Origin: Sphingorhabdus sp. M41 | GTDB lineage: Bacteria; Pseudomonadota; Alphaproteobacteria; Sphingomonadales; Sphingomonadaceae | NCBI RefSeq assembly: GCF_001586275.1 | Contig: NZ_CP014545.1 | Coordinates: 1,514,501 to 1,578,500 of the forward strand | Direction of reading: 5' to 3' | DNA: 64,000 nt | Shown: positions 1 through 64,000 of the stretch, in pieces | Numbering within the stretch: the stretch's first letter is position 1 | Layout of the letters: every line of letters begins with the position of its first letter | The notes under the pieces: generated by a model | What the model was told of the DNA's origin: nothing | Database searches by the model: none | What the model saw: the letters and a program-made list of their open reading frames with translations, nothing else | Position numbers and translations under genes: made by a program

Positions 1-328
<328 letters not shown>

Positions 329-339
329 TTAATTCAAAT

Positions 340-855
340 TCAACTGGCTGTCGGACCCCGTCCTACGGCGACTACGCCGGTTCGGCCGACTTCGACCAGC
401 CCGACTTCGCGCATCAAAGCGACAAATGTTTCTATTTTCTCCGGCGCACCGGTAATCTCGAAAATGAAGCTCTCGGTGGACGCGTCGACAATCCGGGCGC
501 GATAGGCATCGGCGAGACGCATCGCCTCGATCCGGTTCTCACCCTTGCCGGCAACCTTCACCAGCGCCAGTTCGCGCTGCACATGGGGGCCGGAAGCGGT
601 CAGATCGCGAACGCTGTGCACCGGCACCAGCCGGTCGAGCTGGGCGATAATCTGCTCGATCACATGCGGCGGTCCGTTGGTGGCGATGGTGATCCGGCTC
701 ACGGCATGGTCTTCGCTGATATCGGCGACGGTCAGGCTGTCGATATTATAGCCGCGCGCGGTAAACATACCGGCGATCCGGGCCAATATGCCGGCCTCAT
801 TGTCGACCAATACGGCAAGAACGTGCCGTTCAACGGCTTCTTCGTGAATATGCAT
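340..855 (-). CDS. ilvN: Acetolactate synthase small (regulatory) subunit IlvN
   Basis: A 171-aa protein beginning MHIHEEAVERHVLAVLVDNE with an N-terminal ACT domain (NEAGILARIAGMFTARGYNI, about residues 18-37) and a C-terminal small-subunit domain ending in a basic or hydrophobic tail. It binds the IlvB catalytic subunit, raises its activity and gives feedback inhibition by branched-chain amino acids. The open frame continues upstream, but the ATG at 855 overlaps the ilvB stop (TGATG), which is the normal coupled arrangement, and the family start fits this position. Length is close to the usual 160-175 aa. Confidence 0.93.
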   Translation of the reverse strand: MHIHEEAVERHVLAVLVDNEAGILARIAGMFTARGYNIDSLTVADISEDHAVSRITIATNGPPHVIEQIIAQLDRLVPVHSVRDLTASGPHVQRELALVKVAGKGENRIEAMRLADAYRARIVDASTESFIFEITGAPEKIETFVALMREVGLVEVGRTGVVAVGRGPTAS

Positions 856-2612
856 CAGACTAGGGCCTTTGCTTGGTCGTCCATCGTACCTTTTACGTCG
901 GCTTCGGTCAGAAGCATCTCCGTATGGGCTGCGCCGGACGGGATCATCGGGAAGCAGTTCGCCAGTTTTGCGACCCGGCAATCGACCATGACCGGTCCGT
1001 CGGTTTCGATCATCTTCTGAATGCCGGATTCCAGATCGGCGGGATCCTCGATCCGGATACCGGTCCAGTCATAGCTTTCCGCCAGCTTCACAAAATCCGG
1101 CAGACTATCGCTATAACTGTTTGAATAGCGGCTTTCATAGGTCAGTTCCTGCCATTGGCGAACCATCCCCATATATTCGTTGTTGAGGATGAATATCTTC
1201 ACCGGCAGGCGATATTGGGTGGCGGTGCCGAGCTCCTGAATATTCATCTGGATCGACGCTTCACCGGCAATATCAATGACGAGAGCTTCGGGATTGCCAA
1301 GCTGCGCGCCAATGGCGGCAGGCAAGCCATAGCCCATGGTGCCGAGGCCACCGCTGGTCAGCCATTTATTGGGGTTTTCAAAATCAAAATGCTGGGCCGC
1401 CCACATCTGGTGCTGGCCGACTTCAGTGGTGATGATCGGTTCGCGCTTGTGGGTCGCTTCCCACAATTTGCGGATCGCCTCCTGCGGCATGATTTCCGTC
1501 TTGCTCTCAGGATAATCCAGGCAATTGGTCGCGCGCCAGCCCTTGATCCGCGACCACCATTCGCCATGGTCGGGTGTGGCAAAGCGACGACCCTTGAGAA
1601 CGGCGATCAATTGCTCCATTACCCGGCCAACATCGCCGATAACCGGCAGATCAACCCTGATCGTCTTGTTGATTGAAGAGCGGTCGATATCGACATGGAT
1701 TTTCTTGCTGTTCGGCGAGAATGCGTCGAGCCGTCCGGTGATCCGGTCGTCAAAGCGTGCGCCGAGGCAGACCACGAGGTCGGCCTTGTTCATCGCCATG
1801 TTGGCTTCAAACGTGCCGTGCATCCCCAGCATGCCCAGCCATTTGTCGGAAGAAGCCGGAAAGGCACCCAGTCCCATCAGCGTCGAAGTTACCGGGCAAC
1901 CGAGCAATTCGGCCAGTTCCCGCAGGGCTTCGCTGGCCTTGGGTCCGCTGTTGATGATCCCGCCGCCGGTATAGAGAATCGGCGCTTTCGCAGCCATGAT
2001 CATTTCGGCAGCGGCGTTGATCGCCTTGAAATCGCCTTCGGTCTGCGGCTGATAGCGGGAATTGCCGGTGGTCACATTGCGGCTGAATTCTGCTGCCGCA
2101 ACCTGAACATTTTTGGGAATATCGATGACCACCGGGCCCGGGCGGCCCTGTGTCGCGATATGAAAGGCTTCCTGCACAACATGCGCCAGATCGGACGGCT
2201 TTTTCACCAGATAATTATGTTTGGTGCAATGGCGCGTAATTCCGATCGTATCGGCTTCCTGAAAAGCGTCGGTGCCGATCAGATTGGTGGCGACCTGGCC
2301 AGTGATGACGACCATCGGGATGCTGTCCATCAGCGCATCGGTGATACCGGTGACGGCATTGGTCGCTCCGGGACCGGACGTAACCAGCACAACGCCGGGC
2401 TTGCCGGTGGAACGGGCATAGCCTTCCGCCGCATGGGTCGCTGCCTGTTCGTGACGGACCAGAATATGCTTGATCTTGGGATGCTCATAGAGCGCATCAT
2501 AAATGGGAAGCACAGCGCCGCCCGGATAGCCGAAAACGGTATCCACACCCAGATCCAGCAGGGTTTCGACCAATATATCGGCGCCGCTTTTTTCGGCCAC
2601 ATCATGCTCCAT
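855..2612 (-). CDS. ilvB: Acetolactate synthase large subunit IlvB
   Basis: A 585-aa thiamine diphosphate enzyme that condenses two pyruvates, or pyruvate with 2-oxobutyrate, in the first step of branched-chain amino acid synthesis. The N-terminal TPP domain shows VFGYPGGAVLPIYDAL and the catalytic Glu in VRHEQAATHAAEGYAR. The C-terminal TPP domain ends its motif with LNNEYMGMVRQWQ. The usual GDG at the start of that motif reads GEAS here. I prefer the ATG at 2612 (MEHDVAEKSGADILVE); a GTG at 2651 would add 13 residues. The gene is first in ilvB-ilvN-ilvC and is coupled to ilvN by a stop/start overlap. Confidence 0.95.
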   Translation of the reverse strand: MEHDVAEKSGADILVETLLDLGVDTVFGYPGGAVLPIYDALYEHPKIKHILVRHEQAATHAAEGYARSTGKPGVVLVTSGPGATNAVTGITDALMDSIPMVVITGQVATNLIGTDAFQEADTIGITRHCTKHNYLVKKPSDLAHVVQEAFHIATQGRPGPVVIDIPKNVQVAAAEFSRNVTTGNSRYQPQTEGDFKAINAAAEMIMAAKAPILYTGGGIINSGPKASEALRELAELLGCPVTSTLMGLGAFPASSDKWLGMLGMHGTFEANMAMNKADLVVCLGARFDDRITGRLDAFSPNSKKIHVDIDRSSINKTIRVDLPVIGDVGRVMEQLIAVLKGRRFATPDHGEWWSRIKGWRATNCLDYPESKTEIMPQEAIRKLWEATHKREPIITTEVGQHQMWAAQHFDFENPNKWLTSGGLGTMGYGLPAAIGAQLGNPEALVIDIAGEASIQMNIQELGTATQYRLPVKIFILNNEYMGMVRQWQELTYESRYSNSYSDSLPDFVKLAESYDWTGIRIEDPADLESGIQKMIETDGPVMVDCRVAKLANCFPMIPSGAAHTEMLLTEADVKGTMDDQAKALV

Positions 2613-2719
2613 CAACTGTCTGTTACGTGCTGCCGGCCCGCCATGATGCACTGCAACACAATAGGCAAGGCTTTGTTAATTCGGGGCTGGCTACATATCT
2701 GATTATATTATGTCAAGGC

Positions 2720-3667
2720 TTAATACTGTAATATAGTTTCAAAATTGATATTGATATCGTTATTTAATATGTCTTCGGCTCGTGGCCAAGCCGCCGGACT
2801 CTGATTGCGGAACCAGGTATATTGGCGCTTGGCATATTGCCGCGTCGCGATTTGCGCCCGCTCGATGGCAATATCACGGCTGAAGTCTCCGACTATCCAC
2901 GCTGCGATTTCAGCTACGCCGATCGCCCGCATGACTGGCAGGTTGGCGGGCAGATTGCGTGACATTAGTCTCTCCACTTCTTCCCTTGCGCCTCGGTCGA
3001 CCATCTCGTGCAAGCGCCGATCACAGCGTTCGTAAAGCCATTCTCGTGGCGGCAGCAGAACCAGCGGATGCAATTTGATATCTTTGCCAATCCCGCCAAC
3101 CTTGTACTTTTGCCAATGATCCAGTGGCTTGCCAGTCGACTTTGCCACTTCCAGCGCGCGCTGGATGCGGGTGGTGTCGGTATCATTCAGCCTTTCTGCC
3201 GAAACCGGATCAATTTGCTGAAGCGCGCGATATGCTTCCAATGTTTCCATTTTCCGGATTTCCTGCCGGATTTCCGGTTCAATTTCCGGAATCGGCGCGA
3301 TGCCCTCGAGCAATATCCGGACATATAGACCAGTGCCGCCCACCAGTATCGGCAAAATGTCGCGCTCGTGGGCGGCAGCGATTGCCGTCTTGGCGTCACT
3401 CGCCCAGCGCGCTGCGGAACAGGCCTCTTCGCCATCAATATAGCCAAAGAGCTGATGTTCGATGCCCTGCATCTCCTCCTCGGTCGGGCGCGCGCTCAAA
3501 ATGGTGAGATCGCGATAGACCTGGGCGCTGTCGGCATTGATGATCACCGAGGGTTGCTTTTTGGCGATATCCAATGCCAATGCGGATTTGCCGCTGGCCG
3601 TCGGGCCAACAACCAGCGCAACATTCCGGCCCTGTTTTGGAGAAATCATGTTCATCGCCACGCTCAT
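2720..3667 (-). CDS. miaA: tRNA dimethylallyltransferase MiaA
   Basis: A 315-aa protein with the P-loop GPTASGKSALA near the N-terminus, INADSAQVYRDLTILSARPT (DSxQvYr motif), GGTGLYVR and the tail QYAKRQYTWFRNQ, all typical of MiaA. It transfers a dimethylallyl group to A37 of tRNAs reading UNN codons. Start options are ATGs at 3667, 3655 and 3649; the longest is given because an AGGGA lies upstream of it. The gene diverges from serB, and the two 5' ends overlap by about 20 bp if the long start is used. The last 20 codons are AT-rich and extend slightly past the usual family end. Confidence 0.94.
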   Translation of the reverse strand: MSVAMNMISPKQGRNVALVVGPTASGKSALALDIAKKQPSVIINADSAQVYRDLTILSARPTEEEMQGIEHQLFGYIDGEEACSAARWASDAKTAIAAAHERDILPILVGGTGLYVRILLEGIAPIPEIEPEIRQEIRKMETLEAYRALQQIDPVSAERLNDTDTTRIQRALEVAKSTGKPLDHWQKYKVGGIGKDIKLHPLVLLPPREWLYERCDRRLHEMVDRGAREEVERLMSRNLPANLPVMRAIGVAEIAAWIVGDFSRDIAIERAQIATRQYAKRQYTWFRNQSPAAWPRAEDILNNDININFETILQY

Positions 3668-4529
3668 AGCAAAAGAATCCCTGAATGAGAGAGATATTCA
3701 GTCGGCGATTTCGGGCCTTGGCGCTTCCGGTGCCTCGATCATTCGTCAATCCGATATGATCGACGCGAAGGCGCTGGATATTTTCTTCAAAGGAGATCCG
3801 GTCAAGGTGCGGGCCCATCTCGAACAGATGGAAGGCGATATTGACGTGGCGGTGCAGCCGGAAGCAAATCGCGTCAAGAAACTCCTGATTTCCGACATGG
3901 ATAGCACCATGATCACGGTCGAATGTATCGATGAACTGGCTGATTATGCCGGCATAAAGTCCGAGATCGCAGCGATCACCGAACGCGCGATGCAGGGCGA
4001 ACTGGATTTTGAACAAGCGCTCCGCAGCAGGGTAGCGCTGCTCGAGGGGCTGGATACCGCCGCTATTCAACTTTGTCTGGATGAACGGGTGAAAATCATG
4101 CCGGGGGCGGAAACCCTTGTCAGAACCATGGCCCGGAGCGGAGCATCGACTATATTGGTGTCAGGCGGATTCACAAAATTTGCGAAGCCTGTCGCGCAAG
4201 CCATTGGATTTGAGTCTTTTCATGCGAATATTCTGGGCGAAGGCGGGGGCTTGCTGACCGGCGGGCTGGACGGACCGATAGTCGATTCGACCCGCAAGGA
4301 CGAGCTGCTGCAGTCAGGCGCGCAAGCGGCGAGCCTGTCCTTGGAGCTTTGCATGGCAGTTGGTGATGGTGCCAACGATATTCCGATGCTGCAACGGGCT
4401 GGACTCGGTATTGCATATCACGCCAAGCCGAAAGCCGCACAAGCCGCTGACATCGCCATCAAATATAATGATCTCACGGCGCTGCTGTATATTCAGGGAA
4501 TTGGCGCCGACCAGTGGGTCACCAAATAG
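3648..4529 (+). CDS. serB: Phosphoserine phosphatase SerB
   Basis: A 293-aa HAD-family phosphatase for the last step of serine synthesis, O-phospho-L-serine to L-serine. The catalytic DxDST motif is seen as SDMDSTMITVECIDELADY (Asp83 nucleophile, Asp85 acid/base). HAD motif II is ILVSGGFTKFA, and motif IV is GDGANDIPMLQRAGLGIAYHAKP. Residues 1-75 form the ACT-like regulatory part found in bacterial SerB. The ATG at 3648 follows GGAGA at good spacing. The start overlaps that of the divergent miaA, so promoters of each gene must lie inside the other. Confidence 0.95.
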   Translation: MFIATLIAKESLNERDIQSAISGLGASGASIIRQSDMIDAKALDIFFKGDPVKVRAHLEQMEGDIDVAVQPEANRVKKLLISDMDSTMITVECIDELADYAGIKSEIAAITERAMQGELDFEQALRSRVALLEGLDTAAIQLCLDERVKIMPGAETLVRTMARSGASTILVSGGFTKFAKPVAQAIGFESFHANILGEGGGLLTGGLDGPIVDSTRKDELLQSGAQAASLSLELCMAVGDGANDIPMLQRAGLGIAYHAKPKAAQAADIAIKYNDLTALLYIQGIGADQWVTK

Positions 4530-4536
4530 ACGCGTT

Positions 4537-5565
4537 CTAGCGCCGCTTTGTAATGCAGTCATTGCCGGCAGCCTTGACGCTGCTGCACATCGAATCCGCT
4601 TGTGCCCGGGTTGCAAAAGGTCCTGCCTGTAACCGGGTGATCCCGCCCGCCTTGACCAGATAGGGCTGCATTCCGGCCAAGGCAGAAATGCTGCCTTCCA
4701 GCTTGGTCCACAGGTTTTTCGCCTTATTCTCATCGCTAAATGCGCCCAGCTGCACACGCCAGTCTCCGCTGACGGCAGCTTTTACCGTAGCCGGTGTCGC
4801 GACGGGTGCTGCCTGGACCGGTGCTGGCGCCGGTGTCGGGCTTGGCGCATAAGTAACGCCAGGCGCATTCGGGCCTGCCTCCGGAACCGGGGTGGGTAGG
4901 GCAGGACGGGACGGCGGCAATTGCGCCGTTTGCACGGACCCGGTCGACTGCGGCGGACGCAGGCCACCGACTTGGGCGGTTTTGATCCGCTGTTCGTCCT
5001 GCTCCATCTGGCCCGCCAGTTCGATCGCACGACGGCGGTCTTCAATCGGGATGAAGCGATCCATTTGAGCAAGATTGCTCGTTGCCTGCGGCAGTTCCTG
5101 TGCCGACGCGCGCGTCATCAGAGCATAAGCCTTGATCCAGTCCTTTTCGACAAAATCTCCGTTGAAATGGCCGGTACCCAAAACATATTGCGCCCGCGGT
5201 TCGCCGCGTTCGACGGAGGCCTGCAAATAGGGCAGGGCTTCGCTCCGGCGATTGGCCTGAAACAGCACCAGACCATAATTGTCACTGGCCTGCATGTGAC
5301 CCTGATCAGCCGCTTTTTTGTACCATTTTTCAGCCTCCCCCAAATCCTGGAGAACGCCACGACCCAATTTATAGGCCTGGCCAAGATTGAACTGTGCATC
5401 GGCGTCGCCTTTTGCAGCAGGTCCCCGCCATTCGTTAATCGCTGTCTGAAAATCGCCGCGACCCCATGCGTCGACCCCGGCCTTAACATCAGCCAAGGCC
5501 GGCGCGGAAACCAGAATTAGTGCCAGTCCGAGCAACGGCGTGATGGGATGATTGGCCTTTTTCAT
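4537..5565 (-). CDS. Sel1/TPR-repeat periplasmic protein with C-terminal SPOR domain
   Basis: A 342-aa protein. A signal peptide covers residues 1 to about 25 (basic start, hydrophobic core, cleavage after APALA). Sel1-type repeats follow (KGDADAQFNLGQAYKLGRG; AEKWYKKAADQGHMQAS), then a Pro/Ala-rich linker, then a SPOR domain starting at WRVQLGAFSDENKA. SPOR domains bind peptidoglycan stripped of stem peptides at the division site. Two cysteines nine residues apart (CSSVKAAGNDC) close the domain. The ATG at 5565 follows AAGGA; an upstream TTG in frame is less likely. It is divergent from the parA operon, whose last gene encodes a second SPOR protein with the same ending. Confidence 0.85.
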   Translation of the reverse strand: MKKANHPITPLLGLALILVSAPALADVKAGVDAWGRGDFQTAINEWRGPAAKGDADAQFNLGQAYKLGRGVLQDLGEAEKWYKKAADQGHMQASDNYGLVLFQANRRSEALPYLQASVERGEPRAQYVLGTGHFNGDFVEKDWIKAYALMTRASAQELPQATSNLAQMDRFIPIEDRRRAIELAGQMEQDEQRIKTAQVGGLRPPQSTGSVQTAQLPPSRPALPTPVPEAGPNAPGVTYAPSPTPAPAPVQAAPVATPATVKAAVSGDWRVQLGAFSDENKAKNLWTKLEGSISALAGMQPYLVKAGGITRLQAGPFATRAQADSMCSSVKAAGNDCITKRR

Positions 5566-5826
5566 GGAATATTCCTTGGTGATCAATGTTCATTAACTGC
5601 GCGATAATAGCCGTTTTTTCAGTGCTAAACTGCCGCGACTCTCCAAGTCTAGCAAAAACTGGAGCGGCTGTTGAGGATTCCCCTAACGGGTCACTGTAAA
5701 TCTTCCTTCTCCGCAGCGCAAAATCGCCATGAACTTGTTAACCCTATTTTAGACCTGTTCTGTCACAAAAGCACCCGGACAAAGATTTTTAGGCAGATTC
5801 TGCCGTGATTGAACAAGGGGAATAGC

Positions 5827-6549
5827 GTGCGAGTTCTAGCGATGGCTTCGCAAAAGGGTGGCTCCGGCAAGACTACATTGTCGGGTCATTTGGCTGTGCA
5901 GGCACAATTGGCCGGGGCTGGCCCTGTTGTATTGATTGACATCGATCCGCAAGGATCCTTGGCGGATTGGTGGAACGAGCGAGAAGCCGAATTGCCGGCA
6001 TTTGCACAGACCACCGTTTCCCGTCTCGCTTCCGATCTGGCGATATTGCGCCAGCAGGGTTTCAAGCTGGCCGTCATCGATACACCTCCGGCCATCACCA
6101 TGGCGATCCAGAGCGTGATATCCGTTGCAGAGCTCATCGTTATCCCGACTCGCCCGAGTCCGCATGACCTTCGTGCCGTCGGCGCGACCGTGGATCTTTG
6201 CGAACGGGCCGGCAAGCCGCTGCTTTTCGTCGTGAACGGTGCGACCCCGAAAGCCAAGATCACCTCCGAAGCGGCCGTTGCGCTGTCTCAGCACGGCACC
6301 GTGGCACCGGTTACCGTTCATCATCGTACTGATTTTGCAGGCTCCATGATCGACGGCCGTACCGTGATGGAAGTCGACGCCAAATGCCGGTCAGCGCAGG
6401 AGATTGTCCATCTCTGGTCCTATATTTCCGATCGGCTTGAGAAGAATTTCCGCCGGACGATTTTCAGCGCTCCGGCAATGGCTCAGCACGTCAATCCGGG
6501 CGTTCATCGGCAAGCTGGCAACTTTGGCCGGCGCGTGGTTGGTTCGTAA
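5827..6549 (+). CDS. ParA-family ATPase (small, chromosomal orphan type)
   Basis: A 240-aa cytoplasmic ATPase with deviant Walker A KGGSGKTT (residues 10-17), DIDPQG at 38-43 and Walker B VIDTPPA. Like ParF/Soj-type ParA it lacks an N-terminal helix-turn-helix. Such proteins position DNA or protein cargo on the nucleoid by ATP-dependent binding. I use the GTG at 5827 because AAGGGGA lies six bases upstream; a TTG at 5809 would add six residues. The stop overlaps the next gene (TAATG), so the two are translationally coupled. The partner gene encodes a ribbon-helix-helix-like protein, as in type Ib partition modules, but the third gene is a SPOR protein, so cargo may be septal rather than DNA (inference). 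Confidence 0.85.
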   Translation: MRVLAMASQKGGSGKTTLSGHLAVQAQLAGAGPVVLIDIDPQGSLADWWNEREAELPAFAQTTVSRLASDLAILRQQGFKLAVIDTPPAITMAIQSVISVAELIVIPTRPSPHDLRAVGATVDLCERAGKPLLFVVNGATPKAKITSEAAVALSQHGTVAPVTVHHRTDFAGSMIDGRTVMEVDAKCRSAQEIVHLWSYISDRLEKNFRRTIFSAPAMAQHVNPGVHRQAGNFGRRVVGS

Positions 6550-6566
6550 TGGGGGAAGCTGAAAAA

Positions 6567-7223
6567 ATGAGCGATCCGAAACCATTCGCGTCTCTTTCCT
6601 CCAGCCTGCTGGCTCGAAAAGGCGGCGCAAAGCCGGCGATGCGTCGTCAGGGCTATTCGAATTTCCCTGACAATTCGTCCGATCATTCTGGTGAAACCCA
6701 TGAGGATCTTGGCTGGAATGACATGGGCTATGACGTTGATCCCGACCATGATGCACATCCCGTCGAACATCTGCCCCACAACCCCTTGGCTGGAGCAATT
6801 CCCAACCCTGGCGCCGCCGTCAGGCAGCAGCAGGAAGAAATCGCTGCCAAATTGGGTGTGAAGCCTGCCGAGGAAGAAACGGTGGAGACGGGCCAAAGAG
6901 AATTGGCAGCCGCACCCATATCACTTCCAATATCGCGCGAAGTTAAGCCACTGGCGCGAAATTCAGTTCTTTTGGACGCTGCCAGAACGCAAGGTCGCGA
7001 GGCAAAGCAACCGAGGCCGGCGACGAAATCAAGGACCAGCAAGGCAAAAACGGCATTCACCCTTCGTCTCGATCCGGAAAGACATTTAAAATTGCGCTTG
7101 GCGACCGCAGTCAAAAATGTCTCGGCCCAGCAATTGGTGACCAAGGCGGTAGACGAATATTTGAAGACTATTCCCGAACTGGACGATCTGGCCAAGCGCA
7201 TTCCATCGCGCGGAGCTGCTTGA
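6567..7223 (+). CDS. Putative ribbon-helix-helix partner of the ParA ATPase
   Basis: A 218-aa protein. Residues 1 to about 150 are low-complexity and acidic (for example DVDPDHDAHPVEHLP) with a Lys/Arg/Ser/Thr-rich stretch just before the last domain. Residues 164-199 read FTLRLDPERHLKLRLATAVK then NVSAQQLVTKAVDEYL, a strand followed by two helices like a ribbon-helix-helix DNA-binding fold. ParG-like proteins of plasmid partition systems have the same order: a flexible N-terminus that stimulates ParA and a C-terminal RHH. I take ATG 6567, preceded by GGGGGAAG; an ATG at 6549 overlaps the parA stop. The function is inferred from context only. Confidence 0.6.
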   Translation: MSDPKPFASLSSSLLARKGGAKPAMRRQGYSNFPDNSSDHSGETHEDLGWNDMGYDVDPDHDAHPVEHLPHNPLAGAIPNPGAAVRQQQEEIAAKLGVKPAEEETVETGQRELAAAPISLPISREVKPLARNSVLLDAARTQGREAKQPRPATKSRTSKAKTAFTLRLDPERHLKLRLATAVKNVSAQQLVTKAVDEYLKTIPELDDLAKRIPSRGAA

Positions 7224-7281
7224 TCAAGGTTTGAAGCGAATTCGAATTGAAACGACTGATTTTTAACGCGAGGACATAGAA

Positions 7282-8727
7282 ATGAAACGCGATATAATAT
7301 TGAGAATGGCTGCTTCCTCCATGGTGTTCGCCACCGTGTTGACCGGTTGCGGCCCGTTTGGGGGCAGTTCCGTCGCATCCATGTCAAGCGAACCGGCATC
7401 GGTCAAAGACGGCGCGAAATATGCCCGCAAAGCCGAAAAGGCATTGGCCAAAGGCGATCTTGACGCTGCGATTGCCTATGCCGAGCGCTCTGTAGCTGGT
7501 GTTGGCAGTGACCCCGAAACAAGGGCCTTGCTGGGTCAGGCCTATTTGTCCGCTGGTCGTCTGGCTTCCGCGGAACGCAGTTTTCTCGATGCAATGGAAC
7601 TCGGCAAGACCGATGCCCGCACCATCCTGAGCCTCAGTCTGGCGCAATTGGGCCAGGGCAAGGCGGACAAAGCGAAAGCCCTCGTGATCGATAATCGTCA
7701 ATATATTCCGGCCGCAGATTATGGCCTCGCTCTGGCCCTTGCCGGCGACAGCAAGACCGCGATTGAGGTTCTTGAGCAAGCGATCCGTGAAGCCAATGTC
7801 ACAGGCCGTACTCGCCAGAACCTCGGTCTGGCATATGCCTTGGATGGTCGCTGGAAAGAAGCCAAGTTGATGGCGGTGCAGGATGTGTCGCCAGCGTTGG
7901 TCAACGACCGTGTCATGCAATGGGCCCAGATGGCGCGCCCGGGCGCCTATCAAACGCGCGTTGCTACCGTGCTCAACGTAACTCCGGTAGCGAATGACCC
8001 GGGTCAACCGGTTCAACTCGCTCTGCGGGCGGCTTATGCACCGGTGAGTGTAGCGGCTTCTCCCGAACAGGATTATGGACGCGAAGTTGCGAGCTTTGAC
8101 CGCAATAGCCCGCTGCCGGCCATCGGACCGGCACCAACGGCAGGAAGTGATGTCGATTTTCTTGCCAAGGAAAATAGCGTTAAAGTGGCATCGGTCTCGG
8201 TGCCAGCAAGCAATGCCGGCGGAAAACCCCCGGCTGCTACACCGCTGGTTAAAGCAGAAACAAAAGCATCACGCGTTGTCGCGGACTCCAAATCTGTCAC
8301 AGAAAGCAACAACTCGGCTCCAGTCAAAACAGCTGCTGTTCAGTCCGCATCTGCTGCCAAACCCGTGATGCAGAAAGCCTCCTATCAGCCAGCCCAGAAA
8401 ACTACGGGATCGTCATCCGGAACTCATCTGGTGCAACTGGGTGCTTTCTCTTCGGCCGAGGGCGCCAAACGCGCTTGGGGGATATTGTCGGCCAGGAATA
8501 GCGATCTGAATTCGTTTCAATATGCAAGTTCACGGGTCAACGTGAAGGGTAAGACCCTGTATCGCTTGGCGGCTATCGGTTTTGGCAATGCGCAAACTGC
8601 CGAAGCAATGTGTTCCGGCATCAAGGCAAAGGGTGGAAATTGCATTGTTCGTCATGCCACGGGGGTCAGCAAGGCTGCGCCGACACGTATGGCGAGCCAG
8701 ACACCGAAAAAACTGGCCTCGCGCTAG
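7282..8727 (+). CDS. TPR lipoprotein with C-terminal SPOR domain
   Basis: A 481-aa exported protein. The signal peptide ends in a lipobox (VLTGC), so it is probably lipid-anchored. TPR-like helices run from about residue 45 to 215 (KYARKAEKALAKGDLDAAIA; TRALLGQAYLSAGRLASAE). A Ser/Ala/Lys-rich linker of roughly 150 residues follows, then a SPOR domain from about 376 (THLVQLGAFSSAEGAKRAWG). The domain ends CSGIKAKGGNC, the same cysteine spacing as in the divergent SPOR protein at 4537-5565. It lies 58 bp after the RHH-like gene, with a GCGAGGACATAGAA ribosome binding region, and probably belongs to the parA operon. Confidence 0.8.
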   Translation: MKRDIILRMAASSMVFATVLTGCGPFGGSSVASMSSEPASVKDGAKYARKAEKALAKGDLDAAIAYAERSVAGVGSDPETRALLGQAYLSAGRLASAERSFLDAMELGKTDARTILSLSLAQLGQGKADKAKALVIDNRQYIPAADYGLALALAGDSKTAIEVLEQAIREANVTGRTRQNLGLAYALDGRWKEAKLMAVQDVSPALVNDRVMQWAQMARPGAYQTRVATVLNVTPVANDPGQPVQLALRAAYAPVSVAASPEQDYGREVASFDRNSPLPAIGPAPTAGSDVDFLAKENSVKVASVSVPASNAGGKPPAATPLVKAETKASRVVADSKSVTESNNSAPVKTAAVQSASAAKPVMQKASYQPAQKTTGSSSGTHLVQLGAFSSAEGAKRAWGILSARNSDLNSFQYASSRVNVKGKTLYRLAAIGFGNAQTAEAMCSGIKAKGGNCIVRHATGVSKAAPTRMASQTPKKLASR

Positions 8728-8760
8728 TTACACCCAAATATATCAGCTAGAGGCGGCGAG

Positions 8761-9981
8761 CTAATAAGCTCTGCCGCCTTTATATATGGCTGTCACGCGA
8801 CCCTGGACGGGGAGCCCGTCAAAAGGTGTATTGCCCGCAGCTGCAGCCATTTTGCGGGTATCGACCTGCCAGGGACCGTCTTCATCGACGAGGATGAAAT
8901 CAGCTTCATATCCCGGAAGCAGCAAGCCTGCCTCGACACCGAGTATTTTTGCCGGATTGGTGGATAAAAGCTCGAACAGCCGCCCGATCGAAATCATGCC
9001 GTCCCGGACCAGCGTGAAAGAGAGCGCCAGCAGCGTCTCCGCTCCAGCCATTCCCGTAGCGGCTTCCGCATAGGGCAGGCGTTTGTCCTCTGGCCCGCGC
9101 GGATCATGGCCCGAAGAAATCACATCAATCGTCCCGTCCTGGACCGCTTCCATACAGGCAAGGCGATTTTCTTCGCTTCGCAGCGGTGGGGAAAGCCGGG
9201 CAAATGTGCGGAAATCGCTGATCGCGATGTCGGATAATAAAAGATGGGCAGGGGTGATGCCACAGGTCACCGGCAACTGCTCGGATTTCGCAGTACGAAT
9301 TAGGTTCAGGCCATCCGCCGTAGTAACCTGACGAAAGTGCAATCGGGCCCCGGTTTCACGGACCAACGCAATATCCCGGGCGATCGACACGGCTTCGGCC
9401 GCTGCCGTAGCGCTGGCCAATCCCAGCCGCGTTGCGGTTTCACCATTGGTCGCGACAGCGCCGGACGTCAGTCCAGCATCCTCGCTGTGCACGATCAGCG
9501 GCAACTCCAGTGACCGGCAATATTGCAGGAGCTTCAGCATCAGTCCGCTGTCTGCGATCCATTGTCGGCCCGTGGCCACCGCTTTGGCTCCTGACCGTTT
9601 CATCAAGCCTATTTCCGCGAGACGCTTTCCTTCGAGGCCCGGTGTCGCGGCCGCGATGGGATGAGACCATAGATCCGGCTTGCCCTCGGCGGCGCTCTGC
9701 TTGATCATTGCCGGCAAATCGAGAACCGGGGACTGGTCCGGCATCAACGCGGCTCTGGTAATTCCACCAAAACGAAAGGCCGGCTTGTCGATCGCGAATA
9801 CGCCAAGATCGACAATTCCCGGTGCCAATATCCTGCCCTTGCAGTCGACTGTTTTTCTATGCTCGCCATCGGCGACATCCGAAGCCAATGCGATGCGATC
9901 GCCATCGACAACCAAGTCACCCTCTTTGGGCTGTGGCTCGTTCGGCAACATCAGTCGTGCATTGGTGAAAATCCGTTTCAT
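8761..9981 (-). CDS. pyrX: Dihydroorotase-like, probably non-catalytic subunit (PyrX/PyrC' type)
   Basis: A 406-aa amidohydrolase-superfamily protein coupled to pyrB by an ATGA overlap. The fold is recognisable ([65 protein letters not shown]). The metal-binding DxHxH after PG is replaced by [11 protein letters not shown], and the catalytic Asp region reads ISSGHDPR where active enzymes have DHAPH. This matches the inactive dihydroorotase homologues that assemble with and stabilise aspartate carbamoyltransferase in some bacteria. Enzymatic activity is therefore unlikely. A true pyrC should exist elsewhere in the genome. Confidence 0.85.
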
Positions 9982-10970
9982 GACCAGCCCTCCACGCCAC
10001 GCGACTTGCGGGTCAATATGTCGAGGCATGCCATGCGCACTGCGACCCCCATCTCGACCTGTTCGGTTATCGCGGAATTTTCCAGGTTATCGGCAACATC
10101 GCTGTCAATCTCGACTCCGCGGTTCATCGGCCCCGGGTGCATCACCAAAGCGCCGTCGTTGGCGAGCTTGAGACGTTCCTGCGTCAGGCCGTAAAGATAA
10201 TGATATTCCCGCGGGCTGGGGATGAAGTCCCCGTTCATGCGTTCGTTCTGAAGCCGCAACATCATCACCACATCGCTGCCCTGGAGAGCTTCATCGAAAT
10301 TGGTGAAGACCTCGACATTGAAACGATCGAGGGCGGCGGGAAGCAGAGAGGGCGGGGCGCAAACCTTCACTTTCGCGCCGAGCGTGGTCAGGCAATAGAT
10401 ATTGGAGCGCGCGACCCGGCTGTGCATCACGTCACCGCAGATGGTCACCGTCAGTCCGCTGATGTCGCCCTTGCGGCGCTGGATCGTCAAGGCGTCGAGC
10501 AGGGCCTGTGTCGGATGTTCATGGCTGCCGTCGCCGGCGTTGAGCACCGGGCAATCGACCTTGTCGGCAATCAGCTGCACCGCGCCGGAACTGCCGTGAC
10601 GGATGACAATCGCATCTGCCTTCATCGCGTTGAGCGTAACCGCCGTATCGATCAGCGTTTCGCCTTTCTTGATACTCGATTGTGCCGCGTGCATGTTGAC
10701 GACATCCGCGCCCATGCGTTTTCCGGCGATTTCAAAGGATAACAGCGTTCTGGTGCTATTCTCGAAAAAGGCATTGATCACGGTCAGGCCATCCAGCTTG
10801 TCGGCATGTTTGCTGGATTTCTTGTTGAGATCGACCCATTGCTTGGCCTCCTCGAGCAGAAATAATATCTCCCAGGGGTGCAGCCCGGCGATACCCAATA
10901 GATGACGATGAGGAAAAGCATCCGATCCGGCTGGAAAGGATTGCGACGATGCGGTTTTTTGCGATGTCAT
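9978..10970 (-). CDS. pyrB: Aspartate carbamoyltransferase catalytic subunit PyrB
   Basis: A 330-aa enzyme making N-carbamoyl-L-aspartate, the committed step of pyrimidine synthesis. Carbamoyl-phosphate-binding [11 protein letters not shown], the [11 protein letters not shown] motif and [13 protein letters not shown] are all intact. Also seen are [12 protein letters not shown] (80s loop) and [10 protein letters not shown] (240s loop). The ATG at 10970 ([12 protein letters not shown]) is chosen; a longer frame would run into the end of yqgF. The gene lies between yqgF and the dihydroorotase-like gene on the same strand. With a pyrX partner and no pyrI nearby, this is probably the dodecameric PyrB-PyrX class of ATCase. 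Confidence 0.95.
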
Positions 10971-10989
10971 TAAAGCGGGTTCTATAGAG

Positions 10990-11421
10990 TCATGATGGCA
11001 GCGCGGCAAGCCTGTCGATCGCTCCTTGCAAAATATAGGCGGCAGCCATTTTGTCGACCACCTTGGCGCGTTTTTTCCGGCTGACGTCCGATGCGATCAG
11101 GTCGCGGGTGACCGCCTGGGTGCTCCAGCGTTCGTCCCACAATAATATCGGCAGACCAAGCGGCTTGAGATTCTGTGCGAAAGATCGCGCCGCCTGGGTC
11201 TGCTGGCTCTGGCTACCATCCAGATTGAGCGGCAGGCCAGCCACAAGTCCGACGATATTCTGTTCGGCAATCACGGCCTTGATCCGCTCCAGATCCTTGG
11301 AAAATTTGCGCCGTTCGATGGTCTCGGCCGCCGTCGCGAAGGTCCAGTGTGAATCGCACAATGCCATGCCCACCGTTTTCGTCCCGATATCAAGGCCCAG
11401 CAACCGGCCGCCATCCGGCAA
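10990..11421 (-). CDS. yqgF: YqgF/RuvX-type RNase H-fold nuclease
   Basis: A protein of at least 143 aa with the RNase H fold: [17 protein letters not shown] (first catalytic Asp), [16 protein letters not shown] and [11 protein letters not shown] (DE pair). YqgF acts in 16S rRNA 5'-end maturation and possibly Holliday junction processing. The start is uncertain. The first usable codon in frame is the TTG at 11421. Conserved-looking residues ([16 protein letters not shown]) continue in frame upstream of it, with no ATG or GTG before the stop of the upstream hydrolase gene. It is followed by pyrB after about 20 bp. Confidence 0.9.
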
Positions 11422-11453
11422 TGCCTGGGCAAAGGCCGCGACATCATCAGAGA

Positions 11454-12656
11454 TTAGCGAGCCCGAAATGCTGCCATCCTCCGGCGCGCGTCGGCACGAA
11501 TATTGGTCCAGAACAGGCTATAGTCGTAAACATGGTAATTATTGCCGGGCAGGGCATAGGGACCGATTTCGGGCGGATCACCGATCAGCAGAAAGCCACG
11601 ATCATCGCATCTGGCCGGAACCGCGCCCGCCACCAGCGTCGCATCGCTCAGATCATCATTGGGGACCAGGGTTCCGAGATTTGCCGAGGCCATTGCAGAA
11701 GAGCCAATATCGCCATTGATCGGATTGCTGCACAGGATGGGCGTCTCCTTGCGAGGCTGACCATTGAAACCGATCGTCATGTCATAAACTTTCAGAATTC
11801 GGCCATAATCGGCGGGCTCTGCAAAGCTCTGCCAGCTTGCTATACAGCGCGTCTGATCGGGTGCTTCGCAAATATCGAGTCCCATTTCCGGGACATCGGT
11901 TTCCGCAGAGACGGGCCAGCCGGCCACATAAGCAGCGACAACCCGGTTGGCGAGCGGTGTGCCCGCAACCCGGTCCTTGAGCAAATTGGTCAGATGCAGG
12001 CTGCCCTGGCTGTGCCCCGCCAAAATGATCGGCTGATTGTCCGGGATCTCGGCGACAAAATAATCAAAGGCTGCCAGTACGTCCTGATAGGCTGCATCGA
12101 GCGCCCGCTGGCCTTCGGGTTTTTCAGTGAGAAAGGCCCCCAGAGTCGCTTGCCGGTAACGCGGCGCCCAAACTGTGCCAACGGCATTGAAGGCGCTGGC
12201 TTGACCGCGCAGGAATATTCGCGCACGCGCTTGCGACTCCTTGTCATCCAAGGGCGCATTCCATTGGTCCTTTTTCAGAAAGGAAGTCGGGTGGACGAAG
12301 AAAACCGCGGCTTTTTCATTATCCGCGAGTGCCGGTTCAGCATCCTCATATCCCTGCGGAAGCCAGAGGGCAGGGTTGCCTTTCACCAATTCAGGCCGCG
12401 CCAGCCACATGTCGGTGTTTGCGTAGACATTGTTCTCCAGCACTTCCTGTGCCGTGAATTCGGCGTCGGGAACAAAGGCCACTTCCATCAGCTCTTCGCC
12501 GTAGACACGGAAAACAAATGCACCGGCAATGACCAGGATGACGATGCTTGCGACAAAATAGAGAAATTTACGCGCCAAAATATGCTCCAACCTATATGCT
12601 GCTGCCTCAATCCGCTTGAAGCCGCTCCGCGCCAGTGCTAGCGGCGCTCGGTACAC
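11454..12656 (-). CDS. Membrane-anchored DUF3089 alpha/beta hydrolase
   Basis: A protein of about 400 aa. One hydrophobic segment near residues 31-48 ([19 protein letters not shown]) anchors it, and the rest is probably periplasmic. The nucleophile elbow GHSQGS lies in [35 protein letters not shown] and the closing [10 protein letters not shown] fit the DUF3089 family of serine hydrolases, whose substrates are not known. The GTG at 12656 has no clear ribosome binding site, and a TTG closer to the membrane segment could be the true start. It stops 33 bases before the yqgF start and may share that transcript. Confidence 0.8.
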
Positions 12657-12706
12657 AATATAAATCCAAAATACCCGAAAAAAGATGAACCTGAAAAGAA
12701 TGAGTC

Positions 12707-12994
12707 ATGTCAATCGATAAGGAAACCGTCAAAAAGATCGCCAGCCTCTCGAGGATCGCGATTACCGAAGCCGAAGCGGATGCCTTCGTGCCCGAACTCA
12801 ACCAGATATTGGGATGGGTCGAGCAACTGGGCGAAGTGGATTGTTCGAAGGTGGAGCCGATGACGGCGGTGATCCCGAACAAATTGCGGCTGCGCGAAGA
12901 TGTCGTCACCGACGGCGAGATTCGCGACAAGATACTGGCCAATGCGCCAATTGCCGAACATGGCTTTTTTGCAGTTCCCAAGGTGATTGAATAA
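12707..12994 (+). CDS. gatC: Glutamyl/aspartyl-tRNA amidotransferase subunit C
   Basis: A 95-aa protein, the normal GatC length, beginning [20 protein letters not shown] and containing [15 protein letters not shown] and [19 protein letters not shown]. GatC stabilises the GatA-GatB complex that converts misacylated Glu-tRNA(Gln) or Asp-tRNA(Asn) to the correct amide. It opens the gatC-gatA-gatB operon. Between it and gatA lies about 100 bp that is mostly a dispersed palindromic repeat. Confidence 0.95.
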
Positions 12995-13014
12995 TGATGT
13001 TTCGGAAAGAAACC

Positions 13015-13085
13015 CCGTTCGCCCTGAGCCTGTCGAAGGGTGAGATGGCGCGAACCAATGCTTCGACAAGCTCAGCACGAACGGA
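13015..13085. repeat. Dispersed palindromic repeat (REP-like), copy 1
   Basis: An imperfect inverted repeat: CCGTTCGCCCTGAGCCTGTC at the left and its near-complement CTTCGACAAGCTCAGCACGA with ACGG at the right, around a variable 20-base centre. It fills the gatC-gatA gap. Closely similar copies occur at 28765-28839 and inside trmD at 43858-43929. Such elements are common in Sphingomonadales genomes. In the transcript it can fold into a long hairpin between gatC and gatA. Confidence 0.8.
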
Positions 13086-13094
13086 GCCAGTGCT

Positions 13095-14579
13095 ATGACC
13101 GCAATATTTGAAATGGGTATCGCGGATATCCGCAGCGGGATCGCCGATGGCGATTTCACCGCGAAAGAAGTTGCAGAGACCTTTATCGCGCGAGTTAGCG
13201 CGGCCAAGCCACTGAATGCTTTTCTGGTCGAAACACCGGAACATGCTCTGGCGGCGGCGGAAACGACCGACAGGGCGAAGGCGGCCGGTGAAACCCTCGG
13301 CAAGATGGCCGGCGTTCCGATAGGCATGAAGGATCTCTTCTGCACGCAGGGCGTCGAGACGACCGCGGCCAGCGGCATCCTCAAGGGCTTTGTTCCGCAA
13401 TATGAATCGACCGTGTCGTCCAACCTGTTCAAGGCTGGTGCCGGCATGCTCGGCAAGCTCAATCTGGACCAGTTCGCGATGGGCTCGTCGAACGAGACCA
13501 GCGCCTTCGGCAATGTCATCTCGCCCTGGCGTCGCAATGACGGCGGCAACAGCGATCTGACTCCCGGCGGTTCGTCGGGCGGCAGCGCAGCGGTGGTTTC
13601 GGGACGCATTGCGCCAGCCGCGACCGGCACTGACACTGGCGGATCGATTCGCCAACCGGCCGCCTTCACCGGCATCACCGGTTTCAAACCGACTTATGGC
13701 CGCTGCTCGCGCTGGGGCACGATTGCTTTCGCCAGTTCGCTCGATCAGGCAGGGCCGATGGCGCATGATGTCCGCGACTGCGCGATCATGCTCGGATCCA
13801 TGGCCGGTTTCGATGCCAAGGACTCGACTTCGCTGAATCTCCCCGTCCCCGACTGGGAAGCGGCGCTCAGCAGCAACCTTGCTGGCAAGAAAATCGGTAT
13901 TCCCAAGGAATATCGGGTCGAGAACATGCCTCCGGAAATCGATGCGCTGTGGCAAAAGGGCATAGAGATGCTGAAGGATGCCGGCGCGACCATCGTCGAT
14001 GTCTCGCTGCCGCACACCAAATATGCGCTGCCAGCTTATTATATCATCGCCCCTGCCGAAGCATCGTCCAACCTCTCGCGCTATGATGGCGTGCGCTACG
14101 GACTGCGCGATCTGCCGGACGGGGCAGGGCTGCAGGACATGTATGCCGCGACCCGCGAAGCCGGTTTCGGACCGGAAGTGAAACGCCGGATCATGATCGG
14201 CACTTATGTGCTGAGCGCCGGCTATTATGACGCTTATTATACGCAGGCGCAGAAAGTCCGGACGCTGATCTCGCAGGATTTCGACAGGGCCTGGAACAGC
14301 TGCGACCTGCTCCTGACGCCGACCGCACCAAGCGCGGCCTTTGGTCTGGGCGAGAAAAGCGACGATCCGCTGGCCATGTATCTGAACGACGTGTTCACCG
14401 TGCCCAGCTCGCTGGCCGGACTGCCAGCGATGTCGGTGCCTGCGGGACTGGACGGCAAGGGATTGCCGCTAGGCTTGCAGATCATCGGCAAGGCGCTGGA
14501 TGAACAGAGCGTGTTTAACGCCGGACTGGCGATCGAAGAACGCGCCGGATTTGTCGCGAAACCAGAGCAGTGGTGGTAG
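13095..14579 (+). CDS. gatA: Glutamyl/aspartyl-tRNA amidotransferase subunit A
   Basis: A 494-aa amidase-signature enzyme that releases ammonia from glutamine for GatB. The signature [20 protein letters not shown] and the downstream [20 protein letters not shown] supply the cis-Ser/Ser nucleophile pair. The catalytic Lys is in [12 protein letters not shown]. The ATG at 13095 directly follows the palindromic repeat and is preceded by GGAGCCAGTGCT. Its stop is two bases from the gatB start, so the genes are tightly coupled. Length is normal for the family. Confidence 0.96.
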
Positions 14580-14581
14580 AA

Positions 14582-16069
14582 ATGACTGAATCAACATATC
14601 GTATCCAGGGCGGAACCGGCGAATGGGAGGTCGTGATCGGCCTCGAGGTCCACGCACAGATCACTTCCAAGTCGAAGCTCTTTTCCGGCGCCTCGACCGA
14701 ATTTGGCGCCGAGCCGAATACGCAGGTCAGCCTAGTTGACGCTGCGATGCCCGGCATGTTGCCGGTGCTGAACGGCGAATGCGTCCGTCAGGCGGTGCGC
14801 ACCGGTCTCGCGATCAATGCGCAGATCAACAAATATTCGCGCTTCGACCGCAAGAATTATTTCTACGCCGATCTGCCGCAGGGTTACCAGATTTCCCAGC
14901 TTTACCATCCGATCGTGGGTGAGGGCATGATCCAGATTTCGCTCGATGAAAAAGATCCCGATGCCCACGGCAAGGCGATCGGTGTCGAGCGCATCCATAT
15001 CGAGCAGGATGCCGGCAAGCTGATGCACGACCAGCATCCGACCATGTCCTATGTCGATCTCAACCGCTGCGGCGTCGCGCTGATGGAAATCGTTTCCAAG
15101 CCGGATATGACTTCGCCCAAGGAAGCGGCGGCTTATGTCCGCAAGCTCCGCTCGATCCTGCGCTATGTCGGTTCATGCGACGGCAATATGGAACAGGGCT
15201 CGATGCGCGCCGACGTCAATGTCAGCGTGCGCAAGCCGGGTGGTGAACTCGGCACCCGCACCGAGACCAAGAATGTCAACTCGATGCGCTTCATCCAGGC
15301 TGTGATCGAATATGAAGCCCAGCGTCAGGTCGATCTGATCGAGGACGGCGGCACCGTGGTCCAGGAAACCCGCCTGTTCGATCCCGACCGCAACGAAACC
15401 CGGTCGATGCGCTCGAAAGAAGATGCGCATGATTACCGCTATTTCCCCGATCCCGACCTGCTGCCGCTGGAACTGGAAGATGATTTCATCTTTGACTGCA
15501 AGGCAAGCCTTCCCGAACTGCCGGACGAGAAGCGCGCGCGCTACAAGAGCGTCCTCGGCCTGAGCGCCTATAATGCAGCGGTCCTGACCGCAGAGCATGA
15601 AACCGCTCTCTGGTTCGAAGAGCTGCTCGAAACCACCGACCAGCCTGAAAAAATCGCCAGCAGTGCCGCAAACTGGGTCACATCGGAATTATTCGGGGCC
15701 CTCAACCGCATGGGTCTCGATATAGAGAATAGCCCGGTTTCGCCCGCGCAAGCAGCTGAATTACTCAGTCTGGTTGCCGACGACACGATTTCCGGCAAGA
15801 TCGCCAAGCAGGTATTCGAAATCATGCTTGAAACCGGCGATGGCGCGAAAAAAATCGTCGAGGAGCAGGGCCTCAAGCAGGAATCCGACACCGGCGCGAT
15901 CGAAAAAGTGATCGCCGACGTGATGGCCGCCAACGAAGACAAGGTCGCCCAATATCGCGACGGCAAGGACAAGCTGTTCGGTTTCTTCGTCGGTCAGACG
16001 ATGAAAGCGATGCAGGGCAAGGCCAATCCGCAGGTGGTGAATGAATTGTTGAAGAAGGCTTTGGGTTAA
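14582..16069 (+). CDS. gatB: Glutamyl/aspartyl-tRNA amidotransferase subunit B
   Basis: A 495-aa kinase-like subunit that activates the misacylated tRNA. It begins [20 protein letters not shown], followed by [17 protein letters not shown]. The family hallmark [18 protein letters not shown] is present. The C-terminal YqeY-like tRNA-binding tail ends [19 protein letters not shown]-like ([17 protein letters not shown]). It is third in gatCAB, and a tRNA-Leu gene follows within 100 bp. Confidence 0.96.
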
Positions 16070-16160
16070 ATCCATCGCAAAGCCCACTTGCCCTCAGCCC
16101 GCCATTGGGCTAGGCGCGCGGGTCAATCGTACTTCGATAGAGTTTTGACGACGTAACTGT

Positions 16161-16245
16161 GCGGGCGTGGCGGAATTGGTAGACGCGCCAGATTTAGGTT
16201 CTGGTATCTTCGGGTGTGGGGGTTCGAGTCCCTTCGCCCGCACCA
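16161..16245 (+). tRNA. tRNA-Leu (anticodon TAG), CCA encoded
   Basis: The acceptor stem GCGGGCG pairs with CGCCCGC before ACCA. The D-arm GGCGGAATTGGTAGACGC, the anticodon arm CCAGATTTAGGTTCTGG (loop TTTAGGT, anticodon TAG), a long class II variable arm and the T-arm GGGTTCGAGTCCC are all readable. It would decode CUA and, by wobble or modification, other CUN leucine codons. It lies between gatB and the trigger factor gene. Confidence 0.95.
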
Positions 16246-16301
16246 AGTTAGTTGCAAAATCGATCGAAAAACACTGAATATGAAGGCACCAAAGGATAGT
16301 C

Positions 16302-17858
16302 ATGCAGATTGTTGAAACGCTGAACGAAGGTCTGAAACGGGCCTATGAAATCAAGATTACCGCGAAAGATATCGAATCGCGGGTCGAAGCCGAAGTGCAG
16401 AAAATGGCACCCCAGGTAAATATGCCCGGCTTCCGCAAAGGCAAGGTTCCGGCCAATCTTGTGCGCAAGATGCACAATGATGCCTTGATGCAGGACGCGC
16501 TGACCAGCTCGATCCAGGAAAGCATCGAAAAGACCCTGACGGACAACAAGCTCCGTCCGGCGATGCAGCCCAATGTCGACCTTGAAGAAGGCTATGAGCC
16601 GGGTAAGGACGCAAACGTCAAGCTGGACCTCGAAATCCTGCCGGATGTTCCGACACCGGATGTTGAAGGCCTGAAGCTGGAACGTCTGCAAGTCGAAGCG
16701 GACAAGAAAACCGTTGATGAAGCCCTGCAGAAATTTGCCGAGAGCCAGAAGCAGTTCGAAACCGCTGCCAAATCCTACAAGGCGCAGGTCGGCGACCAGT
16801 GCCTGATCGATTTTGAAGGCAAGGTCGACGGCGTGCCATTTGAAGGCGGCAAGGGCGAAGGCATGGCGATCGAACTGGGCTCCGGCCGTTTGATCCCGGG
16901 CTTCGAGGACCAGCTCATCGGCAAGAAAGCCAATGACGAAGTTCTCGTCAAGGTAACCTTCCCCGATGACTATAATGTCGAGGACCTCAAGGGCAAAGAC
17001 GCAACGTTCGATGTTGTCATCGGCGAAGTGCAGAAGCCGAAGGTCGCCAAGGCCGACGACGAAATGGCGAAATCCATGGGTCTCGAAGGCATCGATCAAC
17101 TGACCGAATTGCTCAAGGGGCAGATCGAACAGGAACTCAACGGCCTGACCCGCACCCATATGAAGCGCAAGCTGCTTGACCAGCTCGCCGCGAGTCATGA
17201 TTTCGAAGTGCCACCGGGCATGGTCGAAGCCGAGTTCAGCCAGATCTGGCAGCAGCTCGAGCAGGAAGCCGAGCAGGAAGAAGATTCCGAAGCCGCTCGC
17301 AAGGAAATGGAAGACGAGAAGGACGAATATCGCGATATCGCGGTCCGTCGTGTCCGTCTCGGATTGCTGCTTTCCGAAATCGGCCAGGCCAATGGCGTAG
17401 AAGTCAGTCAGCAGGAAATGTCGATGCTGATGCAGCAGGCGGCCCAACAATATCGTCCGGAAGACCGCGACCGGTTCATTCAGTATATCCAGCAGGACCA
17501 GATGGCCGCTGCCCAGCTTCGTGCTCCAATGTATGAAGACAAGGTTGTCGACTTCCTGTTTGACAAGGCAGAAGTAACCGACCGCAAGGTAACGCGCGAA
17601 GAACTGGAAGCCGCGATCGAGGCAGAAGACGAAGCGGAAACCAAGCCAGCCGCCAAGAAGAAGGCGCCGGCCAAGAAGGCTGCTGCGAAAAAGCCTGCTG
17701 CTGAGAAAAAAGCACCAGCCAAGGCTGAAGCAGAAAAAGCACCGGCCAAGAAAGCTGCAGCGAAAAAGGCTCCGGCCAAAGCTGCTGCGGAAAAAGCGCC
17801 TGCCAAGAAGCCAGCGGCGGAGAAGCCTGCTGCCAAAAAGGCACCAGCCAAGAAATAA
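16302..17858 (+). CDS. tig: Trigger factor with a long Lys/Ala/Pro-rich C-terminal tail
   Basis: A 518-aa ribosome-associated chaperone. The N-terminal ribosome-binding signature NMPGFRKGKVPANLVRK is at about 40-56. A PPIase domain follows (VGDQCLIDFEGKVDGVPFEG; LIPGFEDQLIGKKANDEV), then the helical chaperone domain. Residues 447-518 are an added tail of AAKKAPAK-like repeats, resembling histone-H1-type basic tails; canonical trigger factor is about 430-450 aa. It is followed by a strong hairpin terminator. ClpP and ClpX genes lie immediately downstream, the usual tig-clpP-clpX neighbourhood, here interrupted by an extra clpP on the other strand. Confidence 0.95.
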   Translation: MQIVETLNEGLKRAYEIKITAKDIESRVEAEVQKMAPQVNMPGFRKGKVPANLVRKMHNDALMQDALTSSIQESIEKTLTDNKLRPAMQPNVDLEEGYEPGKDANVKLDLEILPDVPTPDVEGLKLERLQVEADKKTVDEALQKFAESQKQFETAAKSYKAQVGDQCLIDFEGKVDGVPFEGGKGEGMAIELGSGRLIPGFEDQLIGKKANDEVLVKVTFPDDYNVEDLKGKDATFDVVIGEVQKPKVAKADDEMAKSMGLEGIDQLTELLKGQIEQELNGLTRTHMKRKLLDQLAASHDFEVPPGMVEAEFSQIWQQLEQEAEQEEDSEAARKEMEDEKDEYRDIAVRRVRLGLLLSEIGQANGVEVSQQEMSMLMQQAAQQYRPEDRDRFIQYIQQDQMAAAQLRAPMYEDKVVDFLFDKAEVTDRKVTREELEAAIEAEDEAETKPAAKKKAPAKKAAAKKPAAEKKAPAKAEAEKAPAKKAAAKKAPAKAAAEKAPAKKPAAEKPAAKKAPAKK

Positions 17859-17877
17859 TAAATCTGGTTTGCAGATA

Positions 17878-17914
17878 AAAAAAGCCGGGCAGGGAGGACC
17901 TGTCCGGCTTTTTT
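17878..17914 (+). terminator. Rho-independent terminator after tig
   Basis: AGCCGGGCAGG and CCTGTCCGGCT form an 11-bp stem (one G-U pair) followed by TTTTTT; A-residues on the left make it potentially bidirectional. It sits 20 bases after the tig stop and also faces the 3' end of the convergent clpP paralogue. Confidence 0.85.
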
Positions 17915-17965
17915 ATGCGCTGATATTTGCCAGTGTAAGTCCGCGACGTGCGGCTTAATCCGGGA

Positions 17966-18586
17966 TCAGATGGTGACTTCGCTCGCCTTGTTGATCACCG
18001 TGCCGAGAATGCCATATTCCTTGGCTTCTTCGGTGCTCATCCAGTAATCGCGATCAATATCCTTGCGGACCCGCTCGACGTCCTGCCCGGTTTCTTCCGC
18101 AATAATCCGTGCCAGCCGTTCGCGCATCTTTACGATTTCCTGCGCCTGAATTGCGATATCGGATGCCTTGCCTCCGGCACCGCCGGATGGCTGATGAATC
18201 AGAAATCTTGTATTGGGCAGGCAGAACCGCTGTTCCTTGGGAACGCCGAGGAAAATATGCGTGCCGGCGCTGGCTACCCAGCCAGTCCCGATCATCGCGA
18301 CCGGCGAGCTGATGTAACGAACAAGATCGTGAATTGTGTCGCCTGATTCGACGTGACCGCCGGGCGAATTCAGAAAAATGCGAATGGGGTCCTGATTGAC
18401 GTGATCGAGATAGAGAAGCTGCGTCGAAACACGCTCCGCCAGCTTCTGGTCAATTCCGCCGAATATCATGATTGTGCGGGCTTCAAGAAACTTCGTCATC
18501 ATGGCGCCGGGAAGGCCACCAGACTTGTTTTCGTCTTCGTCCTCATCATTATATGTGGGAGTGATCGGGCTGTTGGTGTTTATCAT
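17966..18586 (-). CDS. Second ClpP-family protease subunit (divergent paralogue)
   Basis: A 206-aa ClpP homologue. The catalytic triad is in place: Ser106 in GTGWVASAGTH, His131 in FLIHQPSGG, Asp180 in KDIDRDYWM. It differs from the main ClpP in the oxyanion strand (FLNSPGGHVESG versus [12 protein letters not shown]) and in an acidic N-terminal segment (NDEDEDEN, residues 13-20). The ATG at 18586 follows GCGGAG; the frame stays open further upstream. The gene points away from clpP, and both share a 240-bp divergent region. It may form mixed or separate barrels with ClpP (inference). Confidence 0.88.
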   Translation of the reverse strand: MINTNSPITPTYNDEDEDENKSGGLPGAMMTKFLEARTIMIFGGIDQKLAERVSTQLLYLDHVNQDPIRIFLNSPGGHVESGDTIHDLVRYISSPVAMIGTGWVASAGTHIFLGVPKEQRFCLPNTRFLIHQPSGGAGGKASDIAIQAQEIVKMRERLARIIAEETGQDVERVRKDIDRDYWMSTEEAKEYGILGTVINKASEVTI

Positions 18587-18747
18587 TCTTGACTCCGCTA
18601 ATGGAATTTTTTGTAGCACCGATCGCGTAACGATCAGCATTGCCTTGGAGAACATGTAGGGATAGCCGGGATGGTGCGCAATGATCGTCGTGCCGGTGAC
18701 GTATTTTTTCTGGAGCACAATCATTGTCATCCAACATCGTTAAACCC

Positions 18748-18776
18748 CTTGAACAATACCGCGATAAACCCGATGT
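18748..18776 (+). promoter_or_regulatory. Possible sigma-32 (heat-shock) promoter of clpP
   Basis: CTTG at 18748-18751 followed after 17 bases by CCCGATGT resembles the alphaproteobacterial RpoH consensus (CTTG-N17/18-CCCATnT-like). It lies about 55 bp before the clpP start. clpP is a known RpoH target in many proteobacteria, and rpoH itself is at 21782-22693. The call rests on consensus matching by eye only. Confidence 0.4.
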
Positions 18777-18830
18777 AGTGGCGAAGCTAAAGACTAGCAC
18801 AAAAAAGCTAAAAACAGGACGACTTACAAC

Positions 18831-19454
18831 ATGCATGATCCGATCACAGACGCTCTAGTCCCGGTTGTTATCGAACAATCAAACCGCGGCGAACGCAGTT
18901 TCGACATTTTTTCCCGCCTGCTGCGCGAGCGGATCGTGTTCGTCACTGGCCAGATCGAAGACGGAATGGCGTCGATTATCACGGCCCAGCTGCTGTTTCT
19001 GGAATCTGAAAATCCCAAGAAAGATATTTATCTCTACATCAATTCGCCCGGTGGCGTGGTGACTGCCGGTATGGCGATCCACGATACGATGCAATATATC
19101 CGGCCCCGCGTCGGTACGGTTTGCGTCGGCCAGGCGGCTTCGATGGGCAGCTTTCTTCTGGCAGCCGGTGAACCGGGCATGCGAATGGCAACAACCAATG
19201 CACGGGTGATGTTGCATCAGCCATCCGGCGGCGCGCAGGGCATGGCGTCCGACATCGAGATCCAGGCCAAGGAAATATTGCGTATCCGTGCCAGCATGAA
19301 CGAACTCTACGCCAAATATACCGGCAAGTCGGTGGCAGAGATTGAAATAGCCATGGACCGCGACACATTCCTGGAAGCGGATGAAGCCAAGGCATTCGGC
19401 ATTGTAGACGAAGTTTACAACAAGCGCCCGGTGCCGGCAGAAGATGCTAAATAA
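18831..19454 (+). CDS. clpP: ATP-dependent Clp protease proteolytic subunit ClpP
   Basis: A 207-aa serine protease with the canonical triad Ser104 ([11 protein letters not shown]), His129 ([12 protein letters not shown]) and Asp178 ([10 protein letters not shown]). It forms the 14-mer degradation chamber used with ClpX or ClpA. The gene precedes clpX by 138 bp, the standard order. Start [20 protein letters not shown] is typical for alphaproteobacterial ClpP, including the short propeptide region. Confidence 0.96.
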
Positions 19455-19592
19455 GCGGTTAGCGCAGCCCTAAATGAAATTTAAGCCATATTTGATAGAC
19501 TTGGCTTTCCGCTTAGGAAGCCGTGAAAAAAGCGGTGGCATTTTGGAATTTGACGGTTAGATTACAATGTTGGCCGGTTTAAAGGACTTTTT

Positions 19593-20864
19593 ATGACGAA
19601 ATTGACGGGATCTGATTCGAAGAGCACATTATATTGCTCTTTCTGTGGCAAATCCCAACATGAAGTCCGCAAATTGATTGCAGGACCCACTGTTTTCATC
19701 TGTGATGAATGCGTTGAGCTTTGCAATGACATCATTCGCGAGGAAACCAAGGGTGCTGCTACGGGCCGCAAGGATGGTGAAGTTCCGACTCCGCAGGAAA
19801 TCTGCGATGTGCTGAACGATTATGTGATCGGGCAAAAACGCGCGAAACGCGTTCTTTCGGTCGCTGTTCACAACCATTACAAGCGTCTCAATCACGCTGC
19901 AAAATCCGGCGATATCGAGCTGGCAAAGTCGAATATCCTGCTCGTGGGTCCGACCGGCTGCGGTAAGACCCTGTTGGCACAGACCCTGGCGAAGACATTC
20001 GACGTGCCTTTCACCATGGCCGATGCAACGACATTGACCGAGGCTGGCTATGTCGGTGAAGATGTCGAAAATATCATTCTCAAACTGCTCCAGGCTTCCG
20101 ATTATAATGTCGAGAAGGCCCAGCGCGGCATTGTTTATATTGACGAAATCGACAAGATCAGCCGCAAGGCGGAAAATCCATCGATCACCCGCGATGTGTC
20201 CGGCGAAGGCGTTCAGCAGGCTTTGCTGAAGCTGATGGAAGGCACGACCGCCAGTGTTCCGCCACAAGGTGGGCGCAAGCATCCGCAGCAGGAATTTCTG
20301 CAGGTCGATACAACCAATATCCTGTTCATCTGCGGCGGCGCATTTGCCGGTCTGGAAAAGATCATCGGTGACCGTCTGGAAGGAAAATCCATCGGTTTCG
20401 GTGCCCATGTAGCCGCTCCGGAAGAACGCCGCGTCGGCGAATTGCTGGCGCAGGGCGAACCCGAGGATTTGCTGAAATTCGGCTTGATCCCTGAATTTGT
20501 CGGCCGTTTGCCGGTTATCGCCACCCTAGAAGATCTTGATGTCGATGCCCTGGTGACGATTCTTCAGGAACCGAAAAACGCGCTGGTGAAGCAATATCGC
20601 AAATTGTTCGAGCTGGAAGATGTCGGTTTGACATTCACCGACGACGCGCTGGTCGCCGTTGCCAACAAGGCGATCGAACGCAAAACTGGTGCACGTGGCC
20701 TGCGCTCGATTGTCGAGAATATCCTGCTTGATACGATGTTCGACCTGCCCGATCTGGAGGGTGTAGACGAGATCGTGATCGACAAGGATGTCGTCGCGGG
20801 CACCAAAGAGCCGGTGAAGGTGATCGCCAAGAGCAGCAAAGCGAAGAAGGAAGACGCTGCCTAG
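19593..20864 (+). CDS. clpX: ATP-dependent Clp protease ATPase subunit ClpX
   Basis: A 423-aa AAA+ unfoldase. The N-terminal zinc-binding domain has [11 protein letters not shown] and [10 protein letters not shown]. Walker A is [12 protein letters not shown], Walker B is [11 protein letters not shown], and the ClpP-binding IGF loop is in KSIGFGAHV. It recognises tagged substrates and feeds them to ClpP; in Caulobacter-like bacteria this includes CtrA. The ATG at 19593 follows AAAGGA. Length is normal. Confidence 0.97.
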
Positions 20865-20872
20865 CATTACGG

Positions 20873-20895
20873 TGCCCCGGCGAAGGCTGGGGGCA
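20873..20895. repeat. Short dispersed hairpin (GGCGAAGGC-type) after clpX
   Basis: TGCCCCGGC and GCTGGGGGCA flank a GAAG loop and form a stable stem with one bulge. CCCGGCGAAGGC-type hairpins are widespread intergenic elements in Sphingomonadales. Lacking a T-run, it is not a textbook terminator, though it lies where the clpX transcript should end. Confidence 0.45.
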
Positions 20896-21030
20896 ATCTC
20901 CTGAAATCTCCAGACTGAGCGAGGGACTGTTTTAACCTGCTGCCAGTGCTGTGCGTTTTCAGAATATTTCAAAGCAATGGTTCGGCGTTAGTAATTCATG
21001 AGTAGGCCTCCTGTCTCCGCAGGAGCATGC

Positions 21031-21696
21031 TCAATTATAAATGCAGCGATCCGCCTTCTCGTTCTGGACAACATTGATCCGCGCCGCAATCGTGTTGCCA
21101 TAGCGCCGGGTAAATCCACCAGCGCCATTGACAGCCCGTTTCTTTGGTGCGGGCAGGGCTGCCGCGATGCGCGCGGCCTCGATCTTGGTGAGGTCTTTTG
21201 CATCTTTGTTGAAATAACGCTGGGCACCTGCCTGAACGCCATAGGTGCCGATGCCAGTCTCCGCGATGTTGAGATAGACTTCCATGATCCGGTGCTTGCT
21301 CCAGATCGTCTCGATCAGAAAGGTGAAATAGGCTTCGAGACCCTTGCGGAAGAATCCGCCGCCCTGCCAGAGAAAGGCATTTTTCGCGACCTGCTGCGAA
21401 ATGGTCGACCCGCCTCTTATGCGGCCGCCCTGAGCATTGCGCTGGATTGCTTTCTGAATCGCTTCGGTATCAAAACCATTATGGCTGCAAAACTTGCTGT
21501 CCTCGGCAGCGATCACCGCCCGTGCCATATTCGGAGAAATATCGCTGAAGCTCGTCCAGTCCTTGGTGATGCCATTGCCGTCGAGGATCATGGTGGCGGT
21601 GACCGGTGGTGGTACAATTGCATAAATCCCCACCCACGCCACCGTGATCAGGATGAAATAAACCGCAAATTTGAAGAGAAATTTGATGAGCCCCAT
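21031..21696 (-). CDS. mtgA: Monofunctional biosynthetic peptidoglycan transglycosylase MtgA
   Basis: A 221-aa GT51 enzyme that polymerises lipid II glycan chains. A single N-terminal membrane span (residues 8-27) is followed by the family motifs: RAVIAAEDSKFCSHNGFD (catalytic Glu), GGSTISQQVAKNAFLW, RKGLEAYFTFLIE and KHRIMEVYLNIAETG. No transpeptidase domain follows, so this is the monofunctional type. It lies downstream of rpoH on the same strand, separated by a hairpin terminator. Confidence 0.94.
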   Translation of the reverse strand: MGLIKFLFKFAVYFILITVAWVGIYAIVPPPVTATMILDGNGITKDWTSFSDISPNMARAVIAAEDSKFCSHNGFDTEAIQKAIQRNAQGGRIRGGSTISQQVAKNAFLWQGGGFFRKGLEAYFTFLIETIWSKHRIMEVYLNIAETGIGTYGVQAGAQRYFNKDAKDLTKIEAARIAAALPAPKKRAVNGAGGFTRRYGNTIAARINVVQNEKADRCIYN

Positions 21697-21713
21697 GGAC
21701 CCAATCTAAATGC

Positions 21714-21747
21714 AAAACGCCCCGAAAACAAATCCTGTTTCGGGGCG
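21714..21747 (-). terminator. Hairpin terminator after rpoH
   Basis: Read on the minus strand, CGCCCCGAAA and TTTCGGGGCG form a 10-bp stem with an 11-base loop followed by TTTT. It lies between the rpoH stop (21782) and the mtgA start (21696). Confidence 0.6.
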
Positions 21748-21781
21748 CTTCGCTATTTCGGTACATCGTCAATCTTGAGCA

Positions 21782-22693
21782 TTAACTCGCTGCAAGCAGC
21801 TGCTTTTCTCCGGCGATGCGGAGCATCGCTTTTTGCAGTTTCTCAAAAGCGCGGACTTCGATCTGTCTTATGCGCTCGCGACTGACTTCATAGACCTTGC
21901 TCAGGTCCTCAAGCGTCTTGGGATCCTCGGACAAACGACGTTCTGCCAAAATATGCTGTTCGCGTTCGTTCAGCGAGCCCATTGCTTCGGTCAGCATATC
22001 GTGACGGAAGTCGGCTTCCTGTGCGGAGGCAATGGCTTCATCATGCAGCGGGCCGTCGTCTTCCAAAATGTCCTGCCACTGGCCACCATCGCCGTCCTCG
22101 GACGAAAGCGAGACGTTCAGCGAGGCATCGCCACCCATCGACATGCGGCGGTTCATATTGACCACTTCATGTTCGGCAACACCCAGATCGGTGGAGATTT
22201 TCTGCACGTCTTCCGGCGACAGATCTCCGTCTTCGAATGCATCAAGATTATTCTTCATCCGGCGCAGGTTGAAGAAAAGCTTCTTCTGAGCGGCGGTTGT
22301 CCCCATTTTGACGAGGCTCCAGCTGCGCAGTACATATTCCTGGATAGACGCACGAATCCACCACATCGCGTAGGTCGCGAGGCGGAAACCGCGTTCCGGT
22401 TCAAATTTCTTCACGCCTTGCATCAGGCCGACATTTCCCTCGGAAATCAGGTCGGACACCGGCAGGCCATAGCCGCGAAAGCCCATCGCAATCTTGGCGA
22501 CGAGTCGCAGATGCGACGTAACCAGCTGGGCTGCTGCTTCCTGATCCTTGTGTTCAGAATAGCGTTTCGCCAGCATATATTCTTGTTCTGGGGTCAATAG
22601 CGGAAATTTACGAACTTCCGAGAGATACCGGTTCAGGCTCGCGTCCCCCCCTAAGGCAGGGATTTTTGCCGGAACATTGCTACCATTAGCCAT
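21782..22693 (-). CDS. rpoH: RNA polymerase heat-shock sigma factor RpoH (sigma-32)
   Basis: A 303-aa sigma-70-family protein. The RpoH box QKKLFFNLRRMK is present, as are region 2 (DLISEGNVGLMQGVKKFEPE; RLATYAMWWIRASIQEYVLR) and region 4 (LSKVYEVSRERIRQIEVRAF). It directs transcription of chaperone and protease genes. The ATG at 22693 follows GAAGGAACGAAA. Its upstream region overlaps no other gene. A heat-shock-like promoter candidate for clpP is noted at 18748. Confidence 0.96.
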   Translation of the reverse strand: MANGSNVPAKIPALGGDASLNRYLSEVRKFPLLTPEQEYMLAKRYSEHKDQEAAAQLVTSHLRLVAKIAMGFRGYGLPVSDLISEGNVGLMQGVKKFEPERGFRLATYAMWWIRASIQEYVLRSWSLVKMGTTAAQKKLFFNLRRMKNNLDAFEDGDLSPEDVQKISTDLGVAEHEVVNMNRRMSMGGDASLNVSLSSEDGDGGQWQDILEDDGPLHDEAIASAQEADFRHDMLTEAMGSLNEREQHILAERRLSEDPKTLEDLSKVYEVSRERIRQIEVRAFEKLQKAMLRIAGEKQLLAAS

Positions 22694-22769
22694 TTTCGTT
22701 CCTTCTTATGTTGCGCCTCCAGGCCTCATTAAGCACCCTTCGGTCAAAAGCGGATATAAGGTGTGTTAC

Positions 22770-23723
22770 CTATACACGCAACTTCATGAATAGTTCCTGC
22801 ATATCGTCCGGAAAATCGATAGAAAACATCAATTTTTCATCCGTTATGGGGTGAACAAATCCAAGACTAGCAGCATGTAGGGCCTGGCGTCCAAATTGAA
22901 TATCTTTTCGGCGGGAAAGCATTGATTTTCGACGAGTGCCATAGAGCGGGTCCCCAATCAGACTATGTCCAATATGGGTCATATGAACCCGGACCTGATG
23001 CGTGCGTCCTGTTTCGAGCGTACATTCCACCAAAGCCGCACCGTCGAGCATTTCCTTGACGGTATAATGAGTCATCGCCGACTTGCCCCGGTCATCGCCG
23101 ACAACCGCCATTTTCTTGCGATTGACATTGCTACGGCCGATGCTCCCCTCGATGGTGGCCATCGGAGGATTGGGCCGGCCGTTGACGATGGCCATATAGC
23201 GCCGCTCGATATCATGTTTGGCGAACAGCGCGCTTAGACCCTGATGCGCGGCGTCGGTTTTGGCCGCGACCATCAGTCCCGAGGTGTCCTTGTCGATCCG
23301 GTGGACTATCCCGGGGCGGGTCACACCGCCAATGCCGGACAGCTGGCCCCGGCAATGGTGCAGCAGCGCATTGACCAGAGTCCCGTCGGCATGACCGGCA
23401 GCCGGATGAACAACCAGGCCTGCCGGCTTGTTGATGACGATCAGATGCGTGTCTTCGAACACCACATCGAGCGGAATGTCCTGCGCCAGGGCAGGGCCGG
23501 CAATCGGTTCCGGGATGGTGAGCTCATACGTCTTCCCGCCAATTTTCTTCGCCGACGGGTCGGTAAATATTGCACCGTCAAGCACAAGGTTGCCGCCCGA
23601 GATAAGCGATTTCACCCGCTCACGCGAAAGCCCGTCCACCGCTTCTGTCAAAGCCGCATCCAGACGCTGTTTTTTCTCAGTTTCCGGTAATATTCCGGAT
23701 ATTGTAGATTGCCCCGCATTCAT
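22770..23723 (-). CDS. rluD: 23S rRNA pseudouridine synthase, RluD family
   Basis: A 317-aa RluA/RluD-family enzyme. The N-terminal S4 domain (QRLDAALTEAVDGLSRERVK) is followed by the catalytic core VHRIDKDTSGLMVAAKT with the active Asp. ETGRTHQVRVHMTHIGHSLI and GDPLYG complete the family pattern. It probably modifies helix 69 of 23S rRNA. The ATG at 23723 (MNAGQSTISG) fits the family start. The start codon lies only 16 bp from that of the divergent JAMM gene, and no Shine-Dalgarno is evident. Confidence 0.92.
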   Translation of the reverse strand: MNAGQSTISGILPETEKKQRLDAALTEAVDGLSRERVKSLISGGNLVLDGAIFTDPSAKKIGGKTYELTIPEPIAGPALAQDIPLDVVFEDTHLIVINKPAGLVVHPAAGHADGTLVNALLHHCRGQLSGIGGVTRPGIVHRIDKDTSGLMVAAKTDAAHQGLSALFAKHDIERRYMAIVNGRPNPPMATIEGSIGRSNVNRKKMAVVGDDRGKSAMTHYTVKEMLDGAALVECTLETGRTHQVRVHMTHIGHSLIGDPLYGTRRKSMLSRRKDIQFGRQALHAASLGFVHPITDEKLMFSIDFPDDMQELFMKLRV

Positions 23724-23739
23724 CGCGTAGATGTGGGCC

Positions 23740-24171
23740 ATGCAACTGTTTATATCAAGCACCATGTTGGCAGAACTCCAACAGTTGGCTCTCGCCGGAG
23801 CCCCGCGAGAAATTTGCGGAATATTGTTTGGCCGGGAGGGAAGGGTTGTCGCTTATCGCGCAGCGCAAAATGTGGCCGCCGATACGTTGCGCCATTTCGA
23901 GATCGATCCGGCAAATTTGATTGCTGCGGAGCGTGATGCGCGGGACGGCGGTGCGCCGATCCTTGGCTATTATCATTCGCATCCCGCCGGAAGCATAAGA
24001 CCGTCCCGGACCGACGCGGACAGCGCCGCGCCCGACGGTCGGTTCTGGCTGATTTTGAACGGGCAGGATGCCGCAGCGTGGCATGCTACCAAAAATGGCG
24101 AAATTTATGGGCGTTTTGACGCGATCAGGCTTGATTGCTCGGGAGCAAAGGGCCAAACAGCCGCGGAATAG
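23740..24171 (+). CDS. JAMM/MPN+ metallopeptidase (Mov34/Rad C-like family)
   Basis: A 143-aa protein with a complete JAMM zinc motif: Glu24 in EICGILFG, then HSHPAGSIRPSRTD (His79, His81, Ser89, Asp92). Prokaryotic members cleave isopeptide or peptide bonds near C-termini, for example in ubiquitin-like sulfur-carrier or conjugate processing; the substrate here is unknown. ATG 23740 (MQLFISSTML) is preferred over ATG 23731. It is divergent from rluD and 25 bp upstream of chpT. Confidence 0.85.
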   Translation: MQLFISSTMLAELQQLALAGAPREICGILFGREGRVVAYRAAQNVAADTLRHFEIDPANLIAAERDARDGGAPILGYYHSHPAGSIRPSRTDADSAAPDGRFWLILNGQDAAAWHATKNGEIYGRFDAIRLDCSGAKGQTAAE

Positions 24172-24196
24172 CAATTACAGTTAAGGGCGCGTTTAT

Positions 24197-24838
24197 ATGT
24201 CGGATAGTGAAGTTGACTTGGCATCACTGCTTTGTTCGAAAATATGCCACGATTTGCTCAGTCCGGTCGGAGCCCTCAACAACGGCCTTGAATTGCTGGA
24301 AGGCGAAACCGATCCGGTGATGCGCGATCGCTGCATGGACCTGTTGGCGGACAGCGCGAGAGCATCTGCGGACAAGTTGAAATATTTCAGGCTCGCCTTC
24401 GGTGCAGCCGGCGGTTTTGGTGACAATGTCGATCCCGGAGAAGCGCGGCAACTGATCGAATCGCTGCTCGGCGATTCGGGCAAAATCACTCTGGGCTGGG
24501 CATTGCAGGGGGAGGCATTGCCGAAAAAGGCGATCAAAATCCTGCTTAACCTGGCGTTGATTGCCAAAGAGACCCTGGTCAGAGGTGGTCGACTGGACGT
24601 TGGAGCGGAGCAGGGTGAACTGGGTATCGAAGTGGTCATCCGGGCAGAAGGCGAAAAAATCGCTCTTGATGAAGCAATCCGGAGCGCCCTTGATGGCACT
24701 ATAGCGCCTGCCGACATCAGCGCCCGAACAGCCGCTGCGTGGATGACTCGTGAACTGGCGCTGAAAAATGGCGGGGACCTGCGAATTTCCCCTGCGTCCA
24801 CGACAGAATTGCTTTTGGGTGCTATCGTCACTCCTTGA
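24197..24838 (+). CDS. chpT: Histidine phosphotransferase ChpT
   Basis: A 213-aa protein with the phosphoacceptor His18 in LLCSKICHDLLSPVGALNNG, a dimerisation helix pair, and a degenerate ATPase-like domain lacking the usual N and G boxes. In alphaproteobacteria ChpT relays phosphate from CckA to CtrA and CpdR, which control cell cycle and motility. No cckA or ctrA is in this window. It follows the JAMM gene and precedes the amidase gene with short gaps, so the three may be co-transcribed. Confidence 0.88.
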   Translation: MSDSEVDLASLLCSKICHDLLSPVGALNNGLELLEGETDPVMRDRCMDLLADSARASADKLKYFRLAFGAAGGFGDNVDPGEARQLIESLLGDSGKITLGWALQGEALPKKAIKILLNLALIAKETLVRGGRLDVGAEQGELGIEVVIRAEGEKIALDEAIRSALDGTIAPADISARTAAAWMTRELALKNGGDLRISPASTTELLLGAIVTP

Positions 24839-24859
24839 GTTGGAAAGGGAAGGTCATTC

Positions 24860-25552
24860 ATGGATGCGATATGGACGCCGTCCCCGAATTTTGACGACCG
24901 CCAGCTGCCGATCAGCATTCTCGTCATGCATTATACCGGCATGAAGGATGCGGCTTCGGCGATAAACTGGCTGGCCAATCCGCAAGCCAAGGTATCGGCC
25001 CATTATGTTGTGACCGAGGATGGCCAGATCGTCCAGATGGTCGATGAAGAAAAGCGGGCCTGGCACGCAGGGCGCGGTTACTGGCGCGGTATTACCGACG
25101 TCAACAGTGCCAGTATCGGTATCGAGATCGTCAATCCGGGTCATGAATGGGGCTACGTCCCGTTCCCGGAAGAGCAGATGGATGCGGTGACCCGGCTTGC
25201 CCATGCCATCGTCCAGCGGCACGATATCCCGTCTTCCAATGTGATCGGGCACAGCGATCTGGCGCCTGCGCGCAAGCAGGACCCGGGCGAGCTGTTTGAC
25301 TGGGAGAGACTGGCGCGTCACGGCATTGCGCTGAAAAGACCGGCAGCGAAACTGAACGAGCCGCCCTGGACAGATGGCGGCTTCATGCTGGCGCTGGAAC
25401 GGTTTGGCTATGATATTTCCGACCAGACAGCCGCTGTCGTCGCTTTTCAGCGACGGTTCCGGCCCGCGAATATCGACGGCGTCATCGATGGCGAGTGCCG
25501 CTCGCTGCTTTTGTCTTTAATGTTGGACAGAGAGCGCGGAATCACTAAATAG
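24860..25552 (+). CDS. N-acetylmuramoyl-L-alanine amidase (Amidase_2) with peptidoglycan-binding domain
   Basis: A 230-aa zinc amidase of the AmpD/AmiD type. Zinc ligands are suggested by VMHYTGMKD, the central AWHAGRGYWRG, and VIGHSDLAPARKQDPGELFD near 140-160. The last 60 residues (LERFGYDI; VVAFQRRFRPANIDGVID) match a peptidoglycan-binding helix domain. It cleaves the MurNAc-L-Ala bond in wall fragments. There is no obvious signal peptide, so it may act in the cytoplasm on recycled anhydromuropeptides, as AmpD does. Confidence 0.88.
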   Translation: MDAIWTPSPNFDDRQLPISILVMHYTGMKDAASAINWLANPQAKVSAHYVVTEDGQIVQMVDEEKRAWHAGRGYWRGITDVNSASIGIEIVNPGHEWGYVPFPEEQMDAVTRLAHAIVQRHDIPSSNVIGHSDLAPARKQDPGELFDWERLARHGIALKRPAAKLNEPPWTDGGFMLALERFGYDISDQTAAVVAFQRRFRPANIDGVIDGECRSLLLSLMLDRERGITK

Positions 25553-25556
25553 GGCG

Positions 25557-25926
25557 CACCAGAGGGTCGGCCAGCCGTCCGCCGAAGCTTTAGCGGAGGC
25601 GGAAGGAAAGTCCGGGCTCCACGATTAAAAGGTGCCGGATAACGTCCGGCGGGGGCAACCCTAGGGAAAGTGCAACAGAAAGCAGGTCGCGACGACTTCG
25701 GTCACGTGACAATGAAAGGGTGCGGTAAGAGCGCACCGCGGGACTGGCAACAGGCCTGGCATGGTAAACCCCACCTGGAGCAAAACCAAATAGGGGCGGC
25801 ATATGGCTTTTTCGGCTTGCTGCCCGGGTTGGTTGCTTGAGCCACGCAGCAATGCATGGCCTAGATGAATGGCTGGCTATTCCGTTTCGGCGGATGGACA
25901 GAACCCGGCTTACAGACCCTCTGGTA
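25557..25926 (+). ncRNA. rnpB: RNase P RNA (M1 RNA), bacterial type A
   Basis: The 5' end ACCAGAGGGTC pairs with the 3' end GACCCTCTGGT (helix P1). The universal GGAAGGAAAGTCCGGGCTCC block (CR-I) is at about 25601-25620, and the distal P4 strand ACAGAACCCGGCTTACAG is at about 25898-25915. Internal landmarks GGGCAACCC, AGAAAGCAG and GGTAAACCCC fit the alphaproteobacterial type A consensus. This RNA is the ribozyme that trims tRNA 5' leaders. It fills the otherwise gene-free interval between the amidase and caspase genes. Ends are accurate to a few bases. Confidence 0.95.
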
Positions 25927-25959
25927 TTTTGGATTTGATCGTTGAACCTCGGGCGATAA

Positions 25960-27627
25960 ATGCTAAACCCGGATATGAAACAATTTCTGCTCAGCTGCTT
26001 TGTCCTGGCCTGTCTGTTCTGCCTTGATCAACCCGCCAAGGCGGAATGCGTGGCTCCTCAGGGTGAGCGCGGTGTTGCGCTGCTCATTGGTATCAGCGCC
26101 TATGATGACATCAACTGGCCCGCATTGGCGAACGCGGTCAATGATATCGACCATGTCTGCACCGCCTTTGCCAAAGCGGGTTTTGAAATCATCGACGTGC
26201 GCAACGCGAATATCGCCGAGTTGAACAGCGCTACCGCTGCTTTTGCAGCCAAGGCAGCCAGGGCCGACAGCGCGGTTGTCTATTACGCCGGCCACGGTTT
26301 TGAATATAACGGCCGCAATTTCATGGTTCCGGTCAATGCGCCGGCTTTTGCGTCGAGGGACGAGCTCGATACAGAGTTTCTTCCGCTGGAGAAGATGCTT
26401 GAAGCCGCTTCAAAGGCGAAAAAGTTTAACCTGTTCTTCATGGATGCCTGCCGGACCGCCGACCCGATTGTGCGGCTGAAAGACGAGAGCAGCGATGACC
26501 CTGATGGCGGCATTTCGCCGATGGGGTTGCTGGAGATGACGCAAGGCGCAGTTTTTTATTCTACCGCCAAGGGGAAGCCGGCTCTGGATGCCGCTCCTGC
26601 GGATTCCAGTACAAGTCCCTTTGCCGAAGCGATTGCCAGCAAACTTGCCATTCCCGGTCTCGAGCTGTCCGATTATTTCAAGGTCGTATCGCGCGAGGTT
26701 TATACCAACACAAGAGAGCTGGATTTGGGGCCGCAGCAACCGTTTCATTATGGCAGCTGGTTTGAGGACTTCTATCTCAACCTGCCGTCAGATGCCTCTG
26801 GCAATCCGGGTCCGGCATCTTCTTCTCCGGCAACGCGATCTTCTTTGGCAATCAGCATTCCCATGGCACGCCTTGCGATCGAGGACGAAACGATATTGGT
26901 CGGTGAGGTTCTCGGCGATCTGGGTGTCGGCGATTTGACCCGGCTCGCGACAAAGGGTGATCCGCTGGCGCAATCTTTCCTGGGCTATATGTACCATCTC
27001 GGTGTCGGGGTTCGCAAGGATCTGAAACAGGCTGTGGGCTGGCTGGAAAAGTCGGCGGCACAAGGGCATCCTGCGGGACAGACCGAACTGGCCTGGTATT
27101 ATCAGGAGAACCAGCCGGAAAAGGCAAGCCGCGCACTGGAGCTATATCTGCTCGCCGCTGCGCAGGGCTATGCCAAGGCCCAATCGCATCTCGGTTTCGC
27201 CCTGTGGGAGGGAAAATTCGGCATTGTCGACAAAAAGCGGGCGATCGACCTGTTCAAGGACGCATCGGATCGCGGTCATCCCTATGCCACTTACGCGCTG
27301 GGCATTTACGGAAACCAGGTTGAGGAATCGATGCGAAAGCTGCGGTTGCTGGCCGATGGCGGGAATGTCGAGGGCAACAACTGGATATGCGAGCTGCAAT
27401 ATCAGCAGGGGCAGGCGGACAAGGTGGCCAAGGATTGTTCGCTTGCCGCAAGGGACGGATATGCCGGGGCCAGAGCGATTTGGGCGCAGCTTCACGATCG
27501 TGGCCAGGGCACTCCCAAATCGCCAAGCGAGGCGCGCTATTGGGCGATGCTTGCTAGCAGTCAGGCCGAACTTGCGCAGCGCCCTGATCTGGAACGCGCA
27601 ACTGCAAACATCCTGACCCGCAACTAG
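25960..27627 (+). CDS. Exported caspase-like (C14) peptidase with Sel1 repeats
   Basis: A 555-aa protein with a signal peptide (cleavage near PAKAEC). Residues 37 to about 275 form a caspase-fold domain: GVALLIGISAYDDI, catalytic His112 in VVYYAGHGFEYNG, catalytic Cys164 in FFMDACRTADP. A Ser/Pro-rich linker follows, then Sel1 repeats from about 320 to 530 (LAQSFLGYMYHLGVGVRKDL; YAKAQSHLGFALWEGK). The dyad is intact, so activity is plausible. The ATG at 25975 is an alternative start. Domain order and export suggest an envelope-located metacaspase-like peptidase. Substrate unknown. Confidence 0.85.
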   Translation: MLNPDMKQFLLSCFVLACLFCLDQPAKAECVAPQGERGVALLIGISAYDDINWPALANAVNDIDHVCTAFAKAGFEIIDVRNANIAELNSATAAFAAKAARADSAVVYYAGHGFEYNGRNFMVPVNAPAFASRDELDTEFLPLEKMLEAASKAKKFNLFFMDACRTADPIVRLKDESSDDPDGGISPMGLLEMTQGAVFYSTAKGKPALDAAPADSSTSPFAEAIASKLAIPGLELSDYFKVVSREVYTNTRELDLGPQQPFHYGSWFEDFYLNLPSDASGNPGPASSSPATRSSLAISIPMARLAIEDETILVGEVLGDLGVGDLTRLATKGDPLAQSFLGYMYHLGVGVRKDLKQAVGWLEKSAAQGHPAGQTELAWYYQENQPEKASRALELYLLAAAQGYAKAQSHLGFALWEGKFGIVDKKRAIDLFKDASDRGHPYATYALGIYGNQVEESMRKLRLLADGGNVEGNNWICELQYQQGQADKVAKDCSLAARDGYAGARAIWAQLHDRGQGTPKSPSEARYWAMLASSQAELAQRPDLERATANILTRN

Positions 27628-27677
27628 CATGTGGAAGAGGCTGGTAGTTGACGCCAGTCTTTGATAGAGTCTAGTTC

Positions 27678-28214
27678 ATGCCAAAAGCAAAACGATCCGA
27701 TAATTGGGGTTTTCCCCGCTGGGGAAGCTATGAAAGCTCCCGCGAAACGCAACAGGTCAAGCTTTGTGACCGGCACGGTTGCGACGAAGCGGGCAACTGT
27801 CCAGCGCCCAAATCACCCAATAGTCCCGAACGCTGGTATTTTTGCCAGAATCATGCGGCCGAATATAACCGGGGTTGGGACTATTTCGAGGGGCTCGACA
27901 AGGAAGAGCGCAAGAAACGCGAAGCCGATGAGCAGCGTGATGCCAATGCCTATCAGGAAGCGGCCCATTACAGCTGGATGGGTTCCGGCGACGGCAGCCG
28001 TTCGCGCGACGAGATGACCGCGCTGGAAATTTTTGACCTGACTCCCGATGTCGAGTTTGACACGGTGAAAAAGGCGTGGCGCTCAATGGCCAAGGAATAT
28101 CATCCCGATGTCAATCCGGGCGATGCAGAGGCGGCCAAGAAATTCCAGGCGGCTCAGGCGGCTTTCGATGTCTTGCGGATCGCCGAAGAACGCCGCGTCT
28201 GGAAACCTATCTAG
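27678..28214 (+). CDS. J-domain protein with Cys/His-rich N-terminal region
   Basis: A 178-aa protein. The J-domain is C-terminal (about 113-175; EIFDLTPDVEFDTVKKAWRS, then KEYHPDVNPGD with the HPD tripeptide) and would stimulate a DnaK partner. The N-terminal half has CDRHGCDEAGNC and WYFCQNHAAEYN, a Cys/His pattern that could bind zinc. This layout recurs in alphaproteobacterial J-proteins. There is no Gly/Phe region or DnaJ zinc-finger, so it is a class III co-chaperone of unknown client. Confidence 0.85.
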   Translation: MPKAKRSDNWGFPRWGSYESSRETQQVKLCDRHGCDEAGNCPAPKSPNSPERWYFCQNHAAEYNRGWDYFEGLDKEERKKREADEQRDANAYQEAAHYSWMGSGDGSRSRDEMTALEIFDLTPDVEFDTVKKAWRSMAKEYHPDVNPGDAEAAKKFQAAQAAFDVLRIAEERRVWKPI

Positions 28215-28302
28215 AGACTGCCGTTCACGAAGCACGGCTTCGCTTTTTCAACTGGACTGGGATGAGATCGGGACGAACGCAAATGTCCCTCTCCGTATCA
28301 CG

Positions 28303-28713
28303 TCAATTGTTTTGCAATCGTGATGCTGTTTCCTGAATCAGCCCGATCATATTGGGAATGCCCTGGGTACGATTTGAACTCAGCTGGTTTTTCAGATCAA
28401 AAGGTTCGAGCACTGCGGCTATATCTGTGCCCGTGATCTGCTCTGCAGCCTGATCCTGCACGGTTTCCAGCACCAGCGCGATGATGCCCTTGGTAATCGC
28501 GGCATTGCTGTCGGCCAGGAAATGCAGCCGCCCGTCATCCAGTTGCGTGGGATAGACCCAGACCGAAGCGGAACAGCCCCGCACCAAAGTCGCATCGGTT
28601 TTCAGGGCGTCGGGCATCGGATCAAGCTGCTTGCCGAGATCGATCAGCAGGCGGTAGCGATCATCGGGTTCGAGAAATTCATATTCTTCGATCAGGTCGT
28701 CAATTTTGCTCAT
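28303..28713 (-). CDS. sufE: Cysteine desulfuration protein SufE
   Basis: A 136-aa sulfur-acceptor protein. The active cysteine is in LVRGCSASVWVYP (Cys47), preceded by LGKQLDPMPDALKTDATLV. SufE takes persulfide sulfur from SufS and passes it to the SufBCD scaffold. No suf genes are adjacent, so it is unlinked here. Normal length. Confidence 0.93.
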   Translation of the reverse strand: MSKIDDLIEEYEFLEPDDRYRLLIDLGKQLDPMPDALKTDATLVRGCSASVWVYPTQLDDGRLHFLADSNAAITKGIIALVLETVQDQAAEQITGTDIAAVLEPFDLKNQLSSNRTQGIPNMIGLIQETASRLQNN

Positions 28714-28764
28714 GGGGAGGGCGGTTAGCAGGGTGAGGGAGCAAGGTCACCCGTTTTAAACCAC

Positions 28765-28839
28765 CCGTTCGTGCTGAGCTTGTCGAAGGGCAGGCGGCAC
28801 GCGCTCAAGCCGATGTTTCGACAAGCTCAGCACGAACGG
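28765..28839. repeat. Dispersed palindromic repeat (REP-like), copy 2
   Basis: CCGTTCGTGCTGAGCTTGTC with GAAGGG at the left and TTTCGACAAGCTCAGCACGA with ACGG at the right form an almost perfect long inverted repeat around a GC-rich centre. It sits between the divergent 5' flank of sufE and the 3' end of the psp operon. It may work as a transcript-end hairpin for the psp operon. Confidence 0.85.
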
Positions 28840-28847
28840 CGTGTGCC

Positions 28848-29081
28848 TTAAAGCTCCACGCCCGCCGCAATCGCTTCCAGCTTGCGGATACGCTCTTTCA
28901 GATCCGCTACCTCGATCCGCGATGTGGCGGTGGGGGGATTATCCTCGCGCCGCTGCTCGATTTCGCGGGATTTGAGCGCGATCCAGTCGCGCCAGCCACG
29001 CAGGGTGACGAGTGCGACCACCGTCAATCCAATCAGCGAAAATGCTGCGGTGATCATATAAAAAGCAGGTTCTTGCATCAT
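28848..29081 (-). CDS. Small PspB-like membrane protein, tandem copy 5
   Basis: A 77-aa protein with one membrane span (about residues 8-26, FYMITAAFSLIGLTVVALVT) and a cytoplasmic charged tail ending in a short coiled coil, LKERIRKLEAIAAGVEL. The RIxxLExI pattern is that of PspB (family pattern RIQALESIL). It is the last gene of the psp operon, 28 bp after the previous copy. It is shorter than the other copies and lacks the final ELENEIEKLRDR-type heptads. Role inferred from context: envelope stress. Confidence 0.7.
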   Translation of the reverse strand: MMQEPAFYMITAAFSLIGLTVVALVTLRGWRDWIALKSREIEQRREDNPPTATSRIEVADLKERIRKLEAIAAGVEL

Positions 29082-29108
29082 GCTTGTCCTTCCACTTTCC
29101 GAACCGGT

Positions 29109-29369
29109 TTACCGGTCACGCAATTTTTCGATCTCGTTTTCCAGTTCCCGTGCGCCGCGATCATCGGTGGCGATTTTCTCGAGCACCGCGACGCGCTCCT
29201 TCAGATATTTCACTTCTTCCTGCAGCCGTCCGGAATCCCGATTCTGAGCGGCAACCTCATTGCCATGCTTGTCTTCGACAATTCCATGTTGCGCGCGGTA
29301 GCGCGTGCTCAGCACTTTCCCGATTGTGATAACGATGATTATGGCAACAACCATTTCAAAAGGATTCAT
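29109..29369 (-). CDS. Small PspB-like membrane protein, tandem copy 4
   Basis: An 86-aa protein. Residues 5-20 (EMVVAIIIVITIGKVL) span the membrane. The tail carries EEVKYLKERVAVLEKIATDD and then ELENEIEKLRDR. That tail is nearly identical to copy 3 (EEMRYLKDRVAVLEKITTDG ... QLESEIEQLRDR), so the two are recent duplicates. Predicted topology has a periplasmic N-terminus and a cytoplasmic coiled coil. Confidence 0.72.
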   Translation of the reverse strand: MNPFEMVVAIIIVITIGKVLSTRYRAQHGIVEDKHGNEVAAQNRDSGRLQEEVKYLKERVAVLEKIATDDRGARELENEIEKLRDR

Positions 29370-29401
29370 CTGAAAATTCCCTCCCGTCCGCGCTTACCCG
29401 A

Positions 29402-29656
29402 CTAGCGGTCGCGCAATTGTTCAATTTCGCTTTCCAGCTGCCGTGTGCTGTGACCATCCGTTGTGATCTTTTCCAGCACTGCGACGCGGTCTTTGAGATA
29501 TCTCATTTCTTCGCGCATCCGCTCCGCGTCTGCGTCATGGGTGGCGGGAAATTCTCCGCGCATTTTGATCAGCTTCCTTTGGTGACCTGTCCATATTGCG
29601 AACCCGGCGACGGCAAATGCTCCGAATGGGATGAGTAGCGCGATTATGCCTTCCAT
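29402..29656 (-). CDS. Small PspB-like membrane protein, tandem copy 3
   Basis: An 84-aa protein. The membrane span is at about 4-22 (IIALLIPFGAFAVAGFAIW), followed by basic GHQRKLIKMRG and the coiled coil EEMRYLKDRVAVLEKITTDG, ending QLESEIEQLRDR. PspB itself begins with a similar IALLIPF-like span. Its stop is 33 bp before copy 4, and its start lies 14 bp after the copy 2 stop. Confidence 0.72.
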   Translation of the reverse strand: MEGIIALLIPFGAFAVAGFAIWTGHQRKLIKMRGEFPATHDADAERMREEMRYLKDRVAVLEKITTDGHSTRQLESEIEQLRDR

Positions 29657-29669
29657 AAACTCTGTCCTC

Positions 29670-30002
29670 TTAATTCGCGCGCTTGTCGCGCAGCTGTTCT
29701 ATTTCCTGGGTCAGTCGGTGGCTGTCATCGGTGACAATCCGTTCGACATTGGCGAGCCGGTCTTTGACCGAGCCCAGTTCGGCGCGCAGTTCGGCATTTT
29801 CATTGGTCAGCAATTTAACCCGCTCGACGGCTTCCTGATCGGTCTTGGGATAGACTGACTTGCCCCATTGGTTTTCCAGAGGATAGCCGTTCTTGATCCG
29901 CATCCAGGTGGTCAGGACCCAGCCGCCGACTGCAATAGCAGCGACAACTGCAATGATTGGGGCAAGTTCGGTGATCATGGTGATCTTTTCCGGATCCATC
30001 AA
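29670..30002 (-). CDS. Small PspB-like membrane protein, tandem copy 2
   Basis: A 110-aa protein. The membrane span is at about 13-31 (APIIAVVAAIAVGGWVLTTW), then RIKNGYPLENQWGK and a coiled coil (LTNENAELRAELGSVKDRLA; NVERIVTDDSHRL), ending EIEQLRDKRAN. The middle GYPLENQWGK matches GYELEDEWGG of copy 1, so these two form a subpair. The start overlaps the stop of copy 1 by ATGA. The likely start is one of the methionines at residues 1, 2 or 9. Confidence 0.72.
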   Translation of the reverse strand: MMDPEKITMITELAPIIAVVAAIAVGGWVLTTWMRIKNGYPLENQWGKSVYPKTDQEAVERVKLLTNENAELRAELGSVKDRLANVERIVTDDSHRLTQEIEQLRDKRAN

Positions 30003-30313
30003 TTCTTCTCCCTTAATGCTTCGATTTCATCCGCCGTCCGTTTGGCGGGATCAGTGGCGATCCGTTCGAGCACTTGCAGGCGTTCCTGCAGGCGGTCGAT
30101 CTTGCCGACCAGTTGCGCATTTTCATTGGAGAGCAACTCGATCTTGCGATGTTCGTCCGGGCTGGCTTTGGCAGACTTGCCGGTCTTTCCGCCCCATTCA
30201 TCTTCCAGTTCATAGCCATGTTTGGCTCGGATCCAGTTGTTGATGATCCATCCGCCATAGCTGACGGCGATGATGGCGATAACAAATTCGGGGCTTCCCC
30301 AATCCATATCCAT
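29999..30313 (-). CDS. Small PspB-like membrane protein, tandem copy 1
   Basis: A 104-aa protein with a short membrane span (about 9-25, EFVIAIIAVSYGGWIINNW), then IRAKHGYELEDEWGG and the coiled coil LLSNENAQLVGKIDRLQERL, QVLERIATDPAKRTAD, EIEALREKN. The ribosome site GGAGAATGG precedes the ATG. It follows pspC by 17 bp and overlaps copy 2 by ATGA. The coiled coil is longer than in true PspB. Confidence 0.72.
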   Translation of the reverse strand: MDMDWGSPEFVIAIIAVSYGGWIINNWIRAKHGYELEDEWGGKTGKSAKASPDEHRKIELLSNENAQLVGKIDRLQERLQVLERIATDPAKRTADEIEALREKN

Positions 30314-30330
30314 TCTCCCTGTTCAGGCGC

Positions 30331-30714
30331 TTAGCGCAGGTTCTCGATCTCGTTCGACAGCGTCGTGTTCTTGCTGGTGTAATAGAGTTCCATGTCGGCC
30401 AGCTTGCGGTCGATTTCCCGGAAGCGCGATTTGATGTCGCGGCTGGTGCGGCGCGGCGATTGGCGCACGCCCTGCCAGAATTTGGTGTCTTCCGGATCGC
30501 TCAGATACATGCCGATCGGTTTTGGCTCGGAAATCTTGGCTGCGATCCAATAGGCTATCAGCGTCCAGGGAAAGGCAAAGGTTACCGTTGCGATGATCGC
30601 TGCGAGTCGAACCCAGGCCACATTGATCCCGGTGTAGTCGGCGATCCCGGCACAGACACCGCTCCATTTTGCGCGTTGCTTGTCGAGATAGAATTTGGTG
30701 CGGGAGGAGCTCAT
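30331..30714 (-). CDS. pspC: Phage shock protein PspC
   Basis: A 127-aa protein with the PspC domain: KFYLDKQRAKWSGVCAGIAD, TGINVAWVRLAAI, a membrane span (AFPWTLIAYWIAAKI) and a soluble C-terminal coiled region. PspC sits in the inner membrane with PspB, senses envelope stress and releases PspF from PspA. The gene overlaps pspB by ATGA and is followed by the run of PspB-like genes. Confidence 0.9.
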   Translation of the reverse strand: MSSSRTKFYLDKQRAKWSGVCAGIADYTGINVAWVRLAAIIATVTFAFPWTLIAYWIAAKISEPKPIGMYLSDPEDTKFWQGVRQSPRRTSRDIKSRFREIDRKLADMELYYTSKNTTLSNEIENLR

Positions 30715-31019
30715 GAGGGGTGCCTTTCTTTTTTCAGCAGCTCGTCAAAATTTTCGAGCGTCGGGGTTGGCTCAGTTGAGGGGCTTGGAAGACCGGATTG
30801 ACGCCAGTCGGGGTTGTCCGCTGCCATGATGCGCTCAATGGTTTCCATCCGGTCATCCAGACGGCGGGCCATGTGGTGCAATTCTTCCAGCAGATTCTCA
30901 TCTTCATTGGTGATCGTCGCCGCGGTTTTCCATTTGGTCACATAGTGAAAGATCAACCACGGCAGACCGATGAATAACGTTCCCATTACGATGGGAATGA
31001 TGATGAGTTCTTCCTGCAT
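30711..31019 (-). CDS. pspB: Phage shock protein PspB
   Basis: A 102-aa protein. The N-terminal span (LIIIPIVMGTLFIGLPWLIF) is followed by HYVTKW, then LLEELHHMARRLDDRMETIE and RIMAADNPDWRQ. The last stretch matches the PspB signature (RIxALExILDaehPnWR) best of all six PspB-like proteins here. An extra 20-residue Pro/Thr-rich tail is present. It overlaps the pspA stop by one base (TAATG). Confidence 0.88.
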   Translation of the reverse strand: MQEELIIIPIVMGTLFIGLPWLIFHYVTKWKTAATITNEDENLLEELHHMARRLDDRMETIERIMAADNPDWRQSGLPSPSTEPTPTLENFDELLKKERHPS

Positions 31020-31693
31020 TATGCGTCACCTTTTTTCATGGCTGCCTTCATGGCTTCCAGTTCTTCATCAACCTTGTCGCTGGATTCGAGCGCAGCGATC
31101 TGGTTCTCCAGGCTCTGTGGCTCTCCGCCCATGCCAAGCGAGTCGGCACGGCCTTCGGCAAAATCCACCTGGCGTTCCAGATATTCAAACCGCGAGAAGG
31201 CATCATGCACTTTCTCACCATTGTACATTTCGCGCAATTTCACGCGATTTTCAGCGCTTTCAAGCCGATTGACCAGGCTGCTCTGGCGCGAGCGGGCTTC
31301 CTGCAGTTTCTTCTGCAATTTCGCAATGTCACCTTCGGACGCGCGGAGCGCATCATCGAGCACCTGGATTTCCGCTTTCAACTGGTCCGCCATGTCAGCA
31401 GCCTTGCGCTTTTCGACCAATGCCGCCTTGGCGAGATCTTCACGATCCTTGGAAAGCGCGAGCTGGGCTTTTTCGCTCCAGTCCTCGGTCAGATGATCCA
31501 GCTTGTCGATATGCCGGCGCATTTCCTTCTGGTCGGCAATCGTGCGAGCCGCCGAGGCGCGAACTTCGACCAGGGTTTCCTCCATCTCGAGGATGATCAT
31601 GCGGATCATTTTGGACGGGTCTTCAGCCTTGTCCAGCATGTCGGTAACGTTGGCGGCGATAATGTCGCGTGTTCTTGAAAAAATACCAGCCAT
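31019..31693 (-). CDS. pspA: Phage shock protein PspA (IM30 family)
   Basis: A 224-aa coiled-coil ESCRT-III-like protein: MAGIFSRTRDIIAANVTDML (membrane-binding helix), DKAEDPSKMIRMIILEMEET, then long coiled coils (KLDHLTEDWSEKAQLALSKD). PspA binds PspF to repress the regulon and polymerises on damaged inner membrane. ATG 31693 is the family start; the open frame upstream is an artefact of the leader. It is the second gene of the operon. Confidence 0.95.
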   Translation of the reverse strand: MAGIFSRTRDIIAANVTDMLDKAEDPSKMIRMIILEMEETLVEVRASAARTIADQKEMRRHIDKLDHLTEDWSEKAQLALSKDREDLAKAALVEKRKAADMADQLKAEIQVLDDALRASEGDIAKLQKKLQEARSRQSSLVNRLESAENRVKLREMYNGEKVHDAFSRFEYLERQVDFAEGRADSLGMGGEPQSLENQIAALESSDKVDEELEAMKAAMKKGDA

Positions 31694-31842
31694 GTACATA
31701 CTCCGGTTGCGTCTGTGGTTCTGTTTGAACTTGTTCGAGCCTTTGCTCCAGTCCTGTTCTACATCATCCTGTTGAATTTCAAAAGGTGGCCGGGACCTGA
31801 CTTCGACAAGGGGGAAAGAAGGGGCCCCGGCCATTTTTTCCG

Positions 31843-32019
31843 TCATGCCCGATAACCGATGTTAACAAAGCTGACAGAGGGGGATTCGGTCTGGTGATCC
31901 ACCATCATACCTTCGGCCTGTGCGGGTCCGACGGCGCTGAGCAAAATCGTCACGCTGAATAGCAGGATCGAGATAACCGCAGAGATATCGGTGCGGCTCA
32001 TTTTGGTCAGTGCAGGCAT
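31843..32019 (-). CDS. 58-aa exported or single-span peptide leading the psp operon
   Basis: A small gene starting at ATG 32019 behind a strong CTGGAGGAAACC ribosome site. The product begins MPALTKMSRTDISAVISILL, continues as a hydrophobic core to SAVGPAQAEG (a plausible signal-peptidase site after AQA) and ends SVSFVNIGYRA. If cleaved, the mature peptide would be about 25 residues. It is first in the sigma-54-driven psp operon, before pspA. I do not recognise a family. Role in stress signalling is inference from position. Confidence 0.65.
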   Translation of the reverse strand: MPALTKMSRTDISAVISILLFSVTILLSAVGPAQAEGMMVDHQTESPSVSFVNIGYRA

Positions 32020-32063
32020 GGTTTCCTCCAGAAGTTCGTGTGTTGCGTATCTGAACACTACAT

Positions 32064-32080
32064 TGCAGAAGGCGTGCCAA
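32064..32080 (-). promoter_or_regulatory. Sigma-54 (-24/-12) promoter of the psp operon
   Basis: On the minus strand, TTGGCACGCCTTCTGCA: the -24 GG (32078-32077) and -12 GC (32066-32065) are ten bases apart, as required, and TGGCACG matches the consensus exactly. Transcription would start near 32053, about 34 bases before the first gene. It faces away from pspF, the sigma-54 activator encoded next door. Confidence 0.85.
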
Positions 32081-32083
32081 CTC

Positions 32084-32096
32084 GATCAACATATTG
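32084..32096. promoter_or_regulatory. Possible IHF site upstream of the psp promoter
   Basis: GATCAACATATTG agrees with the IHF consensus WATCAANNNNTTR at all but the first position. It lies directly upstream of the -24 element in an AT-rich stretch. psp promoters of enterobacteria use IHF bending between the PspF sites and sigma-54, so the position makes sense. Consensus match only. Confidence 0.4.
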
Positions 32097-32180
32097 AAAT
32101 ATATCGATTATCTATAATTTCCTGCCTGATGAACATGGTATTAATTGCTATTTAATGGTAATTGACACTATATATTGGCC

Positions 32181-33227
32181 ATGGAACGGGAAAGTCAGTT
32201 TGTCGGAGAATCGGGGGCCTTCCTCGATGCCGTGGAAAAAGCCAGTCGGGCGGCGCCACTCAACCGCCCCGTGCTTGTCGTTGGTGAGCGCGGAACAGGC
32301 AAGGAGCTTATCGCCGAACGCCTTCACCGACTCAGTCTGCGTTGGGATGGGCCGTTTATCACGCTCAATTGTGCAGCGATGCCGGAAACCCTGATTGAAG
32401 CGGAATTGTTCGGTCACGAGGCAGGAGCCTTTACCGGTGCGACAAAGGCGCGGGTAGGGCGATTCGAGGAAGCAGACGGCGGCACATTATTCCTCGACGA
32501 ACTGGGTACATTATCTACCGGCGCGCAGGAACGTCTGTTACGGGCAGTGGAATATGGCGAGATCACGCGTATCGGATCGTCCCGGCCACAGCGCGTCGAT
32601 GTCCGGATCGTCGCGGCTACCAATGCCGATCTGCCAAAAATGGCGGAACAAAACAAATTTCGCGCCGACTTGCTCGACCGGCTTTCATTCGAAGTTGTGA
32701 CTTTGCCGCCGCTCCGCGTGCGCGAAGGCGATATCCCGGTACTGGCGGACTATTTCGGCCGTCGCATGGCCGCCGAACTGGAATGGCCGTCATGGCCCGG
32801 CTTCGGCCGTCTCGCATCGGAGGCGCTGAACCGGCATAATTGGCCCGGCAATGTAAGGGAATTGCGCAACGTGATCGAGCGCGCCGTCTACCAATGGAAT
32901 GATCATAGCAGACCGGTTGACCATGTTGTGTTCGACCCGTTTGAATCGCCCTGGAAGCCACGAGAGACCAAGGAAGGGCCGGACGCTGAACCTGCTGAAC
33001 CGTCGACGGGAGAAGGCCAGCCTGTGCATTCTGACCCGGCTGCGACGGAACCGGTCTTCCAGGATGTGGACGACATGAAAGCGGCGGTGGAAGCCTATGA
33101 AAAGCGGATATTGGAAGCCGCGCTGGCGAAATCACGCTATAATCAGCGGCAGACCGCCAAGACACTCAACCTGACCTATGACCAGTTGCGCCATTCTCTA
33201 AAGAGGCATGATCTGCTGGGGACATAG
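32181..33227 (+). CDS. pspF: Phage shock operon transcriptional activator PspF
   Basis: A 348-aa AAA+ enhancer-binding protein without an N-terminal receiver domain. Walker A is VVGERGTGKELIA, the sigma-54-contacting loop GAFTGATKA is intact, Walker B is GGTLFLDELGTL, and RHNWPGNVRELRNVIERAVY closes the ATPase. The C-terminal Fis-type HTH is NQRQTAKTLNLTYDQLRHSL. A linker of about 60 residues rich in Pro and Glu separates the two domains. ATG 32181 has no obvious Shine-Dalgarno. It diverges from the psp operon. Confidence 0.95.
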   Translation: MERESQFVGESGAFLDAVEKASRAAPLNRPVLVVGERGTGKELIAERLHRLSLRWDGPFITLNCAAMPETLIEAELFGHEAGAFTGATKARVGRFEEADGGTLFLDELGTLSTGAQERLLRAVEYGEITRIGSSRPQRVDVRIVAATNADLPKMAEQNKFRADLLDRLSFEVVTLPPLRVREGDIPVLADYFGRRMAAELEWPSWPGFGRLASEALNRHNWPGNVRELRNVIERAVYQWNDHSRPVDHVVFDPFESPWKPRETKEGPDAEPAEPSTGEGQPVHSDPAATEPVFQDVDDMKAAVEAYEKRILEAALAKSRYNQRQTAKTLNLTYDQLRHSLKRHDLLGT

Positions 33228-33254
33228 AAAAGGGGGCCGCAAAGCCCCCTTTTT
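33228..33254 (+). terminator. Rho-independent terminator after pspF
   Basis: GGGGGC and GCCCCC around a CGCAAA loop, followed by TTTTT; A-residues on the left permit some bidirectional use for the convergent gene at 33276. Confidence 0.85.
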
Positions 33255-33275
33255 ATGCTTCCAATTCTTCCAGTC

Positions 33276-33839
33276 TTATCCGGCGTTGGCATTTACCATC
33301 GCATAGAACATCGGCAGGGAAAGCAGGACATTGGTGCGCGAGGCCATCAATGCGATTTTGCCTGCTGCTGCTTTTTCATCGGCTGTGGCTTCGACGATTC
33401 CCAGAACCTTTTTCTGTTTGGGCCAGATGATGAACCAGACATTGGCTGCCATGACGATGGCAATCCACATGCCGACGCCAATCAGCGTAAACGGTGCCTG
33501 CAGCGTCATGGCCTGATGGACCCAGCCACTAGCCCATGCGACATAAAGACCGGTGACCACCGTGAGCAAAGCGGCCCAGCGGAAATAGAATAATACTTTG
33601 GGTGCAATATGTTTGCCGACAGCTGGTTTCAGCTCGTCCGGGATGGTCGGCATCAGTGGCACCTGAACAAAGTTCAGATAATAGAGCAGTCCGATCCACA
33701 GCACACCGAAAAACAGGTGCAGCCAGCGGCCGATTGCATTGCCGGTGACCATATCGCCATCCAGGCCAAACATCAGCGCGATTGCCGCAATCAAGCCGAC
33801 AATCATCACCGCATTCAGATTTCCAAAAAATTTTGCCAT
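33276..33839 (-). CDS. PuuD-like (urate hydroxylase N-terminal domain) membrane protein
   Basis: A 187-aa integral membrane protein with about four or five spans. GRWLHLFFGVLWIGLLYYLN, FRWAALLTVVTGLYVAW and MWIAIVMAANVWFIIWPKQK resemble the membrane domain of PuuD-type urate hydroxylases. Conserved His residues in the helices hint at haem. It lacks the C-terminal cytochrome c domain (no CxxCH), so the urate activity is doubtful. Neighbours give no purine context. Confidence 0.7.
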   Translation of the reverse strand: MAKFFGNLNAVMIVGLIAAIALMFGLDGDMVTGNAIGRWLHLFFGVLWIGLLYYLNFVQVPLMPTIPDELKPAVGKHIAPKVLFYFRWAALLTVVTGLYVAWASGWVHQAMTLQAPFTLIGVGMWIAIVMAANVWFIIWPKQKKVLGIVEATADEKAAAGKIALMASRTNVLLSLPMFYAMVNANAG

Positions 33840-34022
33840 TGTGCATCCCCCAAAGATATATTCCGTAACAAGGGGATAACATTATGCCGGGACCGTCATC
33901 ATGTCACGAAAAAATGGATTTTTGACCACGCCAGGCGATCAAAGCGATAATTGTTCTTGCATCTTTTCCGCTATTGATGCGTTGCCCTGTCATATCTCGA
34001 AAAAAAATGGAGAAAACAGATT

Positions 34023-34628
34023 ATGGCTTTCGAACTTCCCGCGCTCCCGTATGATAAAAATGCTTTCGGAGACCTGATTTCCGAAGAAACATTCAACTAT
34101 CATCATGGCAAGCACCACAATGCTTATGTCAGCAAGACCAATGACGCGATCAAGGGCACCGATCATGAAGGCAAAAAGCTTTCGGAAATCATCAAGTCAG
34201 CAGACGGTGGCCTGTTCAACAATGCCGCTCAGGTCTGGAACCACAGTTTCTACTGGCTGTGTCTGTCGCCGGAGAAAAAGGAAATCACCGGAGAACTGAA
34301 AGATCGCCTGGAAAGCAGCTTCGGTTCGATCGACGACTTCAAAACCAAGTTCAAGGAAGAAGCGACCGGCCATTTCGCCAGTGGCTGGGCGTGGTTGGTT
34401 CTCGATGGTGATGAGCTGAAAATCACATCCTATCATGATGCCGACACACCGGTCGCTCACGATGTAAAACCTGTGTTTACGCTCGATGTCTGGGAACATG
34501 CTTATTATCTGGATTACCAGAATGCCCGTCCGGACTATGTGTCCGCGTTGCTCGACAATGCAATCGACTGGGATTTCGTCGCGCTCAATCTGGACGGAGA
34601 CGGCGTCAGCCGCGCCGACCAGGGCTAA
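34023..34628 (+). CDS. sodB: Superoxide dismutase [Fe]
   Basis: A 201-aa Fe/Mn-family SOD. Metal ligands are visible: His in TFNYHHGKHHNAYV, His in VWNHSFYW, and Asp/His in LDVWEHAYYLDYQN. FNNAAQVWNH carries Gln in the outer sphere as in Fe-type enzymes. It removes superoxide in the cytoplasm. The ATG follows AATGGAGAAAACAGATT. There is no signal peptide. Confidence 0.95.
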   Translation: MAFELPALPYDKNAFGDLISEETFNYHHGKHHNAYVSKTNDAIKGTDHEGKKLSEIIKSADGGLFNNAAQVWNHSFYWLCLSPEKKEITGELKDRLESSFGSIDDFKTKFKEEATGHFASGWAWLVLDGDELKITSYHDADTPVAHDVKPVFTLDVWEHAYYLDYQNARPDYVSALLDNAIDWDFVALNLDGDGVSRADQG

Positions 34629-34650
34629 ACGTCAGCCTCCGCTATTAAGT

Positions 34651-35289
34651 TCAAGCCGCGTCCTGGCCTTCAGGGCGCGGCTTTTCTTCTACCGAAAAGC
34701 CGTGCTTCATCAGCATCGGGATATTCGACATGGCGAAGACAAAGGACGCGGTGGTGATGCCCCAGACCTTGATCGTCAGCCACCAGTCGAAGGTCAGGGT
34801 TGCGACCATCAGTTCATTGATCACTGCCATGGCTGTAAAAAACAGGGCCCAGTTGCGTGACAGCTTGATCCAGCCTTCGTCGCTCAGACCTTCGAACGCC
34901 GCCTGCAGCAGGCTTTTCAGCATGGCCTTGCCGCGCACCAGCCCGCCGAATAATATCGCTGCAAATCCGGCATAGATAATCGTCGGCTTGTGCTGGATGA
35001 AACGCGGGTCGTTGAAATAGATGGTGAGGGCACCAAATCCCAGAATCAGAATTGCCGACATCCACATCATCGGTGATATCTTGCCAAGCTTCCACTTGGA
35101 AACGATCATGGCGAGGACGATCGCCACCATGAAGGCGATCGTACCATAAATTGCCGAGGTGATCGGATTGCCCTCGGGCGCTCCGAATTTATAAACCAGA
35201 AAGAAAACCAGCAGCGGCCCGAAATCGAGCGCGAAGCTCAGGCCTCTATGTTCTTTTGGGATTTCCTCAATTGCAGTGGCTTCGGTCAT
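34651..35289 (-). CDS. yciB: Inner membrane septation protein YciB/IspZ family
   Basis: A 212-aa protein with five or six membrane spans. The N-terminal FALDFGPLLVFFLVYKFGA and the pairs SPMMWMSAILILGFGALTIY, NWALFFTAMAVINELM fit the family (intracellular septation protein A). It influences envelope integrity and division in enterobacteria. It is last in dapF-mtaB-ftsY-yciB and overlaps ftsY by ATGA. Confidence 0.9.
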   Translation of the reverse strand: MTEATAIEEIPKEHRGLSFALDFGPLLVFFLVYKFGAPEGNPITSAIYGTIAFMVAIVLAMIVSKWKLGKISPMMWMSAILILGFGALTIYFNDPRFIQHKPTIIYAGFAAILFGGLVRGKAMLKSLLQAAFEGLSDEGWIKLSRNWALFFTAMAVINELMVATLTFDWWLTIKVWGITTASFVFAMSNIPMLMKHGFSVEEKPRPEGQDAA

Positions 35290-36215
35290 TTTTCTATCCC
35301 GGCTATGGCTGCGGCCAAATCTTCGGCCTTGAACGGTCTCAAGTCTTCAACGGTTTCACCGATCCCAATGGCGTGGATCGGCAATCCAAATTGTTTTGCC
35401 GCCGCCACCAGCACGCCGCCGCGCGCAGTGCCATCCAGCTTGGTCATGATCAGTCCCGTGACCTTGGCCACGTCCTGGAATACTTCTATCTGGGACAGGG
35501 CATTCTGTCCGGTTGTCGCGTCCAGTACCAGCACGACATTATGCGGCGCTGCCGGATTGAGCCGACCCAGCACCCGCCGGATCTTGTCCAGTTCATCCAT
35601 CAACTCGCTGCGATTCTGCAGTCGTCCGGCTGTATCGACGATTAACACATCGATTCCGGTTTCTGTGGCCTGTTTGACGCCTTCATACACGATGCTGGCG
35701 CTATCGCCGCCTTGTGGCCCGCTGATGATCGGTACACCCAGTCGCTCGGCCCATATCTTTAGCTGACCGATGGCCGCTGCCCGGAATGTATCGCCCGCTG
35801 CCAGCATGACGCCATAATCCTGTTCGAGAAACAGGTGGGCCAGCTTGGCAATCGTGGTGGTTTTTCCAGAACCGTTGACGCCGATGACCAGTATCACCTG
35901 CGGACGGGGAAAGGCATCGATTTCCAGGGGAATGGCAACCGGTTCCAATATGGCCGCGATCTCGCGCTGGATAATTTCCTTCACCGCTTGTTCGGTCAGA
36001 CCTTTTTCAAACCGCTCGACGGAGAGCTTCTCGCGGATCGACGCAGCCGTTGCCGGACCAAGGTCCGACATGATCAGTGCGTCTTCAATATCATCAAGCG
36101 TGGCCTCATCGAGCTTCGCCTTGGTCACCAGGCCTGCCAGATTTTCGGTCAGCCGTGACGATGTCTTGCTGAAGCCGCCAAACAGACGCTCTTTCCAACT
36201 ATTTTTCTCGGTCAC
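35286..36215 (-). CDS. ftsY: Signal recognition particle receptor FtsY
   Basis: A 309-aa SRP GTPase. G1 is GVNGSGKTTTIAKLA, G2/insertion-box DTFRAAAIGQL, G3 DTAGRLQN, G4 TKLDGTARGG, closing IGIGETVEDLRPF. The N domain is short and the acidic A domain of E. coli is missing, as usual in alphaproteobacteria. It docks ribosome-SRP complexes on the membrane. Its partner ffh lies at 40284. Overlaps mtaB and yciB by ATGA on both sides. Confidence 0.96.
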   Translation of the reverse strand: MTEKNSWKERLFGGFSKTSSRLTENLAGLVTKAKLDEATLDDIEDALIMSDLGPATAASIREKLSVERFEKGLTEQAVKEIIQREIAAILEPVAIPLEIDAFPRPQVILVIGVNGSGKTTTIAKLAHLFLEQDYGVMLAAGDTFRAAAIGQLKIWAERLGVPIISGPQGGDSASIVYEGVKQATETGIDVLIVDTAGRLQNRSELMDELDKIRRVLGRLNPAAPHNVVLVLDATTGQNALSQIEVFQDVAKVTGLIMTKLDGTARGGVLVAAAKQFGLPIHAIGIGETVEDLRPFKAEDLAAAIAGIEK

Positions 36216-37477
36216 GCTATCACCCTGCCAATCAATTTCTTGTCCTGCATGTCGATAATCTCGACCGGCACTATCTGCCCCTTGCTCGCCTTAGTATCGA
36301 AGTGCACCCGGGCGAAATTTTCCGAATAGCCGGTATCGCCGGAGATTTCTGCCAGTATATTCTGCCGGGACCCGACCAGCGACTGGTGCCACGACCCGGA
36401 CCGCTCGCGGATTGCCGTCCGTAATATTTTGGCTCTTTCCTTGATCACCTGGCCATCGATCTGCGGCATTTTCGCCGCCGGTGTGCCCTGTTTCGGTGAA
36501 TAGGGAAAAATATGGCCATGCACAATATCGCACTGCTCGATTATCGAGAGACTGTTGGCGAACATGATATCGTCTTCGGTCGGGAATCCGGCAATAATAT
36601 CTGCGCCGATTGCGATTTCCGGTCTCCTGGATTTCAACCGTTCGACCAGAGCAATCGCCTGCTCCCTGTTATGCCGTCGCTTCATCCGCTTGAGAATCAT
36701 ATTGTCCCCAGACTGGAGCGATAAATGGACATGCGGCATGAGCCGCGCTTCTCCGGTCAGCAGGTCAAACAAACGGTCATCGATTTCGATGCCATCAAGA
36801 GAGGAAAGCCTCAGCCGAGGCAGTTCCGGCACGCGTTTCAAAATACGCTCGATCAACATGCCCAGCGTGGGCGCGCCGGGCAGGTCCGGACCATAGCTGG
36901 TAACATCCACTCCGGTCAGCACGACTTCCTGAAATCCCTGGTCGACCAATGCCTGAACCTGATCGACGATCAGCCCGGCAGGCACTGAACGACTATTGCC
37001 CCGACCGAACGGAATGATACAAAAAGTGCACCGATGATCACAGCCATTCTGGATTTCGACAAAGGCGCGCGAACGGTCGGCAAAGGCACTGACCATGTGC
37101 GGAGCGGTTTCGGTGACCCGCATGATGTCGGACACCCGTATATCCGGACGGTTGCTTTGCAGGCCGAGCTTGAAATTGGCTGCATCATATTTGTCGAAAT
37201 TGCCGACCACCGCGCTCGTTTCCGGCATGGCGGAAAACATCGCGGGGTCAACCTGCGCAGCGCAGCCGGTGACGATGATATTCTTTTCCGGATTGTCTTT
37301 CTTGGCCCGGCGGATGGCTTGCCGCGTCTGTCTGACCGCTTCATTGGTCACCGCACAGCTGTTGACGATGATCAGATTGTCACCGTCGATATTGTTGGCA
37401 GCCAGATTCTGGCGCAACGTCTCGCTTTCCGCAATATTGAGCCGACACCCCATGCTGATCATTTCCGGAGCGCTCAT
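36212..37477 (-). CDS. mtaB: tRNA t6A37 methylthiotransferase MtaB
   Basis: A 421-aa radical-SAM enzyme converting t6A37 to ms2t6A37 in tRNAs that read ANN codons. The N-terminal cluster cysteines are in SMGCRLNIAE, VNSCAVTNEA and VTGCAAQVDP. The radical SAM motif is NGCDHRCTFCIIPFGRG. A short TRAM-like tail closes it (GQIVPVEIID). The start overlaps the dapF stop by one base. Confidence 0.93.
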   Translation of the reverse strand: MSAPEMISMGCRLNIAESETLRQNLAANNIDGDNLIIVNSCAVTNEAVRQTRQAIRRAKKDNPEKNIIVTGCAAQVDPAMFSAMPETSAVVGNFDKYDAANFKLGLQSNRPDIRVSDIMRVTETAPHMVSAFADRSRAFVEIQNGCDHRCTFCIIPFGRGNSRSVPAGLIVDQVQALVDQGFQEVVLTGVDVTSYGPDLPGAPTLGMLIERILKRVPELPRLRLSSLDGIEIDDRLFDLLTGEARLMPHVHLSLQSGDNMILKRMKRRHNREQAIALVERLKSRRPEIAIGADIIAGFPTEDDIMFANSLSIIEQCDIVHGHIFPYSPKQGTPAAKMPQIDGQVIKERAKILRTAIRERSGSWHQSLVGSRQNILAEISGDTGYSENFARVHFDTKASKGQIVPVEIIDMQDKKLIGRVIA

Positions 37478-38280
37478 CAGAATCGGGTCCAGTCCGCTTC
37501 GCCTGAAAAGACATAGCTTGTCGGTCCCTGCATCTGAATCGATTCGCCGTCGTGCCAGCCAATCACCAGCGTTCCACCCGGTAAATTAACCTGCACGGGG
37601 CTGCTCACCAAGCCCCGTTTAATCGCAGCGACGGCAGTGGCGCAGGCGCCGGTGCCGCAAGCCCGGGTCAGTCCCACACCCCGTTCCCAGACGCGCAAAT
37701 ATATGGCTCCGTTCTTGATATGCGCGATATTGACGTTCACTTTTTCCGGAAATAGCGGATCGAATTCGATCATCGGACCCAACCGGTCCAGCTCCACCGA
37801 AGCGCTGTCATCGACGAAGAAAATCACATGCGGATTACCGACATTGACGGTAGCGGGATTCTGTAAATCCTCCCATCCAACCGGCATGTTGAGTGTATCC
37901 ATAGCATAAGCGAGGGGGATGGACTGCCAGTCGAACCGGGGCGTACCCATGTCGACAATCGCGCCATCCGCGGTTGCACTGCCAATGATGATGCCGCCAT
38001 CGGTTTCAATCCGGGTTTCATCGCCGATCAGCTTCGCGACGCATCTGCTTGCGTTGCCACAGGCTTCAACCTGGCTTCCGTCCGAATTGAAAATCTGCAT
38101 TTTGACGTCCGCATCGATCGAAGGACGCAAGATGATCAGTTGATCACAGCCGACGCCGCTATGCCGGTCTGCAATGGCTGCGACCTGTGCGCCGGACAGT
38201 GTGATCTCTTCCTCGCGCGCATCGATAATGACAAAATCATTGCCCAATCCGTGCATTTTGTGAAAGCGTCCTGTCGTCAT
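37477..38280 (-). CDS. dapF: Diaminopimelate epimerase DapF
   Basis: A 267-aa cofactor-free racemase-type enzyme. Both active cysteines are present: EACGNASRC and TRACGTGACATAVAA. KMHGLGNDFVIID marks the N-terminus. It converts LL- to meso-diaminopimelate for lysine and peptidoglycan. It heads the dapF-mtaB-ftsY-yciB operon. Confidence 0.95.
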   Translation of the reverse strand: MTTGRFHKMHGLGNDFVIIDAREEEITLSGAQVAAIADRHSGVGCDQLIILRPSIDADVKMQIFNSDGSQVEACGNASRCVAKLIGDETRIETDGGIIIGSATADGAIVDMGTPRFDWQSIPLAYAMDTLNMPVGWEDLQNPATVNVGNPHVIFFVDDSASVELDRLGPMIEFDPLFPEKVNVNIAHIKNGAIYLRVWERGVGLTRACGTGACATAVAAIKRGLVSSPVQVNLPGGTLVIGWHDGESIQMQGPTSYVFSGEADWTRF

Positions 38281-38350
38281 GACTGGCGATTTAGGGATGA
38301 CGCCCCCGGGAGTCCAGCAATTCGGCTAGCCGGCCTTGACGGCAATCCTC

Positions 38351-40024
38351 CTAGCCGGCGTCTTGCAGGGCATTATTTTTGACGGAGGGATGGACGATGT
38401 CCGATGGCAGGGCATCGCTGTCGTTGGCGTCGTCAGCAGCCAGCAAATCGCGTGTTGCCAAAAGCTTGCGCGTCTCCTCGACCGTCAGAGGCTGTCCATA
38501 ATACCAGCCCTGACCCTGGGCGCAGCCCATTTCACGCAATTCGCTCTCGGTTTCTTTGTCTTCGATACCTTCTGCGGTGATTGGCATCCCTAGGCTCTCG
38601 CCTAGTCCGTTGATCGCTTTGACGATGGCCTTGCTTTCTGAATTCAGGAGAATGGATGATACAAAGCTGCGGTCAATTTTTATCCGGTCAAATGGCAACG
38701 CGCGCAAGTGGGCAAGCGAACTATAGCCGGTGCCAAAATCGTCCAGGGCGATGTTGATGCCCTGGTTTTTCAAACTGCCGACGATGGATTGCGCCAGGCT
38801 CAGATTTTCAAACAACGAGCTTTCGGTGATTTCGATTTCCAGCCGCTTGGGCGGGAAGCCGCTTTCGATGAGCAATTTGACAATTTTCTGCGCCAGCCAG
38901 GGATCGAGCAACTGGACCGGGGAAATATTGACCGAAAGGGTGAGGGCGGCATCCCAATCTTTGGCGCTGTTCAGAGCCTGTCTCATAACGCTGATCGACA
39001 GCTCGCCAATCATCCCGGTTTCCTCGGCAATCGGGATGAATATTTCCGGAGAGATAAGGCCCTGTGTCGGTGATTCCCATCGGGCAAGCATTTCGAAGCC
39101 GGTCAACTTTCCGGTCGCGAGATCTATCTGTTGTTCGAAATAGGGCACAAATTCCCCATTGGGAATCCCTATCCGCATACCCGTTTCCAGCAAGCGGCGC
39201 GTTTGCAGTTCCTGTTCCATGTTCGCATCGAACCAGCAATGGCGGTTTCGCCCCTGCTTTTTCGAACTGTACATGGCTATGTCCGCCTGGCGCATCAGGA
39301 CCTCAACGCCCTCTGATTCGTGATCATAGCAGGACATGCCGATGGACGTCGTCACTTCAAGCTGGTTGCCATTTTCAACGATCGGCGAAGCGATAGCATC
39401 AATCAGATCGTCCGCAATCCGCTCGACCATTTTTGGCTGCTCGGGATCAAAGACAAAGGCGCAGGCAAACTCGTCGCCACCAAGCCGCGCCAGCAAATTA
39501 TGGGGCGGTACGATTTTTGCGATACGGGCGGCCACTTGTTTCAGCACGGCATCGCCAGCGCTGTGGCCATGCACATCGTTGATATTTTTGAAATTGTCGA
39601 GATCGAGCATCATGAAAGTGATGCTCTTCTGTTTCCGTTGCGCGAGACGGATCATCTCCGCTGTTCTTTCACCGATTGTACGACGATTGAGCAAACCGGT
39701 CAGCGGATCGGTTACTGCGAGCGAATGGGCAAGCTGTTCGGCGGCGGCCCGTTCTTCGACTTCTTTTGTCAGATCTTTGTAGCGACGCCAGCCAAAAAGG
39801 ATCAGGGCAATATTGAGGAGGAACGCGGGGACCAGCACATTGTCGCCGGCTTTGGCCTGGCCTGTGATGGAGTCGATAGCATCGGAGATTACTGTTCCGC
39901 CGGTGCTCGCGAACATAAGTATCGCCAAGATAACGATGATGCCGGTCACAACGTCTCGGCCAACGGATATTTTATATCCGTTTTTCATCAACCTGAGATG
40001 TTGGTCGGCTGCTGGTCGAGCCAT
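38351..40024 (-). CDS. Membrane-bound GGDEF/EAL cyclic-di-GMP protein
   Basis: A 557-aa protein. Two membrane spans (about 24-45 and 65-85) are followed by a GGDEF domain with intact LLARLGGDEFACAF and an EAL domain where the name-giving motif is EML (FEMLARWESP). Metal and catalytic residues of EAL remain: SVNIS, EITESSL, DDFGTGYSSL, KIDRSFV, AEGIED and QGWYYGQP. It could make or break c-di-GMP. No RxxD inhibitory site precedes GGDEF. ATG 40024 is preferred over a GTG at 40066. It is divergent from ffh across about 260 bp. Confidence 0.9.
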   Translation of the reverse strand: MARPAADQHLRLMKNGYKISVGRDVVTGIIVILAILMFASTGGTVISDAIDSITGQAKAGDNVLVPAFLLNIALILFGWRRYKDLTKEVEERAAAEQLAHSLAVTDPLTGLLNRRTIGERTAEMIRLAQRKQKSITFMMLDLDNFKNINDVHGHSAGDAVLKQVAARIAKIVPPHNLLARLGGDEFACAFVFDPEQPKMVERIADDLIDAIASPIVENGNQLEVTTSIGMSCYDHESEGVEVLMRQADIAMYSSKKQGRNRHCWFDANMEQELQTRRLLETGMRIGIPNGEFVPYFEQQIDLATGKLTGFEMLARWESPTQGLISPEIFIPIAEETGMIGELSISVMRQALNSAKDWDAALTLSVNISPVQLLDPWLAQKIVKLLIESGFPPKRLEIEITESSLFENLSLAQSIVGSLKNQGINIALDDFGTGYSSLAHLRALPFDRIKIDRSFVSSILLNSESKAIVKAINGLGESLGMPITAEGIEDKETESELREMGCAQGQGWYYGQPLTVEETRKLLATRDLLAADDANDSDALPSDIVHPSVKNNALQDAG

Positions 40025-40283
40025 TATTATTTTCCCACTGTTATCCGCAGCCTTGTGCCGCAGCACTTCTCAATTTCTGGTTAACAGGCGTTCATATTTG
40101 TGCATAATTCGGACTTGCGATATCGAGCGAACTGCACTAATAAGCCGCCAACAAGGGCAATCGTTGTATTGCCAATTCAGATTAGAGTTCGAATAACTCA
40201 CACGTCGGTCAGCGAGGTTTCGCCCACCGGCGCTTTTTGCGTTGGCCGGAAATCCGGCTGTTTTGAGGAAGGAAAGGCGGAAC

Positions 40284-41747
40284 ATGTTTGATAAGTTAAG
40301 CGACCGCCTTGGCGGAGTATTCGACAAGCTGCGTGGTCGCGGTGCGCTACGTGAAGAAGATGTTCGCGGTGCGATGCGCGAAGTGCGGATCGCCTTGCTC
40401 GAAGCAGACGTTGCGCTCCCGGTCGTCAAGGATTTTGTCGAGAAGGTAACCGAGAAAGCCGTCGGCCAGTCGGTGCTCAAATCGGTGACCCCGGGCCAGC
40501 AAGTGGTCAAGATCGTCAATGACGGTATTGCCGAGATGCTGGGCTCTGAAGTCAGCGCGCTGGAACTGTCTGTCGCGCCGCCTGCCATCATCATGATGGT
40601 TGGTTTGCAGGGGTCGGGTAAAACAACCACGACCGCTAAAATTGCCAAGCGGCTGAAGGACAAGGACAACAAGAAGGTCATGATGGCCTCGCTCGACGTC
40701 AACCGTCCGGCAGCACAGGAACAATTGGCAGTCTTGGGCGAGCAGATAAGTGCCGCCACCTTGCCAATTGTCGCTGGGCAGCAGCCGGTTGAGATCGCCA
40801 AGCGGGCATTACAGGCCGCAAAATTGCAGGGCTTCGATGTTCTGCTTCTGGATACCGCCGGACGTCTCCATGTCGATCAGCAGTTGATGGACGAGATGAA
40901 GGCGGTTGCCGATATCTCCAAGCCGCAGGAAATCCTGCTGGTGGTCGATGCGCTGACCGGCCAGGACGCCGTCAACGTTGCCCAGAATTTCTCCGACCAG
41001 GTCGATCTGACCGGCGTCGTGCTCACCCGCATGGATGGCGATGCACGTGGCGGTGCGGCGCTGTCGATGCGCGCGGTTACCGGCAAGCCGATCAAATTCG
41101 TCGGTGTCGGCGAAAAGATCGATGCGCTTGAAGAATTTCATCCGGAACGCGTTGCGGGCCGGATATTGGGCATGGGCGATGTCGTCAGCCTGGTCGAAAA
41201 AGCGGCCCAGGTCGTCGACAAGGAAGAGTCCGAAGCGCTCGCCGAGAAAATGCTCAAGGGCCAGTTCGATCTCAACGATCTGCGCTCGCAGCTCAACCAG
41301 ATGACCAAGATGGGCGGTCTGGGTGCAATGGCCTCGATGATGCCGGGCATGAAGAAAGCCAAGGCGGCAATGGCCGGCGGCGCGATGGACGAAAAGGTTC
41401 TGGTCCGCATGGATGCCATCATCGGTTCGATGACCAAGGAGGAACGGACCCGTCCGGGCCTCCTCAACGCCAAGCGCAAGCGGCGGGTCGCGATTGGCTC
41501 GGGCACAACCGTGCAGGACGTCAACAAGCTGCTCAAAATGCATCAGGAAATGGCCAAGGCGATGAAGCGCATCAAGAAGATGGGCGGAATCAAGGGGCTG
41601 ATGTCGATGCTCGGTGGTGGCGGCGGAGCCGCTGGCGCCGGAATGGGCGGGCAGGGCGGCGGCATGGCCGGCATGCCCGGGCTTCCCGACATGTCTCCGG
41701 GCGGGCTTCCCCCTGATCTGGCGAATTTATTGAACAAGAAGAAATGA
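40284..41747 (+). CDS. ffh: Signal recognition particle protein Ffh
   Basis: A 487-aa SRP54 GTPase. Motifs include GLQGSGKTTTTAKIAKRL, DVNRPAAQEQL, DTAGRLHVDQQ, TRMDGDARGGAA and the Met-rich M domain (MTKMGGLGAMASMMPGMKKA) that binds signal peptides and 4.5S RNA. The tail is Gly/Met/Pro-rich. The ATG follows GAAGGAAAGGCGGAAC. The ribosomal operon rpsP-rimM-trmD-rplS follows at once. Confidence 0.97.
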   Translation: MFDKLSDRLGGVFDKLRGRGALREEDVRGAMREVRIALLEADVALPVVKDFVEKVTEKAVGQSVLKSVTPGQQVVKIVNDGIAEMLGSEVSALELSVAPPAIIMMVGLQGSGKTTTTAKIAKRLKDKDNKKVMMASLDVNRPAAQEQLAVLGEQISAATLPIVAGQQPVEIAKRALQAAKLQGFDVLLLDTAGRLHVDQQLMDEMKAVADISKPQEILLVVDALTGQDAVNVAQNFSDQVDLTGVVLTRMDGDARGGAALSMRAVTGKPIKFVGVGEKIDALEEFHPERVAGRILGMGDVVSLVEKAAQVVDKEESEALAEKMLKGQFDLNDLRSQLNQMTKMGGLGAMASMMPGMKKAKAAMAGGAMDEKVLVRMDAIIGSMTKEERTRPGLLNAKRKRRVAIGSGTTVQDVNKLLKMHQEMAKAMKRIKKMGGIKGLMSMLGGGGGAAGAGMGGQGGGMAGMPGLPDMSPGGLPPDLANLLNKKK

Positions 41748-41790
41748 TCGTAACAACATAAATAACGTATTTTAAGAAAGGTTTTTCAAA

Positions 41791-42267
41791 ATGGCAGTAG
41801 CAATCAGAATGTCCCGGGGCGGATCCAAGAAACGTCCTTATTACAAAATCGTCGTCGCCGACGCCCGTGCGCCACGCGATGGCAAGTTCATCGAACGGAT
41901 CGGCAGCTACAACCCGCTGCTCGCGAAAGATGACGAAAAGCGCGTTGTTCTCGACACCGAGCGTGCGAAACATTGGCTCGAAACCGGCGCTCAGCCATCC
42001 GATCGCGTCGCCCGTTTCCTCGACGCCGCTGGTCTGTTGAAGCGTGAAGCGCGCAACAACCCGAACAAGGGCAAGCCAGGCGAAAAAGCCACCGAGCGTC
42101 TCGAAGAGAAAGCAGAAAAAGCCGCTGCTGCTGAAGAAGCCGCCAAGGAAGCTGCTGCAGCGCCAGCGGAAGAAGCTCCGGCTGAAGAAGCTGCTGCCGA
42201 AACACCAGCAGAAGAAGCACCAACTGCTGAAGCCGCACCTGCCGAAGAAGCTAAAGCTGAAGGTTAG
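41791..42267 (+). CDS. rpsP: 30S ribosomal protein S16 with acidic Ala/Glu tail
   Basis: A 158-aa protein. Residues 1-88 are S16 ([41 protein letters not shown]). Residues from about 105 are an added low-complexity tail of Ala/Glu/Pro ([16 protein letters not shown]-like). E. coli S16 is 82 aa. Similar long tails are seen in other alphaproteobacterial S16 proteins. A hairpin terminator lies before rimM. Confidence 0.95.
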
Positions 42268-42280
42268 TCAACCAATGACA

Positions 42281-42331
42281 ATGCGCACCGTTCCTCCCGA
42301 GCTTGTCGAAGGAGAGCGGTGCGCATTTTTA
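42281..42331 (+). terminator. Terminator or attenuator between rpsP and rimM
   Basis: ATGCGCACCG pairs perfectly with CGGTGCGCAT, then TTTTT follows. The loop holds CCGAGCTTGTCGAAGGA, part of the dispersed palindrome family. It would set a step-down between rpsP and the rest of the operon. Confidence 0.8.
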
Positions 42332-42387
42332 TATTGGGCCAGCAATTGCAGACGACGGAACAGGCCTGACACATACGGAATTAATCA

Positions 42388-42870
42388 ATGAACCCGGACA
42401 AACCCGTCCCGCTCGCCGTCATTATCGGTGCTCACGGGATCACCGGCGAGGTCCGGCTCAAGCTGTTCTGTGACAGTCTCGACAGCCTGACTGTGCACAA
42501 AAATTTCAACGGCGGCGCATTGACGCTGAAATCCGTCAAACCCCATAAAATGGGCGCAATTGCACGGATTGCCGAAATCACCGACCGCAACGCCGCCGAA
42601 GCCGCCCGCGGCACCGAACTCACCGTCCCGCGTGCCGCCTTGCCGGAACTGGACGAGGATGAATTCTACCATATCGACATCATCGGCCTGCGCTGCGTCT
42701 CCGACGCGGGCGAAGAACTGGGCAAGATATTCGCTATCTACGAATTTGGCGCCGGCGATGTGATCGAGATCGAACGCGCCAGTGGCAAGAAATTCATGGT
42801 GCCGGTCAAGGCGATCGACATGCGCGGCGATCCGGCGATCGTGCTGGCGGACTTTGTCGAACCGCAATGA
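42388..42870 (+). CDS. rimM: 16S rRNA processing protein RimM
   Basis: A 160-aa ribosome maturation factor for the 30S head. The N-terminal AVIIGAHGITGEVRLKLFCD and the PRC-barrel part (DEFYHIDIIGLRC; GAGDVIEIERASGKKFMVPV) are characteristic. It ends with an ATGA overlap with the next small gene. Its partner S16/S19 assembly context (rpsP, trmD, rplS) is conserved. Confidence 0.94.
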   Translation: MNPDKPVPLAVIIGAHGITGEVRLKLFCDSLDSLTVHKNFNGGALTLKSVKPHKMGAIARIAEITDRNAAEAARGTELTVPRAALPELDEDEFYHIDIIGLRCVSDAGEELGKIFAIYEFGAGDVIEIERASGKKFMVPVKAIDMRGDPAIVLADFVEPQ

Positions 42871-43181
42871 TGCTGATCGTGACCATCCTGGTCATCGCAG
42901 GCCTGACGATTGCGATCATCGAGATTGCCAGGCGGCGGAACCCCGACATAAATCTCGCCTGGCTGCCCTTCCTGGCAAGCCTTCCCGTCCCCTTGCTGTT
43001 TGTCCTCTACTGGCTGTTCAGCCTGTGGTGGATCCAGTCCGATCACTGCCTTGATGCCGAAATCTGCAGCAGCGGCGGCATGATGACGATGTCGATCGGC
43101 GCCGCCGTCGGCCTGTTCGGCAGTTTCTTCGTCGGCATGACCACCGGAATATTGTGGATCAACGGGCGCAGAAAGAAATGA
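42867..43181 (+). CDS. Small membrane protein of unknown function
   Basis: A 104-aa protein with three predicted membrane spans (about 4-20, 28-50, 73-95) and a basic C-terminus (INGRRKK). Two cysteines in DHCLDAEICSSGG lie between spans 2 and 3, probably on the periplasmic side, and could form a disulfide. The start overlaps the rimM stop (ATGA). I do not recognise the family. It separates rimM from trmD, which are normally adjacent. Confidence 0.65.
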   Translation: MMLIVTILVIAGLTIAIIEIARRRNPDINLAWLPFLASLPVPLLFVLYWLFSLWWIQSDHCLDAEICSSGGMMTMSIGAAVGLFGSFFVGMTTGILWINGRRKK

Positions 43182-43239
43182 CTTTCACCACGAACACTCC
43201 GACACCTTTTGCTGCTATTGAAAGCGTGGAGTTTGCGAC

Positions 43240-43596
43240 GTGAGCGAAGACACGCTATCAAATATCATTTCCATGGCTAGGCAAATATCTGGCTTGAAAT
43301 TGATCAATGAAAAGACGTCTGTCAACCAAGATTTGAGAATCGCTGGAGGCGATGTGATAGAGTTCGTCGATCTGATAGCCGAAAAATATGGAGATGAAGT
43401 CTATCAATGGCCGTGGGACCGATTTGCAATATTGGACGAAGGGTTATCTCCTCTTTTCTTGCCAATGTTAGTCTGGCAATTGATTAGTTGGCCGTTTCGC
43501 GGGACATTTGGTTATCCTAACGAACTGGAACGGCTGACCATGGGGCACATAGCGAAAGCAATCGACACCGGTCATTGGATTGAACCACATAAATGA
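43240..43596 (+). CDS. Small soluble protein resembling DUF1493, AT-richer than neighbours
   Basis: A 118-aa protein from a GTG start behind [26 protein letters not shown], then [15 protein letters not shown], resembles the acyl-carrier-like DUF1493 family (loosely). Base composition is clearly lower in GC than the flanking genes, and codon use includes more A/T-ending codons. Its stop overlaps the trmD start (ATGA), so it is built into the operon. It may be a transferred gene. Function unknown. Confidence 0.65.
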
Positions 43597-44441
43597 CCTT
43601 CACCGCTCAAATCCTCACCCTTTACCCGGAGATGTTTCCCGGGCCGCTTGGCACATCGCTGGCAGGCAGGGCGCTCTCGGAGGGCAAGTGGGCCTGCGAC
43701 ACCATCAACCCCCGCAATTTCGCGACCGACAAACATCGCAGCGTCGATGACACGCCGGCGGGCGGCGGTGCCGGCATGGTGCTGCGGGCGGATATCATGG
43801 CCGCAGCGGTGGACCATGCTGTGGAGCGGATGGAAAAATACGTGGCGGCACAGAACTCCGTTCGTCCTGAGCCTGTCGAAGGACAGGGTGGTGAGGCGAG
43901 CGGTGCTTCGACAAGCTCAGCACGAACGGCTCCACCACCACACGCCCCCGTCCTCGCCATGACCCCGCGCGGGAAACCGCTCACCCAGGCCCGCGTCCGC
44001 GAAATCGCGACCGGTCCCGGCGTCACCATAATCTGTGGCCGTTTTGAAGGATTTGACGAGCGCCTGTTCGACGCCCGCGAGATCGAGGAAGTGTCGATCG
44101 GCGACTATGTCCTGTCCGGCGGAGAAATGGGCGCCTTGGTGCTTTTAGACGCTTGCATTCGGCTGCTTCCCGGGGTAATGGGCGCGTCTTCTAGCGGAGA
44201 TGACGAGAGTTTCGAGAACGTTATTCTGGAATATCCGCAATATACCCGACCTCAAATATGGGAAGGGCGCATTATCCCTGAAGTTTTGCGATCGGGGGAT
44301 CATGCGAAAATAGCTGCTTGGCGGAAACAACGGGCAGAGGAAGATACACGGCTAAGGCGGCCGGATTTATGGGAGCGTCACAGGGACGCTCCGGATCAGT
44401 CGCCCTCTGGTGCGCAGGAAAAAGATAAAGATAAGGAATAG
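43593..44441 (+). CDS. trmD: tRNA (guanine37-N1)-methyltransferase TrmD with repeat-derived insert
   Basis: A 282-aa SPOUT methyltransferase. Recognisable are [40 protein letters not shown], the knot [15 protein letters not shown] and the SAM loop [19 protein letters not shown]. Residues 89-113 ([20 protein letters not shown] with SARTA) are encoded by a dispersed palindrome and lie just before [14 protein letters not shown], at a surface-loop position. E. coli TrmD is 255 aa; removing the insert gives the normal size. The C-terminal tail is charged. Confidence 0.94.
43858..43929. repeat. Dispersed palindromic repeat inside trmD, copy 3
   Basis: CCGTTCGTCCTGAGCCTGTC at the left and CTTCGACAAGCTCAGCACGA with ACGG at the right, as in copies 1 and 2. 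The element is 72 bp, exactly 24 codons, so the reading frame is preserved. Confidence 0.88.
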
Positions 44442-44444
44442 GTC

Positions 44445-44837
44445 ATGAACCTGATTCAGACACTAGAAAAAGAAGCCGTAGACGCATTTATCGCGTCCAA
44501 GGAAATCCCCGAATTTCGCGCTGGTGATACATTGCGCGTCGGTGTTCGCGTCGTCGAAGGCGAGCGCGTTCGTACCCAGAATTTTGAAGGTGTGTGCATT
44601 GCACGGACCAATCGCGGCATGGGCTCCAACTTCACCGTACGCAAAATGTCGTTCGGCGAAGGCGTTGAGCGTGTGTTCCCGCTTTACTCCCCGAACATTG
44701 AAAGCATCACCGTGGTTCGCCGCGGTATCGTGCGTCGCGCGAAACTTTACTATCTGCGTGGCCGGACTGGTAAACGGGCCCGTATTGCGGAACGCCGTTT
44801 GAACCAGCCAGCGAAAGGCACTGAAGCGAAAAAATAA
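44445..44837 (+). CDS. rplS: 50S ribosomal protein L19
   Basis: A 130-aa protein: [40 protein letters not shown]-type [20 protein letters not shown] and [18 protein letters not shown]19 sits at the 30S-50S interface. It is the last gene of the rpsP-rimM-trmD-rplS operon and is followed by a terminator. Confidence 0.96.
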
Positions 44838-44860
44838 TCATCGCTTTATAAAAGTTTCAG

Positions 44861-44897
44861 ACAGCCGGTTCTCCTCCCAAGGAAAACCGGCTGTTTT
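44861..44897 (+). terminator. Rho-independent terminator after rplS
   Basis: ACAGCCGGTT and AACCGGCTGT make a 10-bp stem, extended by TCCT/AGGA with one mismatch, and TTTT follows. Confidence 0.85.
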
Positions 44898-44921
44898 AAT
44901 ATCAGGAACAGGAAAAGTTTC

Positions 44922-45947
44922 ATGGGTTACAAAATTGCAGTCGTTGGTGCCACGGGCAATGTCGGGCGCGAGATGCTCAATGTATTGGTCGAGCGTGAAT
45001 TCCCCTATGACGAGATCGCCGCCGTGGCTTCGTCCCGCTCGCAAGGCAGCGAAATCGAGATTGGCGACACCGGCAAGATGCTCAAGGTCCAGAATATCGA
45101 GCATTTCGATTTTTCAGGCTGGGATATCGCCCTGTTTGCTGCCGGTTCCGGTCCGACCAAGGAATATGCACCCAAGGCTGCTGCGGCAGGCTGCGTGGTG
45201 ATCGACAACAGTTCGCTCTATCGCATGGATCCGGACGTTCCGTTGATCGTGCCCGAAGTGAACCCCGAGGCGATCAGCGGCTATACCAAGCGCAATATCA
45301 TCGCCAATCCCAATTGCTCGACCGCGCAGATGGTTGTGGCGCTGAAACCATTGCATGATGCGGCGACGATCAAGCGGGTGGTCGTGTCCACCTATCAGTC
45401 GGTTTCCGGCGCCGGCAAGGGCGGCATGGACGAATTGTTCGAACAGTCCCGCGCCATTTTCGTCGGCGATCCCAAGGAAAGCCACGTCTTCACCAAGCAG
45501 ATCGCGTTCAACGTGATCCCGCATATCGATGTATTCCTCGACGACGGCTCGACCAAGGAAGAGTGGAAAATGGTCGTTGAGACCAAGAAGATTCTCGATC
45601 CAAAAATCAAGGTAACAGCAACCTGCGTCCGCGTGCCGGTTTTTGTCGGTCACAGCGAGTCGATCAATATCGAGTTCGAAAAAGAATTGTCCGCCAAGGA
45701 CGCCCAGAAAATCCTGCGTGACGCGCCCGGCATCATGCTGGTCGATAAGCGCGAGGATGAAGGCTATGTCACCCCGGTGGAATGTGTCGGCGATGGCGCC
45801 ACCTTCATCAGCCGCGTACGCGAAGATCCGACGGTCGAAAACGGTCTGAACATCTGGTGCGTCAGCGACAATCTGCGCAAGGGCGCGGCGCTCAATGCTG
45901 TGCAGATCGCGGAATTGCTCGGCCGCAAACATTTGAAAAAGGGCTAG
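44922..45947 (+). CDS. asd: Aspartate-semialdehyde dehydrogenase
   Basis: A 341-aa NADPH enzyme for lysine, threonine and methionine synthesis. VVGATGNVGREMLNVL is the Rossmann loop, NPNCSTAQMVVALKP holds the catalytic Cys, and VPVFVGHSESINIEF the active His region. The ATG follows AGGAACAGGAAAAGTTTC. It converges on the efflux operon with no gap: the two stop codons abut at 45947/45948. Confidence 0.95.
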   Translation: MGYKIAVVGATGNVGREMLNVLVEREFPYDEIAAVASSRSQGSEIEIGDTGKMLKVQNIEHFDFSGWDIALFAAGSGPTKEYAPKAAAAGCVVIDNSSLYRMDPDVPLIVPEVNPEAISGYTKRNIIANPNCSTAQMVVALKPLHDAATIKRVVVSTYQSVSGAGKGGMDELFEQSRAIFVGDPKESHVFTKQIAFNVIPHIDVFLDDGSTKEEWKMVVETKKILDPKIKVTATCVRVPVFVGHSESINIEFEKELSAKDAQKILRDAPGIMLVDKREDEGYVTPVECVGDGATFISRVREDPTVENGLNIWCVSDNLRKGAALNAVQIAELLGRKHLKKG

Positions 45948-47501
45948 TCACTCCATCATCGGCACGGCCTTCGCACCCGCCTTGGGAACCTGCAACAGCA
46001 GGACCAGCGGGATGACGGCCAGCGTCACCCACATCATCGCCCGGAAATCATCCAGATAAGCGATCATGGCCGCCTGCTTGTTGATGATCGCGTCGGCCAT
46101 CATCAACGCCTGATCTCCCAGGCCCTGGAACCGATCTGCCGTGCTGGCATCGATATTGTTTATCGTCGAGCCGGTCACATTGGACGCCAGGTCACTGTGG
46201 CTGGTCTGGATGTTTCTGCCCAGCAGCGCGGATGCAATCGAGATGCCGATCGATGCGCCGATGCTGCGAAACAGGTTGAGCAGGCTTGATCCGTCGGTTC
46301 GCAGATGCGGTGGCAGGGAAGCGAAAGCCAGAGTGTTCAGCGGAATGAACACCAGGCCCATGCCAAGCCCCTGAATCAGGCCGCTGATGACAAAGGGATG
46401 CCAATCCATCTCTACCGACCATTGGCTCATCTGCCACAGGGACAAGGCGACTATCAAAAATCCGGTGCCGACTAGCAGGCGAGCATCCACTTTCCCCACC
46501 AGCCTGCCGGCGATCGCCATGCTGAGCAATATGCCGACGCCGCGCGGGGCTAGGAGAAGGCCGGTGTCGATGACCGGATAGCCATAGAGATTCTGCATCA
46601 TCGGTGGCAACAAGGCCATATTTGCGAACATCACGATGCCGATGGCAATCATGAAGAACAGGCTGGTGGCGAAGCTTCGGTTGGTCAGCATTTCCCGGGC
46701 AAATAGCGCGCCTTTGGCTGTTGCCATTTGCACGGCGAAAACCCAGAATGCAGCGATCGAAAGCGCCGCCTCGATCCGGATTTCCCAGCTGTCGAACCAG
46801 TCCAGCTGGGTGCCGCGATCCAGCATGAGCTGCAAGCTCCCAAGTCCGACCGCGAGCGCCCAGAAACCGAGATGATCGAACTTTCGCCGGAACACGGCTT
46901 TTTTCGGCAGCAGCGCCCAGAGCGCTGCGATTGTCGCAATGCCGATCGGAACATTGACGTAAAAGCACCAGCGCCAACTGTAATTTTCCGTTAGCCAGCC
47001 GCCAATGATCGGGCCCAGGATTGGTCCCACCATGATGCCCATTCCCCATATTGCCATGGCGCGGGCGTGGCGCTCGGGGGGATTGATGTCGAGCAGGACG
47101 GTCTGGGCCAGCGGGGCGATAAAGGCACCGCTGATGCCCTGCAAAACCCGGAATGCGACCATTTCCTCAAGATTTGTAGCGAGCCCGCAGAGCATCGACG
47201 CGAAGACAAAGCCGGCCACCGAAATCAGAAACAACTGACGCCCGCCGATCCGGTCGGCGAGCCAGCCGGTGATCGGCATGGCAATGGCAGAGGCGATAAT
47301 ATAGCTGGTGAGGACCCAGGTCACTGTGTCGAGCGACGCACCGAGACTGGTTTGCATGTGCGGCAATGCAACATTGGCAATGGTCGAGTCGAGTATCTGG
47401 ATGATCGAGGCACCCATGACAGCCAAAGTCAAAAGCCCGCGGTTCAATGGGGTAAGTTTGTTTTCTGGCGCGGAACCGGCGGCCGCTGCGGTGGTCGCCA
47501 T
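45948..47501 (-). CDS. emrB: DHA2-family (EmrB/QacA) multidrug efflux MFS transporter
   Basis: A 517-aa inner membrane protein with 14 predicted spans. Motif A is GWLADRIGGRQLFLISV, motif C-like AIWGMGIMVGPILGPIIGGW, and motif D1-like QILDSTIANVALPHM at the N-terminus. With EmrA and an outer membrane channel it exports hydrophobic toxicants by proton antiport. Third gene in marR-emrA-emrB; its start overlaps the emrA stop. Confidence 0.92.
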   Translation of the reverse strand: MATTAAAAGSAPENKLTPLNRGLLTLAVMGASIIQILDSTIANVALPHMQTSLGASLDTVTWVLTSYIIASAIAMPITGWLADRIGGRQLFLISVAGFVFASMLCGLATNLEEMVAFRVLQGISGAFIAPLAQTVLLDINPPERHARAMAIWGMGIMVGPILGPIIGGWLTENYSWRWCFYVNVPIGIATIAALWALLPKKAVFRRKFDHLGFWALAVGLGSLQLMLDRGTQLDWFDSWEIRIEAALSIAAFWVFAVQMATAKGALFAREMLTNRSFATSLFFMIAIGIVMFANMALLPPMMQNLYGYPVIDTGLLLAPRGVGILLSMAIAGRLVGKVDARLLVGTGFLIVALSLWQMSQWSVEMDWHPFVISGLIQGLGMGLVFIPLNTLAFASLPPHLRTDGSSLLNLFRSIGASIGISIASALLGRNIQTSHSDLASNVTGSTINNIDASTADRFQGLGDQALMMADAIINKQAAMIAYLDDFRAMMWVTLAVIPLVLLLQVPKAGAKAVPMME

Positions 47502-48616
47502 CACTTGCCCTGGGAGCGGATATCGACGGTCACTTCGGTCGACAGACCAGCGATCAACGGGCGCGGCGATGGCTCGTCGATCGCGATGCGCACGGGAACG
47601 CGCTGGGTCACTTTTACCCAGTTACCGGTTGCATTCTGCGCCGGCAGCACGGAAAATTCGCTGCCGGTACCGGCGCCGATGCTTTCGACATGGCCTTTCA
47701 GCTTTATGTCCGGATAGGCGTCGAGGGTGATGTCGGCCCGTTGACCAACTTGCATCTTCGCCAGGCTGGTTTCCTTGAAATTGGCCTCCACCCAGCTTTT
47801 CTTGTCGGCGATAATGGTAAGGGCAGGGAGCCCGCTGACCATCATCTGTCCGGGTTGCAACCGGTCTGCCTGGGCTACCCGTCCGGAGGAAGGCGCCCGC
47901 ACGATTGTGCGGGACAGGTTCAGACGTGCCTGCTCCCGCTGTACTTTCGCTGCGGCAATGGCTGGATTCTCGCCCGGCATCGAACGGGCATTGGCCGCGA
48001 AACTTTGCGCTTCGGCGGCATCAGCCTGCGCCTGGCGCAGTTTCTCGCGCGCCTGCTCGACCGCATGCTGGGCGGCTTCAAAGTCGGCCCTGGTGGTGAA
48101 ACCGCGTTGCATCAGCGCCAGTTGCCGTTCGAACGTGGCCTGGGCAAATCCGATATCTTCCCGGGCTGCAGCTATGTCGACGCTGCTCCCGGCAGCGGTA
48201 GTGCGCAGGGCCTCAAGCTGTACTTCCGCACCGGCAATCGCGGCATTGGCCTGTGCCAGCGCAATTTCGAAGGGAGCAGGATCTATCCGGAACAATATGT
48301 CGCCTTCTTTTACCAGATCATTTTCACTGACCCTGGTTTCGATGATCCTGCCACCGACTTCGGCGGAAACCGAAACCCGGTCCTGCTGGATATAGGCATT
48401 GTCGGTGGACACGCTCTGCCCGCTGGTCAGCCAGAAATATGACCCGATCGCGATCAGGGTCAGGGGCACAATCGCCATGATGATCCAGCGGCCCCAGCGG
48501 CGCTGGGGATTGCTCGCCGGAATGCCGTCGACCGGGGTCGATTCCTGATCATCTTCAGGCAGGCCGGTCGACGAATCATCTTGTTGCGATATTTCTTTGG
48601 ATTCCAGCATGTCCAT
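47501..48616 (-). CDS. emrA: HlyD/EmrA-family membrane fusion protein
   Basis: A 371-aa periplasmic adaptor. A single N-terminal span (WIIMAIVPLTLIAIGSYFWL) is followed by the lipoyl/barrel domains: VSTDNAYIQQDRVSVSAEVG, RIIETRVSENDLVKEGDILF, then a coiled-coil hairpin and IVRAPSSGRVAQADRLQPGQ. It bridges EmrB to a TolC-like channel (not in this window). It overlaps both neighbours by a few bases. Confidence 0.92.
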   Translation of the reverse strand: MDMLESKEISQQDDSSTGLPEDDQESTPVDGIPASNPQRRWGRWIIMAIVPLTLIAIGSYFWLTSGQSVSTDNAYIQQDRVSVSAEVGGRIIETRVSENDLVKEGDILFRIDPAPFEIALAQANAAIAGAEVQLEALRTTAAGSSVDIAAAREDIGFAQATFERQLALMQRGFTTRADFEAAQHAVEQAREKLRQAQADAAEAQSFAANARSMPGENPAIAAAKVQREQARLNLSRTIVRAPSSGRVAQADRLQPGQMMVSGLPALTIIADKKSWVEANFKETSLAKMQVGQRADITLDAYPDIKLKGHVESIGAGTGSEFSVLPAQNATGNWVKVTQRVPVRIAIDEPSPRPLIAGLSTEVTVDIRSQGK

Positions 48617-49068
48617 CAGGCCACTTTTTCGGGTTGTTTTGCATCAGATGCCTTGCGCGACAAATTCTGGCGTATCCGTTCGACAAGCTTTCCCAGTTGC
48701 TCGCGCTCCTCCGCACTCAGGCCATCTTGCGCCTCGTCGGCGAGCGTAGCGGACGCGGCCCGCAGTTCATCGATCAATGGCCATGATTTTGCTTCGAGAT
48801 AGAGGCACCACGCGCGTCGGTCGTCCGGGTCGCGGCGGCGGCTCAGCATGCCGGCATCAGCAAGCCGGTCGATCATGCGGGAGAGGGTTATCGGCTCGAC
48901 TTCCAGAAATTCCGCCAGCTTGATCTGATTGGTACCCTCGTTGCGCGCCAGATAGGCAAGCAGTCGCCATTGCAGTGCGGTCACGCCACTGTGCCGCATG
49001 CGATCGTTCAATTCCCGGCGGAACAGCCGGGCCGTGTCATGTATCAGAAATCCGATAGCTTCGCTCAT
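48616..49068 (-). CDS. MarR-family transcriptional regulator of the efflux operon
   Basis: A 150-aa winged-helix protein: GVTALQWRLLAYLARNEGTN, QIKLAEFLEVEPITLSRMID, RLADAGMLSRRRDPDDRRAW (wing). ATG 49068 is chosen; an upstream TTG or ATG extension looks unlikely. As first gene of the operon it probably represses itself and emrAB and is released by a substrate. The AT-rich region 49075-49125 upstream, with TTACTAATAA at its centre, is a plausible operator. Confidence 0.88.
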   Translation of the reverse strand: MSEAIGFLIHDTARLFRRELNDRMRHSGVTALQWRLLAYLARNEGTNQIKLAEFLEVEPITLSRMIDRLADAGMLSRRRDPDDRRAWCLYLEAKSWPLIDELRAASATLADEAQDGLSAEEREQLGKLVERIRQNLSRKASDAKQPEKVA

Positions 49069-49149
49069 AAGTGGAGATATAATAGCAATGCTTACTAATA
49101 ACAATCACTATGTACTTGCGCAGATTGCATTCGGAGTTACGATACAGAC

Positions 49150-49797
49150 ATGACATTGAACGCAGACGTATATTGGTCATTTCGCTCACCCTATAGCTAT
49201 CTCGCGACGCGGCGATACGTGGCGCTGACGCAGCAATATGATCTGCAGATCAATCAGCGTTTCGTCTATCCGCTGGCGATCCGCGAGCCGGACTTTTTCG
49301 AAAAGAACCACCCCAACTGGCTGGGCTATGTGTTCAAGGATATCTTCCGGGTGGCGCAGCATATGGGTATCCCTCTGGCACCGCCCAATCCCGACCCGAT
49401 CGTCCAGGATATCGCGACGCGCAAGATTGCCGATGAACAGCCCTATATTTTTGAACTGACCCGGATGGGGCAGGCGGCCTCCCGGCGGGGCAAGGGACTG
49501 GAATTTGCTGATGAAGTCTCGCAGTTGATCTGGGGTGGCACCGCAGGCTGGCATGAAGGCGACTATCTGGAAAAAGCAGCCAAACGGGCTGGCCTCGATC
49601 TTGCGGAACTAAAGGCCGAGGCCGGGGCGCAGGCCGAAAGTCTGGATGCGGAAATTGCCGATAATCAGAAGGCTCTGGAAGCCGCCGGCCACTGGGGCGT
49701 TCCGACACTAGTATATGAAGGCGAGCCTTTTTTCGGACAGGACCGGATCGATCTGGCGCTATGGCGGATGAAGCAAAAGGGCCTTGCCGAGCGCTAG
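49150..49797 (+). CDS. 2-hydroxychromene-2-carboxylate isomerase-like DsbA-family protein
   Basis: A 215-aa thioredoxin-fold protein of the HCCA isomerase/kappa-GST family. DVYWSFRSPYSYLATRRY has Ser in place of the DsbA cysteine, as in this family, and GHWGVPTLVYEGEPFFGQDR closes the fold (cis-Pro in GVPT). Members isomerise ring-fission products using glutathione; the actual substrate is unknown. It diverges from the marR gene. Confidence 0.85.
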   Translation: MTLNADVYWSFRSPYSYLATRRYVALTQQYDLQINQRFVYPLAIREPDFFEKNHPNWLGYVFKDIFRVAQHMGIPLAPPNPDPIVQDIATRKIADEQPYIFELTRMGQAASRRGKGLEFADEVSQLIWGGTAGWHEGDYLEKAAKRAGLDLAELKAEAGAQAESLDAEIADNQKALEAAGHWGVPTLVYEGEPFFGQDRIDLALWRMKQKGLAER

Positions 49798-49971
49798 ACT
49801 TTTGTGGCTTTCCTCTATGGACCTGAAGCTTTAGAACGGACCGCATGGTCAGCACTATATCTTGATCGAGAGCCATCATTTCGAATTCGCAGGACCGGAT
49901 ACCGATGGACTTCGCTGAAATCTCTTCCTTGGTCCTGGCTTTGATAAATTTTGGAATATGAGAACCGTTTG

Positions 49972-50724
49972 ATGAACGTAAAAAACTGGGATTTTTCTTC
50001 CTTCGATGGAGTAAAGCTCAAAATCCATGAAATGGGGGAGGGGCGTCCGGTGATCCTGCTTCATGGTCTGTTCTCCAACGCCCAAACCAACTGGATAAAA
50101 TTCGGTCATGCTCAGGCCTTGGCCGACGCCGGGTTCCGGGTGATCATGCCCGACCTGCGCGCCCATGGTGAGAGCGAGGCACCGCATGATCCCGCCGCAT
50201 ATCCCGCCGACGTGCTGCTCAGGGACATCGAGGCGCTGATCGCGCATCTGGAATTGACCGACTTTGACCTGGGCGGATTTTCGCTGGGTGCGAGAACAGC
50301 AGCCAAATTAATGGCGACCGGCACGCAGCCGGGCAAGGCGATATTGGCGGGCATGGGTCTGGCAGGTCTTGCCGGATGGGCCCGCAGACGGGACTTCTTT
50401 TTTGCGGCAATCGACACAAGAGACAGCGCCAGACGCGGTGATCCGCACTGGATGGCTATCCAGTTCATGAAGAGCCAGAAAATTGACCCGGTGGCAGCAA
50501 GGCTATTGCTCGGAACTTTTTCGGATATGGATCCGGCCGAGGCTGCGAGCATAGAAACAGAGACGCTGGTCCTGTGCGGCAGCGAGGATCGCGACAATGG
50601 CGATCCGGAAGAACTGGCGGCAATTTTGCTCAACGGCCATCATGTCGCTATCCCGGGAACCCATATGAGCAGTGTGACCAAAGCGGAAATGAGCCAGGAA
50701 ATGGTGCGCTTTCTTGTCGGATAG
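49972..50724 (+). CDS. Alpha/beta hydrolase
   Basis: A 250-aa serine hydrolase. Oxyanion region VILLHGLFSNAQTNW, nucleophile elbow GGFSLGARTAAKL, Asp in TLVLCGSEDRDNGD and His near the end in IPGTHMSS. The substrate is not predictable. The ATG at 49972 is used; an in-frame TTG lies 21 bases upstream. The next gene starts 8 bp after the stop behind TAGGAGGAA, so the two form an operon. Confidence 0.88.
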   Translation: MNVKNWDFSSFDGVKLKIHEMGEGRPVILLHGLFSNAQTNWIKFGHAQALADAGFRVIMPDLRAHGESEAPHDPAAYPADVLLRDIEALIAHLELTDFDLGGFSLGARTAAKLMATGTQPGKAILAGMGLAGLAGWARRRDFFFAAIDTRDSARRGDPHWMAIQFMKSQKIDPVAARLLLGTFSDMDPAEAASIETETLVLCGSEDRDNGDPEELAAILLNGHHVAIPGTHMSSVTKAEMSQEMVRFLVG

Positions 50725-50732
50725 GAGGAACA

Positions 50733-51260
50733 ATGCCGAAACTGTATAGCTGGCGCAATTTCTGGATATTCTGGGGCGGTGGTCTGGCGCTGTTTTTCTA
50801 TCTGGTGGCGTCGGGCGGCGTGCTGGAGACTGCGGTCGCGCCGGGAGGGATTTTGGACCATCAGAGCGCGGCGACGGCGGCGCGCGTGAATGCGATCCAG
50901 CAAAGCTGGGCCGCCGCAGGGGTGCTGGATATGGCCCGCTGGGGCATGATCGCCGATCTCGTCTTCATTTTTCTTTACATGTCGGGCGGCATCATTGGCG
51001 GGCGGCTGATCTGGCAGCGCGCGAAATCACCCACCTTGAAGAAGGTCGGCCTGTTATGCGTGCTCAGCTATTTCCTCTTCGGCCTGACCGATTATGTCGA
51101 AACAATCTGTCAGCTGGTTCAGCTGGTCAACGAACAGGGCAGTGACATTCTTGCGGGAACAGCGGCATTGGCGAAACCGGTAAAAACCATCAGCTGGATC
51201 GTCGGCACGGTCGCGATGATCGCAGCGCTTATCTGGCGATTGAGCGAAACACGGACTTGA
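50733..51260 (+). CDS. Small integral membrane protein, unknown
   Basis: A 175-aa protein from an ATG preceded by the strong ribosome site TAGGAGGAACA. About four membrane spans: WIFWGGGLALFFYLVASGG, MIADLVFIFLYMSGGIIGG, VGLLCVLSYFLFGLTDYVE and ISWIVGTVAMIAALIWRL. I do not recognise the family. It is likely co-transcribed with the upstream hydrolase. Confidence 0.75.
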   Translation: MPKLYSWRNFWIFWGGGLALFFYLVASGGVLETAVAPGGILDHQSAATAARVNAIQQSWAAAGVLDMARWGMIADLVFIFLYMSGGIIGGRLIWQRAKSPTLKKVGLLCVLSYFLFGLTDYVETICQLVQLVNEQGSDILAGTAALAKPVKTISWIVGTVAMIAALIWRLSETRT

Positions 51261-51317
51261 CCGACAGTCGATAAAGTTTCAATTCCAACCAAAATATCAA
51301 CAGTTGAGGATCAATCT

Positions 51318-53156
51318 ATGAAAACCGCCGCTTCGATCGTCGCAATCGCCACCATGGCTCTGGCAACCCCTGCATTGGCCAAGCATCATGAGAATGACGC
51401 AATGGAGGCAACCGCTGCACCGACGGCAGCCGATGCCAGAAAATTTGTCGAGGAAACCGAAAAGCAGCTGTTCGACTTTTCCATCGACGCCGGGCGGATC
51501 TACTGGATCAATTCCAACTTCATCACCGACGATACCGACGCCTTGGCCGCCAAAATAGGCGCAGAGGGAACGACGATGTCGGTGCAGGCCGCGATTGATG
51601 CGGCGATGTTCAACAATGTCGAAGGCCTTGATGCTGTCACCCGGCGAAAATTGGACAAATTGCGCGGCGGGATCGTGCTCCCTGCGCCAACCACAGAAGG
51701 CGCGTCGACCGAGCTGAACGAGATCGCGACCAAGCTGAACTCTGCCTACGGCAAGGGCAAGGGCACGCTGAACGGCAAGGAAATCAACGGTTCCGACATT
51801 GAGGCGGCGATGGGCACCAATCGCAATCCAGAAGAACTTTCCGAAATGTGGGAAAGCTGGCACAGCAATGTCGGCGCGCCGATGAAGGATGACTATGCCC
51901 GCATGGTCGAGATCGCCAATGAAGGCGCCAAGGAACTCGGTTTCGCCGATGTCGGCGCAATGTGGCGTTCGGGCTATGATATGCCGGCCGACGATTTCGC
52001 CAAGCTGACCGACAAGCTATGGGCGCAGGTCAAGCCACTCTATGACCAGCTCCATTGCTACACTCGTGACAAGCTGAATGAAAAATATGGTGATGCCGTT
52101 CAGCCAGAAACCGGACCGATCCGCGCCGACCTTCTCGGCAATATGTGGGCGCAGGAATGGGGCAATATCTACGATATCGTTGCTCCGGAAGGAGCCGGGG
52201 ACATTGGCTTCGACACGACCGAATTGCTGGCCGCGAAAGATTATGATGCGATGAAGATGGTCAAGGCAGGCGAGGGCTTCTTCTCCTCGCTTGGCTTTGA
52301 ACCCTTACCCGAAACTTTCTGGCAGCGTTCGCTGTTTACCAAACCGGCTGACCGCGAAGTGGTCTGCCATGCGAGCGCCTGGGATATCGACAACAAGGAC
52401 GATATCCGGATCAAAATGTGCATCAAGGTCAATGGCGATGATTTCACCACCATTCATCACGAGCTTGGGCATAATTATTACCAGCGCGCCTATAACAAGC
52501 AGAGCTATCTCCATCTTGACGGTGCCAATGACGGGTTCCACGAAGCGATCGGCGATGCAGTCGCCTTGTCGATCACGCCGGAATATCTGGTTCAGGTCGG
52601 CTTGCTCGACGCCAAGAAGGTGCCGAGCGCCGACAAGGATATCGGCCTGTTGTTGCGTCAGGCGATGGACAAGGTCGCATTTCTGCCATTCGGCCTGCTG
52701 GTCGACAAATGGCGCTGGGGCGTATTTCAGGGCAGCATCAAGCCAGATGACTATACAACTGCTTGGCATGACCTGAAGCTGCAATATCAGGGCATCACAC
52801 CACCGGTCGAGCGTCCTGCCGATGCCTTCGATCCCGGCGGAAAATATCATATTCCGGGCAATACCCCTTATTCACGCTATTTCCTCGCCCGAATCCTGCA
52901 GTTCCAGTTCTACAAAGCCGCCTGCGATGCCGCGGGCTGGAAAGGACCGCTGCACCGCTGTTCTTTCTACGGCAACAAGCAGGTCGGCGCGAAGCTGAAT
53001 GCGATGCTGGAAATGGGCGCTTCCAAGCCCTGGCCCGATGCGCTCGAAGCCTTCACCGGAACGCGCGAAATGGACGGCAAGGCGATGATCAGCTATTTTG
53101 CGCCGCTGATGGACTGGCTGAAGACAGAGAATAAGGGCAAGTCCTGCGGTTGGTAG
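51318..53156 (+). CDS. Peptidase M2 (ACE-like peptidyl-dipeptidase)
   Basis: A 612-aa exported metallopeptidase. The signal peptide ends near TPALAK. The zinc motif HELGH is at 381-385 (FTTIHHELGHNYYQRAY), and the third ligand is in DGFHEAIGDAVALS. LVDKWRWGVFQGSIKPDDY also fits the M2 family, best known from animal angiotensin-converting enzyme. It releases C-terminal dipeptides in the periplasm. Bacterial homologues exist in Xanthomonas and sphingomonads. Confidence 0.92.
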   Translation: MKTAASIVAIATMALATPALAKHHENDAMEATAAPTAADARKFVEETEKQLFDFSIDAGRIYWINSNFITDDTDALAAKIGAEGTTMSVQAAIDAAMFNNVEGLDAVTRRKLDKLRGGIVLPAPTTEGASTELNEIATKLNSAYGKGKGTLNGKEINGSDIEAAMGTNRNPEELSEMWESWHSNVGAPMKDDYARMVEIANEGAKELGFADVGAMWRSGYDMPADDFAKLTDKLWAQVKPLYDQLHCYTRDKLNEKYGDAVQPETGPIRADLLGNMWAQEWGNIYDIVAPEGAGDIGFDTTELLAAKDYDAMKMVKAGEGFFSSLGFEPLPETFWQRSLFTKPADREVVCHASAWDIDNKDDIRIKMCIKVNGDDFTTIHHELGHNYYQRAYNKQSYLHLDGANDGFHEAIGDAVALSITPEYLVQVGLLDAKKVPSADKDIGLLLRQAMDKVAFLPFGLLVDKWRWGVFQGSIKPDDYTTAWHDLKLQYQGITPPVERPADAFDPGGKYHIPGNTPYSRYFLARILQFQFYKAACDAAGWKGPLHRCSFYGNKQVGAKLNAMLEMGASKPWPDALEAFTGTREMDGKAMISYFAPLMDWLKTENKGKSCGW

Positions 53157-53166
53157 ACATTAAAAA

Positions 53167-53195
53167 GCCGGCGGGAACCTGGGTTTCCGCCGGCC
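53167..53195. terminator. Bidirectional hairpin between the M2 peptidase and peroxiredoxin genes
   Basis: GCCGGCGGGAA and TTTCCGCCGGC form a long stem with a short loop between two convergent genes. AAAA precedes it on the plus strand, giving a T-run for the minus-strand gene. Confidence 0.7.
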
Positions 53196-53215
53196 GTTAT
53201 TTCGATCGCTTTGGC

Positions 53216-53692
53216 TTAAAGCTGATCGAGCATATATTCCGCAGCACTGACCTTGAAATCACCCGGTGCTTCGACGTTCAGTTCTTCGACGACACCGTCA
53301 TTGACGATCATCGAGAAACGCTGGCCGCGCTGGCCCAGGCCAAAGCCGGAACCGTCCATGGTCAGGCCAACAGCCTGCGCAAATTCGCCATTGCCGTCAG
53401 CCAGCATGGTGACATCTTCCGAACCCGCAGCATCATTCCATGCGCCCATGACGAAGGCGTCATTGACAGCGGTGCAGGCAATCTCGTCAACGCCTTTGGC
53501 TTTGAGATCGGCCGCTTTCTCGACATAGCCGGGGAGATGCTTGGCCGAGCAAGTCGGTGTGAACGCGCCGGGAACGGAAAATAGCGCCACTTTCCTGCCG
53601 GCGAAATATTCGCTGGAGCTGATTTGCTGTGGGCCGTCTGCGGTCGCCTTGACCAGTTTCACTTCTGGAATCTTATCGCCTTTGTTGATCAT
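53216..53692 (-). CDS. Peroxiredoxin (Prx5-type, AhpC/TSA superfamily)
   Basis: A 158-aa thiol peroxidase. The peroxidatic Cys is in SVPGAFTPTCSAKHLPGYV (TPTC), and another Cys lies in DEIACTAVNDAFVMGAW. GLGQRGQRFSMIV is typical of the Prx5/BAS1-like group. The ATG at 53692 follows AAGGAGC; the upstream frame is not coding. It reduces peroxides with glutathione or glutaredoxin as donor (family knowledge). Confidence 0.92.
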   Translation of the reverse strand: MINKGDKIPEVKLVKATADGPQQISSSEYFAGRKVALFSVPGAFTPTCSAKHLPGYVEKAADLKAKGVDEIACTAVNDAFVMGAWNDAAGSEDVTMLADGNGEFAQAVGLTMDGSGFGLGQRGQRFSMIVNDGVVEELNVEAPGDFKVSAAEYMLDQL

Positions 53693-53836
53693 ATCATGCT
53701 CCTTATATAGTTTCGGGCTGTGAAGGCTTGCCTCTACAGTTGATAGTGGTGACAGGCGGATGAAATTGCAAGCTGGCAAAACAGCCAAGCATGAGACGGG
53801 CAAAATTTGCCATGGGCAGTTCATATTTGCATCGCT

Positions 53837-54409
53837 ATGCTGACTTTCATGCATGACCCCGTCTATTTCTCCGGACAATTTCTTCTGGCCACACCCGGCA
53901 TGGCCGATCCCCGATTTGCGCGATCCGTCGTGGCAATCTGCTCGCATGACGAAAACGGGGCGCTGGGTATCAATATCGGTGAGACGTTAGAAGGAATCCG
54001 CTTTCACGATATTCTCAAGCAGTTCGACATCGACACAACCAACGCACCGGACTGTGATGTCTTTCTCGGCGGCCCGATGGAAACGCAGCGCGGTTTCATC
54101 CTGCACAGCCTCGATATCAATATGTCGGATACGCTCCAGGTGGGTGACAGCTGGGGGCTCAGCAGTTCCCTCGATATGCTCAATTCCATTGCCCAGGGCC
54201 GCGGTCCGCAACGATGGACCATTGCACTCGGCTATTCCGGATGGGGCGAAGGACAGCTTGAAAGCGAATTGACGCAGAATGGCTGGACCATCGCCAAGGG
54301 AGAATCCGAGTGGCTGTATGAGAAGGAGTCCGGGGACAAGTGGCTGATGGCCTGGCAGGCTCTCGGCATAGATCCGACGAAGCTGTCCAGCGGCTTTGGA
54401 AGCGCCTGA
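53837..54409 (+). CDS. UPF0301 protein YqgE/AlgH
   Basis: A 190-aa member of the YqgE/AlgH family: VYFSGQFLLATPGMADPRFA, DENGALGINIGETLEG, FLGGPMETQRGFILHS and LGYSGWGEGQLESEL. Its biochemical role is unclear. The start is uncertain: MLTFMHDP at 53837 or MHDP at 53849. In other bacteria the gene often neighbours yqgF, here it does not. Confidence 0.9.
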   Translation: MLTFMHDPVYFSGQFLLATPGMADPRFARSVVAICSHDENGALGINIGETLEGIRFHDILKQFDIDTTNAPDCDVFLGGPMETQRGFILHSLDINMSDTLQVGDSWGLSSSLDMLNSIAQGRGPQRWTIALGYSGWGEGQLESELTQNGWTIAKGESEWLYEKESGDKWLMAWQALGIDPTKLSSGFGSA

Positions 54410-54454
54410 CCTTCTGAATGTTACGGCCTCCGCCGTGATAGGCTTACAAAATAC

Positions 54455-54480
54455 CAAATATAAAGACATCTTTATATTTG
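54455..54480. promoter_or_regulatory. Perfect palindrome upstream of ahcY, candidate SahR-type operator
   Basis: CAAATATAAAGA (54455-54466) and TCTTTATATTTG (54469-54480) are perfect 12-bp inverted arms around CA. AT-rich palindromes with ATAAAGA/TCTTTAT arms are the kind reported for the SAH-responsive ArsR-family regulator SahR at methionine-cycle genes. It lies about 90 bp before the ahcY start. Assignment to SahR is an inference. Confidence 0.55.
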
Positions 54481-54512
54481 CTTCTGACGCCGCAAGCCGT
54501 TATTGAAAACTC

Positions 54513-54540
54513 ATGTTGCCGCACCGGATTGCCCGTGCGG
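54513..54540 (+). other. GC-rich hairpin in the ahcY leader
   Basis: GCCGCAC and GTGCGGC are perfect 7-bp arms around CGGATTGCCC, followed by ATTTCGTTTTC. It stands between the palindrome and the ahcY ribosome site and could be a weak attenuator or a stability element. It does not match the SAH or SAM-II riboswitch consensus that I can recall. Confidence 0.4.
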
Positions 54541-54566
54541 CATTTCGTTTTCCAAGGAGACAAGAC

Positions 54567-55967
54567 GTGGCAGCCGCAACCCAAGATTATGTGATCAAGG
54601 ATATTTCCCTCGCCGATTTCGGTCGCAAAGAGATTGAAATAGCCGAAACCGAAATGCCGGGCCTGATGGCTCTGCGTGAAGAATTTGGCGCCGATAAGCC
54701 TTTGAAGGGTGCCCGGATCACCGGTTCCCTCCACATGACCATTCAGACCGCCGTGTTGATTGAAACCTTGCTCGATCTGGGCGCAGATGTTCGCTGGGCT
54801 TCGTGCAATATTTTCTCGACCCAGGATCACGCCGCAGCAGCGATCGCAGCCGGCGGTACCCCGGTTTTCGCAATCAAAGGCGAAACTCTCGAAGAATATT
54901 GGTCCTATGTTGAGCGTATCTTCGACTGGGGCGCCGACGAGACCTGCAACCTGATTCTCGACGATGGCGGCGATGCCACGATGTTCGCGCTTTGGGGCGC
55001 ACGGGTTGAAGCTGGCGAAGAATTGTTCAAGCCGGAAAACGAGGAAGAAGAAGTCTTCGTTGCAACCCTGACCCGCTTCCTGGCGGAACGTCCCGGCTAT
55101 CTGACCAAGACAGTTGCAGCGATCAAGGGCGTTTCGGAAGAAACCACCACCGGTGTTCACCGTCTTTATGAGCTGGCCAAAATCGGCAAGCTGCCTTTCC
55201 CGGCGATCAACGTCAACGACAGCGTTACCAAGTCCAAATTCGACAATCTCTATGGTTGCAAAGAGTCGCTGGTCGACGCGATCCGTCGCGCAACCGACGT
55301 CATGCTCGCCGGCAAGGTCGCAGCCGTCGCAGGCTTCGGCGATGTCGGCAAGGGCTCGGCCCAATCGCTCCGCAACGGCGGCGCGCGCGTGCTGGTAACC
55401 GAAATCGATCCGATCTGCGCGCTGCAGGCGGCGATGGAAGGCTTTGAAGTCGTGACCATGGACGAAGCCACGAAGCGGGCTGACATTTTCGTCACCACGA
55501 CCGGTAACAAGGACGTCATCACCGTCGATCACATGCGCGCCATGAAGGATCGTGCGATTGTCTGTAACATCGGTCACTTCGACAGCGAAATCCAGATCAG
55601 CGCTCTGAAGAACATGCAATGGACCGAAATCAAGCCGCAGGTTGATGAAGTGAAATTCCCGGATGGCAAGAAGCTGATCATTCTGGCCCAGGGCCGTCTG
55701 GTGAACCTCGGCTGCGCAACCGGTCACCCCAGCTTCGTCATGTCTGCAAGCTTCACCAACCAGGTGCTGGCGCAGATCGAATTGTGGTTGCGTCCGGAAC
55801 AATATGAAAATGATGTCTATGTTTTGCCGAAGCATCTCGACGAAAAAGTCGCCGAACTGCATCTCGCGAAACTGGGCGTGAAACTGGACAAGCTGAGCCA
55901 GGACCAGGCCGATTATATCGGCGTTCCGGTCGAAGGCCCGTTCAAGCCGGATCATTATCGCTACTAG
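54567..55967 (+). CDS. ahcY: Adenosylhomocysteinase (S-adenosylhomocysteine hydrolase)
   Basis: A 466-aa NAD enzyme that splits SAH to adenosine and homocysteine. Key parts are [53 protein letters not shown], the NAD loop [19 protein letters not shown] and the C-terminal DHYRY. The GTG at 54567 after CAAGGAGACAAGAC is taken as start. The insert [19 protein letters not shown] is typical of the long bacterial/plant-type enzyme. A strong terminator follows. Confidence 0.96.
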
Positions 55968-55987
55968 GCGACAAATATTCTAAAACA

Positions 55988-56027
55988 AAAAAGCCGGGCA
56001 GTGCGCAATGCATTGCCCGGCTTTTTA
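55988..56027. terminator. Bidirectional terminator between ahcY and slt
   Basis: AAAAAGCCGGGCA and TGCCCGGCTTTTT flank a 13-base centre, giving T-runs on both strands for the convergent ahcY and slt genes. Confidence 0.88.
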
Positions 56028-56043
56028 ATGTTTGGCGCTGATA

Positions 56044-57786
56044 TCAGCGGGAAGTGAACTGGGTCTTGCGGCCATCCGGATTGCCCGGAAATTGTGGCCA
56101 GTGATTTTGCGACAATGCTCGGGCGCTGACCGACTGGATCCCGGCCTGCTTCTCGTACATCCAGTAGTTGCGCAGGATGATCGAGACATAGCCGCGGGTC
56201 TCGACATAGGGAATGCTTTCCATGAACAGCAGCGGGTCGTCATTGTCCCGTATTTCCGTGTTCCAGCGCTGCACCGCGCCGGGGCCAGCATTATAGGCCG
56301 CAGCAATTTTCGGCAGTTTGCCGCCGGTAATCGACGATTTTCCGAGATATTCAAGATAGGACTGGCCATATTCCAGATTGGTCGATGGCCGGTAGAGATC
56401 GGATTCGGCGAAATTCAGGCCGTTGGCTCTGGCGATATCGCCAGCAGTTCCGGGCCGCACCTGCATCAATCCGATGGCATTTGCCGGGCTAACGACCTGG
56501 CTGCGAAATGCGGATTCCTGCAATGTATGCGCATAGATAAGAGCGGGGTCGACGCGCCAGCCACCGTCCGGTTTCCATTTTGGCGCAGGGAATCGGGCCT
56601 GGACATCGGGCGCCATGCCGCGCGGGGCATTATGGGCCAGCCACAGCTGGGTTCGCGGCAGATCAAGCTCGCGGGCCAATTTGATCAGGGCAGGGTGATC
56701 GCTGCCGTCTCCGATGGTCGCCTGATGCCGAAGCACTTCATCGGCCAATTGCTCTTCACCGATTTCCACCAGCGCGATCGCAGCGCGGACATTTTCATGG
56801 CGCTCGAGTGCCCGCCAGTCCGATTTCTCGAATGTTTCAGATTGCTTCGATTTGTCCGCGGCCATGCCCAGGGTCTGCGCGGCTAGCATGCCGTAAAAAC
56901 TGTCGTCGAGGCGCGCTGCCGCCTGCAATTTGCCCTGTACTTTTTCAGGCTGACCACATTTCAGATCAGACCGCGCGCTCCAGTAGAAGCCGGCAGCCTG
57001 GAGATCGACGTTGGCGGCCGACCGTCCGACTTTCTCAAAAGCGCTACTGGCCGTGCGGCAATCGTTCAGCCGCCAAGCCGACAGTCCTGCGACCCAGTTG
57101 GCATGACCGACCCATTCGCCGGAGCCATTTTGAGCCTGGCGGGCCAGGCGCAGGGCCGACGCGTCGTCATTCTCGATATAATAAGACCAGGCTACCCGCT
57201 GCTCGAGTTCGGTCCGCCCTTCCGAAGACATGTTCATCATGCTGGCGCTGAGCAATTCCTCTGCGCCTCTCGGATTGTCATTCTTGATATAATCAATGAT
57301 CTGCCCGCGCACGCTGTTCGCTGTGCTGTCCGAATCCACATCCTTCGGTTTTGACCGAATTGGGGAGCCGGGCACCCACGACAAATTGCGCCGCTGTGGC
57401 AGATTCGGCAGCAATTGAGCGCCACGCTTCTGGGCCAGGCGACCCAATTGAGCGGCTTGCGGTATTTGTGGTGCTTCATTGACCAGGGTCAGCAGCGGTC
57501 CGAGTTCAGCCCGCGGACTATTGGCCGCAAGAAAATATTCCGCTTGCGCGATCGATTTCAGCGGCCCCGTCGGAGCCGTGTCCATCAGGTTTTTCGCAAC
57601 ATCCCAGTGATTGGCGCTCATTGCCGAGAATAGCGCCCGATAATGGTCGGATTGCTGCTGCTTCAGCTGCGACGGGACATATTTCGCGATCGAAGCGCTA
57701 TTGTAGAGTATCGCTCCATCATCCGCGAGGGCAGGTGTCGCGACGAGAGCAAATAGCGAAGCAGTCAGTGCAAATTTCAGTTTCAC
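56044..57786 (-). CDS. slt: Soluble lytic murein transglycosylase (SLT family)
   Basis: A 580-aa exported GH23 enzyme. Signal peptide KLKFALTASLFALVATPALA; a long alpha-helical doughnut region; then the SLT domain from about 440: LIYAHTLQESAFRSQVVSPA (catalytic Glu), AIGLMQVRPGTA and AAYNAGPGAVQRW. It cleaves glycan strands to 1,6-anhydro products. The GTG at 57786 overlaps the stop of the upstream glycosylase-like gene (GTGA), so they are coupled. Confidence 0.93.
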   Translation of the reverse strand: MKLKFALTASLFALVATPALADDGAILYNSASIAKYVPSQLKQQQSDHYRALFSAMSANHWDVAKNLMDTAPTGPLKSIAQAEYFLAANSPRAELGPLLTLVNEAPQIPQAAQLGRLAQKRGAQLLPNLPQRRNLSWVPGSPIRSKPKDVDSDSTANSVRGQIIDYIKNDNPRGAEELLSASMMNMSSEGRTELEQRVAWSYYIENDDASALRLARQAQNGSGEWVGHANWVAGLSAWRLNDCRTASSAFEKVGRSAANVDLQAAGFYWSARSDLKCGQPEKVQGKLQAAARLDDSFYGMLAAQTLGMAADKSKQSETFEKSDWRALERHENVRAAIALVEIGEEQLADEVLRHQATIGDGSDHPALIKLARELDLPRTQLWLAHNAPRGMAPDVQARFPAPKWKPDGGWRVDPALIYAHTLQESAFRSQVVSPANAIGLMQVRPGTAGDIARANGLNFAESDLYRPSTNLEYGQSYLEYLGKSSITGGKLPKIAAAYNAGPGAVQRWNTEIRDNDDPLLFMESIPYVETRGYVSIILRNYWMYEKQAGIQSVSARALSQNHWPQFPGNPDGRKTQFTSR

Positions 57787-58559
57787 GAGGCAGAAATCCT
57801 TGTCAGCATTTGCAGATCTTTCCAAGCTTCGGCCTTGAATAATGGCCGCTCGATCAGGATCCGCGGGTGAAATGTTACGATCGCCTCTGTTTTTGATGAA
57901 TTATGGTTAATAAATTGCTTATTTTTGCGGGCCGTCAGCAGGTCTTCCCCGAATATGATCTTCGCAGCGAGATCGCCGAAGAAGATTACCCGCTTCGGAC
58001 GGACCAGATCTATGTGGTGCAGGAGCCGGGCTTTCAACGCCGGCCAGTGCTGGTCGTCAATTCTGCCATCCACGGGAACGGACAGGGCGATGTTTGCCAG
58101 ATAGGATTGGTGCGAATCGCATCCGATTGCCGACAACATCCTGTCGAGCAACTTCTGGTTGCCCGGATTGAACAGCTGGACTTCGCCATTGCGATTTTTT
58201 TCGGGCAGCGCGGAAATAACCATGACCTCTGGTTCCAAAATGCCTCTTGGCAACACTCGATGCTTGGACCAGCTTGCTTCGATCAAGCTGTTGCTATCAG
58301 CCAGCCAGTCGAGAAAATCCGGATAATTGGCCGGCAGGGGTTCCTCCCGTGCCGGCGTTTTCAATGCCTCCTGCACCCGTTCCGTAACGGCCACCTTAGG
58401 TGTGACATCTTTCCGCGGAGCAGGCGCTTCGACCGCCAGTAGCGCTGCTGGTTGATCAGCATAATCCAGTTCGACACCGGCAAGAGACCACCAGTCTTGC
58501 AGGCTGTGGATCATCGACTCCGGGGTCGAATTTGTCGTTGGTGAGGAGATTAAATTCAT
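57783..58559 (-). CDS. Uracil-DNA glycosylase-like protein without Fe-S cysteines
   Basis: A 258-aa protein. The region from about 110 has the UDG superfamily fold of family 4/5: VMVISALPEKNRNGEVQLFN, NPGNQKLLDRMLSAIG, VIFFGDLAAKIIFG and the C-terminal motif VTFHPRILIERPLFKAEAWK, DLQML. Family 4 enzymes bind a 4Fe-4S cluster with four cysteines, but only one cysteine is seen here, in IGCDSH. The N-terminal 100 residues are Pro/Ala-rich. Activity is uncertain. It is first gene upstream of slt and divergent from the ETF-QO gene. Confidence 0.75.
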   Translation of the reverse strand: MNLISSPTTNSTPESMIHSLQDWWSLAGVELDYADQPAALLAVEAPAPRKDVTPKVAVTERVQEALKTPAREEPLPANYPDFLDWLADSNSLIEASWSKHRVLPRGILEPEVMVISALPEKNRNGEVQLFNPGNQKLLDRMLSAIGCDSHQSYLANIALSVPVDGRIDDQHWPALKARLLHHIDLVRPKRVIFFGDLAAKIIFGEDLLTARKNKQFINHNSSKTEAIVTFHPRILIERPLFKAEAWKDLQMLTRISAS

Positions 58560-58687
58560 TCATGCATAGAGTCATGAGTTGACGAATAGGTCAATTGGCG
58601 GGAAAGCAGGTTTCTGCCCAGCGGGTTGCGGTTTACGACAGACCGAATGTACAAGAGAATAAAAGCAAGAATTGTAGGAAAAACGAC

Positions 58688-60343
58688 ATGAGCGAACGAG
58701 AGTCAATGCCTTATGACCTGGTGATAGTCGGGGGTGGTCCCGCAGGTCTCAGCGCAGCTATAAAATTCAAGCAACTCGCTGATGAAGCGGGCAAGGACCT
58801 CTCGGTCTGTATCCTGGAAAAAGGCTCCGAAATCGGTGCCCATATTCTGTCCGGTGCAGTCATTGATCCCAAGGGTCTGGATGAACTTTTCCCGGCGTGG
58901 CGGGACGAGGATTGTCCTTTGGCAAATACGCCAGTGACCGAGAATCATCACTGGATCTTGACCAAGAAGAAGAAGTTTTCGATTCCTCATTTCATTACAC
59001 CTTCGTTCATGCACAACAAGGGAACCTATACCGGTTCGCTTGGCAATCTGTGCCGCTGGCTTGGTGAGCGGGCAGAGTATATGGGCATCGAGATATTCCC
59101 GGGCTTTGCCGCTGCGGAAATCCTGTACAATGAAGATGGATCGGTAAAAGGCGTCGCGACCGGTGACATGGGCGTTGCCCGCGATGGCAGCCACAAGCCG
59201 GACTATCAGCCCGGCCTCGAGCTGCACGCCAAATATACCTTTTTCGCCGAAGGCGCACGAGGCCACCTCACCAAGATCCTGAAGAACCAGTTTGCACTTG
59301 ATGCTGAGAGCCAGCCGCAAATCTATGGCCTCGGGGTCAAGGAATTGTGGGATATTGATCCGGCCAAGCACAAGCCGGGCCGCGTTATTCACTCTCAGGG
59401 CTGGCCGCTGAGCGAAGGCGCGAATGGTGGTGGTTTCATATACCATCAGGCCGATAATCAGGTCGCACTCGGATTTGTGACCTGGTTGAACTATGAAAAT
59501 CCCTATCTCTCGCCATTTGAAGAAATGCAGCGGTGGAAGCAACATCCGGAAGTTCGCAAGATCCTCGAAGGTGGCAAGCGCGTTTCCTATGGCGCGCGGG
59601 CGATCAATGACGGTGGTTTCCAGGCTGTTCCGAAATTATATTTCCCTGGTGGCGCCCTGATCGGCTGTTCTGCCGGCTTCGTGAATGTGCCGCGGATCAA
59701 GGGCACGCATACTGCGATGAAAACCGGCATGATGGCGGCTGAGGCTGCCTATGAAGCGATCGTCGCGGAGCGTGCAAATGACGAGCTCACTGCTTACGGA
59801 ACCGCTTATGAGAACAGCTGGGTCCGCGAAGAATTGCGCGTTGTCCGCAACGTCCTGCCAGCAGTTGAGAAATATGGGGATTTCCTGGGTACCATATTGT
59901 CCGGAATTACGATGTGGGCAGAGCATCTCAAGATCAAAATGCCGTTCACGATGAAACTGCATCCAGACTGGTCGCGCCTGAGACGGGCCGAACATTGCGT
60001 GAAGATCGAATATCCGAAACCGGATGGCGTCATCAGCTTTGATCGCCTGTCATCGGTTTTCCTGTCGAACACCAACCATGAAGAAGACCAGCCGGTACAT
60101 TTGCAGTTGAAAGACCCCAATATTCCGGTCGATGTCAATCTGCCGGTCTTCGCCGGTCCCTCGGCCCGCTATTGTCCAGCGGGTGTTTACGAATTTGTCG
60201 AAGACGAGGCTGGCAATCCGAAATTCCAGATCAACGCGCAAAATTGCGTGCATTGCAAAACCTGTGATATCAAGGACCCGTCCCAGAATATCAATTGGGT
60301 CGTGCCGGAAGGTGGCGGAGGTCCAAATTATCCGAATATGTAA
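58688..60343 (+). CDS. Electron transfer flavoprotein-ubiquinone oxidoreductase
   Basis: A 551-aa membrane-associated flavoprotein that passes electrons from ETF to ubiquinone. FAD-binding YDLVIVGGGPAGLSAAIKF at the N-terminus; the 4Fe-4S cluster cysteines are in RYCPAGVYEF and NAQNCVHCKTCDIKDPSQNI near the C-terminus, with TNHEEDQPVHLQLKD before them. ATG 58688 (MSERESMPYDLV) is preferred; earlier in-frame codons are TTG-type. Its 3' end overlaps the next gene by about 30 bp. Confidence 0.95.
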   Translation: MSERESMPYDLVIVGGGPAGLSAAIKFKQLADEAGKDLSVCILEKGSEIGAHILSGAVIDPKGLDELFPAWRDEDCPLANTPVTENHHWILTKKKKFSIPHFITPSFMHNKGTYTGSLGNLCRWLGERAEYMGIEIFPGFAAAEILYNEDGSVKGVATGDMGVARDGSHKPDYQPGLELHAKYTFFAEGARGHLTKILKNQFALDAESQPQIYGLGVKELWDIDPAKHKPGRVIHSQGWPLSEGANGGGFIYHQADNQVALGFVTWLNYENPYLSPFEEMQRWKQHPEVRKILEGGKRVSYGARAINDGGFQAVPKLYFPGGALIGCSAGFVNVPRIKGTHTAMKTGMMAAEAAYEAIVAERANDELTAYGTAYENSWVREELRVVRNVLPAVEKYGDFLGTILSGITMWAEHLKIKMPFTMKLHPDWSRLRRAEHCVKIEYPKPDGVISFDRLSSVFLSNTNHEEDQPVHLQLKDPNIPVDVNLPVFAGPSARYCPAGVYEFVEDEAGNPKFQINAQNCVHCKTCDIKDPSQNINWVVPEGGGGPNYPNM

Positions 60344-62000
60344 CCTCGGTTTAAGCGCGCTGCTTGTCGCAGGGCTGGCCGTATCTCCGGCTCTGGCCAG
60401 CCGCGGCGACAGTGCCTCAGCCTTGAATCGCTTCGTAGCGGCACGGCTCGCCGAATCGTCCAATGAATTGCAGGTCGCTGCCGCGATCTACGCCGAAGGC
60501 CTGAAAGAGCAGCCGGACAATGAACTGCTGGCCGGGAGAGCCTATATCAGTGCCATTGAAGTCGGTGATTTCGGTCTGGCGTTGAAAGCCGCCCAGGCCA
60601 TGCAGTTGCGCGGCAAGGCGAACCCGGAAATGCCGCTATTGTCCTACGCGGACGCCTTTGCCTTGCGCGACTGGAGCGGAGCCGGTCTGGCGATTATAGA
60701 GCTTGAAGCGCTCAGGAATTTTTCTTTTCTGACACCGATTCTCGAAGCTTGGATGGAAAGCGCAAAAGGGGCTGATTCGACGGCTACGCTCTCGCGGATA
60801 ATGGCAAATGAAACCGCCAAATATTATCTGGAAGAACAGCTCATATTGAGCAAGCTGGCGAGCCGTGAAGAAAGCGAGGCGATCGCTCTGCTTGCCGGAC
60901 TGGTCGAACGCAACGAAGCCCGCATGGCGCCGCTGCGTGTTATCGCGGCGCAGCATTTCTGGGCGAAGAACGATGCGAAAACGGCAAAGGAAATTTTGAA
61001 ATTCCAGTCGTCCGGACCCGAGCAAATTTTGCTGCGACTCATTGAGAGCGGCCAGAGGAAGGGCGTTGCGCAAAAAGTGACTCCAACCATCGGGCTGGCG
61101 TTTCTTTTTCAAAGACTCTCCAGCGATCTGAGAGAGCAGCAGGCCGACTTCCTGTCTCAGGTGATGGCGCAGGCCGGCGCAAGGGTCGCGGGCAAATCGG
61201 ACTACGCAAGCCTGACGACTGGCCGAGCATATGCTGCCTCGGAAAACCACGACCTTGCAGCCGCTGAATTTGCGCGAATTCCGGTCGGGAGCCCCTATTT
61301 TCTGGTTGCACTGAGCTCGCACATTTCCAGTCTCGTTTCCAATGAACAATATGATCAGGCCATCGCGCGGCTCGATATCGCCCTTGAACATAATCCGGAT
61401 GCACCGGAATTGCACATTTTGAAGGGCCAGTCCCTCCAGGCCCAGGGCGAAAACGGATCTGCCGTCAGTTCTTTTGAAGCTGCGATCGTGCTGGCTGAAA
61501 AGCTCGATCGCCCTGATGCGTTGCTGGCCAATTACTGGCTTGCCTTGGGCGGTGCCCAGGAGCAGGCCGGGCTCTGGCCGGCAGGTCTGAAGTCTTTGCA
61601 AAAGGCCAATGAATTGCAGCCAAACTCACCATCCATTCTCAATTATCTGGGTTATGCCCAGCTTGAGCGGCGCGAGAATCAGGCAGAAGCCGTCGCAGCA
61701 ATCAAGCAAGCGCATGAGCTGCGCTCAGACTCACCTGCGATCACCGATTCGCTCGGATGGGCCTATTTCATTACCGGCGAGCATGACCGTGCCATAATCT
61801 ATCTGGAAAGCGCACTCGACGCCCAGCCACAGGATCCCACGATTAACGAACATCTTGGCGACGCTTATTGGGCCGTAGGCCGTCTCTATGAAGCGCGTTA
61901 CGCATGGAAATCGGCAAAATTATTTGCGGAGGGAGATGATGTGCAACGCCTTTCCAGCAAGATCGACCTGGGTCTCCGGCCCGATCTCATATCGCCCTGA
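60312..62000 (+). CDS. Exported TPR-repeat protein
   Basis: About 560 aa. A signal peptide is seen as RICNLGLSALLVAGLAVSPA with cleavage after ALA, then TPR-like helices throughout. The best repeats are near the C-terminus (SPSILNYLGYAQLERRENQA; SPAITDSLGWAYFITGEHDR; PTINEHLGDAYWAVGRLYEA). The start is uncertain: the only usual codon near the signal peptide is GTG 60312, inside the ETF-QO gene. It precedes ispE with a one-base overlap. Probably a periplasmic scaffold; partners unknown. Confidence 0.82.
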   Translation: MAEVQIIRICNLGLSALLVAGLAVSPALASRGDSASALNRFVAARLAESSNELQVAAAIYAEGLKEQPDNELLAGRAYISAIEVGDFGLALKAAQAMQLRGKANPEMPLLSYADAFALRDWSGAGLAIIELEALRNFSFLTPILEAWMESAKGADSTATLSRIMANETAKYYLEEQLILSKLASREESEAIALLAGLVERNEARMAPLRVIAAQHFWAKNDAKTAKEILKFQSSGPEQILLRLIESGQRKGVAQKVTPTIGLAFLFQRLSSDLREQQADFLSQVMAQAGARVAGKSDYASLTTGRAYAASENHDLAAAEFARIPVGSPYFLVALSSHISSLVSNEQYDQAIARLDIALEHNPDAPELHILKGQSLQAQGENGSAVSSFEAAIVLAEKLDRPDALLANYWLALGGAQEQAGLWPAGLKSLQKANELQPNSPSILNYLGYAQLERRENQAEAVAAIKQAHELRSDSPAITDSLGWAYFITGEHDRAIIYLESALDAQPQDPTINEHLGDAYWAVGRLYEARYAWKSAKLFAEGDDVQRLSSKIDLGLRPDLISP

Positions 62001-62854
62001 TGTCTGATCCAGATTTCGGCGAGACCGACAGTGAAACGGCTTTTGCAAAAATAAATCTGGCCCTTCATGTCCGCAAGCGACTTGCAAATGGCTATCATGA
62101 GCTTGAAACGATATTCGCCTTTCTCGATGCCGGCGATCTGATTTCGGTGCAGCCCGGTGACGGCGTTGCGCTGGAAATCAGCGGTCCTTTTGCACATGGG
62201 CTGAGCACGAGCGACAATCTGATCATGCAGGCGGCCAAACGGCTCGCAGAATTGTCAGACGTAAAACAGGGCGCACGCCTCCATCTCGACAAGCGGCTCC
62301 CGGTCGCATCGGGGATCGGCGGCGGCTCGGCTGATGCCGCGGCAACACTGCGTCTGCTCAACCGTTTCTGGGGGCTGGATCATTCGCTCGCCGAGCTAGC
62401 GGATATCGCAAAGCCGCTGGGGGCGGATGTCCCCGCCTGTGTGGCCAGCAACACCTGCCGCGGCACCGGTATCGGTCAGGACCTCGCCGCGATTCCAGAT
62501 GATGATTTGCTGGGCCGCGCTGCACTTCTGATCAATCCGCTAATTCCGGTATCGACAGCGGACATATTCGCCGCCTGGGATGGTGTCGATCGCGGTCCGC
62601 TGGAGAATAGCCCGGTCATCACAGCCGCCCGGAACGGAAGAAACGACCTTCAGAAACCCGCCGTTGCCCTGGTCCCGATATTGACAGATCTGCTGCAACT
62701 GCTGGAAAATTGCCAGCCGATCATTGCCCGTATGTCCGGGTCCGGCGCGACATGTTTCGCGCTGTTTGAAACGATGGCAGAAGCCGAAAAAGCTGAACGC
62801 AACTGTCGGCAGGCAATGGAAAATGTGTGGACGATGACTGGGAAAATTAGATGA
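62000..62854 (+). CDS. ispE: 4-diphosphocytidyl-2-C-methyl-D-erythritol kinase IspE
   Basis: A 284-aa GHMP kinase of the MEP isoprenoid pathway. AFAKINLALHVRKRLANGYH at the N-terminus; the ATP loop LPVASGIGGGSADAAATLRL; and MSGSGATCFALFE in motif III. The start overlaps the stop of the TPR gene (TGATG) and the stop overlaps the next gene (ATGA). Confidence 0.95.
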   Translation: MSDPDFGETDSETAFAKINLALHVRKRLANGYHELETIFAFLDAGDLISVQPGDGVALEISGPFAHGLSTSDNLIMQAAKRLAELSDVKQGARLHLDKRLPVASGIGGGSADAAATLRLLNRFWGLDHSLAELADIAKPLGADVPACVASNTCRGTGIGQDLAAIPDDDLLGRAALLINPLIPVSTADIFAAWDGVDRGPLENSPVITAARNGRNDLQKPAVALVPILTDLLQLLENCQPIIARMSGSGATCFALFETMAEAEKAERNCRQAMENVWTMTGKIR

Positions 62855-63579
62855 CCGAAGCTTTTGAAATATCTGGCGTGCCCTCGGAAGGCGGCGTGCT
62901 GATCGTCGTCGATCATGCGTCCAGCCATGTCCCTGATGACATTGATCTTGGTATCTCTCCGCAATATCAGCAGGATCATATCGCTTATGATCCCGGCATC
63001 GCGCCGATTGCGCGCCTGATGACGGAGCATGGCGGCTATCTTGCCATTCTCAGCACCGCTTCCCGGCTGATCGTCGATCTCAATCGCTATCCCGATGAAG
63101 CAGCAGTTATTGTGGAATGCAGCGATGGCGTGGAAATTCCGGGCAACCATCTGTCGGCCGAAGGCAGACAAGCCAGGCTCGATCGCTTCTTCACCCCCTA
63201 TCACAACCGGGTAGCGGCGTTGATCGCCGATTTGAAACCAGTGCTCGTGGCGTCGCTGCACAGCTTCTCGCCGACGCTACGTTCCAAGCCGGAGATGCAA
63301 CGTCCGTGGGACATGGGTATCATGTATAACCAACATCAGACCGCCCCGCGACTGGCGCTGCAGTTTCTCGGCGAGGAGGATGGATTGATCATTGGCGATC
63401 AGCTGCCTTATTCGGGCAAGGATCTGAACGCGACGATGAACCGCCAGTGCGAAGCCATTGGCCAGCCCTATATCGGCGTCGAGGTCCGTCAGGATCTGAT
63501 CCGCGAAGAGGCAGGACAACGTCGTTTCGCTGATATTTTATTGCGTAGTTGCGATAAAATAAGAACGGCTCTTGCTTAA
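62851..63579 (+). CDS. N-formylglutamate amidohydrolase family protein
   Basis: A 242-aa zinc hydrolase of the FGase family. VDHASSHVPDDIDLG, DLNRYPDEAAVI, LVASLHSFSPTLRSKPEMQR and GVEVRQDLI are characteristic. N-formylglutamate is the histidine-degradation substrate of well-studied members, but no hut genes are here, so the substrate may differ. Coupled to ispE by ATGA. Confidence 0.85.
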   Translation: MTEAFEISGVPSEGGVLIVVDHASSHVPDDIDLGISPQYQQDHIAYDPGIAPIARLMTEHGGYLAILSTASRLIVDLNRYPDEAAVIVECSDGVEIPGNHLSAEGRQARLDRFFTPYHNRVAALIADLKPVLVASLHSFSPTLRSKPEMQRPWDMGIMYNQHQTAPRLALQFLGEEDGLIIGDQLPYSGKDLNATMNRQCEAIGQPYIGVEVRQDLIREEAGQRRFADILLRSCDKIRTALA

Positions 63580-63630
63580 CCGGTAGAGTTTTGGAAGGAC
63601 GATCCGGAAATTGCCATATTGGAAGCCAGA

Positions 63631-64000
63631 ATGACCCAGAGATTCGACAAGTCCCACCTGCCCAGCCGTCACGTCAGCGTCGGACCGGAGCGCGCACCGC
63701 AGCGCAGCTATTATTATGCGATGGGGATGACCGAAGAGGATATTGCAAAACCTTTCGTCGGTATCGCCTCTGCCGGCAATGACAGCGCGCCGTGCAACAC
63801 TTTGCTCGATGGCCAGGCCGATATCGCGCGCGAAGGCGTGATCGAGGCGGGCGGTACGCCGCGCCGGTTCAACACGATCACCGTCACCGACGGTATTGCC
63901 ATGGGCCATCAGGGCATGAAAGCCTCGCTGGTGTCCCGCGAAGTCATCGCCGACAGCGTCGAACTCAGCGTCCGTGGCCACTGCTATGACGCGGTCATCG
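63631..64000 (+). CDS. ilvD: Dihydroxy-acid dehydratase IlvD, N-terminal part (cut by window edge)
   Basis: The first 123 codons are present. MTQRFDKSHLPSRHVSVGPE, then SYYYAMGMTEEDIAKPFVGI, NDSAPCNTLLDGQADIAREG (cluster Cys) and FNTITVTDGIAMGHQGMKAS match IlvD. It makes 2-oxo acids from dihydroxy acids in branched-chain amino acid synthesis, using an Fe-S cluster. The start is preceded by TTGGAAGCCAGA. With ilvB, ilvN and ilvC at the other end of the window, the pathway is split over about 63 kb. Confidence 0.94.
   Translation, partial: MTQRFDKSHLPSRHVSVGPERAPQRSYYYAMGMTEEDIAKPFVGIASAGNDSAPCNTLLDGQADIAREGVIEAGGTPRRFNTITVTDGIAMGHQGMKASLVSREVIADSVELSVRGHCYDAVI

Follow-up and report, generated by a model that had tools for sequence, protein, structure and literature searches.

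Tandem genes for putative single-span proteins with PspC-type tails follow pspABC in the Sphingomonadaceae

Accounts of the Psp response usually give it a single PspB and a single PspC at the membrane. For Escherichia coli, one study reports that the fragment PspC40-119, comprising the span and the tail, binds PspA, that a leucine zipper is required for PspA binding, and that PspB binds PspC via membrane regions (PMC3068692). In the same report, strong overexpression of PspC40-119 induces psp without PspB, whereas at low expression the fragment gives no stress-dependent induction and only full-length PspC does so; the topology of E. coli PspC is treated there as uncertain (PMC3068692). In Yersinia, the C-terminal cytoplasmic domain of PspC is reported to bind PspA in the on state (PMC5596341).

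Extra PspB-like genes in psp operons are already in print. Ravi et al. (2024) report PspB duplicates in psp operons, with AOL22920.1 as an example, and a divergent PspB fused to PspC (PMC11237479), and a 2022 survey records multiple PspC domains in many genomes (PMC9239133). These duplicates resemble the genes described here in being extra PspB-like modules beside pspABC, but the relevant part of that paper gives them one clause, with no family, count, tail analysis or mosaicism (PMC11237479). Papers on Zymomonas report induction of psp genes, and the array genes are not named in the passages concerned. Searches of open-licence papers yielded neither a description of the array, of its tail or of its mosaic genes nor a report of its expression. 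A further likeness lies in two loci of one genus from another alphaproteobacterial family (L158 and L159), where directly after pspABC come a copy of PspB (5.1e-14 and 6.5e-14) and a free single-span protein whose tail is clearly that of PspC (E = 4.6e-9 and 5.3e-9). Unlike the array, these loci hold just a pair of genes, and each of the pair can be recognised as PspC-tail or as PspB.

The window analysed here is a stretch of 64,000 nucleotides from Sphingorhabdus sp. M41 (NZ_CP014545.1, positions 1,514,501 to 1,578,500). On its minus strand, pspA (31019..31693; TIGR02977, 2.3e-83), pspB (30711..31019; PF06667, 1.5e-26) and pspC (30331..30714; TIGR02978, 1.6e-34), the last with the tail end LSNEIENLR, precede a run of five small genes that extends to 28848, and the sigma-54 activator gene pspF is divergent on the plus strand (32175..33227; TIGR02974, 4.5e-146). 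A preliminary description of this DNA had noted five small contiguous genes after pspC, and we confirm them on the minus strand at 28848-30313, with overlaps or gaps under 35 bp (17, -1, 13, 32 and 27 bp for genes 1-5 in turn). Each encodes one N-terminal hydrophobic span and a charged coil with an R-x4-E core, and four of the five end in EIExLR, again as described. Gene 1 (type alpha, 29999..30313, minus strand, 104 aa) carries the motif GYELEDEW and gene 2 (type beta, 29670..29999, minus strand, 109 aa) the motif GYPLENQW; gene 3 (type delta, 29402..29656, minus strand, 84 aa) is a mosaic that joins a membrane half of gamma type to a tail of epsilon type; and gene 4 (type epsilon, 29109..29369, minus strand, 86 aa) starts with MNPFEMVV. 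Genes 1, 2 and 4 each combine one predicted span with a PspC-type tail. Gene 5 (28848..29081, minus strand, 77 aa; RIEVADLKERIRKLEAIAAGVEL), the last in the array, belongs to a separate, strongly conserved family. No gamma type is present in the window. At E <= 0.001, the array-family matches in the window's own genome were these five genes only, gene 5 weakly (5.8e-4). Sequence comparison of PspB and PspC of the window with solved structures gave no match at E <= 1.

For comparison, 80 psp loci were fetched, hand-picked as congeners plus one or a few per genus. The latter came from the best places listed when 247 genomes of the order were searched for PspC, 242 of them with a match; genera with weaker PspC are therefore unsampled. 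One locus at a contig end and without pspC (L076) was dropped before all counts and the window was added, giving 80 loci: 61 from Sphingomonadaceae (16 of the window's genus and 45 of other genera) and 19 from other families. Additional Sphingomonadaceae loci fetched later stand outside the counts. The family of genes 1-4 was counted as 240 members, those under 70 aa being excluded, and motif patterns were composed after the sequences had been inspected. In this neighbourhood survey across the Sphingomonadales, genes like 1-4 occurred in all 61 sampled Sphingomonadaceae loci, with one to seven copies each, which rules out the array as an accident of the window. Of the 19 loci from other families of the order, 16 had no array gene and three had one. 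The array is family-wide in Sphingomonadaceae.

Both hallmarks of the PspF regulon, a sigma-54 site and a divergent pspF, are present in the window. The site, of the -24/-12 promoter type (TGGCACGCCTTCTGCA, 32064..32079, minus strand), has one mismatch to TGGCAC-N5-TTGCW. Such one-mismatch sites are no commoner than chance across the whole window, and we therefore base the assignment on place and conservation. Within 700 bases ahead of pspA, the best site had at most two mismatches in 79 of 79 loci with pspA (30 exact, 47 with one mismatch and 2 with two), the locus without pspA (L132) standing outside this set; shuffled upstream stretches gave no site with zero or one mismatch and seven with two. 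Across the psp gene runs of the sampled loci, 279 of 295 intergenic gaps are of 60 bp or less. Gene spacing is the basis on which we infer that the array is co-transcribed with pspABC.

Profile HMMs seeded from each of genes 1-4 recovered near-identical sets of 244-251 ORFs over the 80 loci, and the gene 5 HMM recovered a separate set of 58. Judged by these converging searches, genes 1-4 are one family, without a curated model. Gene 5 represents a separate family, related to that of genes 1-4 (hhalign 1.2e-8, and 1.5e-7 over 23 columns in a second run) and not clearly to PspB or PspC; the PspC-type tail ending was found in none of 56 members. The array genes of the window have no Pfam or NCBIfam match above a curated cut-off. 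When 94 members were scanned with 18950 NCBIfam models, the commonest matches were to PspC (TIGR02978; 42 members, best 5.4e-6). Profile-profile comparison aligned the family of genes 1-4 with PspC at 9.4e-8 over 44 columns reaching the PspC C-terminus (42 columns in a repeat), and with PspB at 1.3e-7 over 27 columns, in the coil only. With out-group profiles only, PspB came nearer (2e-8 vs 6.4e-6 for PspC), and overall the profile scores favour neither as the nearer relative. The controls were the PspA coiled coil (0.013) and three column shuffles (0.0027 or worse); PspC against PspA itself gave 4e-4, the background similarity of short coiled coils. Plain coiled-coil similarity was not adopted as an explanation, since the PspA control stands at 0.013 against about 1e-7 to 1e-8.

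It is motif patterns, rather than profile scores, that separate the two possible parents. The ending EIxxL[RA] occurs in 225 of 240 members and 62 of 80 PspC, against none of 81 PspB and 8 of 240 shuffled members. A looser PspC-type tail pattern is found in every member (240/240) and every PspC (80/80), and also in 31 of 81 PspB and 35 of 240 shuffled members. The array proteins differ from PspC in lacking its N-terminal domain: the GVCxGI-type core was seen in 0/240 members vs 71/80 PspC, and PF04024 matched none of genes 1-5 of the window, nor was it among 25 of the 28 Pfam families listed for the 94 members. They also differ in being separate genes, in one to seven copies, and in having membrane halves not recognisably those of PspC. 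At its own EIxxLR position, PspC has Ile in 61 of 61 array-bearing Sphingomonadaceae loci vs 2 of 19 in other families, as expected if PspC and the array tails meet one partner; within the Sphingomonadaceae this ending may be a single inherited event.

The tail of the genes 1-4 family is probably cytoplasmic, given the excess of basic residues on the C-terminal side of the span. The span score reached at least 1.6 in 237 of 240 members, and Lys plus Arg after the span exceeded those before it in 237 of 240 when each start was placed as far upstream as the preceding gene permits, and in 239 of 240 when starts were set close to the span.

We tentatively favour, at slightly under an even chance, the reading that genes 1-4 encode PspF-induced single-span docks for PspA with varied membrane halves, and gene 5 a related single-span partner. 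We read them as docks because the array proteins share the build of PspC40-119 and of the PspC C-terminal domain, which bind PspA: one span, a coil with an R-x4-E core, an end of the T[DS]...E[IFL]xxL kind, and a predicted cytoplasmic tail. Genes 1-4 would then encode inner-membrane proteins with an N-terminal span, a cytoplasmic coil and a PspC-type tail end. The array proteins would be made upon PspF release and insert alongside PspB and PspC, and their tails, like that of PspC, would attach to PspA or else to the PspC/PspB zipper. Added docking sites on the membrane would keep PspA off PspF, forming a positive-feedback latch, and the docks would help to anchor PspA polymers. Their differing membrane halves would allow each protein to react to, or reside in, a membrane state of its own, the output being shared by all. 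A graded or multi-input sensor, or a scaffold, as proposed in the preliminary description, is possible.

A multi-input form of the sensor idea, which we consider rather unlikely, holds that each protein joins or replaces PspB or PspC in hetero-oligomers, that the membrane half of each recognises one particular lesion, and that the shared coil reports via PspC to PspA without itself docking PspA. Divergence of the membrane halves speaks in its favour. Between neighbouring genes, membrane halves share 22-24% identity (24% in the first computation, 22% with halves anchored on the span) against 46% for tails, the tail being higher in 388 of 399 pairs in both computations; among orthologues within the genus (11-14 per gene), tails share 85-98% and membrane halves 55-79%, the lower of these membrane-half values being partly due to start choice. 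With the halves clustered separately, the GYxLE membrane type is found with four main tail types, and others with two or three. The binding of E. coli PspB to PspC through membrane regions, as reported, would also suit such sensors (PMC3068692). However, membrane segments tolerate substitution, so divergence alone is no sign of sensing; the clustering cut-offs are arbitrary, and plain divergence could put different tails on one membrane type and mimic exchange; and no ligand, lesion or sensing domain was seen.

In the array, membrane halves and tails have been exchanged relative to each other at least once. The firm case, on sequence comparison, is gene 3, in which one paralogue's membrane half is joined to another's tail. 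Scored against paralogues outside the genus, gene-3-type membrane halves reached a mean of 112 with gamma and 36 with epsilon, shuffled membrane halves giving means of 27-29 and at most 43, and gene-3-type tails reached 113 with epsilon and 67 with gamma. Gene 3 and its 14 counterparts combine a gamma-type membrane half with an epsilon-type tail in 15 of 15 cases; because these proteins (window included) were picked by tail pattern, the tail result is partly due to selection but the membrane-half result is not, and adding the membrane-half pattern also gave 15. The mosaic gene lies directly after gamma in nine of the ten loci of the genus that keep gamma, and the tenth has an unclassified gene there. 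The array had been attributed to successive duplication. A paralogous family stands, but simple successive duplication is rejected for gene 3, whose membrane half and tail have different paralogue affinities. The VAVLEKI motif of genes 3 and 4, formerly read as evidence of duplication, belongs solely to the tail, as their membrane halves are no more alike than the shuffled level. Three loci of another family have a single array gene that begins, like gene 4, in an MNxFEMVV-like way, and this makes the epsilon type a candidate ancestral form.

An array that is modular, with membrane heads and PspC-type tails exchanged between neighbours to give new sensor or anchor variants all reporting to PspA via the shared tail, is conceivable and in our estimate doubtful. 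Sphingomonadaceae appear to have multiplied a part resembling the PspA-binding piece of E. coli, and recombination appears to have joined it to differing membrane segments. Tandem PspC-tail proteins suggest that a number of distinct sensors or anchors in the membrane feed a common response, and the arrays offer natural variants for asking what the PspBC complex senses and how many docks PspA needs. They also point to a family of small proteins whose members in the window have no Pfam or NCBIfam match above a curated cut-off.

The preliminary description had called the five genes PspB-like. The array proteins do resemble PspB (PF06667, TIGR02976) in size, single N-terminal span, coil core and position in the psp operon, and it is quite unlikely, in our view, that they are PspB-like silencers whose coils engage the tail of PspC and keep the response shut down as added layers of negative control. 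This proposal draws on the shared architecture of one N-terminal span and a coil, and on matches to the PspB model TIGR02976 in 24 of 94 members (best 1.7e-7), with a second PspB model matching 12 and the Pfam PspB model 10 (best 3.8e-5). Within the window these matches are weak for genes 1, 3 and 4 (E = 0.01, 0.12 and 0.061), with 16.1 bits for gene 1 and 13.6 for gene 4 against the TIGR02976 cut-off of 51.7; PF06667 gave no match at E <= 1 for genes 1-5. Gene 2 matched PspC and not PspB (TIGR02978, 5.4e-6, profile positions 30-121, below the cut-off), and gene 4 has a weak PspC match as well (E = 0.049). Against silencers stands the PspB membrane-exit motif, H[YF]x[TS]x[WLM], a pattern of our own choosing from the PspB alignment of the sampled loci, which occurs in 0/240 family members vs 80/81 PspB. 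PxWR is likewise found in 0/240 members, but only 40 of 81 PspB have it. The array ending is that of PspC, and the genes lie downstream in a PspF-controlled run. What remains of the earlier wording is a set of paralogous single-span coiled-coil proteins related to PspB and PspC; five extra copies of PspB are rejected on the missing exit motif. By the tests made, the proteins of genes 1-4 belong to neither family: they are built like PspB, with one predicted span, and carry a tail of the PspC type.

Conservation of the array bears on whether its copies matter. Mean copy number of genes like 1-4 is 4.7 in the 16 loci of the window's genus vs 3.6 in the 45 loci of other genera. The order alpha-beta-(gamma)-delta-epsilon is kept in 14 of 16 loci of the genus, and the gene 5 family is found in 56 of 61 sampled Sphingomonadaceae loci, as the array's last gene in all 56. 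Of 17 congeners searched with gene 2, 16 gave a match, a count that includes one genome with weak fragments only; the miss is a genome of 80% completeness. Together with the converging HMMs of genes 1-4, the gene 2 matches and the kept order show that the array is not a product of chance. A largely neutral turnover, in which small tandem genes come and go on a useful operon and each copy adds little function, would fit the copy number of one to seven, which varies also within the genus (the broken or fragmentary array L067 being counted as 1), as well as the absence of the gamma type from the window and the rise of a mosaic gene, but is very unlikely given the presence in 61 of 61 family loci, the order kept within the genus and the tail identity of 85-98%, all of which point to selection.

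Beyond the sampled loci, a DNA scan with gene 2 gave 289 candidates encoding a relative. Among the best 80 of these, the titles were Sphingomonadales, Sphingomonadaceae or sphingomonad genera, save one 'Proteobacteria bacterium', and Sphingorhabdus and Parasphingorhabdus were the closest named genera, records near the window's genome being possibly absent from the scan. In 289 genomes of the class, 21 had an array-family match: the window's genome, four more Sphingomonadaceae and 16 elsewhere. One of these 16 was strong (5.9e-19), the rest being at 1.9e-7 or weaker. The strong match lies about 80 kb away from its genome's pspA and pspC, and adjoins ORFs that, from inspection by eye, we take to be dut-like and coaBC-like.

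Two minor features flank the psp genes of the window. Between the promoter and pspA lies a leader ORF of 58 aa with one hydrophobic span (31843..32019, minus strand) and no Pfam match above cut-off; a similar short ORF occupies the same place in many Sphingomonadaceae loci (uncounted). Directly after gene 5, a perfect 23-bp inverted repeat with a 29-nt spacer (28765..28839) is a possible end of the transcription unit, and a SufE gene (PF02657, 5e-35) comes next. Further copies of the 23-bp repeat occur elsewhere in the window.

In a genome from another family of the same class, two genes resembling those of the array, the five small single-span genes that follow pspA-pspB-pspC, lie outside the psp locus (positions 2730-3209 of the fetched locus L153, minus strand) and adjoin ORFs that we named by eye as dut-like and coaBC-like. 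In another alphaproteobacterial genus, two loci (L158, 3066-3552; L159, 3326-3811) carry, after pspABC, a free single-span protein with a PspC-type tail together with a second PspB.

In locus L063, a gap of 287 bases separates the second and third family genes (approximately 4427-4713 in gene orientation), and the family search found no family ORF in this gap, the place at which congeners have the array gene gamma. The gap may represent a decayed gene copy or an assembly error.

Upstream, the stretch from the sigma-54 site to pspA contains a short single-span leader ORF (window 31843-32019, minus strand), and such an ORF was seen in the same position in many Sphingomonadaceae loci. The ORFs at this position in L078 and L116 encode 166 and 172 amino acids, respectively, and match TonB C-terminal models. 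A possible counterpart in Zymomonas is the gene ZMO1062, which is called pspD and mentioned alongside pspA in papers on that genus.

Near the array lies a gene for a caspase-domain (Peptidase_C14) protein with Sel1 repeats (25960-27627, plus strand), followed by one for a DnaJ-domain protein (27678-28214). Five copies of CGTTCGTGCTGAGCTTGTCGAA, each with at most two mismatches, occur in the window, where none would be expected by chance. They fall at three places (28765-28839, 13062 and 43859-43928), at two of which they are arranged as opposed pairs.
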